Assembly: GCA_029243385.1 (NCBI GenBank)
Contig: JAQWSC010000007.1
Span: forward strand, 1-64,000
Origin: Flavobacteriaceae bacterium
GTDB taxonomy: Bacteria; Bacteroidota; Bacteroidia; Flavobacteriales; Flavobacteriaceae
DNA length: 64,000 nucleotides
Reading direction: 5' to 3'
Below, in pieces: positions 1-64,000 of the stretch (position 1 is its first letter; each line of letters begins with the position of its first letter). The notes beneath the pieces are model-generated. The model made no database searches. It was not told the origin of the DNA and saw only the letters and a list, made by a program, of their open reading frames with translations. A program made the position numbers and the translations under genes.

Positions 1-945
1 ATCACTAAAATTAACTTGCATCCATTGGCCTACGCCAGAATCCTTTAAAAAAGATGAACCACCTATTAACGCTGGTACAAACATGATAGCCTGCGCAAAG
101 ATGATAGGCATTACACCCGATGCATTTAATTTTAGAGGAATGTACTGACGTGATCCAAATACATTTTTTTCGACTCCACCCGATGCAGATCTACGAGCGT
201 ATTGAACAGGAATTTGACGCACAGCCATCACCAACAATACACACAATGCAATCACGACAATCCATATAATTAATTCTATAAGAATCATCATGGGACCTCC
301 ATTGTTTTCGGTCACACGAGATACAAATTCTTGTGCAAAAGACAACGGCATAGTTGCAATAATACCTACAGTAATTAACAAAGATATACCGTTTCCAATT
401 CCTTTGTCTGTAATTTTTTCACCCAACCACATCGCAAAAATAGTTCCTGTAACCAATATCACGATTGAAGATCCAATAAAAACAGGTCCTTTTCCTAATA
501 AAAAAGCACTATCAGGAACTCCCAGCGCACCCAGTCCGTATAGGTAAGCAGGTGCTTGAACTACACAAATAAGGATGGTTAACCAACGCGTTATTTGATT
601 GATTTGTTTACGTCCACTTTCTCCTTCTTTTTGCAATTTTTGGAGATACGGAATAGCGATTCCCATCAACTGAACAACAATAGATGCAGAAATGTAAGGC
701 ATGATTCCCAAAGCAAAAACAGACGCATTGGCAAATGCTCCTCCTGTAAATGCATTTAGAATCCCTAATAATCCTCCACCGTCTGTACGATTTGCTAGTT
801 CAGACAATTGAACAGAATCTATACCAGGAAGCACTACTTGAGCACCAAAACGGTAAACCAACAACAAACCAAGTGTAATTGCTATACGAGTTCGAAGCTC
901 TTCGATTTTCCAGATATTCCGTAATGTTTCAATAAACTTATTCAT
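1..945 (-). CDS. secY: Protein translocase subunit SecY (partial, C-terminus outside window)
   Basis: SecY is the channel-forming inner-membrane subunit of the Sec translocon, which exports unfolded proteins and inserts membrane proteins. Reading leftward from the ATG at 943-945, the product begins MNKFIETLRNIWKIEELR and continues without a stop to the window edge, giving 315 codons of a protein normally around 440-450 residues. Several long hydrophobic helices and the plug-region stretch VYRFGAQVVLPGID are visible. It starts 5 nt after rplO and is the last visible gene of the spc cluster, its usual position. Only the C-terminal helices are missing. Confidence 0.95.
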   Translation of the reverse strand, partial: MNKFIETLRNIWKIEELRTRIAITLGLLLVYRFGAQVVLPGIDSVQLSELANRTDGGGLLGILNAFTGGAFANASVFALGIMPYISASIVVQLMGIAIPYLQKLQKEGESGRKQINQITRWLTILICVVQAPAYLYGLGALGVPDSAFLLGKGPVFIGSSIVILVTGTIFAMWLGEKITDKGIGNGISLLITVGIIATMPLSFAQEFVSRVTENNGGPMMILIELIIWIVVIALCVLLVMAVRQIPVQYARRSASGGVEKNVFGSRQYIPLKLNASGVMPIIFAQAIMFVPALIGGSSFLKDSGVGQWMQVNFSD

Positions 946-950
946 ACGAT

Positions 951-1403
951 TTATAGGCTAATGGCTTCTCCACCTACAGCTTCTATAGCTGCTTTTGCAG
1001 ATGCTGTAAATTTATGGGCAGTAACTTTTAATGATGCAGATAACGTTCCTCGGCCTAATATTTTAACGAGATCGTTTTTACCTACCAAACGGTTGGCAAT
1101 TAAAAAATCAAGATCCACATCTTTTTTAATTTTCTTTGCATCTACCAATTCTTGTAGAGTGTCAAGATTGATTCCTGCATACTCTTTACGGTTAATGTTG
1201 GTAAATCCAAATTTTGGAACACGGCGTTGAAGTGGCATTTGCCCACCTTCAAAACCTAATTTTCTAGAATAACCAGAACGTGATTTTGCTCCTTTATGTC
1301 CTCGTGCTGCAGTACCGCCTTTTCCAGAGCCTTGTCCTCTTCCTAAACGTTTTCCTTGTCCTTTAACAGAACCTTCAGCAGGTTTTAATGTACTTAAATC
1401 CAT
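951..1403 (-). CDS. rplO: 50S ribosomal protein L15
   Basis: L15 is a late-assembly protein of the large subunit that threads a long basic N-terminal extension into 23S rRNA. The 150-residue product starts MDLSTLKPAEGSVKGQGKR and has the glycine- and arginine-rich N-terminal third (GRGQGSGKGGTAARGHKG) typical of the family. The globular C-terminal domain follows and ends GGEAISL. It sits between rpmD and secY as in most bacteria, 11 nt after rpmD and 5 nt before secY, so co-transcription is expected. Length and start are normal. Confidence 0.97.
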   Translation of the reverse strand: MDLSTLKPAEGSVKGQGKRLGRGQGSGKGGTAARGHKGAKSRSGYSRKLGFEGGQMPLQRRVPKFGFTNINRKEYAGINLDTLQELVDAKKIKKDVDLDFLIANRLVGKNDLVKILGRGTLSASLKVTAHKFTASAKAAIEAVGGEAISL

Positions 1404-1414
1404 AATATTATCTA

Positions 1415-1594
1415 TTAAGCTTCAGAAACTGAAACTAAATGTTTTACTTTTTTGATCATTCCTAAAACGGCAGGGGTATCGTTGTGTTCTACTACCTGAC
1501 CAATTTTATGCAATCCAAGCGCTTCCAATGTGCGTTTTTGGTTTTGAGGGCGCTTGATATTACTTTTTAATTGTGTTACTTTAATTTTTGCCAT
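1415..1594 (-). CDS. rpmD: 50S ribosomal protein L30
   Basis: This is a small gene of 59 codons: the ATG is at 1592-1594 and the TAA at 1415-1417. The translation starts MAKIKVTQLKSNIKRP, contains the L30 signature around LEALGLHKIGQVVEH, and ends KHLVSVSEA. L30 is a ferredoxin-like-fold protein of the large subunit. It lies between rpsE and rplO with 11-nt gaps on both sides, the standard spc-operon place. Composition and length are ordinary for a bacterial L30. Confidence 0.95.
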   Translation of the reverse strand: MAKIKVTQLKSNIKRPQNQKRTLEALGLHKIGQVVEHNDTPAVLGMIKKVKHLVSVSEA

Positions 1595-1605
1595 GGGTAA
1601 TTCCT

Positions 1606-2130
1606 TTATCCGTTAAATACTTTTTCCAGTGAAATTCCTCTTTGACGAGCAACTGTTCGTGCGTCACGCAATTGAAGCAATGCATCAAAAGTAGCTTTTA
1701 CCACGTTGTGTGGGTTCGAAGAACCTTGAGATTTTGAAAGTACATCGTGTACACCAACAGCTTCCAAAACCGATCGAACAGCACCACCAGCAATAACTCC
1801 GGTACCCTGTGAGGCAGGTTTAATGAATACTCTGGCTCCACCAAATTTTCCTTTTTGTTCGTGAGGTAAAGTTCCTTTGATAATTGGAATACGAACCAAG
1901 TTCTTTTTGGCATCTTCAATGGCTTTCGCAATTGCGCTAGCTACATCTTTTGACTTCCCCAAACCTTGACCGACAACACCGTTTTCATCTCCTACTACAA
2001 CAATAGCCGAAAATCCAAAAGCACGTCCACCTTTGGTAACTTTTGTTACCCGTTGAACACCTACCAAACGATCTTTCAAATCAAGCCCTCCAGGCTTTAC
2101 TAATTCTACGTTTTTATAATTTTGGTACAT
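1606..2130 (-). CDS. rpsE: 30S ribosomal protein S5
   Basis: S5 helps form the mRNA entry tunnel and the decoding-fidelity region of the small subunit. The 174-residue product has an N-terminal double-stranded-RNA-binding-like domain ([20 protein letters not shown], residues about 18-37) with the glycine-rich loop [13 protein letters not shown]. The C-terminal domain follows with [18 protein letters not shown]. It lies 8 nt downstream of rplR and 11 nt upstream of rpmD, in conserved spc order. Length is normal for Bacteroidota. Confidence 0.97.
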
Positions 2131-2138
2131 AGTATTAT

Positions 2139-2495
2139 TTAAAATTTTAATCCTGCTTCTCTGGCACCTGCTGCCAAAGATTTAACTCTACCGTGATACA
2201 AATATCCTCCGCGATCAAATCTGATAGTATCGATTCCAGATTGTAAGGCTTTTTCTGCTATTGACTTTCCAACAAGGGCAGCAATTTCAATTTTGGTACC
2301 TTGAGCTGATTGAATGTCTTTGTCTCGGGAAGAGGCAGCTACAAGAGTAACACCTGTTTCGTCGTTCACAATTTGAGCGTAAATTTCTTTATTACTTCTA
2401 AAAACAGACAATCGAGGCGTAGTTGCAGTTCCATGTGCAACTTTGCGTATTCTGTTTTTGATGCGTTGTCTTCTATCGGTTTTTGATAATGCCAT
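2139..2495 (-). CDS. rplR: 50S ribosomal protein L18
   Basis: L18 binds 5S rRNA in the central protuberance of the large subunit. The 118-residue product starts [18 protein letters not shown], has the [18 protein letters not shown] core, and ends with the typical [19 protein letters not shown] helix. It is 11 nt downstream of rplF and 8 nt upstream of rpsE. Nothing unusual is seen in length or start. Confidence 0.97.
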
Positions 2496-2506
2496 ATCGC
2501 TATTAT

Positions 2507-3049
2507 TTATGCTGATTTACCAGCTTTTCTACGAACTTGTTCTCCTACGAATCTTACTCCTTTTCCTTTGTAAGGTTCTGGTTTTCTGAAACCACGGATT
2601 TTTGCTGCTACAGCGCCAACCAATTGTTTGTCGTATGAGGTTAATTTTACAATTGGATTTTTTCCTTTTTCTGATATTGCTTCCACTTTGACCTCAGAGG
2701 CAATTTCCAAAACAATGTTGTGGGAAAATCCTAACGCCAAATCCAATTTTTGACCCTGAGTAGAGGCTCTATATCCAACGCCTACCAATTCCAATTCTAT
2801 GGTAAATCCTTTCGATACTCCTTCCACCATATTGAAAACCAATGCGCGGTACAAACCGTGCTTTGCTTTGTGGTCTTTGCTTTCAGAAGGGCGTGAAACA
2901 ACAAGGTTTCCTTCTTCTTCTTTGATAGCAACACTGTCGTAAGGTTGCGACAATTCGCCCAACTTTCCTTTAACGGTGATTACATCAGACTGGATGTCGA
3001 TAGTGACGCCTTCTGGAATTGCAATCGGATTATTTCCTATTCTTGACAT
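2507..3049 (-). CDS. rplF: 50S ribosomal protein L6
   Basis: L6 sits near the sarcin-ricin loop, where translational GTPases act. The 180-residue product starts MSRIGNNPIAIPEGVTI and shows the two tandem L6 folds. Its C-terminal signature includes KIRGFRKPEPYKGKGVRF, the rRNA-binding segment conserved across bacteria. It is 21 nt downstream of rpsH and 11 nt upstream of rplR. This is the canonical spc position and length. Confidence 0.97.
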   Translation of the reverse strand: MSRIGNNPIAIPEGVTIDIQSDVITVKGKLGELSQPYDSVAIKEEEGNLVVSRPSESKDHKAKHGLYRALVFNMVEGVSKGFTIELELVGVGYRASTQGQKLDLALGFSHNIVLEIASEVKVEAISEKGKNPIVKLTSYDKQLVGAVAAKIRGFRKPEPYKGKGVRFVGEQVRRKAGKSA

Positions 3050-3070
3050 AATTATGTGTCTTATATACTA

Positions 3071-3469
3071 TTAATGAACGTAACAAAGGACTTCTCCTCC
3101 TACGTTTTCTTTTGTTGCTTGTTTTCCTGTCATTACTCCGTGAGAGGTTGATACAATCGCAACACCCAAGCCGTTCAAAACACGAGGGATGTCGGTTGAA
3201 CTTGTGTACTGACGAAGTCCAGGAGTACTAATACGTTGTAATTTTTTAATTACAGGCTCTTTGGTCATTTGGTCATATTTCAAGGCTATTTTGATAGAAC
3301 CTTGGGCGGTTGCATCATCAAATTTGTAGCTTAAAATATATCCTTGATCAAAAAGGATTTTGGTGATTTCTCTCTTCAACTTGGAAGAAGGAATATCAAC
3401 AACACGATGTCCTGCGCTATTTGCGTTGCGGATACGAGTTAAATAATCTGCTATAGGATCTGTATTCAT
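3071..3469 (-). CDS. rpsH: 30S ribosomal protein S8
   Basis: S8 is a primary 16S rRNA binder of the central domain. In proteobacteria it also represses the spc operon through an mRNA mimic of its rRNA site; no such structure is evident here. The 132-residue product starts MNTDPIADYLTRIRNANSAG and ends with the conserved GVAIVSTSHGVMTGKQA segment and GEVLCYVH. It lies 15 nt after rpsN and 21 nt before rplF. Confidence 0.97.
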   Translation of the reverse strand: MNTDPIADYLTRIRNANSAGHRVVDIPSSKLKREITKILFDQGYILSYKFDDATAQGSIKIALKYDQMTKEPVIKKLQRISTPGLRQYTSSTDIPRVLNGLGVAIVSTSHGVMTGKQATKENVGGEVLCYVH

Positions 3470-3484
3470 TTTTGATTCTTTATT

Positions 3485-3754
3485 TTACCAACTTGCTTTT
3501 CTTACTCCGGGAATTAATCCTTTGTTTGCCATTTCTCTAAACATTACACGAGAAAGTCCAAACTGACGCATATATCCTTTAGGACGACCTGTCAATTTGC
3601 AACGATTGTGCATACGGATAGGTGATGCGTTTTTAGGCAACTTTTGAAGTGCATCATAATCACCAGCCTCTTTGAGTGCTTTTCTTTTCTCAGCGTATTT
3701 GGCTACTGTTTTTGCTCTTTTGACCTCTCGGGCCTTCATTGATTCTTTTGCCAT
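3485..3754 (-). CDS. rpsN: 30S ribosomal protein S14, zinc-independent type
   Basis: S14 contributes to 3'-domain assembly of the small subunit. The 89-residue product starts [15 protein letters not shown]. It carries a single cysteine ([12 protein letters not shown]), not the CxxC pairs of the zinc-ribbon type, so it is the longer C-minus form. It lies 2 nt after rplE and 15 nt before rpsH. The C-terminus [12 protein letters not shown] is typical of the family. Confidence 0.97.
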
Positions 3755-3756
3755 TA

Positions 3757-4308
3757 TTAATTCTTTTTAAAGGGTAATCCCATTTCCGTTAGTAATGATT
3801 TTGCTTCCTTATCTGTTTGTGCGCTAGTCACAAAAGTTATATCCATCCCCGAAATCTTATTCACTTTGTCAATATCGATTTCTGGAAAGATAATTTGTTC
3901 TGTAACTCCTAAGTTATAATTTCCACGTCCATCAAAACCATTGGGTTTGATTCCTTGAAAATCACGTACTCGAGGCAATGCCGAAGTAACCAAACGATCT
4001 AAAAACTCAAACATACGTTCTCCTCTTAGCGTAACTTTGGCGCCTATGGGCATTCCTTTTCGAAGTTTAAAAGTGGCAACATCCTTTTTGGAAATCGTTG
4101 ATACCGCTTTTTGACCTGTAATCATTGTTAACTCATCAACAGCGTGGTCAATAAGTTTTTTGTCTGCAACAGCGGCACCCACACCTCTGCTCAAAACAAT
4201 TTTTTGAAGTTTTGGTACCTGCATTACATTTTTATAACCAAATTCTTCAGTTAATGAAGCAATAACTCGGTCTTTATATTCTTGTTTTAATCTAGGAACG
4301 TAGCTCAT
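3757..4308 (-). CDS. rplE: 50S ribosomal protein L5
   Basis: L5 binds 5S rRNA and contacts the P-site tRNA elbow from the central protuberance. The 183-residue product has the L5 N-terminal core with [18 protein letters not shown] and the conserved [15 protein letters not shown] segment, and ends with the EMGLPFKKN tail. The start is 2 nt downstream of the rplX stop and the stop is 2 nt from rpsN, so the three genes are probably translationally linked. Confidence 0.97.
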
Positions 4309-4310
4309 AA

Positions 4311-4622
4311 TTACAATACTTCATTCGTTTTTTTAGCAATTCTCACTTTCTTTCCGTCTTGGACTTCATAACCAACGCGTGTTGATTTCCCGTCAGCTGT
4401 CAAAAGAGACAAATTGGAAATATGGATCGGTGCTTCTTTTTCTGTAATTCCACCTTGTGGATTTTGTGCACTGGGTTTGTTGTGTTTTTTTACCAAATTC
4501 ACACCTTCCACAATGGCTTTGTTTTTATCGATAAACAATCGAGCGACTTTACCTTCAGAACCTTTGTGGTCTCCGGCTATCACACGAACATTATCTCCTG
4601 TTTTTATTTTTAACTTTGTCAT
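4311..4622 (-). CDS. rplX: 50S ribosomal protein L24
   Basis: L24 is an assembly initiator with a KOW motif that binds the 5' domain of 23S rRNA. The 103-residue product starts [17 protein letters not shown], with the KOW turn [10 protein letters not shown] at about residues 18-27. I chose the ATG at 4620-4622; one codon upstream there is a GTG that would add a single residue. It lies 10 nt after rplN and 2 nt before rplE. Confidence 0.95.
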
Positions 4623-4632
4623 CACTTTTCCA

Positions 4633-5001
4633 TTAAAGGACCTCTGGGGCCAAGGATACGATTTTCATAAATTGTTTGTCACGAAGTTCTCTGGCAACGG
4701 GTCCAAATACTCGTGTTCCGCGCATTTCTCCTGTTGGATTCAACAAAACGCATGCGTTATCATCAAATCGGATATAAGAACCATCAGGACGACGAACTTC
4801 TTTTTTGGTTCTCACTACTACAGCAGTAGAAACCTGTCCTTTTTTTACAGTTCCATTGGGAGTTGATTCTTTAACAGTCACAACAATTTTGTCTCCAATA
4901 GAGGCATAACGACGTTTGGTTCCTCCCAACACACGGATGGTGAGAACTTCTTTGGCGCCTGTATTATCGGCTACTTTTAGTCTTGATTCTTGTTGTACCA
5001 T
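4633..5001 (-). CDS. rplN: 50S ribosomal protein L14
   Basis: L14 forms part of an intersubunit bridge and the binding site of the silencing factor RsfS. The 122-residue product starts [19 protein letters not shown] and contains the signature [18 protein letters not shown]. It ends [12 protein letters not shown]. Its ATG shares one base with the rpsQ stop (TAATG arrangement at 4999-5003), which indicates translational coupling. Confidence 0.97.
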
Positions 5002-5258
5002 TATTTTGCTCTTTCAATAATTTCAACTAATCTCCAACATTTCGATTTGCTCATAGGACGTGTTTCCATAATTTTTACGGTATCGCCTATGTTACAATCG
5101 TTGGTTTCATCGTGTGCCACATACTTTTTTGTTTTCAAAACAAACTTTCCGTACATGGGGTGTTTCACTCGGTTGACTTCAGAAACAACAATGGATTTTT
5201 CCATTTTGTTACTGGTCACTATACCGATTCGTTCTTTTCTTAGATTTCTTGTTTCCAT
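5001..5258 (-). CDS. rpsQ: 30S ribosomal protein S17
   Basis: S17 is a primary 16S rRNA-binding protein with an OB fold. The 85-residue product starts [19 protein letters not shown] and contains [19 protein letters not shown] and the [19 protein letters not shown] motif of the family. It begins 8 nt downstream of rpmC, and its stop overlaps the rplN ATG by one base. Confidence 0.97.
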
Positions 5259-5266
5259 TCGCTCGT

Positions 5267-5464
5267 TTACGATTCTTGTAAAGATCTATTGGTGAGTTCC
5301 GTTTTAATACGCGCAATCGTTTTTTTAATAAAACGAAGCTGAATAGGGTTTTCCAACGGAGAAATGGCGTGTGTCATTTTTAGGTCGGACAAACTCTTTT
5401 GTAAACTTCCTAATTTTTCGGAAAGCTCTTCAACAGATAATTCTTTTACTTCTGACTGTTTCAT
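5267..5464 (-). CDS. rpmC: 50S ribosomal protein L29
   Basis: L29 is a small helical protein at the polypeptide exit tunnel, next to the trigger factor and SRP docking site. I chose the ATG at 5462-5464 (product [19 protein letters not shown], 65 residues). The open frame extends 13 codons further upstream, but that extension would run into the end of rplP and lacks L29 character. The helical hairpin and the basic [12 protein letters not shown] segment fit the family. Confidence 0.93.
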
Positions 5465-5474
5465 TTTTTTAAAT

Positions 5475-5894
5475 TTAGGCTTCGTAATCTCGAGCCACAA
5501 CAAATTTAGTTTTTACTGGCAATTTTTGCGCAGCCAAACGAAGTGCTTCTTTAGCAACTTCTATTGGCACACCAGACAATTCGAACATGATACGTCCTGG
5601 TTTTACTACGGCTACAAAATATTCTGGAGCCCCTTTACCTTTACCCATACGAACCTCAAGAGGTTTTTTGGTGATGGGTTTGTCTGGAAAAATTTTAATC
5701 CACAATTGCCCTTCTCTTTTCATGTATCGAGTAGCTGCAATACGAGCAGCCTCGATTTGACGAGAGGTAATAAATTTTGAATCCAAGGACTTGATACCGA
5801 ACATACCGTTTGAAAGTTGATTTCCACGTTGTGAAAATCCTCTCATACGACCTTTCTGCATTTTACGAAACTTGGTTCTTTTAGGTTGTAACAT
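5475..5894 (-). CDS. rplP: 50S ribosomal protein L16
   Basis: L16 is needed for A-site and peptidyl-transferase organisation in the large subunit. The 139-residue product starts [19 protein letters not shown] and includes the signatures [20 protein letters not shown] and [18 protein letters not shown]. It lies 24 nt after rpsC and 10 nt before the chosen rpmC start, in S10-cluster order. Confidence 0.97.
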
Positions 5895-5918
5895 TGTACG
5901 ATTCCTTTAATTCTTAAA

Positions 5919-6641
5919 CTACTTTTTTCTATTGTTACGTCGCGGTCCACGGCGAGATTTGTCTCCTCCTGATTTTGAACCTAAGCTCATTCCAACCAAT
6001 GGAGATAATTCTCTTTTACCATAAACTTCACCTTTCATGATCCATACTTTGATACCCAAACGACCGTAAGTGGTGTGGGCTTCTACCAATGCATAGTCAA
6101 TATCGGCTCGAAACGTTGATAATGGGATACGACCCTCTTTGTAAGATTCTGAACGTGCCATTTCTGCCCCATTCAATCGTCCTGAAATTTGAATCTTAAT
6201 ACCTTCCGCATTCATTCGCATGGAGGCTGCAATAGCCATTTTAATGGCGCGTCGGTAAGAAATTCTTCCTTCAATTTGTCGAGCAATACTTGCTCCAACT
6301 AATTGAGCTTCTAATTCAGGTCGCTTGATCTCAAAAATATTGAGTTGTACCTCTTTATTGGTGATTTTTTTGAGCTCTTCTTTTAGCTTGTCGACTTCCT
6401 GACCGCCTTTCCCAATAATGATACCAGGTCGAGCAGTAGTAATCGTAACGGTTACAAGTTTCAAAGTACGCTCAATAATCACACGTGCTACACTAGCTTT
6501 GGACAATCGTGCGAAAATATACTGTCTGACTTTGTCGTCTTCAGCCAATTTATCTCCGTAATCATTTCCGCCGTACCAGTTGGATTCCCAGCCTCTAATG
6601 ATTCCTAGACGATTTCCGATTGGATTTGTTTTTTGTCCCAT
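5919..6641 (-). CDS. rpsC: 30S ribosomal protein S3
   Basis: S3 forms part of the mRNA entry site and has helicase activity together with S4 and S5. The 240-residue product starts [19 protein letters not shown]. It has a KH type II domain with the loop [18 protein letters not shown] around residues 75-92 and a C-terminal domain with [18 protein letters not shown]. The extra basic tail ([15 protein letters not shown]) is common in Bacteroidota. It sits 14 nt after rplV. Confidence 0.97.
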
Positions 6642-6655
6642 AGGTTGTCTTAACT

Positions 6656-7057
6656 TTATGTATTATTTTGAGCTCCAAGCACGACTGTTACGTGGTTAGA
6701 TCTTTTTCTGATTCTGTGAGCACGACCTTGTGGTGCTGGACGAAGACGTTTTAACATACTTCCTCCATCAACACGAATTTCGCGGATATACAATGCAGCG
6801 TTTTCAACATCTGCCTCTTCGTTTTTTGCTTGCCAATTAGCAATCGCTGAAAGTACTAGTTTTTCTAAGCGACGTGATGCCTCTTTGGAACTAAACTTTA
6901 AGATAGCTAGGGCTTTTTCAACTTCCAATCCACGAACCAAATCAGCGACCAAACGCATTTTTCGGGGTGAAGTTGGGCAATTGTTAAGCTTTGCAAAAGC
7001 TATGTCTTTCTTGGCTTCCTTGAGCTGTACTGCTCTTTCTCGTTTTCGAACTCCCAT
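6656..7057 (-). CDS. rplV: 50S ribosomal protein L22
   Basis: L22 lines the exit tunnel with a long beta-hairpin and binds several 23S rRNA domains. The 133-residue product starts [18 protein letters not shown]. It has the core [17 protein letters not shown] and the C-terminal hairpin with [18 protein letters not shown]. The N-terminal extension of about 20 residues ahead of the core is common in Bacteroidota. It is 6 nt after rpsS. Confidence 0.97.
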
Positions 7058-7063
7058 AGCTTG

Positions 7064-7342
7064 TTACTTTTTACCTTTATTTTTTGCACCTGCATGTCCT
7101 CGGAAAGAACGTGTGGGTGAAAATTCTCCTAATTTGTGACCTACCATGTTTTCGGTAATATACACAGGAACAAATTGTCTTCCGTTATGAACGGCAATAG
7201 TTTGACCTACAAAATCTGGAATAATCATTGATGCACGAGACCATGTCTTAACAACAGTCTTCTTGCCTGATTCCAAGTTTTGTGCAACCTTCTTAAGAAG
7301 GCTATAGTGTACGTAGGGTCCTTTTTTTAATGAACGTGCCAT
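7064..7342 (-). CDS. rpsS: 30S ribosomal protein S19
   Basis: S19 sits in the head of the small subunit and pairs with S13. The 92-residue product starts [18 protein letters not shown] and contains the conserved [20 protein letters not shown] and [16 protein letters not shown] motifs. It lies 11 nt after rplB and 6 nt before rplV. Length is normal. Confidence 0.97.
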
Positions 7343-7353
7343 TTGTTATCTTT

Positions 7354-8178
7354 TTATTTCTTTCTACGTTCTACAATATACTTGTTACTCGCTTTGTTCT
7401 TCGAACGGGTTCTGAATCCTTTTGCAGGAATACCGTTTCGAGAACGAGGGTGACCTCCAGAAGCTCGCCCTTCACCACCACCCATTGGGTGATCGACAGG
7501 GTTCATCGCTACAGGACGTGTTCTTGGGCGACGACCCAACCATCGGGTGCGTCCCGCTTTTCCAGAAACCAATAATTGGTGATCGGAATTGGATACGGCT
7601 CCTATAGTTGCCAAACAGGCTGTAAGGATCAATCGTGTTTCGCCAGAAGGCATTTTGATGGTAGCAAATTTTCCATCACGAGCCATTAGCTGAGCAAAAG
7701 AACCTGCACTTCGTGCAATCACAGCTCCCTGTCCAGGGTGCAATTCAATACAAGAAATAATGGTACCTAATGGTATAGCGCTCAAAGGAAGTGCATTTCC
7801 TATTTCAGGAGATGCCGCTTCTCCAGACTGAACTTTCTGTCCAACTTGGATTCCGTTTTGAGCAATGATATATCGTTTTTCTCCATCTTTAAATTCCGTA
7901 AGGGCAATAAAGGCCGATCGATTCGGATCGTACTCAATGGATTTTACTTCAGCGACATCGTTAAAACGATTGCGTTTGAAGTCTATAACACGATAGCGCT
8001 TTTTATGACCACCGCCTTTGTAGCGCATTGTCATTTTTCCAGCATTGTTACGACCACCTGAACGTTTTTTCGGAGCAAGTAAACTTTTCTCCGGCTTATC
8101 AGTTGTAATGGCGTCGTATCCATTTACAACTCTACCGCGCTGTCCGGGCGTTATGGGTTTTAGTTTTCTAACTGACAT
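7354..8178 (-). CDS. rplB: 50S ribosomal protein L2
   Basis: L2 is required for subunit association and for the peptidyl transferase centre. The 274-residue product starts [18 protein letters not shown]. It has the N-terminal OB-like and SH3-like domains and the C-terminal signature [19 protein letters not shown]. The residue after DHP is Met where many bacteria have His. It lies 14 nt after rplW and 11 nt before rpsS. Confidence 0.97.
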
Positions 8179-8192
8179 TATCCCTAATTAAC

Positions 8193-8483
8193 TTATAAAT
8201 TACTATAAAAATCAATACTATCACCTTCAGCAATCTGAACGACTGCCTTTTTGATAGCATTTGTTTTTCCTTTTTGAACCCCAGTTTTGGTAAAACGTAC
8301 TTTACGTTCTGGACCGTAGTTGAGGGTACGAACTTTTTCAACAGAAACACCATAAGTGGCTTCCACCGCTTTTTTGATTTCTACTTTATTCGCCTTGGAT
8401 TGTACTACGAAAGAATAGCGATTTCTCAACTCACTATCTGCTGTCGCTTTTTCCGTAATGATGGGTTTAAGTAAAATACTCAT
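8193..8483 (-). CDS. rplW: 50S ribosomal protein L23
   Basis: L23 is located at the tunnel exit and is the main docking site for trigger factor and SRP. The 96-residue product starts MSILLKPIITEKATADSEL and contains the typical helix-strand unit KVEIKKAVEATYGVSVEKVR. It lies 11 nt after rplD and 14 nt before rplB, in the standard S10-cluster order. Confidence 0.96.
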   Translation of the reverse strand: MSILLKPIITEKATADSELRNRYSFVVQSKANKVEIKKAVEATYGVSVEKVRTLNYGPERKVRFTKTGVQKGKTNAIKKAVVQIAEGDSIDFYSNL

Positions 8484-8494
8484 TGTGTTTCTTA

Positions 8495-9121
8495 TTAACT
8501 TAAATTCGATTCAATAGCCGACACTGCACTTTCGAGCAAAACCAATTGCTGGGTATTCATGATACCATAAGTGTTTAGCTCTGAGTTAGTTATAACCTTA
8601 GAGCGATCCAAATTACGCGCCGACAAATATACATTATTATTTGAAGCTCCCAAGACAAACAAAGATTTTTTGTTTTCAATTCCCAAGGCTTTCAAAACGG
8701 CTTTGAAAGAAGCAGTTTTGGGTGTGTCGAATGAAAAGTCTTCCACAACCAATACTGATTTTTCTTTTGCCTTGATACTCAATGCAGAACGTCGCGCAAT
8801 ACGCTTTACGTTTTTGTTGAGTTTTTGATCGTATGAACGAGAGCGTGGTCCAAAAACACGACCTCCACCTCGAAACAAAGGGTTTTTAATACTACCCGCT
8901 CGAGCCGTACCAGTACCTTTTTGTTTCTTAATTTTTCGAGTACTTCCAACAATGTCGGCACGCTCTTTTGATTGGTGCGTTCCTTGTCGTTGGTGAGCCA
9001 AATATTGTTTTACATCTAAATAAACCGCATGGTCATTTGGTGCAACTTCGAAAACCGCCTTAGAAAGTTCTACTTTCCGTCCGGTATCTTTTCCGTGAAT
9101 ATCTAAAACTGCTACCTTCAT
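8495..9121 (-). CDS. rplD: 50S ribosomal protein L4
   Basis: L4 extends a loop into the exit tunnel. In E. coli it also represses the S10 operon; no recognisable leader target is seen here. I chose the ATG at 9119-9121 (product [18 protein letters not shown], 208 residues) because it overlaps the rplC stop by one base (TAATG). A longer open frame starting inside rplC adds 15 residues without L4 similarity. The tunnel loop region KQKGTGTARAGSIKNPLFRG is intact. Confidence 0.95.
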   Translation of the reverse strand: MKVAVLDIHGKDTGRKVELSKAVFEVAPNDHAVYLDVKQYLAHQRQGTHQSKERADIVGSTRKIKKQKGTGTARAGSIKNPLFRGGGRVFGPRSRSYDQKLNKNVKRIARRSALSIKAKEKSVLVVEDFSFDTPKTASFKAVLKALGIENKKSLFVLGASNNNVYLSARNLDRSKVITNSELNTYGIMNTQQLVLLESAVSAIESNLS

Positions 9122-9738
9122 TACTTCTGAATTACAACGTATGCATTTTTGTGTCCAGGAACACACACTTTAACAACCAAAAGGTTTTTTTCTGGAACTA
9201 CTTTCAAAACACGCAAGTTTTGAACTTTTACTTTTTCGCTTCCCATTTGACCTGCCATTCGCATTCCTTTGAATACACGTGCAGGGTAAGAGGCTGCACC
9301 AATAGAACCTGGAGCTCGCAGTCGGTTGTGCTGACCGTGAGTAGCTTGTCCTACACCGCCAAATCCATGACGTTTTACAACTCCTTGAAATCCTTTTCCT
9401 TTGGAAGTTCCTGAAACATCAACAAACTCTCCTTCTTCAAAGTGATCTACGGTGATGGTGTCACCTAATTTAAATTCCTCATCAAAACCTTGAAATTCAA
9501 CAACTTTCCTTTTAGGAGCAGTACCCGCTTTTTTGTAGTGCCCTTTGGCAGCTGCAGTAGCGTGTTTGTCTGCTTTGTCATCGAAACCGAGTTGAAGGGC
9601 ATCGTAGCCATCAACGTCTTTGGTTCTGACTTGGGTTACGACACAAGGACCTACTTCAATAACGGTACAAGGAAGATTCTTTCCTCGCTCGTCGTAAAGA
9701 CTGGTCATGCCGATTTTTTTTCCAATTAACCCAGACAT
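9121..9738 (-). CDS. rplC: 50S ribosomal protein L3
   Basis: L3 is an early-assembly protein whose central loop reaches the peptidyl transferase centre. The 205-residue product starts [19 protein letters not shown]. It contains the L3 signature [19 protein letters not shown] and the segment [19 protein letters not shown]. It is 32 nt after rpsJ, and its stop codon shares a base with the rplD ATG, suggesting coupled translation. Confidence 0.97.
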
Positions 9739-9770
9739 AATTTATGATTTAACTTTTATTAATTACTTTA

Positions 9771-10076
9771 TTATACTTTAATTTCAACTTCAACACCGCT
9801 TGGCAATTCTAGCTTCATCAGCGCATCAATCGTTTTTGAAGATGAACTGTAAATGTCTAACAATCGCTTATAAGAACTTAGTTGGAATTGCTCACGCGCT
9901 TTTTTATTAACGTGTGGAGAACGTAGTACTGTAAACAATTTTTTGTGTGTTGGAAGCGGAATAGGTCCGGTTACAACAGCACCTGTTGTTTTGACGGTCT
10001 TTACGATTTTCTCAGCAGACTTATCCACCAAGTTGTGATCGTATGATTTTAGTTTGATTCTAATTTTTTGACTCAT
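9771..10076 (-). CDS. rpsJ: 30S ribosomal protein S10
   Basis: S10 is a small-subunit head protein that also acts as NusE in transcription antitermination. The 101-residue product starts [19 protein letters not shown] and has the motif [20 protein letters not shown] and the C-terminus [11 protein letters not shown]. It follows fusA by only 12 nt with no tuf gene in between, so str and S10 genes form one run. Confidence 0.97.
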
Positions 10077-10088
10077 ATCTCTTGGTGA

Positions 10089-12212
10089 TTAATTAGTTCC
10101 CTTTACATCAGCAATCACTGATTCTGAGATGTTTTTAGGTGTTTCTGCATAGTGTGAAAACTCCATGGTAGAGGTCGCTCGACCAGAAGTTAGTGTTCGT
10201 AAGGCGGTAACATAACCAAACATTTCAGAAAGTGGAACTTCAGCTTTAACAACTTTAGCTCCAGCACGATCGTCCATGTTGTTTACTTGACCACGTCGTC
10301 GGTTCAAATCTCCTACAACGTCTCCCATGTTTTCTTCAGGAGTGAGTACTTCCAATTTCATGATAGGCTCTAAGATAACAGCACGTGCTCCTTTGGCAGC
10401 AGACTTGTATCCTAGTTTAGCAGCCAATTCAAAAGAAAGTGAATCGGAATCCACCGCGTGGAAAGAACCGTCTTTCAATGTAATTTTCATCGAATCCATT
10501 TCAAAACCAGCCAACGGCCCATTTTTCATAGCTTCTTTGAATCCTTTTTCTACCGAAGGAATGTATTCTTTTGGAATATTTCCTCCTTTAATAACGTTTA
10601 CAAACTCAAGACCTGTTTTTCCTTCTTCAACAGGCTCCATTGTAAATACGATATCCGCAAACTTACCACGTCCACCCGATTGTTTTTTATAAACTTCTCT
10701 GTGGTCGGTAGAAGCTGTAATAGCTTCTTTGTATTCTACTTGAGGTTGTCCTTGATTGACTTCGACTTTGAATTCTCTTCGAAGACGGTCAACAATAATA
10801 TCCAAGTGCAACTCGCCCATACCCGAAATAATGGTTTGACCCGATGCCTCGTCTGTTTTTACTTGAAAAGTAGGATCTTCTTCTGCCAATTTGGCCAAAG
10901 ACATTCCTAATTTATCCACATCCGCTTTGGATTTTGGTTCCACAGCAATACCGATTACGGGATCAGGGAAATCCATAGATTCCAAAACAATAGGATGCTT
11001 TTCATCAGTCATGGTATCTCCAGTCTTGATGTCTTTAAATCCAACAGCGGCTCCAATATCTCCTGCTTCGATAAAATCGATCGCATTTTGTTTGTTGGAG
11101 TGCATTTGGTAAATACGTGAAATTCGTTCTTTTTTACCAGAACGATTATTAAGAATGTAAGAACCTGCGTTCAAACGTCCAGAGTATGCTCTAAAGAATG
11201 CCAATCGACCTACAAAAGGATCGGTAGCAATTTTGAAAGCCAAGGCCGCAAAAGGTTCTTTGACGTCTGGCTTGCGAATTTCTTCTTGCTCGGTATCTGG
11301 GTTAACTCCAGTAATCCCTTCTTTATCGGTAGGTGAAGGCAAGTAACGACAAACTGCATCCAATAAAAACTGAACCCCTTTGTTTTTAAATGCCGAACCA
11401 CAAATCATAGGGATGATTGACATATCCATTACAGCAGCACGCAAAGCAGCGTGAATTTCTTCTTCTGTAATTGATTCTTCATCTTCCATGAATTTTTCAA
11501 GAAGATTTTCATCATAACCTGCTACTTCTTCAATCAAAAGTGCGCGGTATTTTTTGGCTTCTTCTTTTAGATCTTCTGGAATATCTACTACGTCAAAAGT
11601 AGCTCCTTGAGTATCTTCGTGCCAGATAATGGCTCTGTTTTTTACCAAATCAACGATTCCTTTAAAATCGTCTTCATCACCAATATTCAATACAATAGGA
11701 ACTGCATTTGACTTCAACATGTCTTTTACTTGTTGACAAACGCCCATAAAGTTAGACCCTTGACGGTCCATTTTATTGACAAATCCTATTCGTGGCACTT
11801 TGTAATTATCAGCGAGTCTCCAGTTGGTTTCTGATTGAGGCTCTACGCCATCAACCGCACTGAACAAAAACACCAATCCATCCAAAACACGTAAGGAACG
11901 GTTTACCTCTACGGTAAAATCTACGTGACCGGGAGTATCGATAATGTTAAAGTGGTATCCTTTGGTATCTGCTACAGGCTGTCCATTTTCAAGTGGAAAT
12001 TTCCACTCACAAGTAGTTGCTGCAGAAGTAATCGTAATCCCACGCTCTTGTTCTTGCTCCATCCAGTCCATGGTTGCAGCACCGTCGTGCACTTCTCCTA
12101 TTTTGTGAGAAACACCTGTATAGTATAGGATACGTTCGGTAGTTGTTGTTTTACCGGCATCAATATGCGCAGCAATTCCAATATTTCTAGTAAATTTTAA
12201 ATCTCTTGCCAT
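10089..12212 (-). CDS. fusA: Elongation factor G
   Basis: EF-G is the GTPase that drives tRNA-mRNA translocation. The 707-residue product has the G1 loop AHIDAGKTT (residues 15-23), the switch region [10 protein letters not shown], the G3 motif DTPGHVDF and the G4 motif NKMDR. Domains II-V follow, including the domain IV region PQVEYKEAI. Length is typical. It lies 11 nt downstream of rpsG and 12 nt upstream of rpsJ. Confidence 0.98.
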
Positions 12213-12223
12213 CGTCCTAACTA

Positions 12224-12700
12224 TTAAAATCTAAAATGAGAGAATGCTTTGTTAGCTTCAGCCATTTTGTGAGTATCTACTCGTTTTTTGACAGCAGCTC
12301 CTTCTTCTTTTTCAGCAGCGATAATTTCAGAGGCTAATTTGAGTGCCATTGATTTCTCGTTACGTTTTCGGGCGTAGCTAATGAGCCATTTCATGGCCAT
12401 TGAGATTTTACGATCGGGACGAATTTGACGCGGGATTTGGAAAGTAGCTCCTCCTACGCGACGGCTTCGAACTTCAACGTGTGGCATTACGTTGGAAAGA
12501 CCGTCTTTCCAAATTTGCAATGCTGTTTTTTCTTCGTTTTGATTTTTTTCTTCTATGATATCCATTGCATCATAGAATATTTTGAAAGCAACGGATTTTT
12601 TTCCGTCCCACATTAGGTTATTGACAAAGCGAGTCACTAATTGATCATTAAACCTCGGATCGGGTAGTAATGGTCTTTTTTTTGCTTTTCTTTTTCTCAT
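12224..12700 (-). CDS. rpsG: 30S ribosomal protein S7
   Basis: S7 nucleates assembly of the small-subunit head and contacts the E site. The 158-residue product starts [19 protein letters not shown] and contains the family motif [20 protein letters not shown]. It ends [10 protein letters not shown], the common bacterial C-terminus. It lies 58 nt downstream of rpsL, the widest gap in the str segment, and 11 nt before fusA. Confidence 0.97.
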
Positions 12701-12758
12701 GTCTTTACTTTTTCGAGCGGTTCAAGTTTCACGCCTTGAACATCATTACTGTTTTGAT

Positions 12759-13133
12759 TTACTTTTTAGGTCGTTTGGCTCCGTATTTTGAGCGGCGCTG
12801 AAGGCGACCTTCAACTCCTGCTGTATCGAGTGCGCCTCGAACAATGTGATAACGAACTCCTGGTAAATCTTTAACCCTACCGCCTCGTACCAATACTATC
12901 GAGTGTTCTTGGAGATTGTGTCCTTCGCCGGGTATATATGCGTTCACTTCATTTCCATTGGTTAACCGAACACGAGCAACTTTACGCATTGCTGAATTTG
13001 GTTTTTTGGGTGTTGTAGTGTACACACGCGTGCAGACACCGCGTCTCTGGGGACACGAATCCAAGGCAGCCGATTTACTCTTCTTGGTAATTTTGACTCT
13101 TCCTTTGCGTACTAATTGTGAAATAGTTGGCAT
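12759..13133 (-). CDS. rpsL: 30S ribosomal protein S12
   Basis: S12 is the decoding-centre protein. The 124-residue product starts [19 protein letters not shown] and has the conserved loops [14 protein letters not shown] and [16 protein letters not shown]. The lysine of TPKKPNSA and the lysine of RVKDLPG, sites where streptomycin-resistance substitutions occur in other bacteria, are both present. This is the first gene of the ribosomal run; a Bacteroidota-type promoter lies 44-74 nt upstream of its ATG. Confidence 0.97.
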
Positions 13134-13176
13134 AAATGTTTCTTACAAATGTGTTTTTCCTCTATTTTAAGGGCTG

Positions 13177-13207
13177 CAAATGTAAACCTTTTTTGTTAGG
13201 AATCAAA
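13177..13207 (-). promoter_or_regulatory. Bacteroidota-type promoter of the str-S10-spc cluster
   Basis: On the minus strand, TTTG (complement of 13204-13207) is followed after 19 nt by TACATTTG (complement of 13177-13184). This is an exact match to the Bacteroidota consensus TTTG-N19-TAnnTTTG. Transcription would start near 13170, leaving a leader of roughly 35 nt before the rpsL ATG at 13133. Confidence 0.75.
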
Positions 13208-13346
13208 CCAATTTCTGAATTTTTCAGTGACTGTTTTTTGCAGACCGCGTGCTTTGCTTTTTTTTAATCGTTTTTATTACCAAAATTCATCCTTTCGATC
13301 CTTCTATACTTGGCCTTCAAAAAAAATATGTTGGATTCCAAACGAA

Positions 13347-15041
13347 ATGCCTGTATTTTTACGTTTTACAGTCAAACTATTGAAGTTGAAAAACACCTTT
13401 GTAAGCTTGTTGATTATCGGAATTTGCGGGTTGCTAAGCACTCCTCTTGCCGGGCAATCTCAGCGACTCGAAATTGAGGTAATTGACAAGCCCATTCCTG
13501 TCGCCTTGCAAGCTTGGAACGATCCACTAATAATACGCTCTCCAAAAACAGTAAATAGCACATTGGATTCGTTGTCAAAACAACTTCAAATAATGGGGTT
13601 TTTAGAGGCTGCTTTCGCTACACCTCAACAAATAAATGATTCCTTGTACCGCACTCAATTGGTAGCAGGTCAAAAAATAACGTCAGTTCGCTTAACACCC
13701 TCACAATCGATTCCTGAAAAGCTCGCATCTTTGCTTCCCGCTCAAAAAATTCCTTTTTCTGACACGGCAAGTTTATTAAACCAACTTGTAGCTGCCTCCG
13801 CACAAATCGGGTATCCGTTTGCTTCTTTTGAGTTGCATCCTATCGAGCGGAATGGAGAAGCATTAAAGGCACGATTGGATATTGATTTGGGGGAACTCCG
13901 CACCCTCGATGCCCTAAAAATTGAAGGTTACGATCGATTTCCTGATGCGTTCTTAAAACAAACGGGGCGTTTTTTTCTAAAAAAACCTTTTCAGGAACGT
14001 TCCCTACAAAAAATACATCAATCGTTTAAAAAACTACCTTTTGTAACTGCCATTCGTGATCCGGAAGTCTTGTTTGCCAAAGACAGTACGATTGCTTATT
14101 TGTATTTTAAACGAAAAGCCAACAACTATGTTGAAGGGTTTTTGGGCTTTGAATCCAAGAACTCGGGAGGCATTCGTTTCAATGGAAATTTGGTAGTTCG
14201 ATTGCTCAACAATTTGCACCAAGGAGAACAATTGAACTTGTTGTATAAAAATGACGGAGATCTTCAACGCAATTTTTCGATAAGCCTACAATGGCCTTAT
14301 GTGTTTCGATCCCCTATTGGAACAGAAACAGGATTGGAGATTTTTACCCGAGACAGCAGTTTTGTCACATCCAAGCAGTTTTTGAAACTGTCTGTTCCCT
14401 TGCGACAAGACCTTCGAGTGTGGACAGGAATCGAATTTTTTAGTGGTAGCTCGTTAGAAATCACTCCTACCCTGCCTTCGTTTCAAAAAACCTCTTTTAG
14501 ACTTGAAATTGAAAAAGAATTTGCAGCTTACGATGCGTACTTTGCTACTCGTTCGTATATAAAAGGACAGGCCGCATGGGGAAAACGCACAGTAGATTCC
14601 CAGCAAGCATCGCAATACCACTTGGGACTGTCGTCTCAATACATCCTTTCGCTATCCGATCGTTCGCAGTACATTGCTCGACTGGGCGGACAAGCTCTTG
14701 TTGGCGATGTACTCTATATCCATGAACTGTTTCGCTTGGGAGGCATTCTTTCGTTGCGTGGTTTTTCGGACAATCAATTCCAAACCGATCGTTATCTTCT
14801 TCTCAATCAAGAGTATCGTTACCTTCTTTCGCCCGAAAGTTATTTGTTGGGGTTGGTGGACAACGCTTTGGTACACGATGAAACTTTGGGCAACCAATGG
14901 CTCTTAGGAGTCGGAGTAGGACTGGGTATTCGAACTGGCGGTGGGATGCTACAACTGCAATATGTATTGGGAAAAACACCGCAACTTCCCTTTTCGTTCA
15001 AAGATGCCAAGGTGCATTTGCGCTTTAGCAGCTTTTTTTAA
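13347..15041 (+). CDS. Omp85-family outer-membrane protein, TamA/BamA-like
   Basis: This is probably an outer-membrane barrel protein of the Omp85 superfamily, whose members insert or translocate proteins across the outer membrane. From the ATG at 13347 the product has 564 residues. It has a signal peptide (basic start, then VSLLIIGICGLLSTPLAG), about three POTRA-like units (roughly residues 30-240), then a C-terminal barrel. The loop-6 hallmark LRGF is at residues 470-473 and the chain ends in Phe. The open frame extends 40 codons upstream to 13227, but those residues do not look like a signal peptide. It is divergent from rpsL. Its short POTRA region favours TamA-like over BamA; the substrate is unknown. 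Confidence 0.8.
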   Translation: MPVFLRFTVKLLKLKNTFVSLLIIGICGLLSTPLAGQSQRLEIEVIDKPIPVALQAWNDPLIIRSPKTVNSTLDSLSKQLQIMGFLEAAFATPQQINDSLYRTQLVAGQKITSVRLTPSQSIPEKLASLLPAQKIPFSDTASLLNQLVAASAQIGYPFASFELHPIERNGEALKARLDIDLGELRTLDALKIEGYDRFPDAFLKQTGRFFLKKPFQERSLQKIHQSFKKLPFVTAIRDPEVLFAKDSTIAYLYFKRKANNYVEGFLGFESKNSGGIRFNGNLVVRLLNNLHQGEQLNLLYKNDGDLQRNFSISLQWPYVFRSPIGTETGLEIFTRDSSFVTSKQFLKLSVPLRQDLRVWTGIEFFSGSSLEITPTLPSFQKTSFRLEIEKEFAAYDAYFATRSYIKGQAAWGKRTVDSQQASQYHLGLSSQYILSLSDRSQYIARLGGQALVGDVLYIHELFRLGGILSLRGFSDNQFQTDRYLLLNQEYRYLLSPESYLLGLVDNALVHDETLGNQWLLGVGVGLGIRTGGGMLQLQYVLGKTPQLPFSFKDAKVHLRFSSFF

Positions 15042-15186
15042 CGGTATCTTCTTAAAGTTTTATTAAAGTTTTCTTAAATCTTTGTAAGAAAAAACTGATT
15101 TGCTTTTGTCCGAATCCACGTAAAAAACGTCATGTTTCATCACGAAATGGTATAGTCATTAAATATTTGCAAATACTGTTAAAAAT

Positions 15187-15208
15187 TTAACTTTTTATTA
15201 GTGTTTTG
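15187..15208 (+). promoter_or_regulatory. Promoter-like element with TTA repeats 11 bp apart
   Basis: TTAAC at 15187 and TTAG at 15198 are spaced 11 bp, followed by TTTG at 15205-15208. The element closely resembles the one directly upstream of susC (16510-16532). It probably once drove the gene whose damaged remainder follows. The -7 octamer is GTGTTTTG, which misses the TA of the consensus. Confidence 0.4.
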
Positions 15209-16251
15209 AATGGTTTTATCACAGAAAGGGTTGGGGATGCCAAGGCATATTTCAATCTTTATACCACATTAATCACTCTAATGTTTCTGTATCAAAAATA
15301 GAGGTTGAGTCTGGAGGTAGTAAAGCTGACGCCTCATTGAGTGAAGGTAAAGCTAGTTTTAATTCTTCTTTGCTTGGGGAGCTTGAGGGTAAAGAAAGTA
15401 TAGAATTTACAATAGATGCAACGCTTTCAAATGGAAAACCTTACAAAAAAACATTTAAAGTTTCTATTTTAAGTGTTCTAGGAATAAAGAAAGCGTTAGG
15501 CGCAATTACCTACAATTCTTCTGTAGAAGACACACTTGCTTTTGAGACAACAACCAATTCAGCAACAGTCAATTCTGTAACCCTAGATTGGAAGAAGAAC
15601 AAAGCAGGAACATATGCTAAAACAAGCCCAAGAGGAGGAGCCCTAGAAGTAGAAGGTGATGAAATTAGATTTGTAAATGTTGACAATACCACATATGGAT
15701 ACGGTCTGAAAATTAAAGACACACTCTATTACAGATTTATTGCAACAAACGGAGCCCTTAAAGACACCTTAATAGTGACGTTACCTGTAAACAGTCAGGT
15801 TATTGAAGCCTATAAAACTACAAGTGTTTATTCAGACATACTTAAAAATAAGCTAAACCTTAACACAAACACTCATTACGCAGACAGTGACGTTGATGGA
15901 AAAGGTGAGATTGTATTTAAAGACGCTACATCAGGATTTGAAAAAGAGGGTACTACCGCAATCGATTTTGTTAAAGTTGGTAGCTTGTCCTCTGAAGAAG
16001 ATCATGTGAATACAAGCGATAAGTTTTACAAGGAAAAGGATTTACTTGCAATTATGAGGGTTTATGATGCTGGGACAAAAACAACATCGGTTGATAATCC
16101 AATTAAAGATGACTTGTACGTGTATAAGATCACACGTGATTCGAAAACAACATATGGTTTAATTAAAATTGGAGATATCGAGACGGTTACTGTCAATTCT
16201 AATACTTCAACTATACTAAATATTGAATTTGGTGAAGGAGAAATTAAATAG
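15202..16251 (+). pseudogene. 5'-truncated ORF for a secreted/surface protein of unknown function
   Basis: An open frame runs from the codon after the TAG at 15199-15201 to the TAA at 16251. The first in-frame ATG comes only about 250 codons before... the late segment LLAIMRVYDAG, and the only plausible early start is a TTG at 15337 without a signal peptide. The residues read as soluble, beta-rich, Thr/Ser/Asp-rich sequence (for example KIEVESGGSKADASLSEG), as in Bacteroidota exported lipoproteins with Ig-like modules. I do not recognise the family. Upstream, a promoter-like element is followed by a short out-of-frame ATG ORF (15210 to about 15272), so the signal-peptide end appears deleted or frameshifted. 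A strong terminator follows. Confidence 0.55.
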
Positions 16252-16293
16252 ATTAATTTAAATTCGTCGAAATTTGAGAATTAATGGAATAGC

Positions 16294-16325
16294 AAAAAAC
16301 CCCGCCTTATCGGCGGGGTTTTTTT
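16294..16325 (+). terminator. Intrinsic terminator after the truncated ORF
   Basis: A perfect stem CCCCGCC (16300-16306) / GGCGGGG (16312-16318) with loop TTATC is flanked by an A run on the left and a run of seven T on the right, so it can work in either direction. It isolates the ORF before it from susC. Confidence 0.9.
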
Positions 16326-16500
16326 ATGGATCGTTCCAAATTATGGATCTGACAAAATAAGCTTTAAAAAATGTGAATTCAATAGTTGGATACTCAAGGA
16401 TTCAGGAGCGTATTTTTGTTATAAAAAGAGGTTTTCAATACATTCATCGTTATAAATAACAGCTTTTGCTATATATTTATTTACTATTACAACACTTTTT

Positions 16501-16532
16501 TTTGGATAGTTAACATTTTATTAACATCTTTG
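16501..16532 (+). promoter_or_regulatory. Putative susC promoter with 11-bp phased TTAA
   Basis: TTTG at 16501-16504 is separated by 20 nt from CATCTTTG at 16525-16532, one mismatch from TAnnTTTG. Within the spacer and box, TTAA occurs at 16510 and 16521, exactly 11 bp apart. The leader to the ATG at 16561 would be about 20 nt. Confidence 0.55.
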
Positions 16533-16560
16533 TGTATTAACAAATTAATAACAATTCTAT

Positions 16561-19500
16561 ATGAAAACTAAATTTATTCAAATTTTAACATTATCATTTA
16601 TGATGATGTTTCAATGGAGTATGGCCCAGCAAGTTGTTTCGGGTACAGTGACCGATGCCGATGGCATCCCGCTTCCTGGAGCCACTGTTGTAGTTCAGGG
16701 AACCACAAACGGGACCTCAACGGACTTTGATGGGAACTACTCAATCAGTGCTTCACAAGGAGACGTTCTTGCGGTAAGTTTTGTTGGATACGGTGCTGCT
16801 TCTGTTGAAGTTGGTGCTTCTGCAACAATAAACGTTACCCTTTCTGCTGACAACCAACTTAACGAAGTCGTTGTAACAGCATTGGGTATTACTCGAGAGA
16901 AAAAATCTTTGGGATATGCAGTACAAACCATTAACGGTGACGCTATTGGTGATGTTCAGGCATTCAACCCTGTAGAGTCCTTAAGTGGAGAAGTTGCAGG
17001 TTTGGATATCCAATCCTTTAACACCATGGGAGGTTCTGCCAACGTGGTTATTCGTGGGTATTCTTCGATTTCAGGATCCAACCAAGCGTTGTTTGTTGTC
17101 GATGGAACCCCCATTAGCAACTCTACACCAAACAGCGCTGAGGTTTCGGCAGGTCAAGGTGGATTTGACTACGGAAACGCTGCTATGGACATTAATCCAG
17201 AAGACATTGCTTCGGTATCGGTATTGAAAGGTGCAGCAGCATCTGCGCTTTACGGATCAAGAGCTTCCAACGGTGCGATTTTAATTACTACCAAAAAAGG
17301 GAAAGTTAAAAGTTCAGGTCTTGGAATTACTGTAAGTTCACAGTTAATTATGGGTACTGTTGACGAAAGCACACTTCCTTCGTATCAATACGAGTACGGT
17401 CAAGGATATGGTGGAAATGCCGATGGATACTATTTAGATCCATGGGATGGTACAGCAGTTGTAAACACTACAGATGATGCCTCTTTTGGTCCTAAATTAA
17501 CCGGTCAAGAAATTCACCACTGGTACAACATGATTCCTGAATTAACGGATTTATACCAAAAAACAGCTCCTGACAATCCTGGCGCACCCGCTGGAACAGT
17601 TGCTGGCTTCTTTAACACACAAGTTACTTCGACCAACTCGGTTGCTTTCGAAGGGGCCAACGATTCGGGGAACTTTAGATTGCGCTACACCAACGCTAGT
17701 ATTTCAGGTATTTTACCAAACGCATCTATTGACAGAAACTCTTTCAACTTTTCAGGATCTCAAATGCTGAGAGATGACTTAAGAGTATCAGCTGGAATTA
17801 CCTATACAAACACAGATGCTACTGGCCGATACGGTACAGGGTATGATGGTCAAAACGTATTCCAAGGATTTAGACAATGGTGGGGCACTACCATTGATTT
17901 GAACATGGATAAAAAAGTATATGATCAAACCGGAGGAAATTATTCGTGGAACATGTTTGGAATGGATACCTCAGGAACTACTCCTGACACGACTCCTCAC
18001 TACTTCAACAATCCATACTGGATGAGAGATCATATGTATAACACAGACAATCGCAATCGCTACTTCGGCAACTTCGCGATGGATTACGAATTGAATGAGA
18101 ACATCAAGCTCTTAGGGCGTGCTTCATTTGATCAATACGACTTTGTAAAAGAAGAGCGAATTGATGTTGGCTCTGTTGATGTTTCGAGATACTATGTAAG
18201 TCACCGAACCGCTTCTGAGCGTAATTATGACTTCATAGCCTCCTACAACAAAGATATCAATGACAGAGTTAATATTGATGGAAACATTGGTTGGAACCTT
18301 CGTGTTCAAAAATGGGATTATATGACCGCTGAAACCAATGGTGGACTTAACATTCCTGGGTTGTATGCATTGTCCAATTCGGCAAATCCCATTACATCAA
18401 GTGATGTATCCAATTACGATGCAACCAAAAAGGTTGATGGAATCTATGGACGTTTAAGCGTAGGTATTGATGACACCTATTTTGTGGAAGCTACGTATCG
18501 ATCTGACAGATCTTCAGCTCTTCCTAAAGCCAACAACCGATACAACTATCCTTCTATTTCAGGATCAGTTATTTTATCAAATTTATTTGATTCTTCAATC
18601 GTTGACTTTGCCAAGTTCCGTGCAAATTATGCGGAAGTAGGGGCTGATACAGATCCTTATAGAGTGTTTCAATCCTATGTGTTGGTCGCTGGATTTAATG
18701 GTCAACCACAAGCAACAAACCCTTCAACATTTAACAACGAGAATCTAAAAGCAGAATCTACCAAAGAATATGAATTTGGATTGGAGTTTGACTTGTACAA
18801 AAATCGTTTGGGTCTTGATATTTCTGTTTATGACAGAACAACTGAAGATTTAATTACTCCATTGCAAATATCCAATGCTACGGGTGGAGATGCATTTTAT
18901 GTAAATGCAGGTTCTGTTCAAAACAAAGGTGTTGAATTGGTATTGAATGCCAACCCTGTTCGTCTTGCAGACTTCAACTGGGACATTACTGCCAACTGGT
19001 CAACATACAGTTCTGAAGTTATTGAGCTTGGAAAAGATGCTAGTGGTAATGAAATTGAGTATTTAAATTTTGCTGATCTTCAGGGAGGTATTTCTATCGG
19101 TGCTAAAAAAGGAGATGAGTACGGTGTTATTAGAGGTACAGATTTTATATACCATGAAAATGGACAAAAAATCAAAACTTCTGCAGGTGCTTATGAAAAC
19201 TCAGATTCTAACACCGAAGTTCTTGGATCTATCATTCCTGATTGGACAGGGGGTATCAAAAATAAGTTTACTTACAAAAATTTATCTGCAAGTTTCTTAA
19301 TTGACATTCAAAAAGGAGGAGATGTATTCTCATTGGATGCTCGTTATTCTTCTTTAACAGGTATTTTGGCAGAATCTACGCGACTCAATGCAAATGGAGT
19401 TTCTATTCGTGAGCCCGTTGCTGATGGTGGTGGAGTTCTACTTCCAGGTGTAAACGCTGATGGTACGCCAAACGAAGTTTACGGAGAGGCTGGAGATTAT

Positions 19501-19794
19501 ACAACTGTTGAAGGATACGTTTATATGCCTGCAGCAAACTATGTGTACGACGCTTCATTTGTAAAATTGAGAGAAGTATCTATTGGTTATGCGTTTCCAG
19601 ACAACCTAATTGAAAGAACATTTATCGAAAGTGCTAATGTTTCGTTAATAGGTAGAAACCTTTGGATTATTCACAGCAATGTACCTTACTCGGATCCTGA
19701 GGCAGGTTTATCAGCTGGAAACATTCAAGGATACCAGTCTGGTGCCTACCCAAATATCAAAGAAATTGGGTTGAGTCTTAAACTCCAGTTTTAA
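16561..19794 (+). CDS. SusC/RagA-family TonB-linked outer-membrane transporter
   Basis: This is an outer-membrane TonB-dependent transporter that imports oligomeric nutrients captured by its SusD partner. The 1077-residue product has a signal peptide cleaved near A22 (QWSMAQQ). A carboxypeptidase-regulatory-like domain follows (about 25-105, VSGTVTDADGIPLPGATVVV), then a TonB-box-like NEVVVTALG segment. The plug (about 115-245) contains GYSSISGSNQALFVVDGTPI and LKGAAASALYGSRASNGAIL, and a 22-strand barrel follows. It lies 23 nt upstream of the SusD gene. No glycoside hydrolase, sulfatase or sensor is next to it, so the substrate cannot be read from context; peptides are as likely as glycans. 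Confidence 0.95.
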   Translation: MKTKFIQILTLSFMMMFQWSMAQQVVSGTVTDADGIPLPGATVVVQGTTNGTSTDFDGNYSISASQGDVLAVSFVGYGAASVEVGASATINVTLSADNQLNEVVVTALGITREKKSLGYAVQTINGDAIGDVQAFNPVESLSGEVAGLDIQSFNTMGGSANVVIRGYSSISGSNQALFVVDGTPISNSTPNSAEVSAGQGGFDYGNAAMDINPEDIASVSVLKGAAASALYGSRASNGAILITTKKGKVKSSGLGITVSSQLIMGTVDESTLPSYQYEYGQGYGGNADGYYLDPWDGTAVVNTTDDASFGPKLTGQEIHHWYNMIPELTDLYQKTAPDNPGAPAGTVAGFFNTQVTSTNSVAFEGANDSGNFRLRYTNASISGILPNASIDRNSFNFSGSQMLRDDLRVSAGITYTNTDATGRYGTGYDGQNVFQGFRQWWGTTIDLNMDKKVYDQTGGNYSWNMFGMDTSGTTPDTTPHYFNNPYWMRDHMYNTDNRNRYFGNFAMDYELNENIKLLGRASFDQYDFVKEERIDVGSVDVSRYYVSHRTASERNYDFIASYNKDINDRVNIDGNIGWNLRVQKWDYMTAETNGGLNIPGLYALSNSANPITSSDVSNYDATKKVDGIYGRLSVGIDDTYFVEATYRSDRSSALPKANNRYNYPSISGSVILSNLFDSSIVDFAKFRANYAEVGADTDPYRVFQSYVLVAGFNGQPQATNPSTFNNENLKAESTKEYEFGLEFDLYKNRLGLDISVYDRTTEDLITPLQISNATGGDAFYVNAGSVQNKGVELVLNANPVRLADFNWDITANWSTYSSEVIELGKDASGNEIEYLNFADLQGGISIGAKKGDEYGVIRGTDFIYHENGQKIKTSAGAYENSDSNTEVLGSIIPDWTGGIKNKFTYKNLSASFLIDIQKGGDVFSLDARYSSLTGILAESTRLNANGVSIREPVADGGGVLLPGVNADGTPNEVYGEAGDYTTVEGYVYMPAANYVYDASFVKLREVSIGYAFPDNLIERTFIESANVSLIGRNLWIIHSNVPYSDPEAGLSAGNIQGYQSGAYPNIKEIGLSLKLQF

Positions 19795-19817
19795 TAACTA
19801 AATTAATCCTATTACAA

Positions 19818-21281
19818 ATGAAAAAAATAAAATTTATATTTATTACAATAGCAGCCTTAACAATGGTTGCTTGTACTTCAGATGCTGATTATGAGGATTT
19901 AAATAAAGATCCAAACAATCCTGTTGAAGCGAGTGCAGAGTCTTTATTCTCTGCTGCTCAAAAGACGCTCGTTGACGAAGTCAATGACATCGATTACAGA
20001 GATGCACCCTTTATGTTGTATGCACAATACGCGCAACAAACAACGTACACGGATGAATCTCAGTATGACATGAAGAATCGTGGAATACCTGGAGAAATTT
20101 TTTCTACGGTGTATCAAAATATTTTATATGACTTAAAAGATGCTGCCTTATTGGTAAGTGATGATGAGTTCAAATCTGCTCAAATTGAGTTGCTAGCAGT
20201 GTATGCTTGGCAATATCTTGTTGACAATTTTGGAAATGTTCCTTATTCTGAAGCACTCAAAGTTATTGGCGAAGATCAAATTTTAGCGCCTAAATACGAT
20301 GATGCAGCGACCATTTACGCTGATCTAATGAGCAGAGCCGTTGCAGCCAAAGTGATGCTAGGGGGTTCAGGTGACGGATTTACTAATGCCGATTTTGTTC
20401 TCGCAGGAGACAAAGATGCTTGGTTAAAATTTGCCAACTCGCTAATTATTAAAATTGGTGTTAGAGCAACTGGAAATACCTTTAAAGCTGAAGTAGAAGC
20501 TGCAGCTAGTGGAGCGCTTGGAAGCAATGCGGACAATGTTACTATGGATTACGAAGGTAGTACTCCCAACACCAACCCATCGTGGTTGGAGTTAGTGCAA
20601 AGTGGTAGAAATGACTATGTTCTTGGTAAGCCTTTTGTTGACGCATTGATTTCAGCAGACCTAGAAGACCCTCGTCAAGATGTTTTCTTTGACCCTGAAA
20701 GCAAAATGGTTATTGACACATTATCCAATGGTGATTTAGTAGAAAACTACAAAGGTGGCGTTATTGGTCAAAAAAGTGCTTGGTCTGCACATTCTAAACT
20801 AGGAACCAAACTTTTTGATCCTACCTTTAGAGGTGTCTTGTTTGACTTCGCAGAAATTAGTTTCTACCTTGCTGACGCTTCGGCTAGAGGATGGGCTGTA
20901 GGAGGCGATGCGCCAACGCATTACGCCAATGGAATCAAAGCTAGTTTTACCGATTGGGGGTTAACAGAAGCCGCAGCTGATGCCTATTTATTGAAGCCTA
21001 AAGTTGCCTATGCAACGGCAGACGGAACAGCAGATGAGAAAATCGGAAAACAATTATGGATCGCTATGTTCAATAGAGGTTTTGAGGGATGGACCGCTTA
21101 CCGTCGCTACGGAGGAGCTCCTTTAACACAATCCGAACTTGCAGAAGATGATTTAAAGGACGTTCCAAGACGTTTGACTTATCCTGTTGTAGAACAAACT
21201 AGAAATCCTTCAAACTACACTGCTGCTGCATCAGCAATAGGTGATGACAAGCAAAGTACCAAAATATTCTGGGACAACTAG
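19818..21281 (+). CDS. SusD/RagB-family surface lipoprotein
   Basis: This is the surface-exposed substrate-binding partner that forms the lid over the SusC barrel. The 487-residue product has a lipoprotein signal peptide with lipobox MVAC (Cys19), then the SusD start DLNKDPNNPVEAS. A helical TPR-like body follows with LAVYAWQYLVDNFGNVPYSE, and a C-terminal FNRGFEGWTAYRRYGG segment. The pattern fits the SusD-like subgroup often seen beside peptide or unknown-substrate SusC proteins. It is co-transcribed with susC and ended by a strong terminator. Confidence 0.93.
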   Translation: MKKIKFIFITIAALTMVACTSDADYEDLNKDPNNPVEASAESLFSAAQKTLVDEVNDIDYRDAPFMLYAQYAQQTTYTDESQYDMKNRGIPGEIFSTVYQNILYDLKDAALLVSDDEFKSAQIELLAVYAWQYLVDNFGNVPYSEALKVIGEDQILAPKYDDAATIYADLMSRAVAAKVMLGGSGDGFTNADFVLAGDKDAWLKFANSLIIKIGVRATGNTFKAEVEAAASGALGSNADNVTMDYEGSTPNTNPSWLELVQSGRNDYVLGKPFVDALISADLEDPRQDVFFDPESKMVIDTLSNGDLVENYKGGVIGQKSAWSAHSKLGTKLFDPTFRGVLFDFAEISFYLADASARGWAVGGDAPTHYANGIKASFTDWGLTEAAADAYLLKPKVAYATADGTADEKIGKQLWIAMFNRGFEGWTAYRRYGGAPLTQSELAEDDLKDVPRRLTYPVVEQTRNPSNYTAAASAIGDDKQSTKIFWDN

Positions 21282-21323
21282 GCTACAACACTTTATATAC
21301 AGCATAATTTATTTTATGCATTC

Positions 21324-21350
21324 AAAACCCCGCATATTGCGGGGTTTTTT
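21324..21350 (+). terminator. Intrinsic terminator after the SusC/SusD pair
   Basis: Stem AAAACCCCGCA / TGCGGGGTTTT with loop TAT (21324-21348) is followed by T residues. Its core resembles the terminator at 16294-16325, so the SusCD unit is bracketed by two similar GC-rich hairpins. Confidence 0.9.
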
Positions 21351-21445
21351 GATTTTATTGATAAACAGCAACAATGAATAAAGATTCATATATACTCATT
21401 TTATGGATCTCTACAAAAACCTTCATCAGGTGGTTTTTTTTTGGT

Positions 21446-21453
21446 TACATTTG
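21446..21453 (+). promoter_or_regulatory. -7 box (TACATTTG) 4 nt before the rlmB ATG
   Basis: An exact TAnnTTTG octamer ends at 21453 and the ATG starts at 21458. If used, transcription would begin at or within a few bases of the start codon. No TTG is found at the usual -33 spacing. Confidence 0.4.
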
Positions 21454-21457
21454 AAAC

Positions 21458-22183
21458 ATGAAAAAAGAAACACTTATTTACGGCATTCGAGCAGTAATCG
21501 AAGCAGTAGAAGCTGGTAATTCAATTGATAAAGTATTTGTACAAAGAGGACTGAAAGGAACCCTTTCTCACGAACTCGTCAAACTCCTAAAAAGCAAAGA
21601 AATTGTATTTTCAATGGTTCCTATTGAAAAACTCAATCGTTTAACAATGTACAATCATCAAGGTGTAGTCGCTACCATATCCCCTATTCAGCTCCACAAT
21701 TTGGACGCTTTACTAGATCAAGCTCCCGAAAACCCATTGTTTCTTATTTTGGACCAAATCTCGGATGTTCGGAACTTTGGCGCTATCATTCGAACCGCAT
21801 CCTGTACAGGTGTTTCCGGAATTATCGTACAAGCAAGCGGAGGAGCTCCTATCAACGGAGATGTAATTAAAACCTCAGCAGGTGCTGTGTTTAATGTTCC
21901 TATATGCAGAGTAAGCCATATCAAAGACGCTTTGTATCATTTACAGGCCAGCGACATACAAATTGTCGCTGCCTCAGAAAAAGCAACTAATTTCCTCTAT
22001 GACTGCGAATTGTCAAAACCTACTGCCCTGGTAATGGGTTCGGAAGAAAAAGGAATTGCTTCCTCTGTGCTAAAATTATGCGATGTACAAGCAAAATTAC
22101 CCATGACAGGCACCATTGCCTCACTGAATGTCTCGGTAGCTTGTGGTGCTTTTTTGTACGAAGCGATAAGACAGCGCGCATAA
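21458..22183 (+). CDS. rlmB: 23S rRNA (guanosine-2'-O-)-methyltransferase, RlmB type (TrmH/SpoU family)
   Basis: This is a SpoU-family enzyme that transfers a methyl group from SAM to a ribose 2'-OH, in RlmB on a 23S rRNA guanosine. The 241-residue product has the N-terminal substrate-binding domain (YGIRAVIEAVEAG). The knotted catalytic domain shows motif 1 DVRNFGAIIRTASCTG (conserved Asn and Arg), motif 2 VMGSEEKGI and motif 3 MTGTIASLNVSVACGAFLYE. rarA follows after 37 nt on the same strand. The exact target could also be a tRNA, but the architecture is that of RlmB. Confidence 0.88.
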   Translation: MKKETLIYGIRAVIEAVEAGNSIDKVFVQRGLKGTLSHELVKLLKSKEIVFSMVPIEKLNRLTMYNHQGVVATISPIQLHNLDALLDQAPENPLFLILDQISDVRNFGAIIRTASCTGVSGIIVQASGGAPINGDVIKTSAGAVFNVPICRVSHIKDALYHLQASDIQIVAASEKATNFLYDCELSKPTALVMGSEEKGIASSVLKLCDVQAKLPMTGTIASLNVSVACGAFLYEAIRQRA

Positions 22184-22220
22184 CGCATTGTAAAATTCCA
22201 GAATCTCGTATCTTTACAAG

Positions 22221-23498
22221 ATGAGCATTCCACTGGCAGAACGGATTCGTCCTCGACAACTTTCAGACTATATCGGTCAAGAGCATTTGGTTGGTCCTAA
22301 GGGCGCATTGAGCTCGGGAATACAAAACGGCACGCTACCTTCTGTTATTTTTTGGGGAACGCCCGGTATTGGAAAAACCACACTGGCAAACATAATTGCT
22401 AAAGAAACCCAGCGTCCTTTTTATACGCTCAGCGCTATCAGCTCGGGGGTCAAAGAAGTTCGAGAAGTCATTCAAAAAGCCCAGCAGTCCAATGGACTCT
22501 TCGAAAACAAAACACCCATTTTATTTATTGATGAAATTCATCGATTTAGCAAATCTCAACAAGATTCTCTTTTAGGTGCTGTTGAAAAAGGATGGATCAC
22601 ACTCATTGGTGCCACCACTGAAAACCCAAGTTTTGAGGTCATTTCGGCCTTACTTTCCCGATGTCAAGTATATGTTCTAAATCCTTTCGGAAAAAAAGAA
22701 CTCCAACAATTGTTAGACAGAGCTGTAAAAGAAGACACTGTTCTCAAAGAAAAAGATATTGTAGTTAAAGAAACGGATGCGCTTTTTAAATTTTCGGGCG
22801 GTGATGCTCGAAAATTGCTCAATATTTTTGAATTGTTAATCGCTTCTTTTACCGAGAAAAAAATCACCATTACAAACCAACTGGTTCAAGAGAAAATATT
22901 GCAAAACCCTGCTTTGTACGACAAAGGAGGCGATCAGCACTACGATATCATTTCTGCATTTATCAAGTCCATTCGAGGAAGCGACCCCAATGCTGCAGTC
23001 TATTGGTTAGCTCGAATGCTAGAGGGTGGAGAAGACATAAAATTCATCGCCCGAAGAATGGTCATACTAGCTAGTGAAGATATCGGAAATGCCAATCCAA
23101 CCGCGCTAGTAATCGCAACCAATACATTTCAGTCTGTCAGCATCATCGGCATGCCTGAGTCAAGGATTATACTCAGTCAGTGTGCTATTTATTTAGCAAC
23201 TTCCCCAAAAAGTAACTCCAGTTATTTGGCTATTGAAAAAGCACGAAAACTGGTTCATGAAACAGGAGATCTTTCCGTACCACTTGCCCTGAGAAATGCT
23301 CCCACTACCCTAATGAAAGAGTTGGATTATGGTAAAGAATATCAGTATGCTCATGATTTTGAGGGGAATTTTGTGAAACAAGAATTTCTTCCTAAAGAAT
23401 TGGAAAACAGTAAAATATACAGCCCAGGCCAAAACACTCGTGAAACTGCCATTTTGGAATTCTTAAAAAAAAGCTGGAAAGACAAATACGGTTATTAA
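22221..23498 (+). CDS. rarA: Replication-associated recombination protein A (AAA+ ATPase)
   Basis: RarA/MgsA is a clamp-loader-like AAA+ ATPase acting at stalled replication forks. The 425-residue product starts MSIPLAERIRPRQLSDYIG. It has Walker A GTPGIGKTT, Walker B ILFIDEIHRF, sensor 1 GATTENPSF, sensor 2 SGGDARKLLN, and the C-terminal tetramerisation domain with YWLARMLEGGEDIKFIARR. The stop is one base from the stop of the convergent HAD gene; a small stem GGTTAT/ATAACC (23490-23507) lies over the junction. Confidence 0.95.
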   Translation: MSIPLAERIRPRQLSDYIGQEHLVGPKGALSSGIQNGTLPSVIFWGTPGIGKTTLANIIAKETQRPFYTLSAISSGVKEVREVIQKAQQSNGLFENKTPILFIDEIHRFSKSQQDSLLGAVEKGWITLIGATTENPSFEVISALLSRCQVYVLNPFGKKELQQLLDRAVKEDTVLKEKDIVVKETDALFKFSGGDARKLLNIFELLIASFTEKKITITNQLVQEKILQNPALYDKGGDQHYDIISAFIKSIRGSDPNAAVYWLARMLEGGEDIKFIARRMVILASEDIGNANPTALVIATNTFQSVSIIGMPESRIILSQCAIYLATSPKSNSSYLAIEKARKLVHETGDLSVPLALRNAPTTLMKELDYGKEYQYAHDFEGNFVKQEFLPKELENSKIYSPGQNTRETAILEFLKKSWKDKYGY

Positions 23499-23499
23499 T

Positions 23500-24192
23500 C
23501 TATAACCACTGAGTTAAGACCGTAAGATCTGTAATTATGGGAGCGTGATCGTGGTTCGACTCACCATGGGCAATGAAATGAATCGGCTGAATTCCCATAT
23601 CTTTTGCTCCCAACACATCTGCTTCTAGGCTATCCCCTATCATTAAACTATTAGCTGCAGCAACTTTTGCCGTTTCTAACGCATGTTTAAAAATTAAAGG
23701 ATTTGGCTTTTTTACTCCGACAGATTCCGAATCTATTACGTGCTCAAAATAATGATCGATTTTGGAGGTTCTCATTTTCTGACCTTGCACCTCTCTAAAA
23801 CCATTGGTAATAATATGAAGGCGGTATTTGGGCAACAGGTATTCCAACGTTGAACGCGCCCCAGTAAGCAAGTGATTGAACTGGGGCAACAAACGAATGT
23901 AATCTTCAGACAATTGATGGATAGTGTTGTCTGAAACAGCAATATTCAGCTTGTCGAAAGTAGTTTTAAGCCTTTGGTAACGAAGGTCTTTCTTTGAAAT
24001 TTTTTCTTCACGATACAGTTTCCAAAAAGAAAAATTTATAGGTATATAGACTTCCAAAAAAGGGTCTAATTCAACGGGTATTTGATGTTCGGTCAGTATG
24101 TTATGAAACGTTAGTGCCGAGTTCTTCTCAAAATCCCATAAGGTGTGATCCAAATCAAAAAAAATATCTGTGATGTTGTTTTTAAACTCCAT
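23500..24192 (-). CDS. HAD-superfamily hydrolase, YjjG type (nucleotidase-like)
   Basis: This is a haloacid-dehalogenase phosphatase; relatives of this type dephosphorylate non-canonical pyrimidine nucleotides. The 230-residue product has motif I FFDLDHTLWDFEKNS (catalytic Asp pair), motif II in LHIITNGF, the motif III lysine in GVKKPNPLIFKHAL and motif IV MIGDSLEADVLGAKDMGI. A helical cap sits between motifs I and II. Its start overlaps the upstream deacetylase-like gene by 11 bp, so it is the last gene of a radC-led set. Confidence 0.85.
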   Translation of the reverse strand: MEFKNNITDIFFDLDHTLWDFEKNSALTFHNILTEHQIPVELDPFLEVYIPINFSFWKLYREEKISKKDLRYQRLKTTFDKLNIAVSDNTIHQLSEDYIRLLPQFNHLLTGARSTLEYLLPKYRLHIITNGFREVQGQKMRTSKIDHYFEHVIDSESVGVKKPNPLIFKHALETAKVAAANSLMIGDSLEADVLGAKDMGIQPIHFIAHGESNHDHAPIITDLTVLTQWL

Positions 24193-25480
24193 GTTTGCGA
24201 AGATACTTGATTAAAAGCGTTTTCCAAGGAGTGCTGAAAACACTTTCTTTAAAACTAGCATTGGTAAATACTATCGTCAATGGGCCTTTTGCTTTTTTAA
24301 CATTTTGGGTAATTCGCTCCATCAATTGACGTGCTTTACGCGTAGATTTGGTACGTTTTAAATGATATTCTGTAAGGGCTATAGGATGAATTTTTAAAGG
24401 AGTTTGAGATTCGGATTCAAGATCGTAAAAGTAAAATGGAGTGCACGTACTGGCTCGAAACCCTGCTTTTTCATTGTATTGAAACGAATAGTCATTTAGG
24501 TAGCCTTCTTGAGCAAAATTTCGATATACAGTAGGGTAACTTAAACAGATCATGTGTTGACGGATACTTCCACTTTGTTTGTGGATAAGTGCTTGCAATC
24601 TATTGGATTCTATTTTAATTAAATCGTTGTTTTCAGTGGACTGGTGCGACGCCAACAAAGAAACAGGTATATAATCTGCGACTTCTTTAATGCGTTCCAA
24701 AAAAGGAGTGTTAAAGAAACTAATATTTCGATCGTAATGACTGAGGTTTGTAAATAGAAAAAAACATTGTGTGGGAATTTTAAGAGCCGTATGAACAGCA
24801 ATCCACTCTGTGAATGTATCGGCCGGATCTGTTTGAAGAGAAAGAAGTACGCCTATTATCTTGAAAACAGAAATAAAATTAAATTTAAAAATGTCTTTAA
24901 AAAATCCTGCCAATGAGCGAATCAGTCCTTTTCCTTTGAACTGAAAAGCAACAGGAACTTCCATGGCCGTTTGTAATTGAAAACTTCGATTTGAGAAGGA
25001 AATATCTGGAAATTGCTTCTTAAAAATTGCTCCAAACCGCTGAACCCACAAATCCACTAAAGGAATTTCTAAAAATCCTTTTTCCAAAGCCAAACTATCG
25101 GTGGCTATGAATCTTCCTAAGAAATCCTTTCTGTGGGGAACATATTCTTCATATCGGCTTAATAAATAAAAACTAGCTGCAAATAAATCGAAAGGAATCG
25201 AACTATCACTTCCCGATCCAAAAAAAATGGGTAATTCGTCCCAATCGTCTGTTGTGATGTCGAGCGTTTCCACTCCATGACCAAAAAGGAGAGAATGCGA
25301 TTGAATAAAAAACTCATTTCCCAATGGCTGTTTAGTGTAACTAAACTTAGGTCCCGAAAAGGCAACAAACACGTCCAAAGCCGATGTAAAATCAATAGGT
25401 ACACCCAACAATCGAACAAAAATATGTTTAAAAACATACCGAACCCTAGGTGTTATCGTGTGTGTATAAACTAAAACCAT
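24182..25480 (-). CDS. Polysaccharide-deacetylase-like protein, probably lacking catalytic Asp pair
   Basis: The 432-residue product matches in layout the large NodB-like proteins common in flavobacteria next to HAD genes. It has an N-terminal domain (to about 160), then a deacetylase-like region starting around LQTAMEVPVAFQFKGKGL (169-186), and a C-terminal part with EKAGFRASTCTPFYFYDLE, which resembles the family's GFRAGT...PFYFYD segment. Where active members have D-x-D in the first strand, I read E174-V-P176, so metal binding is probably lost. It lies 3 nt after radC and overlaps the HAD gene by 11 bp. Family assignment is from memory of patterns and is moderate. Confidence 0.6.
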   Translation of the reverse strand: MVLVYTHTITPRVRYVFKHIFVRLLGVPIDFTSALDVFVAFSGPKFSYTKQPLGNEFFIQSHSLLFGHGVETLDITTDDWDELPIFFGSGSDSSIPFDLFAASFYLLSRYEEYVPHRKDFLGRFIATDSLALEKGFLEIPLVDLWVQRFGAIFKKQFPDISFSNRSFQLQTAMEVPVAFQFKGKGLIRSLAGFFKDIFKFNFISVFKIIGVLLSLQTDPADTFTEWIAVHTALKIPTQCFFLFTNLSHYDRNISFFNTPFLERIKEVADYIPVSLLASHQSTENNDLIKIESNRLQALIHKQSGSIRQHMICLSYPTVYRNFAQEGYLNDYSFQYNEKAGFRASTCTPFYFYDLESESQTPLKIHPIALTEYHLKRTKSTRKARQLMERITQNVKKAKGPLTIVFTNASFKESVFSTPWKTLLIKYLRKHGV

Positions 25481-25483
25481 GTA

Positions 25484-26179
25484 TTATAAATCGCCATTAT
25501 CAGCGAAGCTAAAATACGAGTTTTCGGTGACGATTAAGTGGTCCAACAGCTTGATATCTAAAATATCACATCCTTTTCTAAATTTTTTCGTGATTTCATG
25601 ATCCGAAGCACTTGGTTTTAGGGTTCCAGATGGGTGGTTATGCGCTAAAATAATTGCAGTAGATTCATGCAATAATGTTTGTTTGAGCGCTAAGCGTATA
25701 TCAACTGTCGTTTGTGAAATTCCACCTTTGCTCAACTGTTGACTGCCCAAAAATACGTGAGAATTATTGAGAAATACAATCCAAAATTCTTCATGAGGCA
25801 AATCACCAATTAGAGGCCTTAGCAATTCAAATGCACTTTGACTAGATGTAATTTTGGAAAGGTTTTCAGAATTTTCAAAGCGCCTCCGACGACTAAGTTC
25901 CAATGCCGCGCTAATAGAAACAGCCTTGGCATTTCCAATTCCTCTAAATTTTGTAAGCTGGGAAATGGCCATTTTTTCTAATTCGGTCAAGCTATTGGAA
26001 ACTGAGGCTAATATTCGTTGGGAGAGGCGAACGGCACTTTCTTTAGAATTGCCACTTCCTATAAGTATTGCCAAGAGTTCTGCACTCGAAAGAGCTCTAG
26101 CTCCCTGTTTCAATAATTTTTCTCGTGGACGATCGCTCTCAGACCACTGTTTGATAGTGAAGTGTGTAGATGGGTTCAT
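25484..26179 (-). CDS. radC: RadC family protein (JAB1/MPN domain)
   Basis: RadC-like proteins have an N-terminal helix-hairpin-helix region and a C-terminal JAB1/MPN domain with a metal site; their cellular role is still unclear. The 231-residue product has LSSAELLAILIGSG and FRGIGNAKAVSISAALELSR, then the JAMM motif AHNHPSGTLKPSASDHEIT with the expected His, His and Asp ligands. It is chromosomal and core-like, not a plasmid antirestriction type. It heads a minus-strand set with the deacetylase-like and HAD genes. Confidence 0.93.
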   Translation of the reverse strand: MNPSTHFTIKQWSESDRPREKLLKQGARALSSAELLAILIGSGNSKESAVRLSQRILASVSNSLTELEKMAISQLTKFRGIGNAKAVSISAALELSRRRRFENSENLSKITSSQSAFELLRPLIGDLPHEEFWIVFLNNSHVFLGSQQLSKGGISQTTVDIRLALKQTLLHESTAIILAHNHPSGTLKPSASDHEITKKFRKGCDILDIKLLDHLIVTENSYFSFADNGDL

Positions 26180-26239
26180 GTTTTTTGGAAATTTATATTA
26201 AATATAATAAATTCGTTTTTCCATAACCTACTTATATCT

Positions 26240-26590
26240 ATGAATTACATCTCCCTTTTTGAAGAGAAAATATACCTCTCCATTAAAAATCGTCTTCACA
26301 ACTTATCAAAAGACGCGACCCATGTTTCTAATAAAATGACTGTAAATCAAATGTTGGTTCACTGTCAAGAACCATTGTTACTATCATTAGAAGACACAGA
26401 ACTCATAATTCCTGAAACAGACGATTTTGACGAACTTAAAAATTTCCTCATTGAATTGGTGGAATTATTTTACCAACAACCTCGCAAAAAAAGAAGGAAG
26501 CGCCCTACTTTTGGAGAGTTCAGTTCAGAACGATGGGGACACTCTCAATTCAAACACTTGGACCACCATTTTAATGAATTCAACGCTTAA
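26240..26590 (+). CDS. DUF1569-family (DinB-like) protein
   Basis: The 116-residue cytosolic protein has the pattern of DUF1569, a DinB-like four-helix family: MTVNQMLVHCQEP near the N-terminus and RWGHSQFKHLDHHFNEF at the end, with His residues that would bind a metal. The function is unknown. I chose the ATG at 26240 (MNYISLFEEKIYL); an upstream in-frame Met at 26162 overlaps the radC start and adds non-family sequence. The stop overlaps the end of convergent mpl by 11 bp. Confidence 0.75.
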   Translation: MNYISLFEEKIYLSIKNRLHNLSKDATHVSNKMTVNQMLVHCQEPLLLSLEDTELIIPETDDFDELKNFLIELVELFYQQPRKKRRKRPTFGEFSSERWGHSQFKHLDHHFNEFNA

Positions 26591-27938
26591 AATAAGAAGT
26601 GAATTGATCCCAATCCAATCCTCCATAATTTCCAGAACTCATCATAAGTAAGCACATATTCTGACATTGTTGTTGAAATAAATACTGGTGAAAATCCTTT
26701 GCATTGGTAAAAACTTGCAAAAAAGGATGGTTAAAAGCTTTTTTAATATCCTCCGCCTCAATTGCCTTCATTCCTTTTAATGACAGAGCTTCTTGGTCGT
26801 AATAAACAACCGCCTGAGTAGCCTGAGATAATGCACCTTTGTATTGATTAATAAACTGTGAAGATAGACTGCTGTAGGTATGCAATTCCAAACAAGCCAA
26901 TAGACTTCGGTTGGGGTATTGATTTTTAACAGCGTGGGTGGTAGCTTTTACTTTGCTAGGAGCATGTGCAAAGTCTTTGTACAGAACCCGATCGCTTGAT
27001 TTATAAACAGTTTCCAAACGCTTTGAAGCTCCTTTAAAACTTGCAATGGCCTCATAAAAATCTTCTTCGTCAATTCCCATATGTTGACACACCCATTTGG
27101 CTCCCGCTAGATTACTGATGTTATGAGCGCCAAAAACCGCCACCGGCAAAGGTCCTTCAGAAGTAGTTAGATAGGTTTGTCCGTCGATAACTTCATAATC
27201 CAATGAACGATACTCGTGTTTACGGATAGGTATTTGGGTGGCTTCTGCTAATTCTTTTACATGAACATCTTCTTCGTTGTACACTAAAATTCCACCATGA
27301 ACTATTGAGTCCATAAAAACTCGAAATTGCTCCTTATATTTTTCTTCTGTAGAAAACACATTGATATGATCCCAAGCAATTCCGCTTACCAAAGCGATAT
27401 TGGGTTGATACCAATGAAACTTGGGGCGCCTATCAATAGGAGAAGATAAATATTCATCCCCTTCCAAGACTATAAATTCATTTTCGGCAGTAAGATGAAC
27501 CATCGTGTCAAAGCCCTCGAGTTGAGCGCCTACCATATAATCCACTTCTCTTTGGTGGTAGTGAAGTACATGCAGAATCATAGCCGTAATGGTTGTTTTT
27601 CCATGACTTCCACCAATAACAACTCGTGTTTTTTGTTGACTGTATTGATAGAGAAACTCTGGATAAGAATAGATGGTCAAGCCCAATTCTTGAGTACGAA
27701 GAAGCTCTGGATTATTGGGTTTTGCGTGCATTCCAAGAATCACTACATCCAAAGAAGTTGTGATTTTATCAGGAAACCAGCCTTCCTCTTTCGGCAACAA
27801 TCCTTTTTCTTGCAAACGAGAACGAGAAGGTTCATAGATAGCGTCATCACTTCCAGTAACTTGTTCTCCTTTTTCGTGAAGAGCCCGCGCCAAGTTGTGC
27901 ATAGCGCTTCCTCCTATTGCAATAAAATGAACATTCAT
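26580..27938 (-). CDS. mpl: UDP-N-acetylmuramate:L-alanyl-gamma-D-glutamyl-meso-diaminopimelate ligase
   Basis: Mpl re-attaches the recycled murein tripeptide to UDP-MurNAc, saving wall peptide synthesis. The 452-residue product has the Mur-ligase N-terminal nucleotide fold (FIAIGGSAMHNLARAL), the ATP P-loop IGGSHGKTTITAMIL, the central VLEGDEYLSSPID and WDHINVF motifs, and a C-terminal domain with KDFAHAPSKVKATTHAV. The DEYLS motif and the HIN motif favour Mpl over MurC. It is the last gene of an adk-obgE-TPR-mpl run, 6 nt after the TPR gene. Confidence 0.93.
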   Translation of the reverse strand: MNVHFIAIGGSAMHNLARALHEKGEQVTGSDDAIYEPSRSRLQEKGLLPKEEGWFPDKITTSLDVVILGMHAKPNNPELLRTQELGLTIYSYPEFLYQYSQQKTRVVIGGSHGKTTITAMILHVLHYHQREVDYMVGAQLEGFDTMVHLTAENEFIVLEGDEYLSSPIDRRPKFHWYQPNIALVSGIAWDHINVFSTEEKYKEQFRVFMDSIVHGGILVYNEEDVHVKELAEATQIPIRKHEYRSLDYEVIDGQTYLTTSEGPLPVAVFGAHNISNLAGAKWVCQHMGIDEEDFYEAIASFKGASKRLETVYKSSDRVLYKDFAHAPSKVKATTHAVKNQYPNRSLLACLELHTYSSLSSQFINQYKGALSQATQAVVYYDQEALSLKGMKAIEAEDIKKAFNHPFLQVFTNAKDFHQYLFQQQCQNMCLLMMSSGNYGGLDWDQFTSYFKR

Positions 27939-27944
27939 ACGTCT

Positions 27945-28874
27945 TTAATTTTTAGGGGAAGATACAATTTCTAAATCCAAAAAATCATCCCATTTTAGAA
28001 GGTCTTTTTGGACAGAAGGTAACTGTGAAATGGCTTTTTGATGATGCCATTTTGCTTGTTCAATATTCCCAATTTGATCATAAACTTGCGCCAATCGTTC
28101 ATGAGCAAATGCCAAAGGAAAACCTTCTTTGGATGAATGATGTTCTATAAAATATGAAAAACAACAAATCGCTATTTCGGGAAAACGTTTTGAAAAAAAC
28201 AACGCTTTTCCCAACTCATAATACGATTGGTTACGGTGCAAATAATTAGACAGCGATGAACATGGTTTTTGTGACAACCAATCAAATGCTTTTTCGTAAA
28301 ATTCGATTGATTTTTCAGGTCTTTTTTGTTTGTAAAATAAAAACCCTTGAGCCAAAGCGCCTTCAAGAGGAGATAATTGCTGAATCTCATCCACCATTTT
28401 TTGGGCTTTTGCGTCGCTTCCCCCTAAGAAAAAAGGCAATGCTTCGTATAGCTCCATAAGCACCCATCGACTTTCAATATGAGCGGTGTTTAATGCGGCG
28501 GCTTTTTCAAAAGCAACTTTCATGGGGCGCACAAAAGGGACTGATTGGATTCGAGAAACTTCCAGAGCCTTTACTCCCAAAACTCCTCCGTGTTTGAAAT
28601 GAAATTGAAAATTATTCGGGTCCCTTGTTACCAACTGAGCATATACTTTTAGGGCATCATCCCACTGGAATTTTGCACCGTAATAGTCTCCCAATTTTTC
28701 TAATGTATGCAAGTCATCAGGATTGGACCGGTGCTTTGCTTTTAGTGAATCAATTGTACTATAGTAAGCGCTAGTAAGCTGAGGAGTATTAAAGTACGAC
28801 TGTGGTATTCGCTGGGCAGACAATGAGGTAATGCAACCTATAAGTAGCCATATTATTCGTTGAGTTTTTTCCAT
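27945..28874 (-). CDS. Exported TPR-repeat protein
   Basis: The 309-residue product has a short signal peptide ([16 protein letters not shown]) and several helical TPR-type repeats: [20 protein letters not shown], then [20 protein letters not shown] and [20 protein letters not shown]. It is probably periplasmic, acting as a protein-binding scaffold; no enzyme motif is visible. Its ATG lies inside the obgE 3' end (22-bp overlap) and mpl follows after 6 nt, so it is expressed with both. A specific partner cannot be named. Confidence 0.75.
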
Positions 28875-29854
28875 AACATATCCTTAAGTTTTCTAAGACC
28901 GCTTTGGGAAACAGAAGAAATAAAAAGATAGGGGATTCCTTCCATGGTAGAAACCAATTCTTTATCCAACTCAGCATGAAGTTCCTCATCTAATAAATCT
29001 GATTTTGAAATGGCCACTAAATATTCTTTGTCAACCAACTCAGGGTTGTACTGAATGAGTTCGTTGCGTAAAACTTCAAATTCTTTTCGAATGTCTTCGG
29101 CATCAGCAGCTATAAGATAAAGCAAAATAGAATTTCGTTCGATGTGCCTCAAAAATCGATGTCCCAAACCTTTTCCCTCAGAAGCACCTTCAATTATACC
29201 TGGAATATCTGCCATAACAAACGAGCGATAATCTCGGTATTCGACAATACCCAAGTTGGGTTTTAGGGTGGTAAATTCGTAATCGCCTATTTTGGGTTTT
29301 GCAGAAGTAACCACGGACAAAAGTGTGGACTTTCCTGCATTGGGAAATCCAACCAGTCCAACATCAGCTAAAATCTTGAGTTCCAATACCAATGCTTGTT
29401 CGGAACCTTCCTTTCCCGGTTGAGCATAACGAGGCGTTTGATTGGTTGAGCTTTTGAAATGCCAATTTCCTCGGCCACCCATTCCTCCTTCAACAGCCAA
29501 AAACTCTTCTTGATCATCGACAATTTCGTGTAAGATTTCATTCGTGTTTTTGTCTCTGATAAGCGTACCCAGGGGCACCTTCACAATCACATCTTCTCCT
29601 TGTGCTCCTGAGCTTCGGCTTTTGGAACCGTGTTCTCCATGTCCGGCCTTAAAATGGCGTTTGAATTTAAAATGAAACAGTGTCCACAAATTTTTGTCTC
29701 CCTTAAAGATAATGTGGCCACCCCGTCCGCCATCTCCGCCGTCTGGACCGCCCTTAGTAATGAACTTTTCACGATGGAAATGCATAGAACCTTTGCCTCC
29801 GTTTCCAGAAGTCGCATGGATGCTTACATAATCCGAAAAATTTCCTTCGGTCAT
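28853..29854 (-). CDS. obgE: GTPase ObgE/CgtA
   Basis: Obg is an essential GTPase linked to 50S assembly and the stringent response. The 333-residue product has the glycine-rich Obg fold (residues about 4-158, with [16 protein letters not shown]). The G domain follows: G1 GFPNAGKST, switch region [12 protein letters not shown]3 [16 protein letters not shown] and G4-like ISKSDL. The C-terminal OCT extension of some Gram-positives is absent, as usual in Bacteroidota. It starts 3 nt after adk. Confidence 0.96.
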
Positions 29855-29857
29855 AAC

Positions 29858-30430
29858 TTATAATGAATCAATTACATTTTGTATTCTCTTGGTAATCTCA
29901 GCAATTTCTCCGATACCATCAATAGTATGAAACTTGCCTTGTGCCTGATAGTAGGCTATTAAAGGAGCTGTTTTGCTATTGTACTCGTCAAATCGATTTC
30001 TTATTTTTTCTTCGTCCTGATCGTCAATTCTTCCACTGTCTTGACCTCTTTTTAATAGACGCTGAATGAGTGTTTCATCATTAGCTTCGAGTGCAATAGT
30101 GGCAGAAATTGCCATATTTTTTTCTTCTAAAAAAAGATCCAATGCCTTTGATTGAGCTGTAGTTCGCGGAAAACCATCAAAAATAAACCCTTGTGCGTTG
30201 GGCTGCTTTTCGACCTCAGCCTTCAACATGTTTATTGTAACTTCATCGGGAACAAGGTCACCCTGATCCATGAAAGACTTTGCTAAAAGCCCTAATTCTG
30301 TGTTGTTTTTGATGTTGTACCGAAAGACATCGCCTGTTGAAATATGAAAAAATCCGTAGTGTTTTTTCAAAAACTCAGCTTGTGTTCCTTTTCCAGCTCC
30401 AGGCTTGCCAAATAAAATAATATTAATCAT
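29858..30430 (-). CDS. adk: Adenylate kinase
   Basis: Adenylate kinase interconverts ATP, ADP and AMP. The 190-residue product has P-loop GKPGAGKGTQAEF, the AMP-binding region HISTGDVFRYNI, FDGFPRTTAQ and the LID-flanking RLLKRGQDSGRIDDQ. The LID is the short form without the zinc-binding insertion. It is the first gene of the adk-obgE-TPR-mpl run; a -7 box (TATCTTTG, complement of 30449-30456) lies 18 nt upstream. Confidence 0.96.
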   Translation of the reverse strand: MINIILFGKPGAGKGTQAEFLKKHYGFFHISTGDVFRYNIKNNTELGLLAKSFMDQGDLVPDEVTINMLKAEVEKQPNAQGFIFDGFPRTTAQSKALDLFLEEKNMAISATIALEANDETLIQRLLKRGQDSGRIDDQDEEKIRNRFDEYNSKTAPLIAYYQAQGKFHTIDGIGEIAEITKRIQNVIDSL

Positions 30431-30448
30431 GGTTATTCAATTGAAACG

Positions 30449-30456
30449 CAAAGATA
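30449..30456 (-). promoter_or_regulatory. -7 box for the adk-obgE-TPR-mpl operon
   Basis: The complement reads TATCTTTG, an exact TAnnTTTG match, 18 nt before the adk ATG. No TTG is found at standard -33 spacing, so this is a half-supported promoter. Confidence 0.4.
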
Positions 30457-30533
30457 TCCATTTGGGTGAGAATAACGAGTACGGTATCGTGTTTTAATCA
30501 ATGATTTTCAGTCTTACTTTGCACCATTTAATG

Positions 30534-30541
30534 TATTTTTG
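30534..30541 (+). promoter_or_regulatory. -7 box for purKE
   Basis: TATTTTTG matches TAnnTTTG and ends 15 nt before the purK ATG at 30557, implying a very short leader. The upstream element at standard spacing is missing. Confidence 0.4.
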
Positions 30542-30556
30542 CGAAAAAGATTGCAA

Positions 30557-31711
30557 ATGCATTATTTTTCATCGAATTTAATAGTTGGTATTTTAGGAGG
30601 CGGACAACTCGGCAAAATGTTGCTTTTTGAAACGCAAAAATTTGATATCAAAACAAAAGTATTGGATTCTAATGCACAAGCACCTGCACGTTGGTCTTGC
30701 AACGAGTTTGTTCAAGGCGATTTAATGGATTTTGATACAGTAGTAGCCTTTGGTGAAAGTACTGATGTACTCACTTTTGAAATCGAAAATGTAAATGTAG
30801 AAGCTTTGGAATATTTGGAACAAAAAGGCATTCAGGTGTACCCTAGTTCTGCTACATTAAAAATCATTCAACACAAAGGACGGCAAAAAACATTTTATAA
30901 AAACAATGATATTCCAACAGCTGATTTTGTTCATTACTACAATCGATCAGAAGCTGTCCAAGCTATTCAAAACGGTCAACACTCCTATCCTTGTGTTTGG
31001 AAAAGTTGTCAATTTGGCTATGATGGTTATGGGGTAAAAATGCTTCGAAACAATGACGACCTTAAGGATCTCTCGGATGTAGAATGTATTATAGAAAAAT
31101 GCATCCCTTTTGAAAAAGAACTGGCGGTGGTTGTGGCTAGAACCCCACAAAATGAAGTAAAGGCCTATCCAGTCGTTGAAATGGAATTTCACCCCGAAGC
31201 CAATCAGGTTGAATACGTTTTGTGCCCAGCCCGAATTGAAGACGCAATTGCCCAAAAAGCTACAGAAATTGCACTAAAAGTTTCTAAAGCCTATCAACAT
31301 GTAGGACTGTTGGCCGTTGAGTTGTTTTTGACAACATCTGCAGAAATATTAGTTAATGAAGTCGCTCCAAGACCCCACAACAGCGGACATTACAGCATCG
31401 AAGCGTCTTACACCTCTCAGTTTGAGCAACACATTCGTTCCATTTTAGGTTTGCCTCTTGGAATGACTGAAAGTAAAGTTGCAGGAATTATGGTAAATTT
31501 GGTGGGAGAAGAGGGATATTCGGGAGATGTTTTTTATGAAAACATTGAAGAAATCATGAAAATGGAAGGAGTAACACCTCACATTTATGGAAAGAAACAA
31601 ACCCGCCCTTTTCGAAAAATGGGGCATGTAACTATCGTAAATTCGTCAATGACTCGTGCAAGAGAACTTGCCGAATGGGTTAAAAAAACTATTAAAGTAA
31701 AAAGCAATTAA
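30557..31711 (+). CDS. purK: N5-carboxyaminoimidazole ribonucleotide synthase
   Basis: PurK carboxylates AIR with ATP and bicarbonate in purine synthesis. From the ATG at 30557 the product has 384 residues. It has the N-terminal dinucleotide-like loop VGILGGGQLGKML, an ATP-grasp region (PCVWKSCQFGYDGYGVKM) and VNEVAPRPHNSGHYSIEA, the conserved catalytic segment. An alternative TTG start six codons earlier overlaps the -7 box and is unlikely. purE follows after one base. Confidence 0.95.
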   Translation: MHYFSSNLIVGILGGGQLGKMLLFETQKFDIKTKVLDSNAQAPARWSCNEFVQGDLMDFDTVVAFGESTDVLTFEIENVNVEALEYLEQKGIQVYPSSATLKIIQHKGRQKTFYKNNDIPTADFVHYYNRSEAVQAIQNGQHSYPCVWKSCQFGYDGYGVKMLRNNDDLKDLSDVECIIEKCIPFEKELAVVVARTPQNEVKAYPVVEMEFHPEANQVEYVLCPARIEDAIAQKATEIALKVSKAYQHVGLLAVELFLTTSAEILVNEVAPRPHNSGHYSIEASYTSQFEQHIRSILGLPLGMTESKVAGIMVNLVGEEGYSGDVFYENIEEIMKMEGVTPHIYGKKQTRPFRKMGHVTIVNSSMTRARELAEWVKKTIKVKSN

Positions 31712-31712
31712 T

Positions 31713-32198
31713 ATGGCAACTGTAGGAATTATTATGGGAAGCACTTCAGATCTTCCAGTCATGCAAGAAGCAATCGAAATCCTTGAAGGATTTGACATCG
31801 AAGTTGAAGTCGATATTGTATCTGCTCATAGAACTCCCGAAAAAATGATGGCTTATGGAACAGAAGCTCACAATCGAGGCTTGCAAGTAATTATTGCTGG
31901 TGCTGGAGGCGCTGCTCACTTACCCGGTATGATCGCCTCGTTGACTCCACTTCCCGTAATTGGTGTGCCTGTAAAGTCATCAAACTCTATTGACGGATGG
32001 GATTCTATTCTTTCTATTCTTCAAATGCCTGGAGGGGTTCCTGTTGCTACTGTAGCCCTAAACGGCGCTAAAAATGCAGGTATCTTAGCAGCACAAATTG
32101 TAGGCAGCAATGATAAATGCGTTCAGGACAAAGTGATTTTTTACAAAGAAAGTTTAAAAAACAAGGTGATTGAAGGCGCTAAAAATTTAAAGAAATAA
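31713..32198 (+). CDS. purE: N5-carboxyaminoimidazole ribonucleotide mutase
   Basis: PurE (class I) moves the carboxylate from N5-CAIR to give CAIR, the step after PurK. The 161-residue product contains GSTSDLPVMQEA, the SAHRTPEKM substrate loop and AGAGGAAHLPGMIASLT with the conserved catalytic His. It begins one base after the purK stop and overlaps the end of the convergent membrane-protein gene by 12 bp. Confidence 0.97.
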   Translation: MATVGIIMGSTSDLPVMQEAIEILEGFDIEVEVDIVSAHRTPEKMMAYGTEAHNRGLQVIIAGAGGAAHLPGMIASLTPLPVIGVPVKSSNSIDGWDSILSILQMPGGVPVATVALNGAKNAGILAAQIVGSNDKCVQDKVIFYKESLKNKVIEGAKNLKK

Positions 32199-32996
32199 GG
32201 CCATCACATACAATCCCAACCAAAAAACTGGGAGGCTCTCTACCCAAAAACTACTGAAATACGTCGATTGATTCTTTGCGCTTTTTATCAAAAATATTGT
32301 GGTTAAAAGAAGCATTCCTATGTCTGCAAATAATGCTTTTGAAAATACAATACTCAACAGCAAACAAAATGAAAGCAATACAATTCCTAAAATCACTGTT
32401 TTTTTAATTCCAATTTGCTGAGGGATTGTTTTTAAAGTGGGAGGATCTATTTTGATATCGCGAATCTCAAAAGGAAGCATCCAAACGATTATCAATAAAT
32501 ACCGTTGCAACCAGGTTGACCAAAAAAAACAGGAATCCCACAAATGAGAATCAGCCAACGGTAATGCAACACTAACTCCACTCCAACACAATGCCACTAT
32601 ATAAATTTTAGCACCCCATTGGTTTCTAAAATTTTGTTTTTGAAACGGAAAAGGTAACGCATACAATAAACTCATTAGACCAAAAAGAAATGCAGCGATT
32701 TGTGTCTGTTTAGATAACTGTAAAAAAGACAGTACTGCAAAAAATCCAACTAAAAAACTAAGGTTTTGTATTTTTTTGATTTCAGCATTTTTAACCAAAA
32801 CATAATACTTCGCAACAACAGCGTATTTTATAAAATTATACGTGATTATTGTAGCAGAAAAAATAAAAAACAAGACCAATAAATCTATTGATTGGTCGAA
32901 CTGTAATAAAGTTGTCAAACTTAAAGACGTCACAGCTAAAGCGGGATGAATACTGGATTTTATATAAAATTGAAAAAAATAAACAACAGGCCTCAT
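32187..32996 (-). CDS. UbiA-like multi-pass membrane protein, degenerate prenyltransferase
   Basis: The 269-residue product has about eight hydrophobic helices and layout similar to UbiA prenyltransferases. It keeps a second-loop-like motif FEIRDIKID. The first Asp-rich motif (NDxxDxxxD in active enzymes) appears to be YNFIKYAVVAKYY, with no Asp. It may therefore be an inactive or differently acting relative. It stands alone, convergent with purE and divergent from gcvP. A plain integral membrane protein of unknown function is the safe reading. Confidence 0.5.
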   Translation of the reverse strand: MRPVVYFFQFYIKSSIHPALAVTSLSLTTLLQFDQSIDLLVLFFIFSATIITYNFIKYAVVAKYYVLVKNAEIKKIQNLSFLVGFFAVLSFLQLSKQTQIAAFLFGLMSLLYALPFPFQKQNFRNQWGAKIYIVALCWSGVSVALPLADSHLWDSCFFWSTWLQRYLLIIVWMLPFEIRDIKIDPPTLKTIPQQIGIKKTVILGIVLLSFCLLLSIVFSKALFADIGMLLLTTIFLIKSAKNQSTYFSSFWVESLPVFWLGLYVMALFL

Positions 32997-33094
32997 GACG
33001 CAAAAGTAGCCAAACTGTTTATAACCTCTTGTTTTGGTTAAAAACTTTATGAATTTGTGACGGTTTTGAACCTTAATAACTTGTAATTAATATA

Positions 33095-33102
33095 TACTTT
33101 TG
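33095..33102 (+). promoter_or_regulatory. -7 box upstream of gcvP
   Basis: TACTTTTG matches TAnnTTTG and ends 19 nt before the ATG at 33122. TTG triplets lie upstream but not at the usual 17-23 nt spacing. I see no glycine-riboswitch-like structure in the 125 bp before gcvP. Confidence 0.4.
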
Positions 33103-33121
33103 TTTCAATAATTGATGTACA

Positions 33122-35971
33122 ATGAATCCATTTTCATTTATAAACCGTCATATAGGACCGTCTTCAAAAGACGTTTCTTCTATGTTAGAAAAAATTGGAG
33201 CTTCTAGTGTAGAACAACTTATTAGTGAAACCATTCCCGAAAACATTCGTCTCAACAAAACCCTGGATTTGGACACTCCTTTGAGTGAGCACGAATACTT
33301 AAAACACGTACAAGAACTCTCGGAACAAAATCAGGTTTGCAAAACTTATATTGGACTGGGCTATCACGAAACAGTGACTCCTCCAGCCATTCAAAGAAAT
33401 ATTTTTGAAAATCCCGGCTGGTACACTGCCTATACGCCGTATCAAGCAGAAATTGCTCAGGGTCGTTTGGAGGCTTTGTTGAATTATCAAACTATGATTT
33501 GCGATTTGACAGGCATGGGCATAGCCAACGCTTCATTATTAGACGAAAGTACAGCCGCCGCAGAAGCGATGAGCTTATTATTTGCGGTTCGATCGAGATC
33601 ACAAAAAAAGAACGCTGTTACTAAGTTTTTTGTTGATAGCAACACATTACCCCAAACACTTTCTTTGCTTGAAACCCGTTCGAATCCTATTGGAATTGAA
33701 TTGGTAGTTGGCGATCCAAATAACTCAAACATGGACGAAAGTTTTTTTGGGGCGCTGCTTCAATACCCAGGAAAATTTGGAGAAATTCACGATTATTCGA
33801 ACTTTATACAAAAGGCTGCTTCACTTGAGATTAAAACGGTGGTTGCAGCGGATTTAATGAGCTTAGTGCTTCTAACTCCTCCGGGAGAGTTGGGTGCCGA
33901 TGTCGTAGTAGGAACATCCCAGCGTTTTGGAATTCCTTTGGGATATGGAGGGCCTCATGCCGCCTTTTTTGCAACCAAAGAAGAATACAAACGTAATGTT
34001 CCCGGAAGAATTATTGGAGTCACAAAAGATCTCGATGATAAAAGAGCCCTTCGAATGGCACTTCAAACCAGAGAGCAACACATCAAACGCGATCGCGCTA
34101 CTTCAAATATTTGTACATCTCAAGTTTTATTGGCTGTTATGGCAGGTATGTATGGCGTTTATCACGGCCCTGAGGGCCTTCGATTCATTGCCAAACGAAT
34201 CAATGCGCTCACGAGTATTTTGGCTAACTCCCTAATGGAGCTTGGTTTGCAACAACGCAATCCTCAATTTTTTGACACCATCGTGATCAATGTACCCACA
34301 AAAACCGTCCGACCTATTGCGCTTCAAAAAGCAATCAACCTTCTTTATATCGATGATAATTCAGTAGGTGTTTCTATCAACGAAGCTACTACGATCCTTG
34401 ATATTCAAGAACTAGTCGATGTTTTTGCAGAAGCCATCTCTAAAGAATCAATCCCTGTTTCAGAAAAAAATATCAGCAACACAATTGCTCCGTCATTGCA
34501 ACGAAAATCTGATTTTTTAACCAACGATGTGTTTTCAATTTATCGATCGGAAACTTCCTTGATGCGTTATATCAAACAGTTGGAACGAAAAGATTTGTCT
34601 CTCAATCACTCTATGATATCACTTGGATCGTGTACCATGAAACTCAATGCAGCAGCAGAAATGTTACCCCTTAGTTCGCCACGATGGAACAACATTCACC
34701 CTTTTGTTCCAGTAGATCAAACGCAAGGATACCAGATTATTTTAAAAAAGCTAGAGGAGCAGTTGAACGAAATCACGGGATTTGCAGGCACTTCCTTACA
34801 GCCCAACTCTGGCGCACAAGGAGAATATGCAGGTCTTATGGTCATTCGTGCTTATCATCAGTCGCGTAATGAAGGTTTTAGAAACATTTGTTTGATTCCT
34901 GCATCGGCTCACGGAACCAATCCAGCTTCGGCCGTTATGGCTGGGATGAAGGTTGTGGTAGTGAGTACAGACAAACACGGAAATATTGATTTGGAAGATT
35001 TGCAAGAGAAGGCAAAAGAAAATGGAGAACATCTTGCTGCTTTAATGGTCACATATCCTTCAACCCATGGGGTTTTTGAATCATCAATACAAACCATCAC
35101 AAAGACAATCCACCAATTTGGTGGACAAGTATATATGGATGGGGCTAATATGAACGCTCAAGTGGGGCTTACAAACCCAGCTATTATTGGAGCTGACGTG
35201 TGTCATTTGAATCTTCACAAAACTTTTGCTATTCCTCATGGAGGCGGTGGCCCAGGCGTGGGTCCCATTTGTGTTGCCTCACACTTGGTCGATTTTCTTC
35301 CAGGCAACCCAATTATACAAACAGGTGGAAAACAAAGTATTTCTGCCATTTCAAGCGCACCTTGGGGCTCGGCTATGATTTGCTTAATCTCATACGGGTA
35401 CATTAAAATGTTGGGCGGTAAAGGACTCCAAACAGCAACAGAATTAGCTATTTTAAACGCCAATTATATCAAATCCAGACTGGAAGATCATTATGCAGTG
35501 TTGTATCAAGGAGAAAAAGGAAGAGCTGCTCACGAACTTATTATTGATTGCAGAGCTTTTAAGGAAAAAGGAATTGAGATAGTTGATATAGCCAAACGAT
35601 TGATAGACTATGGATTTCATGCTCCCACTGTTTCATTCCCGGTAAATGGCACTATGATGATTGAGCCTACAGAAAGTGAAAACTTAGAAGAAATCGATAC
35701 GTTTTGTGATGCAATGATTGCTATTCGTTACGAAATCGATGCAAGCAGTGCTGAAGAAGAAAACAATGTACTTCGAAATGCGCCACACACCCTACAAATG
35801 TTAACGAGTGATGAATGGAACCTTCCCTATTCGCGCTCAAAAGCTGCATATCCACTTCCATTTATCAGAAAAAATAAGTTTTGGCCTGCAGTACGAAGAG
35901 TCGATGAGGCATTTGGGGATCGTAATTTGGTGTGTAGTTGTGAGCCCGTAGAAGCGTATATTTCCATTTAA
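33122..35971 (+). CDS. gcvP: Glycine dehydrogenase (aminomethyl-transferring), P protein
   Basis: This is the P protein of the glycine cleavage system: it decarboxylates glycine with PLP and passes the aminomethyl group to lipoyl-H protein. The 949-residue single-chain form has an N-terminal half starting [20 protein letters not shown] and a C-terminal half with the PLP-lysine motif [18 protein letters not shown]. Length is usual for the fused (not split gcvPA/PB) form. It is monocistronic here; gcvH and gcvT are not in the window. Confidence 0.97.
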
Positions 35972-36124
35972 TATCTATATAACTATCATATTACAAGTAA
36001 TTTACGTATTGCTTGTTATTAAAACCCAAACTAAATCATGATTTTGAATATCGTACAAGTTTTGAGGTTTTTTTAGATACTATTCAAAAAGAGCCTAGTA
36101 TTGTATAACCAAAACACACAAACC

Positions 36125-37183
36125 ATGTCCATTCAAATCACAGGAATGGGTAGCTATATACCCGAAATTGTGGAAACCAACAAGGATTTTCTCAAAGCTA
36201 CTTTCCTAAATTCAGACGGATCACCTTTTGTTGTTGAAAATGATGTTATCATTGAAAAGTTCAAGGCAATTACAGGAATTGAAGAACGTCGCTATGCTAA
36301 AAAACACCACACAGCTTCTGATTTGGGGTATTTTGCAGCAGAAAAGGCAATAATAGATGCTGATTTGGATCCTGAAACTTTGGATTACATTATTGTTGCC
36401 CATAATTTTGGAGACGTGAAACACGGATCCATTCAAAGTGATGCAATGCCGAGTTTGGCTGCGCGAATCAAACACAGTTTGGGGATTAAGAATCCAAAGT
36501 GTGTATGCTATGATCTTTTGTTTGGATGCCCAGGCTGGTTAGAAGGAATTATTCAGGCTCAAGCGTTTATAAAAGCAGGGATGGCAAAAAAATGTTTGGT
36601 GATCGGAGCAGAAACACTTTCTCGAGTGTACGATGAGAACGATAGAGACAGTATGATTTTTTCAGACGGAGCAGGAGCTACTGTAATTGAAGAAAAAGAA
36701 GGTTCGGGGGGGATTTTATCACACGAATCAGCCACATTTACTTCGGAAGAGGCCTATTATTTGTTTTGTGGAAAATCATTCAATCCTCAAAAAGACGAAA
36801 ATACCAAGTTCATTAAAATGTTTGGCCACAAAATATATGAATTTGCCCTAAACAATGTTCCTCAAGCCCTAAAAGATTGTTTGGATGCAAGTGGAAAGTC
36901 TATTGAAGAAGTTAAAAAAGTATTTCTCCATCAGGCCAATGAAAAAATGGATGAAGCGATTATCAAACGATTTTATAGATTGTTCAAATTCCCAATGCCT
37001 GAAAAAGCACTTCCTATGTGTATAAATAAGCTGGGGAATAGTTCTGTAGCCACCATTCCAACATTACTGGATTTGGTAAAAAAAGGAAAACTTGAAGGAC
37101 ATCATCTCCAAAAAGGCGATGTTGTATTAATGGGTAGTGTGGGTGCTGGCATGAATATAAATGCCATTACTTATCAGTTTTAG
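36125..37183 (+). CDS. 3-oxoacyl-ACP synthase III family (FabH-like) condensing enzyme
   Basis: This is a thiolase-fold decarboxylating condensing enzyme of the KAS III family. The 352-residue product (ATG at 36125; a TTG eight codons earlier is possible) has catalytic Cys135 in DLLFGCPGW, His269 in VFLHQAN and Asn305 in NKLGNSSVAT, the full Cys-His-Asn triad. The Asp-lined GDGAGATVI-type loop is present as SDGAGATVI. It is not beside plsX or rpmF, so it is probably not the housekeeping fabH. The stop overlaps the convergent phosphatase gene by 4 bp. Confidence 0.85.
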   Translation: MSIQITGMGSYIPEIVETNKDFLKATFLNSDGSPFVVENDVIIEKFKAITGIEERRYAKKHHTASDLGYFAAEKAIIDADLDPETLDYIIVAHNFGDVKHGSIQSDAMPSLAARIKHSLGIKNPKCVCYDLLFGCPGWLEGIIQAQAFIKAGMAKKCLVIGAETLSRVYDENDRDSMIFSDGAGATVIEEKEGSGGILSHESATFTSEEAYYLFCGKSFNPQKDENTKFIKMFGHKIYEFALNNVPQALKDCLDASGKSIEEVKKVFLHQANEKMDEAIIKRFYRLFKFPMPEKALPMCINKLGNSSVATIPTLLDLVKKGKLEGHHLQKGDVVLMGSVGAGMNINAITYQF

Positions 37184-38841
37184 TCCAATGCTTTTGCTAT
37201 TACATTTCCTGTACTGCTACTAGAAGCCGCAATGCCTAAAAGCGAGGCAATGGTTGGCGAAATATCTGAAATATAGGTGGGTTCTGATGTCATCCCTTTC
37301 TTAATTCCCTTACCATAAAAAATTAAAGGAGCGTGCGTGTCGTAAGAATATCCTGATCCATGGGTAGTGCCTCTTGGAGAGTAGGATATGGTATTGGGTT
37401 CGAACACAAACCACACATCTCCCGATCGCTTAGGATGGTAGCCTTTTAATAATCTTGCTTGGATTTTGTCAAGTGGATTGAAATGCATTATTTGTTCTGA
37501 AGTATAAACGCGAGAGATCCCCGAATACTTGTAAATTTCCTCTACAAATAAAGACGTTGCTTCTTGTAAGGATATTCCAGATAATGCAAGTAGTGTGTGA
37601 TCCAAAAACAACTGTTTGTTTGAAATGTTTTTTAATACAGCAGCATCACCAAAGGTGTTTTTGGCAAACATCTTTAATTGTTTTTTAAAATTTCTTTCAT
37701 TAAAATACCCTGCAGGAATTTGAACATCTTTTAGAAAGCTAGGTACATGAGAAACTCCATGATCTGAAGTTAAATAAAGGACATATTCATTAGCTCCAAC
37801 TTGGTTGTCAAGAAACGATAATAAACGTGCGATGTCTTGATCCAATCGCAAATAAGTGTCTTGAATTTCAATGGAGTTTACCCCAAAATTGTGACCTATA
37901 TAATCCGTACTGGAATAAGAAACGGTCAAAAAATCGGTGATTTCATCTTGCCCTAAAGCCTCGTTTTGAATGGCTTTAATGGCAAAATCTGTTGTCATGG
38001 TATTCCCATATGGCGTTTCTGAAATAATGCTATAACCGTTGTTTTGAGATTTGAGTGCTTCCAAATCATAGGGGAAAACAGGTGCTTTTTTACCTTTAAG
38101 CAATTGTTCATAAGGCGAGTTGTCTTCGTCGGATTCTGTATAGTTAGAAGCATCATAAAGCAAGTCCCATTGCTTTACATACTCATCTGCAAAGCCTGAC
38201 TGGTTGTATTGTTGCACCCAACTGGGCAACGAGTCTCTGTAAAAAGAGCTTGTGATCCATCTTCCCTCATTTTTTCCATAAAACCAATATGCAGCGTTGG
38301 CAGTATGTCCTCCCGATAAAATCGCTGCGCGGTCTTTGATTGAAACGGAAATTGTTTTGCCCAAAAACTGTGTATGCAATCGGTTTTGGTCGGCTAATGT
38401 AGCTACCTGCAATCTGTGAGGCGATTTTTGACCGTATGAAGAATCTGTTCCAACAGATTGAACAGCAGCATCTTCTACACAATATACTGAGGAACCGGTA
38501 TCTTTATCAAACCAATCATTAGCGATGATTCCGTGAAACCTAGGAGTAGTTCCCGTAGCCACACTGGCATGACCGGGTCCTGTGAGGGTTTGTATATAAT
38601 CAAAATGATGATTCTTTGCGGTAAACCCATTTGCAACCAAGCGCCTGAATCCGTTTTGACCGTAATCATCCCAAAAACGTGTTAAATAATCATAGCGCAT
38701 TTGATCTACTACTATCCCAACCACCAGCTTGGGGCTCACAAAAAGTTCTTGGTCATGAGATTGATAAGAAGACGAATTTTGGCATGAAAAAGCCATTAGG
38801 ATTAGAACATAATGAAACAGAAATAGCTTTTTCTTAAGCAT
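37180..38841 (-). CDS. PafA-like alkaline phosphatase family lipoprotein
   Basis: This belongs to the alkaline phosphatase superfamily (nucleotide pyrophosphatase/phosphodiesterase-like branch), which in flavobacteria includes the phosphate-irrepressible PafA. The 553-residue product has a lipoprotein signal (lipobox-like MAFSC, Cys20), the metal-binding start GIVVDQMRYDYL, the Thr nucleophile segment TLTGPGHASVATGTTP, SSTDYIGHNFG, LTSDHGVSHVP and the final THGSGYSYDTHAPLIFYG. All zinc-ligand motifs look intact. It acts outside the inner membrane, releasing phosphate from esters. Confidence 0.88.
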   Translation of the reverse strand: MLKKKLFLFHYVLILMAFSCQNSSSYQSHDQELFVSPKLVVGIVVDQMRYDYLTRFWDDYGQNGFRRLVANGFTAKNHHFDYIQTLTGPGHASVATGTTPRFHGIIANDWFDKDTGSSVYCVEDAAVQSVGTDSSYGQKSPHRLQVATLADQNRLHTQFLGKTISVSIKDRAAILSGGHTANAAYWFYGKNEGRWITSSFYRDSLPSWVQQYNQSGFADEYVKQWDLLYDASNYTESDEDNSPYEQLLKGKKAPVFPYDLEALKSQNNGYSIISETPYGNTMTTDFAIKAIQNEALGQDEITDFLTVSYSSTDYIGHNFGVNSIEIQDTYLRLDQDIARLLSFLDNQVGANEYVLYLTSDHGVSHVPSFLKDVQIPAGYFNERNFKKQLKMFAKNTFGDAAVLKNISNKQLFLDHTLLALSGISLQEATSLFVEEIYKYSGISRVYTSEQIMHFNPLDKIQARLLKGYHPKRSGDVWFVFEPNTISYSPRGTTHGSGYSYDTHAPLIFYGKGIKKGMTSEPTYISDISPTIASLLGIAASSSSTGNVIAKALD

Positions 38842-38937
38842 TTTAAGGTGTTTTTTTGATTATCAAAGATATTTTTTTTTATTGAATCAATTCGTAAACA
38901 AACTTTATTTTTTACATTCGTTATAAGTTTACAAGCC

Positions 38938-39675
38938 ATGAAAATATTAGAACATATAGGCAGGTATTTCATGATGTTGGGATTGATTCTAAAGAAAAGA
39001 ACCAAAACCAGTGTAATGAAGCGGTTAATTTTCAACGATATCAACGACCTAATTTTAGGTTCTATTGGAATTGTTGCCTTTTTATCGTTTTTTGTTGGTG
39101 GGGTTGTTTCCATACAAACGGCGCTGAACGTTGAAAGCCCCTTGATTCCAAAAAATATTGTAGGTTTTGCGACTCGACAATCGGTAATTTTAGAATTTGC
39201 ACCCACCTTTATGTCAATCATCATGGCAGGAAAAGTTGGGTCTTTCATCACTTCAAGCATCGGTACCATGCGAGTTACAGAACAAATTGATGCACTTGAG
39301 GTTATGGGTATCAATTCGATCAATTATCTTGTTTTTCCAAAAATTATTGCCATGTTGTTTTATCCGTTTGTCATAACCATAGCTATGTTTTTGGGGATTT
39401 TTGGCGGATGGATGGCTACTATTTATGCTGGCTTTTCAAGCAGCTCCGACTTTATAGAAGGTATTCAACTCGATTTTGACTCGTTCCACATTACCTATGC
39501 TTTTGTAAAAACACTTGTTTTCTCATTTATATTAGCAACTATCCCCTCCTATCATGGATACTACATGAAAGGAGGCGCCTTGGAAGTCGGAAAAGCAAGT
39601 ACAGTATCGTTTGTTTGGACATCGATAGTGATCATCGTTGTCAATTATATAATCACTCAACTTCTTTTGGCCTAA
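38938..39675 (+). CDS. mlaE: MlaE-family lipid-transport ABC permease
   Basis: MlaE permeases move phospholipids or related lipids between the membranes to keep outer-membrane asymmetry. The 245-residue product has five to six membrane helices and typical family segments: FFVGGVVSIQTALN, VIMAGKVGSFITSSIGTMRVTEQIDALEVMG (residues about 96-126, with the conserved ExxDALE element) and the C-terminal GALEVGKAS. It overlaps the ATPase gene by one base (TAATG). The MCE-domain partner MlaD is not adjacent. Confidence 0.93.
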   Translation: MKILEHIGRYFMMLGLILKKRTKTSVMKRLIFNDINDLILGSIGIVAFLSFFVGGVVSIQTALNVESPLIPKNIVGFATRQSVILEFAPTFMSIIMAGKVGSFITSSIGTMRVTEQIDALEVMGINSINYLVFPKIIAMLFYPFVITIAMFLGIFGGWMATIYAGFSSSSDFIEGIQLDFDSFHITYAFVKTLVFSFILATIPSYHGYYMKGGALEVGKASTVSFVWTSIVIIVVNYIITQLLLA

Positions 39676-40430
39676 TGATTCAAATAAAATCTCTTTACAA
39701 ATCGTTTGACACAGTAGAAATCCTTAAAGGCGTTTCAACCACATTTGAAAAAGGGAAAACCAATCTTATTATTGGGCAAAGTGGATCGGGAAAAACCGTT
39801 TTACTAAAGTGTTTGCTTGGACTCTTCCTTCCCGAAGAAGGTGAGATTGTTTATGATAATTTGTCGCACAGAGCCATGAGTGCCGAAGATAAAACAAATC
39901 TTAGAAGAGAAATGGGCATGGTCTTTCAGGGAAGTGCTTTGTTTGATTCTATGACCGTTCTAGAAAACGTAATGTTTCCATTACAAATGTTTACAACTCA
40001 AAATAAAGCTGAAATTAAAGAACGTGCTGAAGCTGTAATTGAACGAGTAAAATTAGAAGATGCAAATCAGAAATTGCCTTCTGAAATTTCGGGAGGAATG
40101 CAAAAAAGAGTTGCCATTGCTCGCGCAATTGTAATGAATCCAAAATACTTATTTTGCGATGAACCCAATTCGGGATTGGATCCAAAAACGGCGATTGTCA
40201 TCGACAACCTCATTCATGAGCTTACCAAAGAATATGAAATCACCACCGTTATCAATTCACACGACCTGAATTCGGTTATGGAAATTGGAGAAAACATTCT
40301 TTTTCTTAAAAATGGCGTAAAAGCCTGGGAAGGAAGTAATAAAGATATTTTTAAAACTGAAAATAAAGCCGTTACTGATTTTGTGTATTCTTCAGAGTTG
40401 TTTAAAAAAGTTCGAACTCTTTACCAATAG
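39675..40430 (+). CDS. mlaF: MlaF-family ABC transporter ATP-binding protein
   Basis: This is the ATPase that powers the MlaE permease. From the ATG at 39675 the product has 251 residues, with Walker A GQSGSGKTV, the signature SEISGGMQKRVAIARA, Walker B LFCDEPNSGLDP and the H-loop SHDLNSV. A longer frame from 39615 lies inside mlaE and is rejected because the TAATG junction gives the natural start. The stop is 5 nt from the convergent DUF389 gene. Confidence 0.95.
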   Translation: MIQIKSLYKSFDTVEILKGVSTTFEKGKTNLIIGQSGSGKTVLLKCLLGLFLPEEGEIVYDNLSHRAMSAEDKTNLRREMGMVFQGSALFDSMTVLENVMFPLQMFTTQNKAEIKERAEAVIERVKLEDANQKLPSEISGGMQKRVAIARAIVMNPKYLFCDEPNSGLDPKTAIVIDNLIHELTKEYEITTVINSHDLNSVMEIGENILFLKNGVKAWEGSNKDIFKTENKAVTDFVYSSELFKKVRTLYQ

Positions 40431-40435
40431 TTTTT

Positions 40436-41923
40436 TTAGTCCAAACGATTCAAGTCAAAGGCTTGGTTTTGAAGCTTAAAGGCTAGCCATTTTTTCAATT
40501 TATTTTCTTGAATTGCAATATCTTCAATAGATAATTTTTCATCCCATTGAACCGAAAAAACAGGAACAGTATCCAGCGTAGTGGCCGATGAAATAAAGGT
40601 GTTAGCAAACGCAAATCGTGTAATGTTTTCATCAAAAATTCGCACTTCCTGATTGATCTCCAAAAAGTCTATTTGACTAAATTTCGTTGATTCTAATTCT
40701 CCAATTCGAGAAGTTAAAAGCGCGATTTGTTTTGTTTTGGTTAACAAGTCTAACGAATCCCTGTAACGCAATTCATTCATATACCGTTGTTGTACCAAAA
40801 GTTGATTGCTGCGTTTTTGCTGATTGATTTCGAGAGTTGTGTTAGACAATACCGGATATGCTATTAGACGACTATTGAGCAAATCAATCACCTCTTTCGG
40901 AAGTGGATTAAGTCCAAATGTATTTAATACGATACGTGATTTTTCATTGGTAGTTGTATTTGATATAAAGGAAATCAAATCTTTAGATTCCGCTTTGTGA
41001 TTAAAGTGAATTTGAGCTGTTTGTTGCAAATATTCCGCATTGGCAAGGCCTTTCAATTCTTGAGAAATAAAATTTCTAGCGGCTGCTTTGAATCGACTTT
41101 CAACAACCACATCCATAAATGTAAATGCGGTAGGAACCATAACCAACAACGCTACCAAAGAAGCGACTCTAGCAATCAATCGTCTTTTTTTGGAATTGGC
41201 ATATTTTGTCATCGGAAAACGCAACACTCGCAACACAACATAGGTTGCTAAAGCAATAAAAATGGAGTTGATGGTAAACAAATACAACGCTCCAAAGGCA
41301 AAGCTAAACTTACCCGAGGCCAACCCGTACCCAATAGTACAAAGGGGCGGCATGAGCGCCGTGGCAATGGCTACACCAAAAATTACAGAGGCAATTGTGC
41401 CTTTTTTGGTGCGGGCTATAATAAGTGCCAAACCACCAAAAAAAGCAATCAGCACGTCTTGAATTGTTGGACGGGTTCGCGCTAATAATTCGGAGGAGCT
41501 TTCACTCAACTGAAACAAGGCAAAAAACAGATAGGCTGTCAAAATACTCAACACTACCATCGCTGAAAAATTTATTAGCGACTTTTTGAGCGTATCAATA
41601 TCGTTGGTGGCAATAGAAAGCCCAACACCCAATATGGGTCCCATAAGAGGAGAGATAAGCATCGCTCCAATTACTACTGCAGACGAGTCTGCATTCAAGC
41701 CTGCAGAGGCTACAAAAATTGAACACATCAAAATCCACACTGTGGCTCCCTTGACAGGAATATCCTCTTGTATGGCTTGAATAGTAGTGGCTTTGTCAAT
41801 ATCTTTTCTAAAATCCAATAACCCTTTCAAATAGGTAGAAAGTGTTACCAAAAATCCTTTGGCATCCTTTTGAACCGATGCTCCCGTAGTTTCTTCTTCC
41901 GAAAAATCAAATTTGGTTTCCAT
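40436..41923 (-). CDS. DUF389 integral membrane protein
   Basis: The 495-residue product has a cytosolic N-terminus, then a block of six or more helices with the DUF389 hallmark SSAVVIGAMLISPLMGPILG. Further helices include TALMPPLCTIGYGLASG. The soluble C-terminal half (about 280-495) is predicted coiled and periplasmic or cytosolic. The function of DUF389 proteins is unknown. It starts one base after the manC stop, so it shares the SDR-sprT-manC transcript. Its long C-terminal domain is a feature of Bacteroidota members. Confidence 0.85.
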   Translation of the reverse strand: METKFDFSEEETTGASVQKDAKGFLVTLSTYLKGLLDFRKDIDKATTIQAIQEDIPVKGATVWILMCSIFVASAGLNADSSAVVIGAMLISPLMGPILGVGLSIATNDIDTLKKSLINFSAMVVLSILTAYLFFALFQLSESSSELLARTRPTIQDVLIAFFGGLALIIARTKKGTIASVIFGVAIATALMPPLCTIGYGLASGKFSFAFGALYLFTINSIFIALATYVVLRVLRFPMTKYANSKKRRLIARVASLVALLVMVPTAFTFMDVVVESRFKAAARNFISQELKGLANAEYLQQTAQIHFNHKAESKDLISFISNTTTNEKSRIVLNTFGLNPLPKEVIDLLNSRLIAYPVLSNTTLEINQQKRSNQLLVQQRYMNELRYRDSLDLLTKTKQIALLTSRIGELESTKFSQIDFLEINQEVRIFDENITRFAFANTFISSATTLDTVPVFSVQWDEKLSIEDIAIQENKLKKWLAFKLQNQAFDLNRLD

Positions 41924-41924
41924 G

Positions 41925-43010
41925 TTACGAATAGGTATCTCCGAAATCGGCTTTTAAAGCACTTAATATTTTTTTTATGTCTTGGTCTTTTTCTTTGGGA
42001 AAAATCAGTAAAACATCATCTTTATCCACCACAATATAATCTTTTAAACCATCAATAACAACCAACTTTTCTTTAGTAGTTCGGATCATGTTTCCTGATG
42101 CATTTTGAAGCAATGAGGAAGCATTTATCACAACATTCTGGTTGTCATCTTTATCCAATTTATCATACAATGATCCCCAAGAACCGAGATCATTCCAATC
42201 AAAAGAAGCTTCAACAAGACACACGCTGTCAGAAGGTTCTAGAATAGCGTAATCTATCGAAATGTTTTCAGATTCTTTATAATTTATGTCAATAAATTCT
42301 TTTTCTTCAGGGGTATTCAATACATTCCACCCTTTGGTAAACAAGCGATTCATAGTGGGTTGATACGCCTCAAATGCATCACAAATTGCTTGTACGCTCC
42401 ACACAAAAATCCCTGCATTCCAAACATAGTTTTTGGCTTCAATGAATTTTTTGGCGGACTCGTAATTGGGTTTTTCTGTAAATTGAATAACAGGAAAAAC
42501 GGGCCCATTTTCAGTCACATTGTATTGAATATATCCATAGCCCGTGTTAGGAAATGTAGGTCGAATACCTAATGTTATTAATGATTTTTGATCTTCCGCC
42601 TTATTAAAAGCAATGGCAATATCATTAGCAAATGCCTCTTCATCTTCAATCCAATGATCGCTTGGAGCGACAATTAAAGAAGCTTTAGGATTGATTTTTT
42701 TAATTTTTAAGGCCGCATACAAAATACACGGAGCCGTATTGCGCATGGAGGGTTCAGAGATAATTTGATGCAAATTAATTTCAGGCAATTGCTCGGCAAC
42801 CAAATCAATATAACGTTCATTAGTTAAAATATATATTTGATCTGGAGGTACGACTTTGACCAAACGATTGAAAGTCTTTTGGATCAAGGTATGACCGCTT
42901 CCCATAACATCGTGAAATTGTTTGGGAAACTGAGATGTGCTCATTGGCCAAAAGCGAGAACCTACGCCTCCTGCCATGATAAGTGCATAATGATTGTTAT
43001 TTTTTGTCAT
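41925..43010 (-). CDS. manC: Mannose-1-phosphate guanylyltransferase
   Basis: The enzyme makes GDP-mannose from mannose-1-phosphate and GTP for surface polysaccharides. The 361-residue product has the nucleotidyltransferase start ALIMAGGVGSRFWPMSTS, then KQFHDVMG, the SDHWIEDE segment and TEKPNYESAKKF. It is the single-domain form without the phosphomannose isomerase cupin domain. Its ATG lies inside the sprT end (14-bp overlap) and DUF389 follows after one base. Confidence 0.93.
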   Translation of the reverse strand: MTKNNNHYALIMAGGVGSRFWPMSTSQFPKQFHDVMGSGHTLIQKTFNRLVKVVPPDQIYILTNERYIDLVAEQLPEINLHQIISEPSMRNTAPCILYAALKIKKINPKASLIVAPSDHWIEDEEAFANDIAIAFNKAEDQKSLITLGIRPTFPNTGYGYIQYNVTENGPVFPVIQFTEKPNYESAKKFIEAKNYVWNAGIFVWSVQAICDAFEAYQPTMNRLFTKGWNVLNTPEEKEFIDINYKESENISIDYAILEPSDSVCLVEASFDWNDLGSWGSLYDKLDKDDNQNVVINASSLLQNASGNMIRTTKEKLVVIDGLKDYIVVDKDDVLLIFPKEKDQDIKKILSALKADFGDTYS

Positions 43011-43602
43011 ATTTTTCTACTTCAGCATGAGGAGAAAACAAATACTGTTTGCCTGTTTTGATTTCGACACACAAAAATCGCTTTCTTCGAAGTTTTCCTT
43101 TACGGAAGATTTTGCCTTTAGAACTGATAAAATCAGTGCCCTCATCGAGTTCAAAGATAAGATTTTTATTGGTAGGTTGGTCGAACTCCTTGAGCGCCAT
43201 TACGAGTTTAAAATCACTATCTGTACTGGCTTTTGGGTTTTTAATATGAGCTGCCAAAATCGAAAGAAGCGGGTTTGGAAAAATGGAGGGCTGCAGAAAG
43301 GGAAGCATTAATGTTTTAAAAGCCAACTTCCACTCGTAACCGTGAGGCGCTACTTTTTTTTGAACAGAAGCATATACTTTTAAATGCGCCAACTCATGAA
43401 TTAATGTAATCAAAAATCGATAAGGGTTTTCAGTAGCATTAATCGTTATTACATGTTCTCCGTTGGGTTTTTTTCGATAGTCACCGTGTCGAGTTCTTCG
43501 CGCCTTTACAATTTTTACGTCAACATTGTATTGGCTAATTATGTTTTTACATAATGAAACGGAATCAAAAGGTAGGTGGTATTGAAGCTGTTGATTGATC
43601 AC
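42997..43602 (-). CDS. SprT-like zinc metalloprotease-domain protein
   Basis: The 201-residue product has a SprT-like domain with the zinc-binding motif LITLIHELAHLKVY (HExxH form) and a downstream His in PHGYEWKLAF that fits the third ligand. Spartan-type relatives digest DNA-protein crosslinks, but the bacterial role is unproven. The start is a GTG (43600-43602) that overlaps the SDR stop as GTGA, so translation is probably coupled. It also overlaps manC by 14 bp. Confidence 0.82.
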   Translation of the reverse strand: MINQQLQYHLPFDSVSLCKNIISQYNVDVKIVKARRTRHGDYRKKPNGEHVITINATENPYRFLITLIHELAHLKVYASVQKKVAPHGYEWKLAFKTLMLPFLQPSIFPNPLLSILAAHIKNPKASTDSDFKLVMALKEFDQPTNKNLIFELDEGTDFISSKGKIFRKGKLRRKRFLCVEIKTGKQYLFSPHAEVEKYDKK

Positions 43603-44282
43603 GGAGTGCTGCTCGAAACAGGAAGTACTTTGCCGTTATAAAAGCGATTTCCTTCCAAAGAAAACTTCATGATATAATCCGCCATTTCTAAGGCCGATAG
43701 AGGCGCTTCGTATCCGGGAAAAGCTTCGGCCAACATTTCTGTCTGAACTGCGCCAAGCGCCAGTGTATTGAACGAAGGACCTGATTGTTTGTATTCTTCT
43801 GCCAACAATTCGGTGAGTATTCCTACCGCACCTTTGCTACTGCTGTATGCCGCCAAACCTGGAAACTTAGCCGTTCCTTGGACTCCTCCCATGCTACTAA
43901 TAGTGACTACATGACTTTGTTTGTCCATGTACGGAAGTATATTTCTAGTAAGATTTGCCACGCCAAACACATTCACTTTGTAAACGTTTTCAAAATCTGA
44001 AAAAGAAGTTTCTGCAAAAGGTTTGTTTAACAATACACCGGCATTATTGATTAAAACATCGACATGATTCCATTCTTTTTTAATAAAATCAACTACAGAT
44101 TTTATAGAAACTGAGTCGGTAATATCAAATGGAAATGCGGTAATTTGAGAATGATTCAATGCAGTTGCTGGAGCTGCATTGCGAGAAAGCGCCAAGACTT
44201 GATGGCCTTGGTTTGCAAGTAGTTGAATGAGTTCGTAACCTATGCCTCTACTCGATCCAGTAACAATAATATTTTTTGCCAT
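43599..44282 (-). CDS. Short-chain dehydrogenase/reductase (SDR)
   Basis: This is an NAD(P)-dependent oxidoreductase of the classical SDR family. The 227-residue product has cofactor loop TGSSRGIGYE, INNAGVLL, the catalytic Ser in TISSMGG, and YSSSKGA with the catalytic Tyr and Lys. The short chain and absent Asp after beta2 suggest NADP preference (inference). It is the first gene of the SDR-sprT-manC-DUF389 run, 47 nt after the pyruvate dehydrogenase E2 gene, so read-through is possible. The substrate is unknown. Confidence 0.9.
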   Translation of the reverse strand: MAKNIIVTGSSRGIGYELIQLLANQGHQVLALSRNAAPATALNHSQITAFPFDITDSVSIKSVVDFIKKEWNHVDVLINNAGVLLNKPFAETSFSDFENVYKVNVFGVANLTRNILPYMDKQSHVVTISSMGGVQGTAKFPGLAAYSSSKGAVGILTELLAEEYKQSGPSFNTLALGAVQTEMLAEAFPGYEAPLSALEMADYIMKFSLEGNRFYNGKVLPVSSSTP

Positions 44283-44329
44283 ACGATTGACTAAAGTACA
44301 AAAATCTCAACAAAATAGATTTTAAAAAA

Positions 44330-45946
44330 TTACACTACCATGGTAAGGGGGTTTTCAATGAACCCCTTTAAGGTTTGCAAAAACTGTGCTCCCGTAGCAC
44401 CATCTACAGTGCGATGGTCACAAGCTAGCGTCAGTTTCATTGTGTTACCCACCACTATTTGACCGTTTTTAACAACAGGTTTTTGTACAATACTTCCTAC
44501 GGATAAAATAGCTGAGTTGGGCTGATTGATAATTGAAGTAAACTCATCTATTCCAAACATTCCCAAATTGGAAACGGTAAAGGTACTTCCTTCCATTTCT
44601 GCGGGAGTCAGTTTTTTATCACGTGCTCTTACTGCATAATCTTTGACTTGAGTTCCGATTTGAGGAAGCGTTTGTTCGTCTGCAAACTTAACTACAGGAA
44701 CAACCAATCCATCGGGAACTGCCACAGCTACTCCAATGTGTACATGATGATTCAATTGCATTCGGTCATCGAACCATTGAGAATTTACTTGTGGATGCTG
44801 CTTTAGAGCCAAAGCACAAGCCTTAACAACGATGTCGTTGAATGAAACTTTGGTATCGGGAAGCGAATTGTATTGTTGACGGAAAGCAATACTATTATCC
44901 ATGTCAAATTCGACAGATAGATAATAATGAGGTGCCGAAAATTTCGATTCAGAAAGACGTTTTGCAATTACTTTTCTCATTTGAGAATTTGGAATTTCTT
45001 CAAAATGCTCTTGTCCCGAAGGAACAAAAGGAGCAGAAGATACTCCACTTTGGGAAGGCACGTAACTTTCAATATCTTTTTTAACAATACGACCTTGGTC
45101 ACCTGTTCCCGCTACATTCCTTAGATCAATTCCTTTTTCTTTTGCTAATTTTTTGGCTAGTGGAGACGCTTTTAGTCTACCTTCGGTAACAGGTTTTTCA
45201 TCGGCAGGAGCAACCGCTTCAGCTGCTTTTACTTGCGGTTCTTTTACAGCCTCTACCTTGGGAACTTCTACGGGAGGGTTTTCAGTAACAGCGGTAGGCT
45301 CTTGAGCAGCGGCTACTACAGCCTCTACATTGATATCTTTGTCTCCAATAATAGCTAGCAAGCTGTCCACTGGTGCGCTTTCACCTTCTTTAATTCCAAT
45401 ATAAAGCAACGTTCCTGAATAGAACGATTCAAACTCCATTGTGGCTTTATCGGTTTCGATTTCGGCTAAAATATCTCCTTCGCTAACAGTATCACCTACT
45501 TTTTTATTCCAAGTAGCTACAGTTCCTTCTTCCATCGTATCACTCAATCGAGGCATCTTAATTACCTCCACACCTTCGGGTATGGTGTTTTGTTCTGAAG
45601 TCGATGAAACTTCGGTTGTTTCTTCGGAAGACACATCCTCAGTGACAATAGCTGAAACCTCCTCAGCCTCAGGTTTTGGGTTAGAAAGAAGGCCTGAAAT
45701 GTCTTCTCCTTCTTCTCCAACAATAGCAAGAAGTGTATCCACCAAAGCACTTTCGCCTTCTTGGATTCCTATGTGAAGTAAAACACCCTCGTAAAAGGAT
45801 TCAAACTCCATAGTTGCTTTATCTGTTTCTATTTCTGCGAGAATATCTCCCTCAGAAATGGTATCACCAACTTTTTTAATCCATTTGGCTACTACACCTT
45901 CTTCCATGGTGTCACTCAAACGGGGCATGTTAATTATTTCTGCCAT
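44330..45946 (-). CDS. aceF: Pyruvate dehydrogenase E2, dihydrolipoamide acetyltransferase
   Basis: E2 is the core of the pyruvate dehydrogenase complex and transfers acetyl groups to CoA. The 538-residue product has two lipoyl domains (about 1-77 and 126-201; lipoyl lysines K43 and K167, both in ETDKATMEF). An acidic/Pro-Ala linker follows, then a peripheral-subunit-binding domain (RLKASPLAKKLAKEKGIDL) and the catalytic domain ending with DHRTVDGATGAQFL. It is 2 nt downstream of pdhA. The E1beta gene is not between them. Confidence 0.95.
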   Translation of the reverse strand: MAEIINMPRLSDTMEEGVVAKWIKKVGDTISEGDILAEIETDKATMEFESFYEGVLLHIGIQEGESALVDTLLAIVGEEGEDISGLLSNPKPEAEEVSAIVTEDVSSEETTEVSSTSEQNTIPEGVEVIKMPRLSDTMEEGTVATWNKKVGDTVSEGDILAEIETDKATMEFESFYSGTLLYIGIKEGESAPVDSLLAIIGDKDINVEAVVAAAQEPTAVTENPPVEVPKVEAVKEPQVKAAEAVAPADEKPVTEGRLKASPLAKKLAKEKGIDLRNVAGTGDQGRIVKKDIESYVPSQSGVSSAPFVPSGQEHFEEIPNSQMRKVIAKRLSESKFSAPHYYLSVEFDMDNSIAFRQQYNSLPDTKVSFNDIVVKACALALKQHPQVNSQWFDDRMQLNHHVHIGVAVAVPDGLVVPVVKFADEQTLPQIGTQVKDYAVRARDKKLTPAEMEGSTFTVSNLGMFGIDEFTSIINQPNSAILSVGSIVQKPVVKNGQIVVGNTMKLTLACDHRTVDGATGAQFLQTLKGFIENPLTMVV

Positions 45947-45948
45947 TG

Positions 45949-46947
45949 TTATAATTTATGTGATATAAATGGATAATTTTCTTGTTCGTACACAACGTCA
46001 TACATAACGTTTTTGTCTGGATAAGGTGAATCGTTGGCGAATTTTTCACATTCGGCTACGCGTTCTTTGACTTGCTTAGCGACCTCATCCAAAGCTTCTT
46101 CAGTGGCCAAATTATTATCCAAAATATGTTCTTTGATCTGAGTAATTGGATCAATTTTTTTGTATTCTTCCACTTCTGCTTTGGTTCTGTAATGTTGAGC
46201 ATCGGACATTGAATGTCCTCGATAGCGGTATGTTTTCATTTCAAGAAAAGTAGGTCCGTCTCCACGTCGGGCTCGTTGGATGGCTTCATCCATTGCCTCG
46301 GCAACCTTTACAGGATTCATTCCATCTACAGGGCCGCATGGCATTTCATAACCAAGACCCAGCTTCCAAATATCGGAGTGATTGGCTGTACGTTCTACAG
46401 AAGTCCCCATAGCGTATCCGTTATTTTCTACTACAAAAACTACTGGGAGTTTCCAAAGCATTGCAAGGTTTAAGGTTTCGTGAAGCGATCCTTGTCTAAC
46501 AGCTCCATCTCCCATATAACAAAGGGTTACGTTGTCACGATCGTGGTATTTATCTCCAAAAGCCATTCCTGCTCCCAAAGGGATTTGGCCTCCTACGATT
46601 CCGTGACCTCCATGAAATCTAAATTCTTTCGAAAAAATATGCATTGAACCTCCCAAACCTTGTGATGTTCCGGTAGCTTTACCAAAGAGCTCTGCCATTA
46701 CACGCTTTGGGTCAACGCCCATTCCTATTGGCTGAACATGATTTCTGTAGGCAGTAATCATCCTGTCTTTGCTTAAATCCATGGCATGAAGAGCACCTGC
46801 CAGAACCGCTTCTTGACCGTTGTATAAATGAAGGAATCCTCTTACTTTTTGTTGAATGTAAACCGCAGCCAATTTGTCTTCAAACTTTCGCCAAAACAAC
46901 ATATTTTCGTACCAGTTGAGATAGGTTTCTTTCGTAATTTTTTCCAT
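45949..46947 (-). CDS. pdhA: Pyruvate dehydrogenase E1 component, alpha subunit
   Basis: E1alpha binds thiamine diphosphate and decarboxylates pyruvate with E1beta. The 332-residue product has GGSMHIFSKEFRFHGGHGIVG, the ThDP motif GDGAVRQGSLHETLNLA, and the phosphorylation-loop-like YRYRGHSMSDAQHYR. It heads a pdhA-aceF pair. A -7 box lies at 47008-47015 on the same strand, giving a leader of about 50 nt. E1beta and E3 must be elsewhere. Confidence 0.95.
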   Translation of the reverse strand: MEKITKETYLNWYENMLFWRKFEDKLAAVYIQQKVRGFLHLYNGQEAVLAGALHAMDLSKDRMITAYRNHVQPIGMGVDPKRVMAELFGKATGTSQGLGGSMHIFSKEFRFHGGHGIVGGQIPLGAGMAFGDKYHDRDNVTLCYMGDGAVRQGSLHETLNLAMLWKLPVVFVVENNGYAMGTSVERTANHSDIWKLGLGYEMPCGPVDGMNPVKVAEAMDEAIQRARRGDGPTFLEMKTYRYRGHSMSDAQHYRTKAEVEEYKKIDPITQIKEHILDNNLATEEALDEVAKQVKERVAECEKFANDSPYPDKNVMYDVVYEQENYPFISHKL

Positions 46948-47007
46948 TCACTAATTTGTTTTAATAATCAAGGTAAAAATTTTGCAATTTTTTACTTATT
47001 CAATTTA

Positions 47008-47015
47008 CAAATGTA
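47008..47015 (-). promoter_or_regulatory. -7 box for pdhA-aceF
   Basis: The complement reads TACATTTG, an exact TAnnTTTG match, 60 nt before the pdhA ATG. No clear TTG stands at the -33 spacing. Confidence 0.4.
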
Positions 47016-47087
47016 GCATTTTCGTAGGTTGTGGAAAAATATCGAAAGTGAAATTGAGAAGTCGTTAACGATTTTTCTAAAATACTG

Positions 47088-48242
47088 CTAAAAATACTCG
47101 TATTTATCGCCAAAGTTGAAAGTTAAGGAAAAACGAAGTGTATTCTCTAAAGGACTCACAACTTTACTTGCAGAAATGAGATAAGATAGATCAACATCAA
47201 CTGTATTGTACTTAAAACCAGCGCCAAAAGAAAGTAATTTTCGTGCTCCTTTGTCTTCATTTTCATTGAAATACCCTGCTCGAAAAGCAAAGGACTGGTT
47301 GTACCAATACTCAAGTCCCAATGCCCAAGTAACCTCTTTCAACTCCTCGCTAAATCCGTCGGGGGCATCATTAAAAGACTTAAAAACTCCCGATAGAAAA
47401 CTAACATCAGGTTGTCTATACCCAATAATTTCGGTTTCATCGTTGTTATAAATGGGTTCACTTGGCGTGGGAACTAGTAGTTTGTTAATCTCCAAATTCA
47501 CAGTAACACTGTTGTAGGTGTCAATCAAAAATTCAAAACCACCTCCCAGTTTCAGGTTGGTAGGAATGTAATTTTCTTGGCCGCCTTCGTCGTATTTTAG
47601 TTTGGGACCTAAGTTTGAAATATTAAATCCTGCTCTCCAACGTCCGTTAAAAGCGTCGAATGATTTTTCTTCGGACTGATAGTATCCAGAAATATCGACT
47701 GCAAAAGTAGAGGCAGCCTCTCCATCTCCACCAGGAATTGCATCGAGCTTGAGGTCAGATCGAATAAAACGACCGGTTACCGCCATAGCGAACTGATCAC
47801 TTAATTGCAAAGAATAAGAAGCGTCTAGCGTCAATTCGTTGGGACTTTCAATGTAGGGATTGATGAAATCATCTGGGATTTGACCCAATTCGATATCGCC
47901 CAAACTAAAATATTTTAAGCTCGCTGCCCAAGCGCCTCTTTCAGAAATTTTATTGTAATAAGTAAGGTTGGCAAGAAAAATATCGTTGACCAACTTGCTC
48001 AAATATGGCGTGTAGCTCACTCCTATTCCTACTTTTCTTTCTACAAAAGCATACTTTGAGGGATTCCATTGTTGTGAATATGCATCGGGTGAAGAAGCAA
48101 CACCTAGTTCTCCCATACCAGCCGCTCGGGCATCTGATGTAATTAATAAAAAAGGAACGCCAGTGGTAATTACTCTATTTTGGGAAACAGTGTACTGCCA
48201 TACGAACAGGCAAATAAAAAGATAGGTGTATTTATTTTTCAC
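47088..48242 (-). CDS. porV: Type IX secretion system outer-membrane protein PorV (LptO)
   Basis: PorV is a FadL-like outer-membrane barrel that takes cargo from the SprA translocon and brings it to the PorU sortase. The 384-residue product starts at a GTG (48240-48242) right before a signal peptide (YLFICLFVWQYTVSQ). It continues with LITSDARAAGMGELGVASSPDAYSQQWNPS (residues about 32-61), the PorV start region, and ends in a beta-rich barrel with Phe last. It lies 41 nt after porU and has its own candidate promoter in that gap. Confidence 0.93.
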   Translation of the reverse strand: MKNKYTYLFICLFVWQYTVSQNRVITTGVPFLLITSDARAAGMGELGVASSPDAYSQQWNPSKYAFVERKVGIGVSYTPYLSKLVNDIFLANLTYYNKISERGAWAASLKYFSLGDIELGQIPDDFINPYIESPNELTLDASYSLQLSDQFAMAVTGRFIRSDLKLDAIPGGDGEAASTFAVDISGYYQSEEKSFDAFNGRWRAGFNISNLGPKLKYDEGGQENYIPTNLKLGGGFEFLIDTYNSVTVNLEINKLLVPTPSEPIYNNDETEIIGYRQPDVSFLSGVFKSFNDAPDGFSEELKEVTWALGLEYWYNQSFAFRAGYFNENEDKGARKLLSFGAGFKYNTVDVDLSYLISASKVVSPLENTLRFSLTFNFGDKYEYF

Positions 48243-48269
48243 AATTTTTTTGATTTTTTTTAGTTCTCA

Positions 48270-48300
48270 CAAAACTAATAGGTTTACTTTAAGATAACAA
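48270..48300 (-). promoter_or_regulatory. Promoter of porV, overlapping the porU 3' end
   Basis: On the minus strand TTG (complement of 48298-48300) is followed after 20 nt by TAGTTTTG (complement of 48270-48277), a full Bacteroidota-type match. It would let porV be transcribed without porU. Confidence 0.6.
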
Positions 48301-51300
48301 GTTTTTCGAATTTTTCTGCGACTTTATTTGATAACGTAGATTTTACGGAAATCTTATATACATACACTCCTTTTCCTAAAAGTGCACCAAATTGGTCTCG
48401 ACCGTCCCATGAAACATCTCTTGACAAAAAACCATCGGTAGTTACGGTTTGTACCGTTGACCAAACCATTTTACCAGAAACTGTAAACACTTGAATCCTT
48501 ACATCAAGAGGCTCAAAGGGCTTGTTGTGTTGAAACCAAAACTCGGTATAACTGGTAAAAGGATTGGGATAATTTAAAACCCTATCCAATACCAAATCAC
48601 CATCGTCTATGACTAAAAACTGTATTTCGGCAGAAGAAGAATTGTTGAAAACATCCCATGCTTTGAGAGTTAAAGTGTGTAACCCAGGAGACAGATTTCT
48701 AAGAGAATATTGGAGTTTTCCTGCCTGATAAGTATCAATATCAGATTCATAATAATCGTTTAAGACAATAGGATTGGTTTCGTCGCCGTCCAAAACCGCA
48801 GAAATATCATGACCAATTCCACCTGCGGTATTGATTCCGTTTTCATCAAAAAGTTCTGCAATCAAAATGGGTGACTCATTCGTAATTCCTCCGTAAACAA
48901 ATGAAGTGTCGTTCATAAACAATTTTATTTCGGGACCTTTAGTATCAGTTTCAATATTGTCTGAAAGCCCTCCAATTAATAAATCCATCGTATAACCGGA
49001 TTGATCTTCATAAGATGTGTTGTTTTTGGAATAGAGACTTATTCTAGCATTCCCAACTGGAAGTGCAATATCTTTAGGCACAATAAAATCAATATCGAAC
49101 AAGCCTTCTTTTACAGTTGCTTTGCCTTTAAAAATTGTTTTGCCCAAGGCTCTGAACTCCAAAGCATCCCCTGCGTTATCATTTCTGAGTGTCTTTTTTT
49201 CAATTTCCTTATCATAAACAGTAACCGTGGCGATTCCTTCATAGGATGACAATAAGGTGTTGGTTACATCGGTAACCTTTCCTCTAAAGTTGATTTTGCT
49301 AAGTGCCTTGAGGGTGTCAGTTGCCTGATCTATGGGCACATCATTTACATGAGTCAATACAATCTTTGGTTTTGGGATGGCCAATTTAAGAGCTGGATCT
49401 CCTATATAAAACAAAATTCTTTTTTGAGCTGAACCCGAAAACTCAGCTTTGGCTAATCGTAGGGCTTCGCCTACAGTCACATAGTCTTCTGAATCATAAG
49501 AAAAAAGGTGTTTGGTAAGAATATTATTGTAATTAATTCCATTGATTACATATATCTGTCGAGTTGTAGAAATCAGCCCCACAGCTCCTCCGTTGGGATT
49601 GGAAAAAGTCAATTCTCCAGCAGTTATTTGCAATGGATTGTCAAACCTAGAAAATTCACAGGTTGAAGTAATAAATAAAGGCAATTTGTTGGGGTTATAA
49701 AGATTGGCGGCGTCTAACTTGTCAAAAATACGTTCAGACGCCAACCCATCTTCACCTCCATGACCAAAATAATTAAACACCAAAGCTCCCAAATTCAAAT
49801 CGTTTTTAATCAATGTATTTACGGCAGGATATCGGTCTCCGGCAGCAGAGGCTTCCTGAACAAAAGCATCTGAATGAATTTTTTTGACATTGATAAATGG
49901 CTTTTTGTCGTATAGCACATCTCCTAATAAATCAATATTTTCTTGAATGGTTGTTTCCCAACTCTCATCGACATCATCTGAGACAAGAATGAATGAATTG
50001 CGCCAAGCTCCAAAATTGGATTTGTCATGGTATCTAATAATTTTATCAACTGCTGACTTGGCAGACACCCTATCATCAGCTAAAATTCGTCCAACTGCTA
50101 TATCCATCCGATTTGAAAAAGAAAGACTTCCTTCATCTGGATCCATCATAGCATAGAAATCATCTGACATAAAAGAGGAGGCGGCGCTATAACTGTTGTA
50201 GGAATAAAATGTTGGAACCATATTGTTGTTAAATCTTATTCGATTCTGATAATCGAAAGAAGTATCCCCAAAGAAACAGAGGTATTTTAATCTGTTGGAA
50301 GAAGTCGATGGATTATCGTACACGTATTTGATGAAATTTCGAATAGCTCCTATGTCTGGATTTCCAGTGTTAAACTCCGTGTAAATACTTTCAATGGTTA
50401 TCACTTTGGTGTTCAATTTGGAATACGAATTGTGAAATTCGGCCAAACGATTGGCTTCAGACTCAAGGTTTTTGTTGGTTATAATTAAATAATCAACATC
50501 AGACTCCGAACCCTGAAAATCAAAAACAGTTCCTTTTAAATTTTGATTGGGAACACGATTGGAATTTTCATGAAAATTAGGAGTAAAATAATCGCTTGAA
50601 AGCGTTACAAAATTTTTTTGATTGCCTCCTGTAGTCTTAAATGAAAAAGAATTACTGGACGCATCATTTGTATATTTTGTGATACGGAATCGATCTGTTA
50701 CGTCCCAAACAGCCGGAATAGATGCTGAATTGGAAAATAAAAACTCAACCGTTCCTTCTTGACCTTCTAAGTTAGAAGTAAACGCATATTGGCTGTCTGC
50801 TCCGGCAAGGACTCTCCGGTATTGAAGCCGAACGTAGTCTATGTATCCTGCTGAAGCAGGATTTCCCGCATTTTCATATGAGATTTCCACAGAAAGGTTT
50901 TCAGAAGAGGGAACTACAGACATTCTTTTAGCACCTTTAGTTTGTGTACCTCCCAAAGGATTTGAATTGTCTTGAGAAAAAACAATTTCTTCGCTAGATG
51001 CTGCAAAATTAAATATGAGCTGTTCTGAAAGGACTTGCACAGTCATGGAGGTAGAACTCGATGCGACCGCAACTGGCTTGACCTCCAAAGTCGCCTCAGA
51101 GCCGGATTGAAGACCTGAAAGTTCAAACTCCAAAGTACGTTCGGGATCAAAAGATAAAGGCTCTCCAAACCAGCGTCTGCCTAAGTTTCCAATATTGTTT
51201 AATTCCTCTTCGTGGAACAAATGAACGGTTCCATTTTGTACAATTTGACTTGGAGTATTGGTAGGTTGAGAAGCGGCACTGATTCTTTTTCCAGAGGATA

Positions 51301-52138
51301 CTGATGCCGTTATATAGTATGTAGTTGAATTGGTAAACAAATTTACATGCGTTTGACTTTCTTCGTTCCACTGGTCAGGACCTTCTGCATAAAACAAAAT
51401 ATAATCGTCATTGTCAAAAGAATTGTCTTCTTCTCCAACTACCAAAATAGGATTTTCCATAACATCGTATCCTTCCACATTTTTATTCAAAAAAGGAATC
51501 ATTCTTCCACCATTTCCAAATATTTTTAGGTTTTTAGGATTGATGGAGCTCACATTCATCCCCAATTGGTTTAAAAAAGAGCGATCTAGCTTGTAAACTC
51601 CGGTCTTTTCAACAGAAAACTGGAACCAATCTCCCGTTGATAAAACAGAATTGCTCCTTTGAGAAAAAGAAGATGTTAGGGAACGGGCTTGGGATATGGA
51701 TCGTGTTTTTTTTAAAGAAACATCAAATGAGGATACACGCTTTACAACTCCATTTTCAATAAAGAATGGATAGCAGTGAATCCCGGCCATAGTCTGACCA
51801 CGGGAAGCTGCTACAAACAAATTCCATTTAAATTCTACATGGAGAGCATTGGGACTGATATCGAACAATTCGTTGGCAGAAACAGGAGTTGTAATTACAT
51901 TGGTAACAACAAAGTCATTTTTGTGAATACCAGAAGATACTTGCCAATGGTGCTCAAAAACAACATTCTGAGATTCAGAATCCAATACGATTTTATTTTC
52001 TTTATCAGAAGGCACACGAAAAACAGTAGAGTTGTAACTCCAATCTTGGTATGCATCCCACTGAATTATCACGGATTGTTGCTGTGCATTTGCAAAAAGC
52101 AACGAAAGCAAGCCTGTAATGACAAAAATATTTCTCAT
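48284..52138 (-). CDS. porU: Type IX secretion system sortase PorU
   Basis: PorU is the gingipain-like (C25) sortase that removes the C-terminal signal of T9SS cargo and attaches cargo to the surface. From the ATG at 52138 (MRNIFVITGLLSLLFANAQ signal peptide) the product has 1284 residues; a longer frame from 52207 lacks support. The catalytic pair is visible: His793 in NYFGHGGEDG and Cys827 in TSTCEFSRF, 34 residues apart. The C-terminus has a T9SS-type domain (LNYPNPFTSYTEFWF ... GKGVYVYKI). It is divergent from gldJ. Confidence 0.95.
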   Translation of the reverse strand: MRNIFVITGLLSLLFANAQQQSVIIQWDAYQDWSYNSTVFRVPSDKENKIVLDSESQNVVFEHHWQVSSGIHKNDFVVTNVITTPVSANELFDISPNALHVEFKWNLFVAASRGQTMAGIHCYPFFIENGVVKRVSSFDVSLKKTRSISQARSLTSSFSQRSNSVLSTGDWFQFSVEKTGVYKLDRSFLNQLGMNVSSINPKNLKIFGNGGRMIPFLNKNVEGYDVMENPILVVGEEDNSFDNDDYILFYAEGPDQWNEESQTHVNLFTNSTTYYITASVSSGKRISAASQPTNTPSQIVQNGTVHLFHEEELNNIGNLGRRWFGEPLSFDPERTLEFELSGLQSGSEATLEVKPVAVASSSTSMTVQVLSEQLIFNFAASSEEIVFSQDNSNPLGGTQTKGAKRMSVVPSSENLSVEISYENAGNPASAGYIDYVRLQYRRVLAGADSQYAFTSNLEGQEGTVEFLFSNSASIPAVWDVTDRFRITKYTNDASSNSFSFKTTGGNQKNFVTLSSDYFTPNFHENSNRVPNQNLKGTVFDFQGSESDVDYLIITNKNLESEANRLAEFHNSYSKLNTKVITIESIYTEFNTGNPDIGAIRNFIKYVYDNPSTSSNRLKYLCFFGDTSFDYQNRIRFNNNMVPTFYSYNSYSAASSFMSDDFYAMMDPDEGSLSFSNRMDIAVGRILADDRVSAKSAVDKIIRYHDKSNFGAWRNSFILVSDDVDESWETTIQENIDLLGDVLYDKKPFINVKKIHSDAFVQEASAAGDRYPAVNTLIKNDLNLGALVFNYFGHGGEDGLASERIFDKLDAANLYNPNKLPLFITSTCEFSRFDNPLQITAGELTFSNPNGGAVGLISTTRQIYVINGINYNNILTKHLFSYDSEDYVTVGEALRLAKAEFSGSAQKRILFYIGDPALKLAIPKPKIVLTHVNDVPIDQATDTLKALSKINFRGKVTDVTNTLLSSYEGIATVTVYDKEIEKKTLRNDNAGDALEFRALGKTIFKGKATVKEGLFDIDFIVPKDIALPVGNARISLYSKNNTSYEDQSGYTMDLLIGGLSDNIETDTKGPEIKLFMNDTSFVYGGITNESPILIAELFDENGINTAGGIGHDISAVLDGDETNPIVLNDYYESDIDTYQAGKLQYSLRNLSPGLHTLTLKAWDVFNNSSSAEIQFLVIDDGDLVLDRVLNYPNPFTSYTEFWFQHNKPFEPLDVRIQVFTVSGKMVWSTVQTVTTDGFLSRDVSWDGRDQFGALLGKGVYVYKISVKSTLSNKVAEKFEKLVILK

Positions 52139-52185
52139 ACGTTGATTCAATAACGACCTAACAAATAAGAATCGTATATCGTTTT

Positions 52186-52193
52186 CAAAATTA
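52186..52193 (-). promoter_or_regulatory. -7 box for porU
   Basis: The complement reads TAATTTTG (TAnnTTTG), 47 nt before the porU ATG. The nearest upstream TTTG is 15 nt away, slightly closer than usual. Confidence 0.4.
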
Positions 52194-52249
52194 TAAATAA
52201 TAAACAAGCAAAGGTGACGTTTTATAGAATATAGAATGGAATTATTGTA

Positions 52250-52257
52250 TAATTTTG
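52250..52257 (+). promoter_or_regulatory. -7 box for gldJ
   Basis: TAATTTTG fits TAnnTTTG and lies 82 nt before the gldJ ATG. It is divergent from the porU box 57 bp away, so the 201-bp gap may serve both genes. Confidence 0.35.
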
Positions 52258-52339
52258 CTCATCCACTGACGAGACTTGAAATTACGTGTTTTATTAGTAT
52301 ATTGCACTGTTTTTGAAATTAATTTTTTGGACAAAAACC

Positions 52340-54019
52340 ATGAAGAAAACACAACGCTTATTTGTTGCCCTACTGCTATCGTCAAGCCTTGCATTTGTTG
52401 GGTGTAACCGATCCTCAGGAGGTAGTAATGTATCACGAGCCACAGGGTGGAGCATTAACAATAAAAAAGGAGGATTCCAATACAACACCAAGTACAAAGG
52501 GCAAGAAACTGCCCCTGGACTCGTTTTTATTGAAGGTGGATCTTTTACCAAAGGAAGAGTTCAAGACGACATCATGCACGATTGGAACAATACCCCTACA
52601 CAACAAAACGTGCAATCATTTTACATGGATGAAACGGAAGTTACCAATCTCATGTATTTGGAATATTTGGATTGGATTAAGCGCGTATTTGGCGCTCCTG
52701 ACAGTCCTTATCGTATGATCTATGAAGCTGCTCTTCCAGACACATTGGTTTGGAGAAGCTCTTTAGGTTTTAACGAAGACATGGTTAAAAATTATCTCCG
52801 ACACCCTGCTTTTCAAAACAATCCAGTAGTTGGTGTCTCATGGAATCAGGCTGTAAACTTTGCCAAATGGAGAACTGAAAGAGTTAATGAAAAAGTGTTG
52901 GAACGAGAAGGATATCTTAAACGTGATGTTGCTATCGTCGACTCACTTATTCGTCCTGAAAACACTTTTAATACAGAGTTATATCTAACACAGCCTCGAA
53001 CTTTGTTTGGAGATTCAATAAACAATTACATCGGAAAAAGTAGTGAACGCCCAACACCTGGTAAAAAAGATTCCTTATCTTTTGCTGGACGTGAATCAGG
53101 AATTTTGTTTCCCGAATACCGACTTCCTACTGAAACCGAGTGGGAATATGCAGCATTGGCATTGAGCGGACTTAGAGAATACAATTTATATCGAGGGAAG
53201 AAAAAATATCCATGGGATGGAGAATACACGCGGTCCAAAAACAAACGAACACAAGGCGATCAATTAGCTAATTTCAAACAAGGAAAAGGAGATTATAGTG
53301 GAATCCAAGGGTGGTCCAGTGACAGCGCTGACATTACCGCACCTGTAATGTCTTATCCTCCTAATGATTTTGGTCTTTACGATATGTCAGGCAACGTAAC
53401 CGAATGGGTTGCAGATGTATATCGCCCAATTATTGATGACGAAGCAAACGACTTCAATTATTATCGTGGGAATATTTTTCAAAAAACACAAATCAACGAA
53501 GATGGAAAAACTGTTGTTATTGACAGTGATGAGTTTCTAAATCAATTAGAAGCTTTGAATAATGATCCAACGCTTGAAAAAGCAAACGACAGTGTTACTT
53601 ACGCAGAACGACTCCCGAATGGTAAGATTAATATCTTGAATTTCCCAGGAGAAATCGTAACAGAAAACGTTGACAAAGAAGATACTTATTTGCGAACAAA
53701 CTATGGCAAAGCCGATAATAGAGACTTTAGAGATGGGGATTCAGGCTCTAAGCGGTTGGGCAGAAACAATGACGAGGACGTGATGTACAATGCACCCAGT
53801 TTCCGACCCGGGGAAAAAGATCAAAGCAATGATAAAACTTCCTTGATCAGCAACAAGGTTCGAGTTATTAAAGGAGGATCGTGGCGAGACAGAGCCTTTT
53901 GGCTTGACCCAGCCCAGCGAAGATTTCTTCCAGAGTTTATGGCAACAGACTACATTGGATTCCGATGTGCCATGTCGTATTTGGGGCAAAAACCACAAAA
54001 GAAAAAACCCAGAGGATAA
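52340..54019 (+). CDS. gldJ: Gliding motility lipoprotein GldJ
   Basis: GldJ is an outer-membrane-associated lipoprotein needed for gliding and for stability of the T9SS motor in flavobacteria. From the ATG at 52340 the product has 559 residues. It has a lipoprotein signal with lipobox FVGC (Cys22), then an FGE/sulfatase-modifying-like fold: LVFIEGGSFTKGRVQDD, FYMDETEVTNLMYLEYL, VGVSWNQAVNFAKWRTE, RLPTETEWEYAA, MSGNVTEWVADV and FIGFR-like YIGFRCAM at the end. Presence suggests gliding or at least a GldKLMN-type T9SS. A terminator follows. Confidence 0.95.
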   Translation: MKKTQRLFVALLLSSSLAFVGCNRSSGGSNVSRATGWSINNKKGGFQYNTKYKGQETAPGLVFIEGGSFTKGRVQDDIMHDWNNTPTQQNVQSFYMDETEVTNLMYLEYLDWIKRVFGAPDSPYRMIYEAALPDTLVWRSSLGFNEDMVKNYLRHPAFQNNPVVGVSWNQAVNFAKWRTERVNEKVLEREGYLKRDVAIVDSLIRPENTFNTELYLTQPRTLFGDSINNYIGKSSERPTPGKKDSLSFAGRESGILFPEYRLPTETEWEYAALALSGLREYNLYRGKKKYPWDGEYTRSKNKRTQGDQLANFKQGKGDYSGIQGWSSDSADITAPVMSYPPNDFGLYDMSGNVTEWVADVYRPIIDDEANDFNYYRGNIFQKTQINEDGKTVVIDSDEFLNQLEALNNDPTLEKANDSVTYAERLPNGKINILNFPGEIVTENVDKEDTYLRTNYGKADNRDFRDGDSGSKRLGRNNDEDVMYNAPSFRPGEKDQSNDKTSLISNKVRVIKGGSWRDRAFWLDPAQRRFLPEFMATDYIGFRCAMSYLGQKPQKKKPRG

Positions 54020-54039
54020 TAACAAACCAAACATATTTA

Positions 54040-54067
54040 AAAGACCGCTTTTCGAAGCGGTCTTTTT
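54040..54067 (+). terminator. Intrinsic terminator after gldJ
   Basis: Perfect 11-bp stem AAAGACCGCTT / AAGCGGTCTTT closed by a TTCG tetraloop (54051-54054) and followed by T residues. It separates gldJ from murF. Confidence 0.93.
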
Positions 54068-54096
54068 ATATAAGGTTATTTTAGTATTTTAGGACA

Positions 54097-55371
54097 ATGA
54101 ATATTTCGCGGCTACATTCCATTTTTATTAACTGCAACGGTGTCAGTACTGACACCCGAAATCTTCCCAAAAGATGCCTTTTTGTAGCCTTAAAGGGAGA
54201 ACGATTTGACGGAAATGCCTATGCTCAAGAAGCTATTGACAAGGGAGCTGCCTTTGCAATGGTCGATGACCCAAAACTAAAAGGAGACTGTTTTTTACAG
54301 GTTCCCGACTGCTTACAAGGCTTACAAGAGTTAGCAACTTACCATCGACAAACACTTGCTACCCAAATTATTGCTATCACAGGAAGCAATGGAAAAACCA
54401 CTACAAAAGAACTCATGTATAACGTGTTGTCTCAGAAATTTAACACAATATGTACTGAGGGAAACCTTAACAATCATATCGGTGTTCCTCTAACGCTGCT
54501 TCGACTTACTTCGAAGACTCAAATTGCCGTAGTGGAAATGGGAGCCAATCACATTGGAGAGATTGCGTTTTTAACAGAAATTATTCAACCTGACTTGGGA
54601 TATATAACCAACTTTGGGAAAGCACATTTAGAGGGATTTGGAAGTCTAGAAGGCGTGGTAAAAGGCAAAAGCGAACTCTATGATTATCTTATTAAAAACT
54701 CCTTACCCATCCTTATTAATGGAGATGATGTAAAACAAAAAGCGCTTGCCGAAAGAGCATCTGTTGTTTCATTTGGAAAAGACGCCCAGCAAACATATTG
54801 TGTTACTTTAGAAAATACACACCCCTACGTGTCAGTAAAAATTTCGGGAATTGAAATCCAAAGTCAGCTAATGGGTGCATATAATTATGCCAATATTTCA
54901 GCGGCTATTGCACTTGGATTCTATTTTGGAATGCACCTAAAAAATATTGCAAAAGGAATTGAATCCTACATTCCAAAAAACAATCGATCTCAAGAAATTG
55001 TAAAAAACAATCGAGCTATTGTTTTAGATGCTTACAATGCCAACCCAACAAGCATGAAAGCAGCTCTTGAGTCTTTTGATAGGCTACCATCACCAAAAAT
55101 AGCATTGTTGGGCGATATGTTTGAATTGGGAGAATTTGCTGCCAAAGAACATCAAGAAATGGTAGATACAGCCGAAACATTGTCCATAGATCAGTTGTAT
55201 TGGATTGGAAACGCGTTTAATAACACAAACCTTCCTTCTTCAAAACACCAAAGTTTTGAAAACGTAACTCTTTTTAAAGAATATCTTGAAAAAAAATCAT
55301 TACCGACTGGAAAGTTGCTAATTAAAGGGTCAAGAGGAATGAAAATGGAGACACTCTTGGACTTGCTTTAG
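54097..55371 (+). CDS. murF: UDP-N-acetylmuramoyl-tripeptide--D-alanyl-D-alanine ligase
   Basis: MurF adds D-Ala-D-Ala to UDP-MurNAc-tripeptide, completing the cytoplasmic wall precursor. The 424-residue product has an N-terminal domain with GVSTDTRNLPKRCLFVALKG, the P-loop ITGSNGKTTTKELM, the EMGANHIGEI motif and a C-terminal domain with VLDAYNANPTSMKAALESF. It is next to gldJ as in many flavobacteria, 77 nt away beyond the terminator. The stop overlaps the convergent membrane-protein gene by 4 bp. Confidence 0.95.
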   Translation: MNISRLHSIFINCNGVSTDTRNLPKRCLFVALKGERFDGNAYAQEAIDKGAAFAMVDDPKLKGDCFLQVPDCLQGLQELATYHRQTLATQIIAITGSNGKTTTKELMYNVLSQKFNTICTEGNLNNHIGVPLTLLRLTSKTQIAVVEMGANHIGEIAFLTEIIQPDLGYITNFGKAHLEGFGSLEGVVKGKSELYDYLIKNSLPILINGDDVKQKALAERASVVSFGKDAQQTYCVTLENTHPYVSVKISGIEIQSQLMGAYNYANISAAIALGFYFGMHLKNIAKGIESYIPKNNRSQEIVKNNRAIVLDAYNANPTSMKAALESFDRLPSPKIALLGDMFELGEFAAKEHQEMVDTAETLSIDQLYWIGNAFNNTNLPSSKHQSFENVTLFKEYLEKKSLPTGKLLIKGSRGMKMETLLDLL

Positions 55372-56261
55372 ACAGCTTGGATTTTGGTGTCCGTCTCAAT
55401 GGCATTGTAAATTTTAAGAATTAACAATCCAAATACAACACCGATCAATATCAAAACGATATTAAACAATCCATCAGCGCTAAAAGAAAGACGCAATAAA
55501 ACGGTAGAAATTATAAAACCTGTGTTGCGAATCAATTGACTATTTCGCAAGGTATATTGAAAAGACAACAACAGTATAAATACATCTGTAAAAATCAACA
55601 AGGTGAAAAAGTCATTAAAAAACAAATGATTTATTTCGGCTACTGAAGAATCCCCAACAGGACCAACAGACAAAACGCTCATTAACCATTCCGAAAAACT
55701 GACAGAAGCTAAAATAAATAAAGTGGGTATTAGTAAAATGCTAATCAATTTTTTAGAGGTAATAAATCGATTGATTTTTGGAGAAACTGTTTTTATGGGC
55801 AACTTTTCACGCGTCTTTTTGAAAAGATAAATAAGGAAAAACAATATCAAAATTCCTGATAAATCGACCCAAATTTGAATATTGTATTCGCTTTTAAACC
55901 AAACTTCTGACATTTCTATATGAGGAATGTCTTTAAATATTTTTCGAATTACAACCAAAGCAATTATTTCGTATTGTTTGGAAATAGAGGTCGTAAAGGA
56001 TCGAGGTAAATAATAAATCAATAAATAGGCCTCATAAACCAAAATGAAAGAAAAGGGAGTATATATCGCGGATATTGGATCAGAAAGAAGCTGAGTATCG
56101 TTGAATGGGAAATCAAATTGGTACCGCTTCAAAAAAATCAAGGCCAAATGAATAACAAAACCAACACTGGCCAGCGTCAAAATCAAACGTTCAAAAGAGG
56201 CGCGTACTTTTTTAGAAAACAACCAATCAAAAGCGCCCTCAATCTTCTTATAAAACCCCAT
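55368..56261 (-). CDS. Multi-pass membrane protein of unknown function
   Basis: The 297-residue product has about seven hydrophobic helices, first after a basic amphipathic N-terminus (FYKKIEGAFDWLFSKKVRAS). It has charged loops near 110-130 (RKIFKDIPHIEMSEVWF) and 160-175. No catalytic motif or known family is recognised. It is monocistronic, convergent with murF by 4 bp, and followed upstream by a tRNA-Val. Its size and lack of signal suggest an inner-membrane protein. Confidence 0.6.
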   Translation of the reverse strand: MGFYKKIEGAFDWLFSKKVRASFERLILTLASVGFVIHLALIFLKRYQFDFPFNDTQLLSDPISAIYTPFSFILVYEAYLLIYYLPRSFTTSISKQYEIIALVVIRKIFKDIPHIEMSEVWFKSEYNIQIWVDLSGILILFFLIYLFKKTREKLPIKTVSPKINRFITSKKLISILLIPTLFILASVSFSEWLMSVLSVGPVGDSSVAEINHLFFNDFFTLLIFTDVFILLLSFQYTLRNSQLIRNTGFIISTVLLRLSFSADGLFNIVLILIGVVFGLLILKIYNAIETDTKIQAV

Positions 56262-56334
56262 AATAATTTAGCTATTGTTTCTATAAATATAGCTTATTTA
56301 AAATAAACAGCTCATTATGAGGGTTTGTAAACAT

Positions 56335-56365
56335 AAAAAGTATTGACAATAAGTCAATACTTTTT
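56335..56365 (-). terminator. Intrinsic terminator after tRNA-Val
   Basis: Perfect 13-bp stem AAAAAGTATTGAC / GTCAATACTTTTT with loop AATAA (56348-56352). On the minus strand it follows the tRNA by 8 nt and ends in five T. It is symmetric enough to work in both directions. Confidence 0.85.
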
Positions 56366-56373
56366 ATGAAATG

Positions 56374-56448
56374 TGGGTGATACTGGATTCGAACCGGTGA
56401 CCCCTACCCTGTCAAGGTAGTGCTCTAAACCAACTGAGCTAATCACCC
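56374..56448 (-). tRNA. tRNA-Val (anticodon GAC)
   Basis: Cloverleaf read on the minus strand: acceptor GGGTGAT / ATCACCC, U8A9, D arm GCTC-GAGC, anticodon stem CTACC-GGTAG with loop TTGACAG (anticodon GAC), T loop TTCGAAT and discriminator A. The 75-nt gene lacks an encoded CCA. The T stem ACCGG / CCAGT has one C-A mismatch at the middle pair. Confidence 0.93.
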
Positions 56449-56529
56449 ATTTATCACTGCGAATATATTACAATTTCGGCAATTTTATTGGACGTACTTT
56501 TAAAATTAAAGCATTTGTTTTGCATTGCG

Positions 56530-56537
56530 TATTTTTG
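56530..56537 (+). promoter_or_regulatory. -7 box for flavin reductase pair
   Basis: TATTTTTG matches TAnnTTTG and ends 11 nt before the ATG at 56549, implying a leader of only a few bases. No -33 element is seen at the standard spacing. Confidence 0.4.
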
Positions 56538-56548
56538 AAAATAAAAAG

Positions 56549-57166
56549 ATGAAATTATTTACACGATCGGACATTGATCAAATGGATAAAATTTATCGAT
56601 TGAATCTAATTAATAGTGTTACGGGCTACAAATCCGCAAATTTATTAGGCACAAAATCGACAACGAATCAACTGAATATAGCTGTTTTTAGCTCCATAAC
56701 TCACCTAGGAAGCAATCCACCTCTTGTGGGGTTTGTATTGCGTCCCACTACGGTTCCTAGAGATACTTATAAGAATATTAAAGAGACTGGAATTTTTACG
56801 GTAAATCATATTCATGATTCAATAATTGAGGATGCACATCACACCTCTGCCAAGTATCCAACAGAAATATCAGAATTTGATCAAACCGAATTGGAGCCTG
56901 AGTTCAAGGGCGATTTTGATGCACCTTATGTAAAAAACGCTCGAATTTCTTTGGGATGCAAGTTTCAAAATGAATATGAAATAAAAGAAAATGACACGCT
57001 GCTAATTGTTTCAGAAATTGTTGAAATTCATATTCACGACGAAGCGCTTGAAGACGATGGATGGGTTCGGCTTGACAAAGCAAAAACTGTGGCAATAAAC
57101 GGATTGGACGGTTATGCACTGCCCAATCTTTTGGAAAGATTTTCATACGCAAGACCTAAAAAATAA
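56549..57166 (+). CDS. Flavin reductase family protein (FMN-binding split barrel)
   Basis: The 205-residue product (ATG at 56549, MKLFTRSDIDQMDKIYR) fits the flavin-reductase-like split-barrel fold. Signs are NSVTGYKSANLLGTKS near the start, the phosphate-binding-like PPLVGFVLRPTTVPRDTYKNI, and GIFTVNHIHDSI. Such proteins bind FMN and reduce flavins or other small molecules with NAD(P)H. The physiological substrate is unknown. It shares one base with the next gene (TAATG), so the two are coupled. Confidence 0.85.
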   Translation: MKLFTRSDIDQMDKIYRLNLINSVTGYKSANLLGTKSTTNQLNIAVFSSITHLGSNPPLVGFVLRPTTVPRDTYKNIKETGIFTVNHIHDSIIEDAHHTSAKYPTEISEFDQTELEPEFKGDFDAPYVKNARISLGCKFQNEYEIKENDTLLIVSEIVEIHIHDEALEDDGWVRLDKAKTVAINGLDGYALPNLLERFSYARPKK

Positions 57167-57807
57167 TGGATTTTATCAATCAAGACTTACTGGATTATGT
57201 TGCGCAACACAGCGACAAAGAGCCTGAATTGTTACAAAAACTAAATCGGGAAACTCATCAAAAAATATTACAGCCTAGGATGCTCAGTGGTAGTTTTCAA
57301 GGGCGGGTTTTATCTTTATTATCTCAGCTGATTCAACCCTCCAGAATACTAGAAGTCGGAACATACACAGGATATTCGGCTTTGTGTTTGGCAGAAGGGC
57401 TTCAAAATGACGGAATACTTCACACTATAGATTGTAACGAAGAATTAGTAGATTTTCAAAAAAAATATTTTGATCAATCAAAATATAAAAATCAAATTAT
57501 TCAACATCTAGGAAATGCTGATCAAATCATTCCAAGGCTAGAAGATTCTTTTGATTTAGTGTTTTTGGATGCTGACAAAGAAAATTATCCGGTTTACTTG
57601 GAGCTTGTTGCTCCTAAAATCAATTCAGGAGGCCTTCTTATTTCCGACAATGTATTGTGGAGCGGAAAAGTTTTAGAACCCGTTAAAAAAGAGGACATTG
57701 CTACTCGAGAGCTCATTAGGTACAATAAATTGCTAAAAGAAGACTCTCGTTTTCAGACCGTGGTACTTCCTATTCGAGACGGACTAACGTTGAGTCGAAA
57801 AATTTAA
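57166..57807 (+). CDS. Class I SAM-dependent O-methyltransferase (CCoAOMT-like)
   Basis: The 213-residue product resembles the caffeoyl-CoA O-methyltransferase-like family of small bacterial enzymes. It has ILEVGTYTGYSALCLAEGL (SAM motif I), HTIDCNEEL, FDLVFLDADKENYP (metal/SAM Asp) and GGLLISDNVLWSGKV. It would methylate a hydroxyl of an unknown small molecule with a divalent metal. Its ATG overlaps the flavin-reductase stop, and its end overlaps tatA by 4 bp. Confidence 0.88.
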   Translation: MDFINQDLLDYVAQHSDKEPELLQKLNRETHQKILQPRMLSGSFQGRVLSLLSQLIQPSRILEVGTYTGYSALCLAEGLQNDGILHTIDCNEELVDFQKKYFDQSKYKNQIIQHLGNADQIIPRLEDSFDLVFLDADKENYPVYLELVAPKINSGGLLISDNVLWSGKVLEPVKKEDIATRELIRYNKLLKEDSRFQTVVLPIRDGLTLSRKI

Positions 57808-58073
57808 AGGTTGCGCTTGATAGAATCTGTTAAATCGTTAAAGTCTTCTTTGACCTCGTCGATTTGCTTTTGAATACCCTCCGTGTCCAATCCTTCTTTT
57901 TGGGCACTGCGTTGAATTTCGTTTTTGATTTCGTTAGTGGCATTTTTGACTTGCGTCATTCCCTTGCCCAAACCTCTTGCAATTTCAGGAATTCTATCAG
58001 CCCCAAAAATCAAGAGGATGATAAAAAATATAAAGATAATTTCTGTACCGCTAATAAATAATGGCATTGACAT
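57804..58073 (-). CDS. tatA: Twin-arginine translocase subunit TatA/E
   Basis: TatA forms the protein-conducting assembly for folded Tat substrates. From the ATG at 58073 the product has 89 residues: a short N-terminus, the membrane helix GTEIIFIFFIILLIF, the hinge FGADRIPEIARGLGKGM, then an amphipathic helix and acidic tail. ATG 58067 is an alternative start. A TTG at 58088 lies within the -7 box and is rejected. It ends 4 bp into the convergent methyltransferase gene. Confidence 0.9.
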   Translation of the reverse strand: MSMPLFISGTEIIFIFFIILLIFGADRIPEIARGLGKGMTQVKNATNEIKNEIQRSAQKEGLDTEGIQKQIDEVKEDFNDLTDSIKRNL

Positions 58074-58085
58074 CGGATTGAAAAG

Positions 58086-58093
58086 CAAAGATA
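58086..58093 (-). promoter_or_regulatory. -7 box for tatA
   Basis: The complement reads TATCTTTG (TAnnTTTG), ending 12 nt before the ATG at 58073. It abuts the terminator of the upstream metallopeptidase gene. Confidence 0.4.
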
Positions 58094-58124
58094 CTAAAAA
58101 AGGTCATCCAGAAGAATGACCTTT
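58092..58124 (-). terminator. Intrinsic terminator after the M1 metallopeptidase gene
   Basis: Stem AAAGGTCAT / ATGACCTTT (58099-58107 with 58116-58124), loop of 8 nt, followed on the minus strand by a run of T. It ends right where the tatA -7 box begins. Confidence 0.85.
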
Positions 58125-58144
58125 ACAGTATTATAAACTTTTAA

Positions 58145-60451
58145 TTAGCCTTTTATGTTGCTTTTATAAGAATCAAAATCGCTTTCTGCGGTTTTCTTTG
58201 GCCAGCTGTTGTTGCTGGTATCAATATCAGCTGTTTCTTGATTTGGATCAACAACAACCCCAACGATTTCTTTATCAGTTGCAATCACTTTTTTTACTTC
58301 CGCATCGTTTTTTCTCCAAACTTGTACAGGGTATTTAACCAGCTCGCTAGTTCCATCAGCATAGCTATACTCAACGATTAGAGGCATTACCAATCCACCT
58401 GGCTTATCAAAAACAACTTCATAAAAATACTTTGGAACCTCCAATTGAGCACGCTCTTCTGGAGATAAATTGTCCATTACATATTCTTTTAAAGGAGTTG
58501 ATTTATCTAACAAATCTCCTTCTTTCAAACTTTCATCGTAATCTTCGCTTCCTTCTTCAACCATATAAACCAAAGGGGGCAAGTCAGCTTCTGTCATTCC
58601 TCGATTTTCCATTATGGTTCGCAGTTCTTTGTTGGGCTTGGGAGAAACATAGTATTTCTTTACTTCCTTGACTCCAATATCAACAAAATCAGTGGTATAA
58701 AACCAACCTCTCCAGAACCAATCCAAATCAACAGCTGATGCATCTTCCATGGTACGAAAAAAGTCTTCCGGAGTTGGGTGTTTAAACATCCAGCGTTGTG
58801 AATAGGTTTTAAAAGCATGATCAAACAATTCTTTGCCCATAACTGTTTCGCGCAAAATGTTCAATGCTGTAGCTGGCTTTCCGTAAGCATTTGGACCCAA
58901 TTGGTACACATTTTCTGGGTTGGACATAATGGGAGCAATAAAAGATTGATCACCCGACATGTATCTAACTATTTTACTGGGCTCTCCTCGGCGCGAGGGG
59001 TACTTGTCGAGTCCTTCGATAGCTTCTGGATGAGTTTTACCAAACTCTTGCTCTGCTAGATACTGCCCGAATGTATCCAAACCTTCGTCCATCCAACCCC
59101 ATTGACGTTCGTCAGAATTAACGATCATGGGGAAGAAATTGTGTCCAACTTCGTGAATAATTACACTGATCATTCCAAACTTCACACGGTCAGAATAGGT
59201 TCCATCTTCGTTGGGACGTCCATAGTTCCAACAAATCATTGGGTATTCCATTCCTTGATTTTTTGCATGAACCGATATGGCCTTGTGATAAGGATAGTCA
59301 AATGTGTGTTTGGAATATGTTTTCAAAGCACCTGCTACTGCAAGGGTTGACCATTCTTCCCACAACGGATTTCCTTCTTTTGGGTACATAGATACCGCCA
59401 TTACATCACGATTTCCAATTTTAACAGCCATCATATCCCAAATAAACTTGCGAGACGTGGCAAATCCGAAATCACGAACATTTTCAGCATAGAACTTCCA
59501 TGTTTTCTTTTGATTGGAAAAGTTTTTCTCCGCAGCCTCGGCTTCTTCTTGTGTAACAATAAGGACTGGCTTATCATAGGTTTGTTTTGCTTTTTCAAAA
59601 CGATTTAACATCGTTTTAGAAAAAACATCTTTTCGATTTTGAAGCTCCCCGGTAGCATTTAAAATGTGATCGGCTGGAACGGTAATTTCAACATCGTAGT
59701 TTCCAAAGGGGAGAGCAAACTCGCCATTTCCCCAAAACTGATGATTTTGCCATCCTTCAACATCATTGTAAACCGCCATTCTTGGAAAGAATTGGGCAAT
59801 TACATAAGCACGGTTTCCGTCTTTAGGGAAAAATTCATACCCAGACCGACCTCTACCATTTACGTGGTTGTTGATATTATACCACCACTTAATCGAAAAT
59901 GAAATTTTTGTCCCTCTTTTTAGGGGTTTGGGTAAATTTATACGCATCATCGTTTGATTAATCACATAAGACATAGGCTTGCCTTTGTAATCTCTCACGT
60001 ATTCAATATTAAAACCACCATCAAAGGGATCGTTAAGGTAATTATTAGTGAAAGAAGATGGATAGTCAAACGGTTGGATTCCACTTCCGTTGCGTTCCAA
60101 TGAAGGAGAATCTTTCTTTCGGACATTTTGATCCAGTTGGACCCAAAGGTATTCCAAATCGTCAGGAGAGTTATTGAAATATGTAATGGTTTCTTCCCCG
60201 TAGAGTTTTTTGTTTTTATCATCCAGCTCAATTTTCATGTCGTAATCGGCTCTTTGCTGATAATATGCGCTTCCTGGCGCCCCTGAGGCTGCGCGATACA
60301 TATTGGGAGTAGAAAACTCTTCGTAAAGTTGTCGAAACTTATTTTCATTAATGTGCCCTGAAACAGGGGCTTCAGATTCAGTTTCTTGAGCAATTGCGAT
60401 CCCTGAGAAGAGAATGAATGCTGATAAAAAAATTGTTTTGAGGGTTTTCAT
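58145..60451 (-). CDS. Exported M1-family metallopeptidase
   Basis: This is a zinc aminopeptidase-like enzyme of the M1 family. The 768-residue product has a signal peptide (IFLSAFILFSGIAIAQ). An N-terminal beta domain follows, then the gluzincin motif IIHEVGHNFFPMIVNSDE with the second Glu in WMDEGLDTFGQYLAEQ, 18 residues after HEVGH. A long C-terminal domain ends NNSWPKKTAESDFDSY. It is presumably periplasmic or surface and degrades peptides. It is the last gene of a set with the DUF6702-type and regulatory-domain proteins. Confidence 0.9.
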   Translation of the reverse strand: MKTLKTIFLSAFILFSGIAIAQETESEAPVSGHINENKFRQLYEEFSTPNMYRAASGAPGSAYYQQRADYDMKIELDDKNKKLYGEETITYFNNSPDDLEYLWVQLDQNVRKKDSPSLERNGSGIQPFDYPSSFTNNYLNDPFDGGFNIEYVRDYKGKPMSYVINQTMMRINLPKPLKRGTKISFSIKWWYNINNHVNGRGRSGYEFFPKDGNRAYVIAQFFPRMAVYNDVEGWQNHQFWGNGEFALPFGNYDVEITVPADHILNATGELQNRKDVFSKTMLNRFEKAKQTYDKPVLIVTQEEAEAAEKNFSNQKKTWKFYAENVRDFGFATSRKFIWDMMAVKIGNRDVMAVSMYPKEGNPLWEEWSTLAVAGALKTYSKHTFDYPYHKAISVHAKNQGMEYPMICWNYGRPNEDGTYSDRVKFGMISVIIHEVGHNFFPMIVNSDERQWGWMDEGLDTFGQYLAEQEFGKTHPEAIEGLDKYPSRRGEPSKIVRYMSGDQSFIAPIMSNPENVYQLGPNAYGKPATALNILRETVMGKELFDHAFKTYSQRWMFKHPTPEDFFRTMEDASAVDLDWFWRGWFYTTDFVDIGVKEVKKYYVSPKPNKELRTIMENRGMTEADLPPLVYMVEEGSEDYDESLKEGDLLDKSTPLKEYVMDNLSPEERAQLEVPKYFYEVVFDKPGGLVMPLIVEYSYADGTSELVKYPVQVWRKNDAEVKKVIATDKEIVGVVVDPNQETADIDTSNNSWPKKTAESDFDSYKSNIKG

Positions 60452-60514
60452 AATAGGGTCTTAAATTTTAAATGAGCATAAATGTAACAAAAAATCGCGT
60501 TTTTGTGAATAGTT

Positions 60515-61015
60515 TTAAATAAATATTGTGTTTTTAAAGTTGCCTTGAATTTGTAAAAAGCTTTTTTTTATCGTGTCACTTACAAAATGAACAATGTTTT
60601 GCTGATCTTCAAAAAGATCAAACAATAGCGAATTGGCTATTTCAAGCTTTTTGAAAGGAGGAACTTGTTCTACTTCAAAATAACACACCACTTGATCGTC
60701 CCTGTATTTTTTACCTATAAATTGCAGCTTGAGAGGATTGTCATCTGCCACAATTTTGAGTTTTGAATTCACGTATTTATCTATCGTCTTATGGATTGGT
60801 TTTGGGTAATTATCAGGCTCTAGCTTATAGTGTTCGGAATACCGTTGGTTTAGCAATGCTTCCATGTCATCCGTAAAAACATGCAGGGTAATTTGTAGGG
60901 ATTTCGAAGCGCTCACATAGGCTATTTTTGTTGTGCTTACATAATATTTGTGATTAGAAAATGATGTAAAAAAAAGCGCACATCCAAGAAGCAATAAATT
61001 TATCTTTCGACACAT
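60515..61015 (-). CDS. Exported DUF6702-type protein
   Basis: The 166-residue product (ATG 61015, MCRKINLLLLGCALFFTSFS signal) reads HKYYVSTTKIAYVSASKSL and then an all-beta body with QITLHVFTDDMEALLNQR. This is the DUF6702 pattern known from Bacteroidota; the function is unknown. A TTG two codons earlier is less likely as start. It lies between an M1 peptidase (63 nt downstream) and a regulatory-domain protein (38 nt upstream) on the same strand. Confidence 0.7.
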   Translation of the reverse strand: MCRKINLLLLGCALFFTSFSNHKYYVSTTKIAYVSASKSLQITLHVFTDDMEALLNQRYSEHYKLEPDNYPKPIHKTIDKYVNSKLKIVADDNPLKLQFIGKKYRDDQVVCYFEVEQVPPFKKLEIANSLLFDLFEDQQNIVHFVSDTIKKSFLQIQGNFKNTIFI

Positions 61016-61053
61016 ATTCAATTGAATTATAATTTACACTGAAGGCTATTTAA

Positions 61054-61788
61054 TCATTTTAACTTATAACGTTGGCTTTGCTTAACAAGAAAATCAATCA
61101 GTTGAAATTCTTGATTTTTCTTCAATAACGATTGGGAAGGTAACTCATCATCACAAAGCAATAAAAATGAACCTATTTCATTTTGAGGAATTCCCAAGCT
61201 TTCGACAAAAAAAGAATCTTCGTACAATTGTCGAATCAAATCACTTGGTTTAAACTTTGAATTATTCGCAGTCTCAGTGGATTTGTTCGACAACGATTTT
61301 GAAATGGCTTTGAATATATTGACAAAATTAATGCCTTTTGTCAATTGGTCTTTTTGCATGATCGTATTTTGAACTCGAGTCGATTTATCGTTCAAGTAAT
61401 CGTAGCTTTTAAATTCTTCTTCTTTAAGGGCTAAAAATTTCTCTGTGTTCTCAGGGCCAACAACTACCTCAGAAAGTTCCGTGACTTTTTCATTAACCTC
61501 TACTACCAATCGATTTTTCTTTAAAATTTCTTCGTCAATTTGGACGGCTTTGATTTGGTATTGCAATGAGGAAAAAATCAATTGGTCTCCCAGTGCGACC
61601 TTAATAGAGAACTCACCGTTTTCATTTGTTATGGTAGCTTGCTGTGTTGAATTATTAATTACGTTGGCAGCAATTACGTTATTGTTTAAGTACAATACTT
61701 TTCCGTGCAACCAAGTCTGCGATGGGCTTTGAGAAAAACTCATCCAACTCAATAATAAGAAAAATGATATAACAAACGCTTTATACAT
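61054..61788 (-). CDS. Exported protein with carboxypeptidase-regulatory-like domain
   Basis: The 244-residue product (ATG 61788, MYKAFVISFFLLLSWMSFSQ signal; an earlier Met at 61815 is possible) has a CarboxypepD-regulatory-like beta domain (LHGKVLYLNNNVIAANVINN ... TNENGEFSIKVALGDQL). It then has a mostly helical C-terminal part (about 110-244) with no known motif. It lacks a plug and barrel, so it is not a transporter. It probably shares a transcript with the DUF6702-type and M1 genes. Confidence 0.65.
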   Translation of the reverse strand: MYKAFVISFFLLLSWMSFSQSPSQTWLHGKVLYLNNNVIAANVINNSTQQATITNENGEFSIKVALGDQLIFSSLQYQIKAVQIDEEILKKNRLVVEVNEKVTELSEVVVGPENTEKFLALKEEEFKSYDYLNDKSTRVQNTIMQKDQLTKGINFVNIFKAISKSLSNKSTETANNSKFKPSDLIRQLYEDSFFVESLGIPQNEIGSFLLLCDDELPSQSLLKKNQEFQLIDFLVKQSQRYKLK

Positions 61789-61870
61789 AGCGTAAAGAAA
61801 CTGCTTCTTTTTCAATTCAAAAAGAAAACTGTACTAAATTTTTGTTAAAGGAAAATGATAAAAAAAGTAG

Positions 61871-61943
61871 AGCGAGAGACCGGGTTCGAACCGGCGACCA
61901 TCAGCTTGGAAGGCTGACGCTCTACCAACTGAGCTACTCTCGC
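61871..61943 (-). tRNA. tRNA-Gly (anticodon TCC)
   Basis: Cloverleaf on the minus strand: acceptor GCGAGAG / CTCTCGC, U8A9, D arm GCTC-GAGC, anticodon stem TCAGC-GCTGA with loop CTTCCAA (anticodon TCC), T arm GCCGG-CCGGT with TTCGAAC, discriminator U as usual for Gly. CCA is not encoded. A T run follows directly downstream. Confidence 0.96.
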
Positions 61944-61963
61944 TTAGTACAAATATAAAGTTA

Positions 61964-62392
61964 TTATTTGATTTTCTTTAAAAAATGAAAGCCTAATATT
62001 TTAAAACCTTCACGGAAATACAATTTGTGAGAAGCTGCATTTGCGACATAGGAATTTAACTCAAGTGCTTCACAATTTTTTGATTGTGCATGCGCTTCCA
62101 ACCAAGCAATAAATGTGTTGCCTATTCCTTGACTGCGGTATTCTGATTGAATAAAAAAATGATCCAACTCACAACTTGCTCCCGAATAGTGTCGCATTTG
62201 ATACCACAGACCGCAACAACCTATTAAAGTATTTTCGTTATAAATTCCTACACATTCGTAGTTTTGATCGATCATTTTTTGAAATCGTTCGAGCAATAAA
62301 GCATCCGAAAATTTTCGATGGGTTAATTCTTGAATAAAAGGAAGAATGGAACTTACAGAACTCGTATCCAAAATAGAAAAATGTATATTCAT
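61964..62392 (-). CDS. GNAT-family N-acetyltransferase
   Basis: The 142-residue product has the GNAT fold with the acetyl-CoA motif A FFIQSEYRSQGIGNTFIAWL and motif B region AASHKLYFREGFKILGF. It acetylates an unknown amine. A -7 box (TATTTTTG) ends 4 nt before its ATG, so its mRNA may be leaderless. The tRNA-Gly lies 20 nt downstream on the same strand. Confidence 0.88.
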   Translation of the reverse strand: MNIHFSILDTSSVSSILPFIQELTHRKFSDALLLERFQKMIDQNYECVGIYNENTLIGCCGLWYQMRHYSGASCELDHFFIQSEYRSQGIGNTFIAWLEAHAQSKNCEALELNSYVANAASHKLYFREGFKILGFHFLKKIK

Positions 62393-62396
62393 GATT

Positions 62397-62404
62397 CAAA
62401 AATA
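62397..62404 (-). promoter_or_regulatory. -7 box 4 nt before the GNAT ATG
   Basis: The complement reads TATTTTTG (TAnnTTTG), leaving 4 nt to the ATG at 62392. This is the same arrangement as at rlmB. Confidence 0.4.
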
Positions 62405-62432
62405 CATTATATTTCAACATGGTCTGTAAACA

Positions 62433-62876
62433 ATGAAAATCAGGATTGCCATCATAACAGCATTGGAAACACATAAGGTCCGTCATCCCGTACTTCGAAA
62501 GGGACGCCCATTAGCTTCTTGTGCAATGGATGGAGATAATAAAAAAAGTACCGTGCATTGGGGCGCTTATTTGGAGCATACCTTGGTGGGGGTGGTTAGT
62601 TTGTTCTCAACTCCAGAACATTTGGATACGCAACCAAACTGTAAACAAATTAGAGGAATGGCTGTGCTAAAAAATTACCGAAACAAAGGAATTGGAAAAG
62701 CACTTATTTTATGTTTGGAAAATCATGCACAAAAAACAACTACTGCATATCTTTGGATGAATGCTCGAAAAAGATCTATTGCGTTTTATGAGGATTTAGG
62801 TTATTGCAAAAAAGGAAGTTTTTTTGAAATTGAACCTATAGGAACCCATGGGTATTTATATAAATTCCTAAATTAG
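62433..62876 (+). CDS. GNAT-family N-acetyltransferase
   Basis: The 147-residue product shows the GNAT core: CKQIRGMAVLKNYRNKGIGK (beta4 and acetyl-CoA loop) and AYLWMNARKRSIAFYEDLGY. It resembles small ElaA-like or peptide acetyltransferases. It is divergent from the other GNAT gene with only 40 bp between starts. No sequence similarity beyond the shared fold is obvious, so this is not a recent duplication. Confidence 0.85.
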   Translation: MKIRIAIITALETHKVRHPVLRKGRPLASCAMDGDNKKSTVHWGAYLEHTLVGVVSLFSTPEHLDTQPNCKQIRGMAVLKNYRNKGIGKALILCLENHAQKTTTAYLWMNARKRSIAFYEDLGYCKKGSFFEIEPIGTHGYLYKFLN

Positions 62877-62964
62877 TATGCTCATACAAAATCCGTTTAT
62901 GAAACGAACATTAACAAATTTTAAAAATACATTCACAAAAGAGAATGTTTAAAATTTTTAATAA

Positions 62965-62999
62965 GAGAACAAGTACAGCGAGTGGTTGCACACGTTCTC
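62965..62999 (+). other. Possible 5'-UTR hairpin before the M15 peptidase gene
   Basis: GAGAAC (62965-62970) pairs with GTTCTC (62994-62999), with further GT/AC and CA/TG pairs inside after small bulges. It lacks a T run, so it is not a terminator. It lies 47 nt before the GTG start. Confidence 0.3.
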
Positions 63000-63046
63000 A
63001 ATTTTATAATTATCATAAAATCAATTAATTACTAAAATTTAAACGT

Positions 63047-63796
63047 GTGAAAAAAATTGCTCCATTGTTTTGTTATTCAAAATACCAAAGACTGATTGTT
63101 TGCTTAGCAGCTTTTGTTTTGTGGAGTTGTCATCACAACGCACAACCTAGTAAAAACACTAGTCACCTACTTGGAAAAGGAAATTTGGAGCTCGCTGGAA
63201 CTACTTTCCAATTGCAAAATGAGGTCTATGAGGCATATCTAAAAATGAAATCAGCTGCTAAAGAAGATGGAATCGAGTTACTGGGCGTATCTGGATACCG
63301 CAGTTTTGAAAGACAAAAACAGATTTGGAATCGTAAATACACTCGATTTACTCAAGTCGAGGGATTGACACCGGAAAAAGCCATAGACAAAATTATTACC
63401 TATTCTACAATACCCGGAACCTCAAGGCATCATTGGGGAACCGACTTGGATGTAATAGACAATGGGGTATCGGCAACAGGGTATCTGTTAGACCCAAAAA
63501 AATATGAAGAAAAAGGACCCTTTGGAGCCCTAAAAAAATGGATGGATGAGCATGCCAATGCCTTTGGATTTTATTTGGTATATACCCAAAATCCTTCTAG
63601 GAAAGGGTTTTATTACGAGCCTTGGCACTACACCTATCGCCCACTTTCCCAACCCATGTTAAAAGAATATATGAAGCTCCATTTTCGAGAGATTTTTAAA
63701 AATGAAAACGTATTGGGTTACGAATATATGTCCGATGCTTTTATAGAAAAATACATCCAAGAAAACATCCTAGATATCAACCCATTAGTAAAGTAA
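63047..63796 (+). CDS. M15-family D-alanyl-D-alanine carboxypeptidase lipoprotein
   Basis: This is a zinc DD-carboxypeptidase that trims the last D-Ala of wall peptides. The 249-residue product starts at a GTG (63047) and has a lipoprotein signal with lipobox LWSC (Cys28). The VanY-type domain has GYRSFERQKQIW, SRHHWGTDLDVI (His and Asp zinc ligands) and EPWHYTYR (catalytic Glu and third ligand His). It is anchored to a membrane in the periplasm. gpmI follows 70 nt later with its own -7 box. Confidence 0.9.
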   Translation: MKKIAPLFCYSKYQRLIVCLAAFVLWSCHHNAQPSKNTSHLLGKGNLELAGTTFQLQNEVYEAYLKMKSAAKEDGIELLGVSGYRSFERQKQIWNRKYTRFTQVEGLTPEKAIDKIITYSTIPGTSRHHWGTDLDVIDNGVSATGYLLDPKKYEEKGPFGALKKWMDEHANAFGFYLVYTQNPSRKGFYYEPWHYTYRPLSQPMLKEYMKLHFREIFKNENVLGYEYMSDAFIEKYIQENILDINPLVK

Positions 63797-63825
63797 TTTA
63801 CTTCGGTATTGTGCGGGATTCTATG

Positions 63826-63833
63826 TATATTTG
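63826..63833 (+). promoter_or_regulatory. -7 box for gpmI
   Basis: TATATTTG matches TAnnTTTG and lies 33 nt before the ATG at 63867. The nearest TTG is 14 nt upstream, closer than usual. Confidence 0.4.
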
Positions 63834-63866
63834 CGGCTAGCAAATTATCCATTATAAAACTGGAAA

Positions 63867-64000
63867 ATGACCAAAAAAGTACTCCTTATGATCCTCGACG
63901 GGTGGGGAAAATCCCCTGACCCAAAAGTATCAGCAATTGAAAGCGCAAGAACCCCATACATGGATTCTTTACTCCGAGACTACCCCGATGCAGACTTGCT
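63867..64000 (+). CDS. gpmI: 2,3-bisphosphoglycerate-independent phosphoglycerate mutase (partial, N-terminus only)
   Basis: This is the glycolytic enzyme converting 3- to 2-phosphoglycerate with two metal ions. Only 44 codons are in the window: MTKKVLLMILDGWGKSPDP followed by SAIESARTPYMDSLLRDYP. The ILDGWG segment is the first metal-binding motif of the family. The gene runs off the right edge. Confidence 0.92.
   Translation, partial: MTKKVLLMILDGWGKSPDPKVSAIESARTPYMDSLLRDYPDADL

Follow-up and report, generated by a model that had tools for sequence, protein, structure and literature searches.

A probable core promoter and a conserved mRNA hairpin at the rpsL-linked susC of Flavobacteriaceae

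The repeats at 16510 and 16521 of the DNA analysed here, a 64,000-nt stretch from a Flavobacteriaceae bacterium (hereafter the window), probably belong to the core promoter of a susCD operon that occupies a fixed chromosomal site beside rpsL. We put a probability of about 0.72 on the whole reading, in which the element at 15187 would be the decayed promoter of a lost first susCDE operon, the repeats at 15052 would be due to chance, and the conserved unit of relatives would extend through the leader into a hairpin that most likely tunes translation.

The outer membrane of flavobacteria is dominated by SusCD importers and, to our knowledge, little is understood of what determines their amount in the absence of Shine-Dalgarno sequences. 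At the locus described here, promoter, leader and an intragenic RNA stem of one gene are fixed across the family while the remaining protein varies. The rpsL-linked susC lends itself readily to reporter assays of the -28/-18 promoter blocks, and its stem is a clear RNA element amenable to synonymous mutation. The features of the window are collected in Table 1.

Table 1. Features of the window around the rpsL-linked susC. Promoter positions are numbered with the G of TTTG set to -5.
Feature	Coordinates	Strand	Basis or comment
rpsL (S12)	12759..13133	-	PF00164; anchor of the locus
BamA/ShlB-like outer membrane barrel	13227..15041	+	PF03865 and TIGR03303 weak, both below cut-off
Three TTAA 11 bp apart and TCTTTG	15052..15084	+	TTG at -33 absent; matrix score for a susC promoter at chance level
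Probable relic susC-type promoter	15187..15208	+	Second-ranked site of the window; among the 4 pattern matches of the genome
Probable susE-like lipoprotein gene, third in a SusCD operon, truncated at its 5' end	15202..16251	+	Relatives in genomes G004 and G017
Putative core promoter of susC	16502..16532	+	Best window match to the relatives' matrix; conserved layout
TTG of susC promoter	16502-16504	+	-35..-33
TTAAC of susC promoter	16510-16514	+	-27..-23
TTA of susC promoter	16521-16523	+	-16..-14; 11 bp on from TTAAC
-7 box CATCTTTG of susC promoter	16525-16532	+	Ends in TTTG
susC leader	16533..16560	+	Predicted transcription start 4-5 nt past TTTG (spacing from PMC6847099)
susC (SusC/RagA TonB-linked receptor)	16561..19794	+	TIGR04056 (583.6 bits), PF07715, PF13715
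mRNA hairpin in signal-peptide codons	16587..16610	+	Arms 16587-16596 and 16601-16610; 4-nt loop
susD (SusD-like_2)	19818..21281	+	PF12771
rlmB	21458..22183	+	TIGR00186; downstream anchor

Conservation of the promoter at the rpsL-linked locus

The promoter layout was searched for in 100 family genomes. A strict pattern, consisting of the layout and the following CTAATTC, gave 54 matches in 50 of the 100 genomes, and the reversed pattern gave none. The window's own genome has no strict match because CTAATTC is absent. Among the matches listed (30 loci), each lay 13-15 nt before the start of a SusC whose N terminus reads M[KR][ST]KF or nearly so.

We used S12 as an anchor to avoid a motif-based choice of loci. 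S12 was found in 93 of the 100 genomes; with the window's own locus and two at contig edges left out, 90 loci remained, and in 79 of them S12 is adjacent to a SusC ORF of 700 aa or longer (RlmB within the stretch in 45 of the 79, a BamA-like gene in 47). RCTAATTC precedes 61 of the 79 first SusC genes and 16 of the 21 later ones. A loose repeat test was passed by 64 of the 79 first genes and failed by 15.

The promoter alignment comprised 70 of the 79 first SusC genes plus the window's own, nine having been omitted for lack of a TAATT-like leader. TTG, TTAAC, TTA and TTTG are near-invariant in it, and the segment from TTAAC to TTTTG is ungapped in 67 of the 70 relatives; the three gapped rows were omitted from the scoring matrix, which is built from 67 relatives. 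The consensus reads AAAtTTT, about 11 nt, TTG, tTTtA, TTAAC, tTtTTA, TTA, tgA, tTTTTG, CTAATTCAAAT and the start codon. This layout recurs before the rpsL-linked susC in most of the 79 family loci.

The SusC proteins of the locus (L124-L143, L144-L233) vary widely, and their signal peptide and promoter are kept: median pair identity is 0.29 after residue 100 versus 0.75 in the signal peptide. The rpsL-linked locus resembles an expression site in which one importer can be swapped for another. Some CTAATTCAAAT boxes (among L270-L289) precede genes other than the locus SusC (for example at L275, L277, L288 and L289), and several others in that set precede no real ORF.

The core promoter of susC in the window

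The initial annotation had described three promoter-like elements with TTA repeats 11 bp apart, and its positions were exact throughout: TTAA at 15052, 15063 and 15074 with TCTTTG at 15079-15084; TTAAC at 15187, TTAG at 15198 and TTTG at 15205-15208; and TTAA at 16510 and 16521 with TTTG at 16529-16532. The distance from the last TTA to TTTG is 7, 7 and 8 nt, also as described. The three elements differ in kind, comprising a putative susC core promoter, a probable relic and chance-level repeats.

With the matrix from the 67 relatives, from which the window's own sequence was left out, the site at 16510 ranked first in the 64 kb (24.4 bits), and an nhmmer profile HMM recovered 16502-16531 at E 0.011. 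Over the 71 aligned rows, the TTG ending at -33 is present in 94-97%, A at -11 in 97% and TTTG in 89-99%. Position -12 is G in 79% of the rows and C in the window, which departs from TAHHTTTG at one of its six fixed positions. The susC promoter is therefore not a plain consensus promoter, since -12 is G or C and not the near-invariant T of Flavobacterium johnsoniae promoters.

In F. johnsoniae, AT-rich motifs at -18 and -28 are described as a general feature of promoters, and transcription begins 4-5 nt beyond the -7 element (PMC6847099). The TTAAC and TTA blocks of the window fit the description of these published -28 and -18 motifs, and we therefore infer that they are core promoter elements and that the susC at 16561 has its core promoter at 16502-16532. 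The resemblance to the sigma-ABfr promoters of that paper includes TTG near -33, A at -11, TTTG at -8 to -5, and AT-rich blocks that precede the -7 box by roughly one and two turns. The susC promoter differs from them in its G or C at -12 and in its blocks, which are held to TTAAC and TTA and, specifically at this gene, are conserved from genus to genus. Compared by motif description, it also resembles the F. psychrophilum sigma-A motifs SM1-SM3, which are variations on TAnnTTTG (PMC9723704).

TTG, TTAAC, TTA and TTTG would most likely be read by RNA polymerase carrying the primary sigma factor of Bacteroidota. TTAAC would stand two helical turns and TTA one turn upstream of the -7 box, and the 11-bp step may align the polymerase contacts, or a bend, along the same helix face. 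The proposal of promoters with helical-turn phasing is supported at susC and before the damaged ORF, where the layout is conserved, and not at 15052.

The repeats in themselves are not unusual: TTAA-N7-TTAA occurs five times in the window versus 5.96 expected. Genome-wide, TTAA-N0..30-TTAA-N4-TTTG has 63 matches versus 130 for the reversed-pattern control, and the only one of the 63 with an 11-bp step, at which the genome has no peak, is the susC site. We compared the matrix scores with those of 200 shuffles of local intergenic DNA, which had a 95% point of 12.2 and a maximum of 17.1. The sites at 16510 and, less firmly, at 15187 are above chance; the element at 15052 scored 10.6, and by this measure its repeats are chance.

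Promoter recognition versus a shared regulator

The same repeats had been proposed as a regulator site common to surface nutrient-uptake genes, with a call to look for enrichment before such genes. In the own genome, the 300 bp upstream of the 18 other plug-domain genes reached at most 10.9 bits, and TTAA[CG]-N6-TTA-N4/5-TTTG had four matches (two of them the sites at 15187 and 16510) versus five for the reversed control. In the 100 family genomes, a looser pattern had 111 matches by hand count, 54 of which are the strict-pattern susC sites. Outside those sites there were at most 57 matches versus about 125 for the reversed pattern (hand counts), and at least five of the further matches coincide with matches of model R1, described below, at susC-type starts. 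The layout is therefore not enriched outside the susC locus in either set, and a site shared by nutrient-uptake genes is not supported. Recognition as a core promoter would account for the TTA blocks better, because they lie near the published AT-rich -28 and -18 motifs.

A more specific version, in which the TTAAC direct repeats are the binding site of an OmpR/PhoB-type response regulator that switches susC, for example under phosphate starvation, is in our view highly unlikely. Boxes of the PhoB/PhoP type are TTAAC-like direct repeats with an 11-bp step, and the window's TTAACA-N5-TTAACA resembles a PhoP-type box in both respects. The susC repeats differ from such boxes in sitting inside the core promoter, between the -33 and -7 boxes, and in their second half-site, which is TTATGA or TTAAGA in most relatives. 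Phosphate-starvation-induced SusCD pairs do exist in Flavobacterium (PMC8115612), yet we dropped membership in a Pho regulon because relatives lack the second half-site and the layout is not in excess at other genes. With the core promoter preferred, the window's promoter-like repeats and its damaged ORF can be explained without a new regulator.

The element at 15187 and the truncated susE-like ORF

The element at 15187 scored 21.2 bits, and the next best site in the window 13.2; this score allows one missing base, with a gap penalty that we set. One base is missing between its TTA and TTTTG; this puts a T at -11, a position occupied by A in 97% of the aligned rows. The support depends on allowing the missing base, as nhmmer gave the element only a non-significant E of 7.6. 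It lies 146 bp after the stop codon of the BamA-like gene, where relatives start susC at a median of 120 bp (47 loci).

The promoter-like element abuts an ORF that had no match in Pfam or NCBIfam and that is similar to a lipoprotein of genome G004 (E 6.4e-24, 32% identity over residues 8-337) and has a further relative in G017 (E 1.1e-8). Aligned with the G004 relative, it lacks the signal peptide and about 55 N-terminal residues. The G004 gene sits after SusC-SusD in the same rpsL-linked locus, and this particular susE-like gene was found in just three of the 100 genomes, the own genome included.

Most likely, the segment 15187-15208 is a promoter remnant of a SusCD operon that has been deleted. 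In the simplest history, one deletion would have removed the first susC, susD and the 5' part of susE, thereby leaving the promoter fused to the susE tail; this deletion is suggested by a single, 32% identical relative. Tandem SusC genes are common, two or more being present in 20 of the 79 loci. That 15187 is instead a chance AT-rich match, next to a truncated ORF of other origin, is possible but doubtful: the nhmmer result and the one-base gap speak for chance, whereas the element is the second-best site in 64 kb, above the maximum of the 200 shuffles, and stands at the distance from the BamA-like gene at which relatives begin susC.

In a sister genome of the same genus (G001, locus L144), the BamA-like gene is 76% identical and is followed by neither a susC promoter nor a SusC. 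A SusD tail suspected by eye in the decayed sequence of this genome was not confirmed by tblastn with seven SusD proteins or by Pfam.

An mRNA hairpin in susC codons 9-15

Codons 9-15 of susC in relatives fold as AACGCUA-loop-UAGCGUU. At least six of the seven pairs are kept in 66 of the 79 unselected first SusC genes, and the hairpin is absent from the other 13. The tests below used 84 genes picked by signal-peptide type from 100 (67 of the 79 first genes and 17 of the 21 later ones), of which 78 keep at least six pairs; these tests are post hoc because the hairpin was found after looking. Resampling synonymous codons within each gene gave a mean z of -7.17, with p at or below 0.05 in 93% of genes, and eight control windows further down the gene gave mean z values from -0.85 to +0.04.

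Overall, 94.5% of cells are paired, and both sides have changed at four pairs (19 cells). The covariation score of 0.251 (0.195 when shuffled) was reached by none of 500 shuffles, although relatedness among the genes inflates the covariation counts. Thr10 encoded by ACG pairs with GCG at codon 14 in 62 of the 84 genes, and ACA with GTG (valine) in seven. The hairpin is kept by compensatory changes, amino-acid changes included, far beyond what protein sequence and codon usage account for.

Wobble pairs also bear on whether the conserved molecule is RNA or DNA. The inverted repeat AACGCTA-N4-TAGCGTT lies just downstream of the promoter, as might a DNA operator palindrome for a repressor. G-U cells outnumber A-C cells by 58 to 5, a bias that could partly stem from codon constraints and that favours RNA, as a DNA palindrome would tolerate both alike. 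The same bias (16 to 3) recurred in 28 further phylum-sample genes with 172 of 196 cells paired, which were found with model R1, itself containing the hairpin. We consider a DNA operator barely credible. These 28 genes lie outside the training set, and other stems occur in them (AGUACU/AGUACU, AGUGCU/GGCACU and CACGCUA/UAGCGUG).

Model R1 matched 53 of 60 family genomes and 15 of 148 phylum-sample genomes. All 15 belong to the same family, with no match in the listed genomes of other families or in the remaining 113. Its 52.5-bit match in the window is by construction, because R1 was built with the window's own row.

The window's predicted stem has 10 bp, and its 5' arm begins at the same gene nucleotide as in relatives. 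Codon sampling gave p 0.07 and 0.04 in two runs, and taken alone this hairpin is weakly supported. Relatives have a second stem, UUGUGCAA/UUGCACAA, in codons 16-23 after the first hairpin (codon-sampling z about -3.9). We treated it as the weaker of the two because A-C cells (42) exceed G-U cells (29) and double changes are few. The window's mRNA lacks this second hairpin and the leader box.

Rfam covariance models had no match at susC in five relative loci at E up to 1, and returned two tRNAs only from the window at gathering score; Flavo-1 and the other Rfam RNAs were thus rejected as the identity of the hairpin. A limited literature search found no earlier description of the susC leader or hairpin.

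Leader and translation

By alignment, CTAATTCAAAT is present in the susC leader of relatives and missing from that of the window. The leader consensus has A at -3, -12 and -13, positions at which A is favourable for translation in F. johnsoniae (PMC6847099). Among susC genes, pairs with the same residue share the codon in 0.680 of cases over codons 1-23, versus 0.399-0.468 elsewhere. The first 30 coding nucleotides of relatives have no structure beyond chance (z 0.15), and the stem begins at +27. A pairing between the leader and codon 7, considered by eye, did not appear in the fold predicted from the alignment.

In relatives, the conserved unit would continue from the promoter through the leader CTAATTCAAAT into the hairpin of codons 9-15. 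The most likely role of this hairpin is to adjust either the start of the importer's translation or its early elongation. Placed just past an initiating ribosome, a stem could delay the earliest elongation rounds; alternatively, it could leave the start region accessible or serve as a binding site for a regulator. We lean slightly towards the presence of a new cis-acting mRNA element in the dominant, syntenic susC of the family Flavobacteriaceae; it would be composed of a conserved CUAAUUCAAAU leader and one or two hairpins in the signal-peptide codons. Selection for pairing would override codon choice and amino-acid identity there (Thr ACG/Ala GCG for Thr ACA/Val GTG), and the element would set translation of the importer independently of the freely exchanged barrel.

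It is unlikely, by our estimate, that the conserved leader and start region are instead a target of small RNAs or of an RNA-binding protein. In Bacteroides, FopS sRNAs and RbpB act on susC mRNAs, the FopS sRNAs binding beside the start codon of susC homologs (PMC11697453), and the flavobacterial case is similar in involving the 5' end of susC mRNAs. The sequence conservation of CTAATTCAAAT and the retained synonymous codons would suit such a target. The conserved feature here differs in including an intragenic stem with compensatory changes; the stem itself is not a seed target because pairing and not the letters is conserved, and CTAATTCAAAT stands near the start codon mostly, but not only, at SusC.

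Genes around the rpsL-linked susC

The BamA/ShlB-like barrel gene is a neighbour retained in many relatives, and a RarA-type ATPase gene also lies near the window's susC, together with RlmB. SusCD proteins are discussed in a paper on the BAM complex of F. johnsoniae, where Fjoh_0403-0405 are named as the major SUS complex (PMC12611786). We rejected the window's SusC as a BAM subunit; the accessible portion of that paper gives no link to the locus.

A sigma-70 scan of the window gave eight promoter-like matches versus 6.7 expected, and a terminator scan gave no terminator-like match. A GC stem followed by a T run was spotted by eye only at about 16300-16325. The signal peptide of the window's SusC is MKTKFIQILTLSFMMMFQWSMAQ. 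From residue 1 to about 100, this SusC is closer to the locus type (0.55-0.80 with G005, by 40-residue windows), and further on it is closer to the SusC genes of another locus (L069, 0.6-0.9). It looks like a recombinant, with the crossing near residue 100-120.
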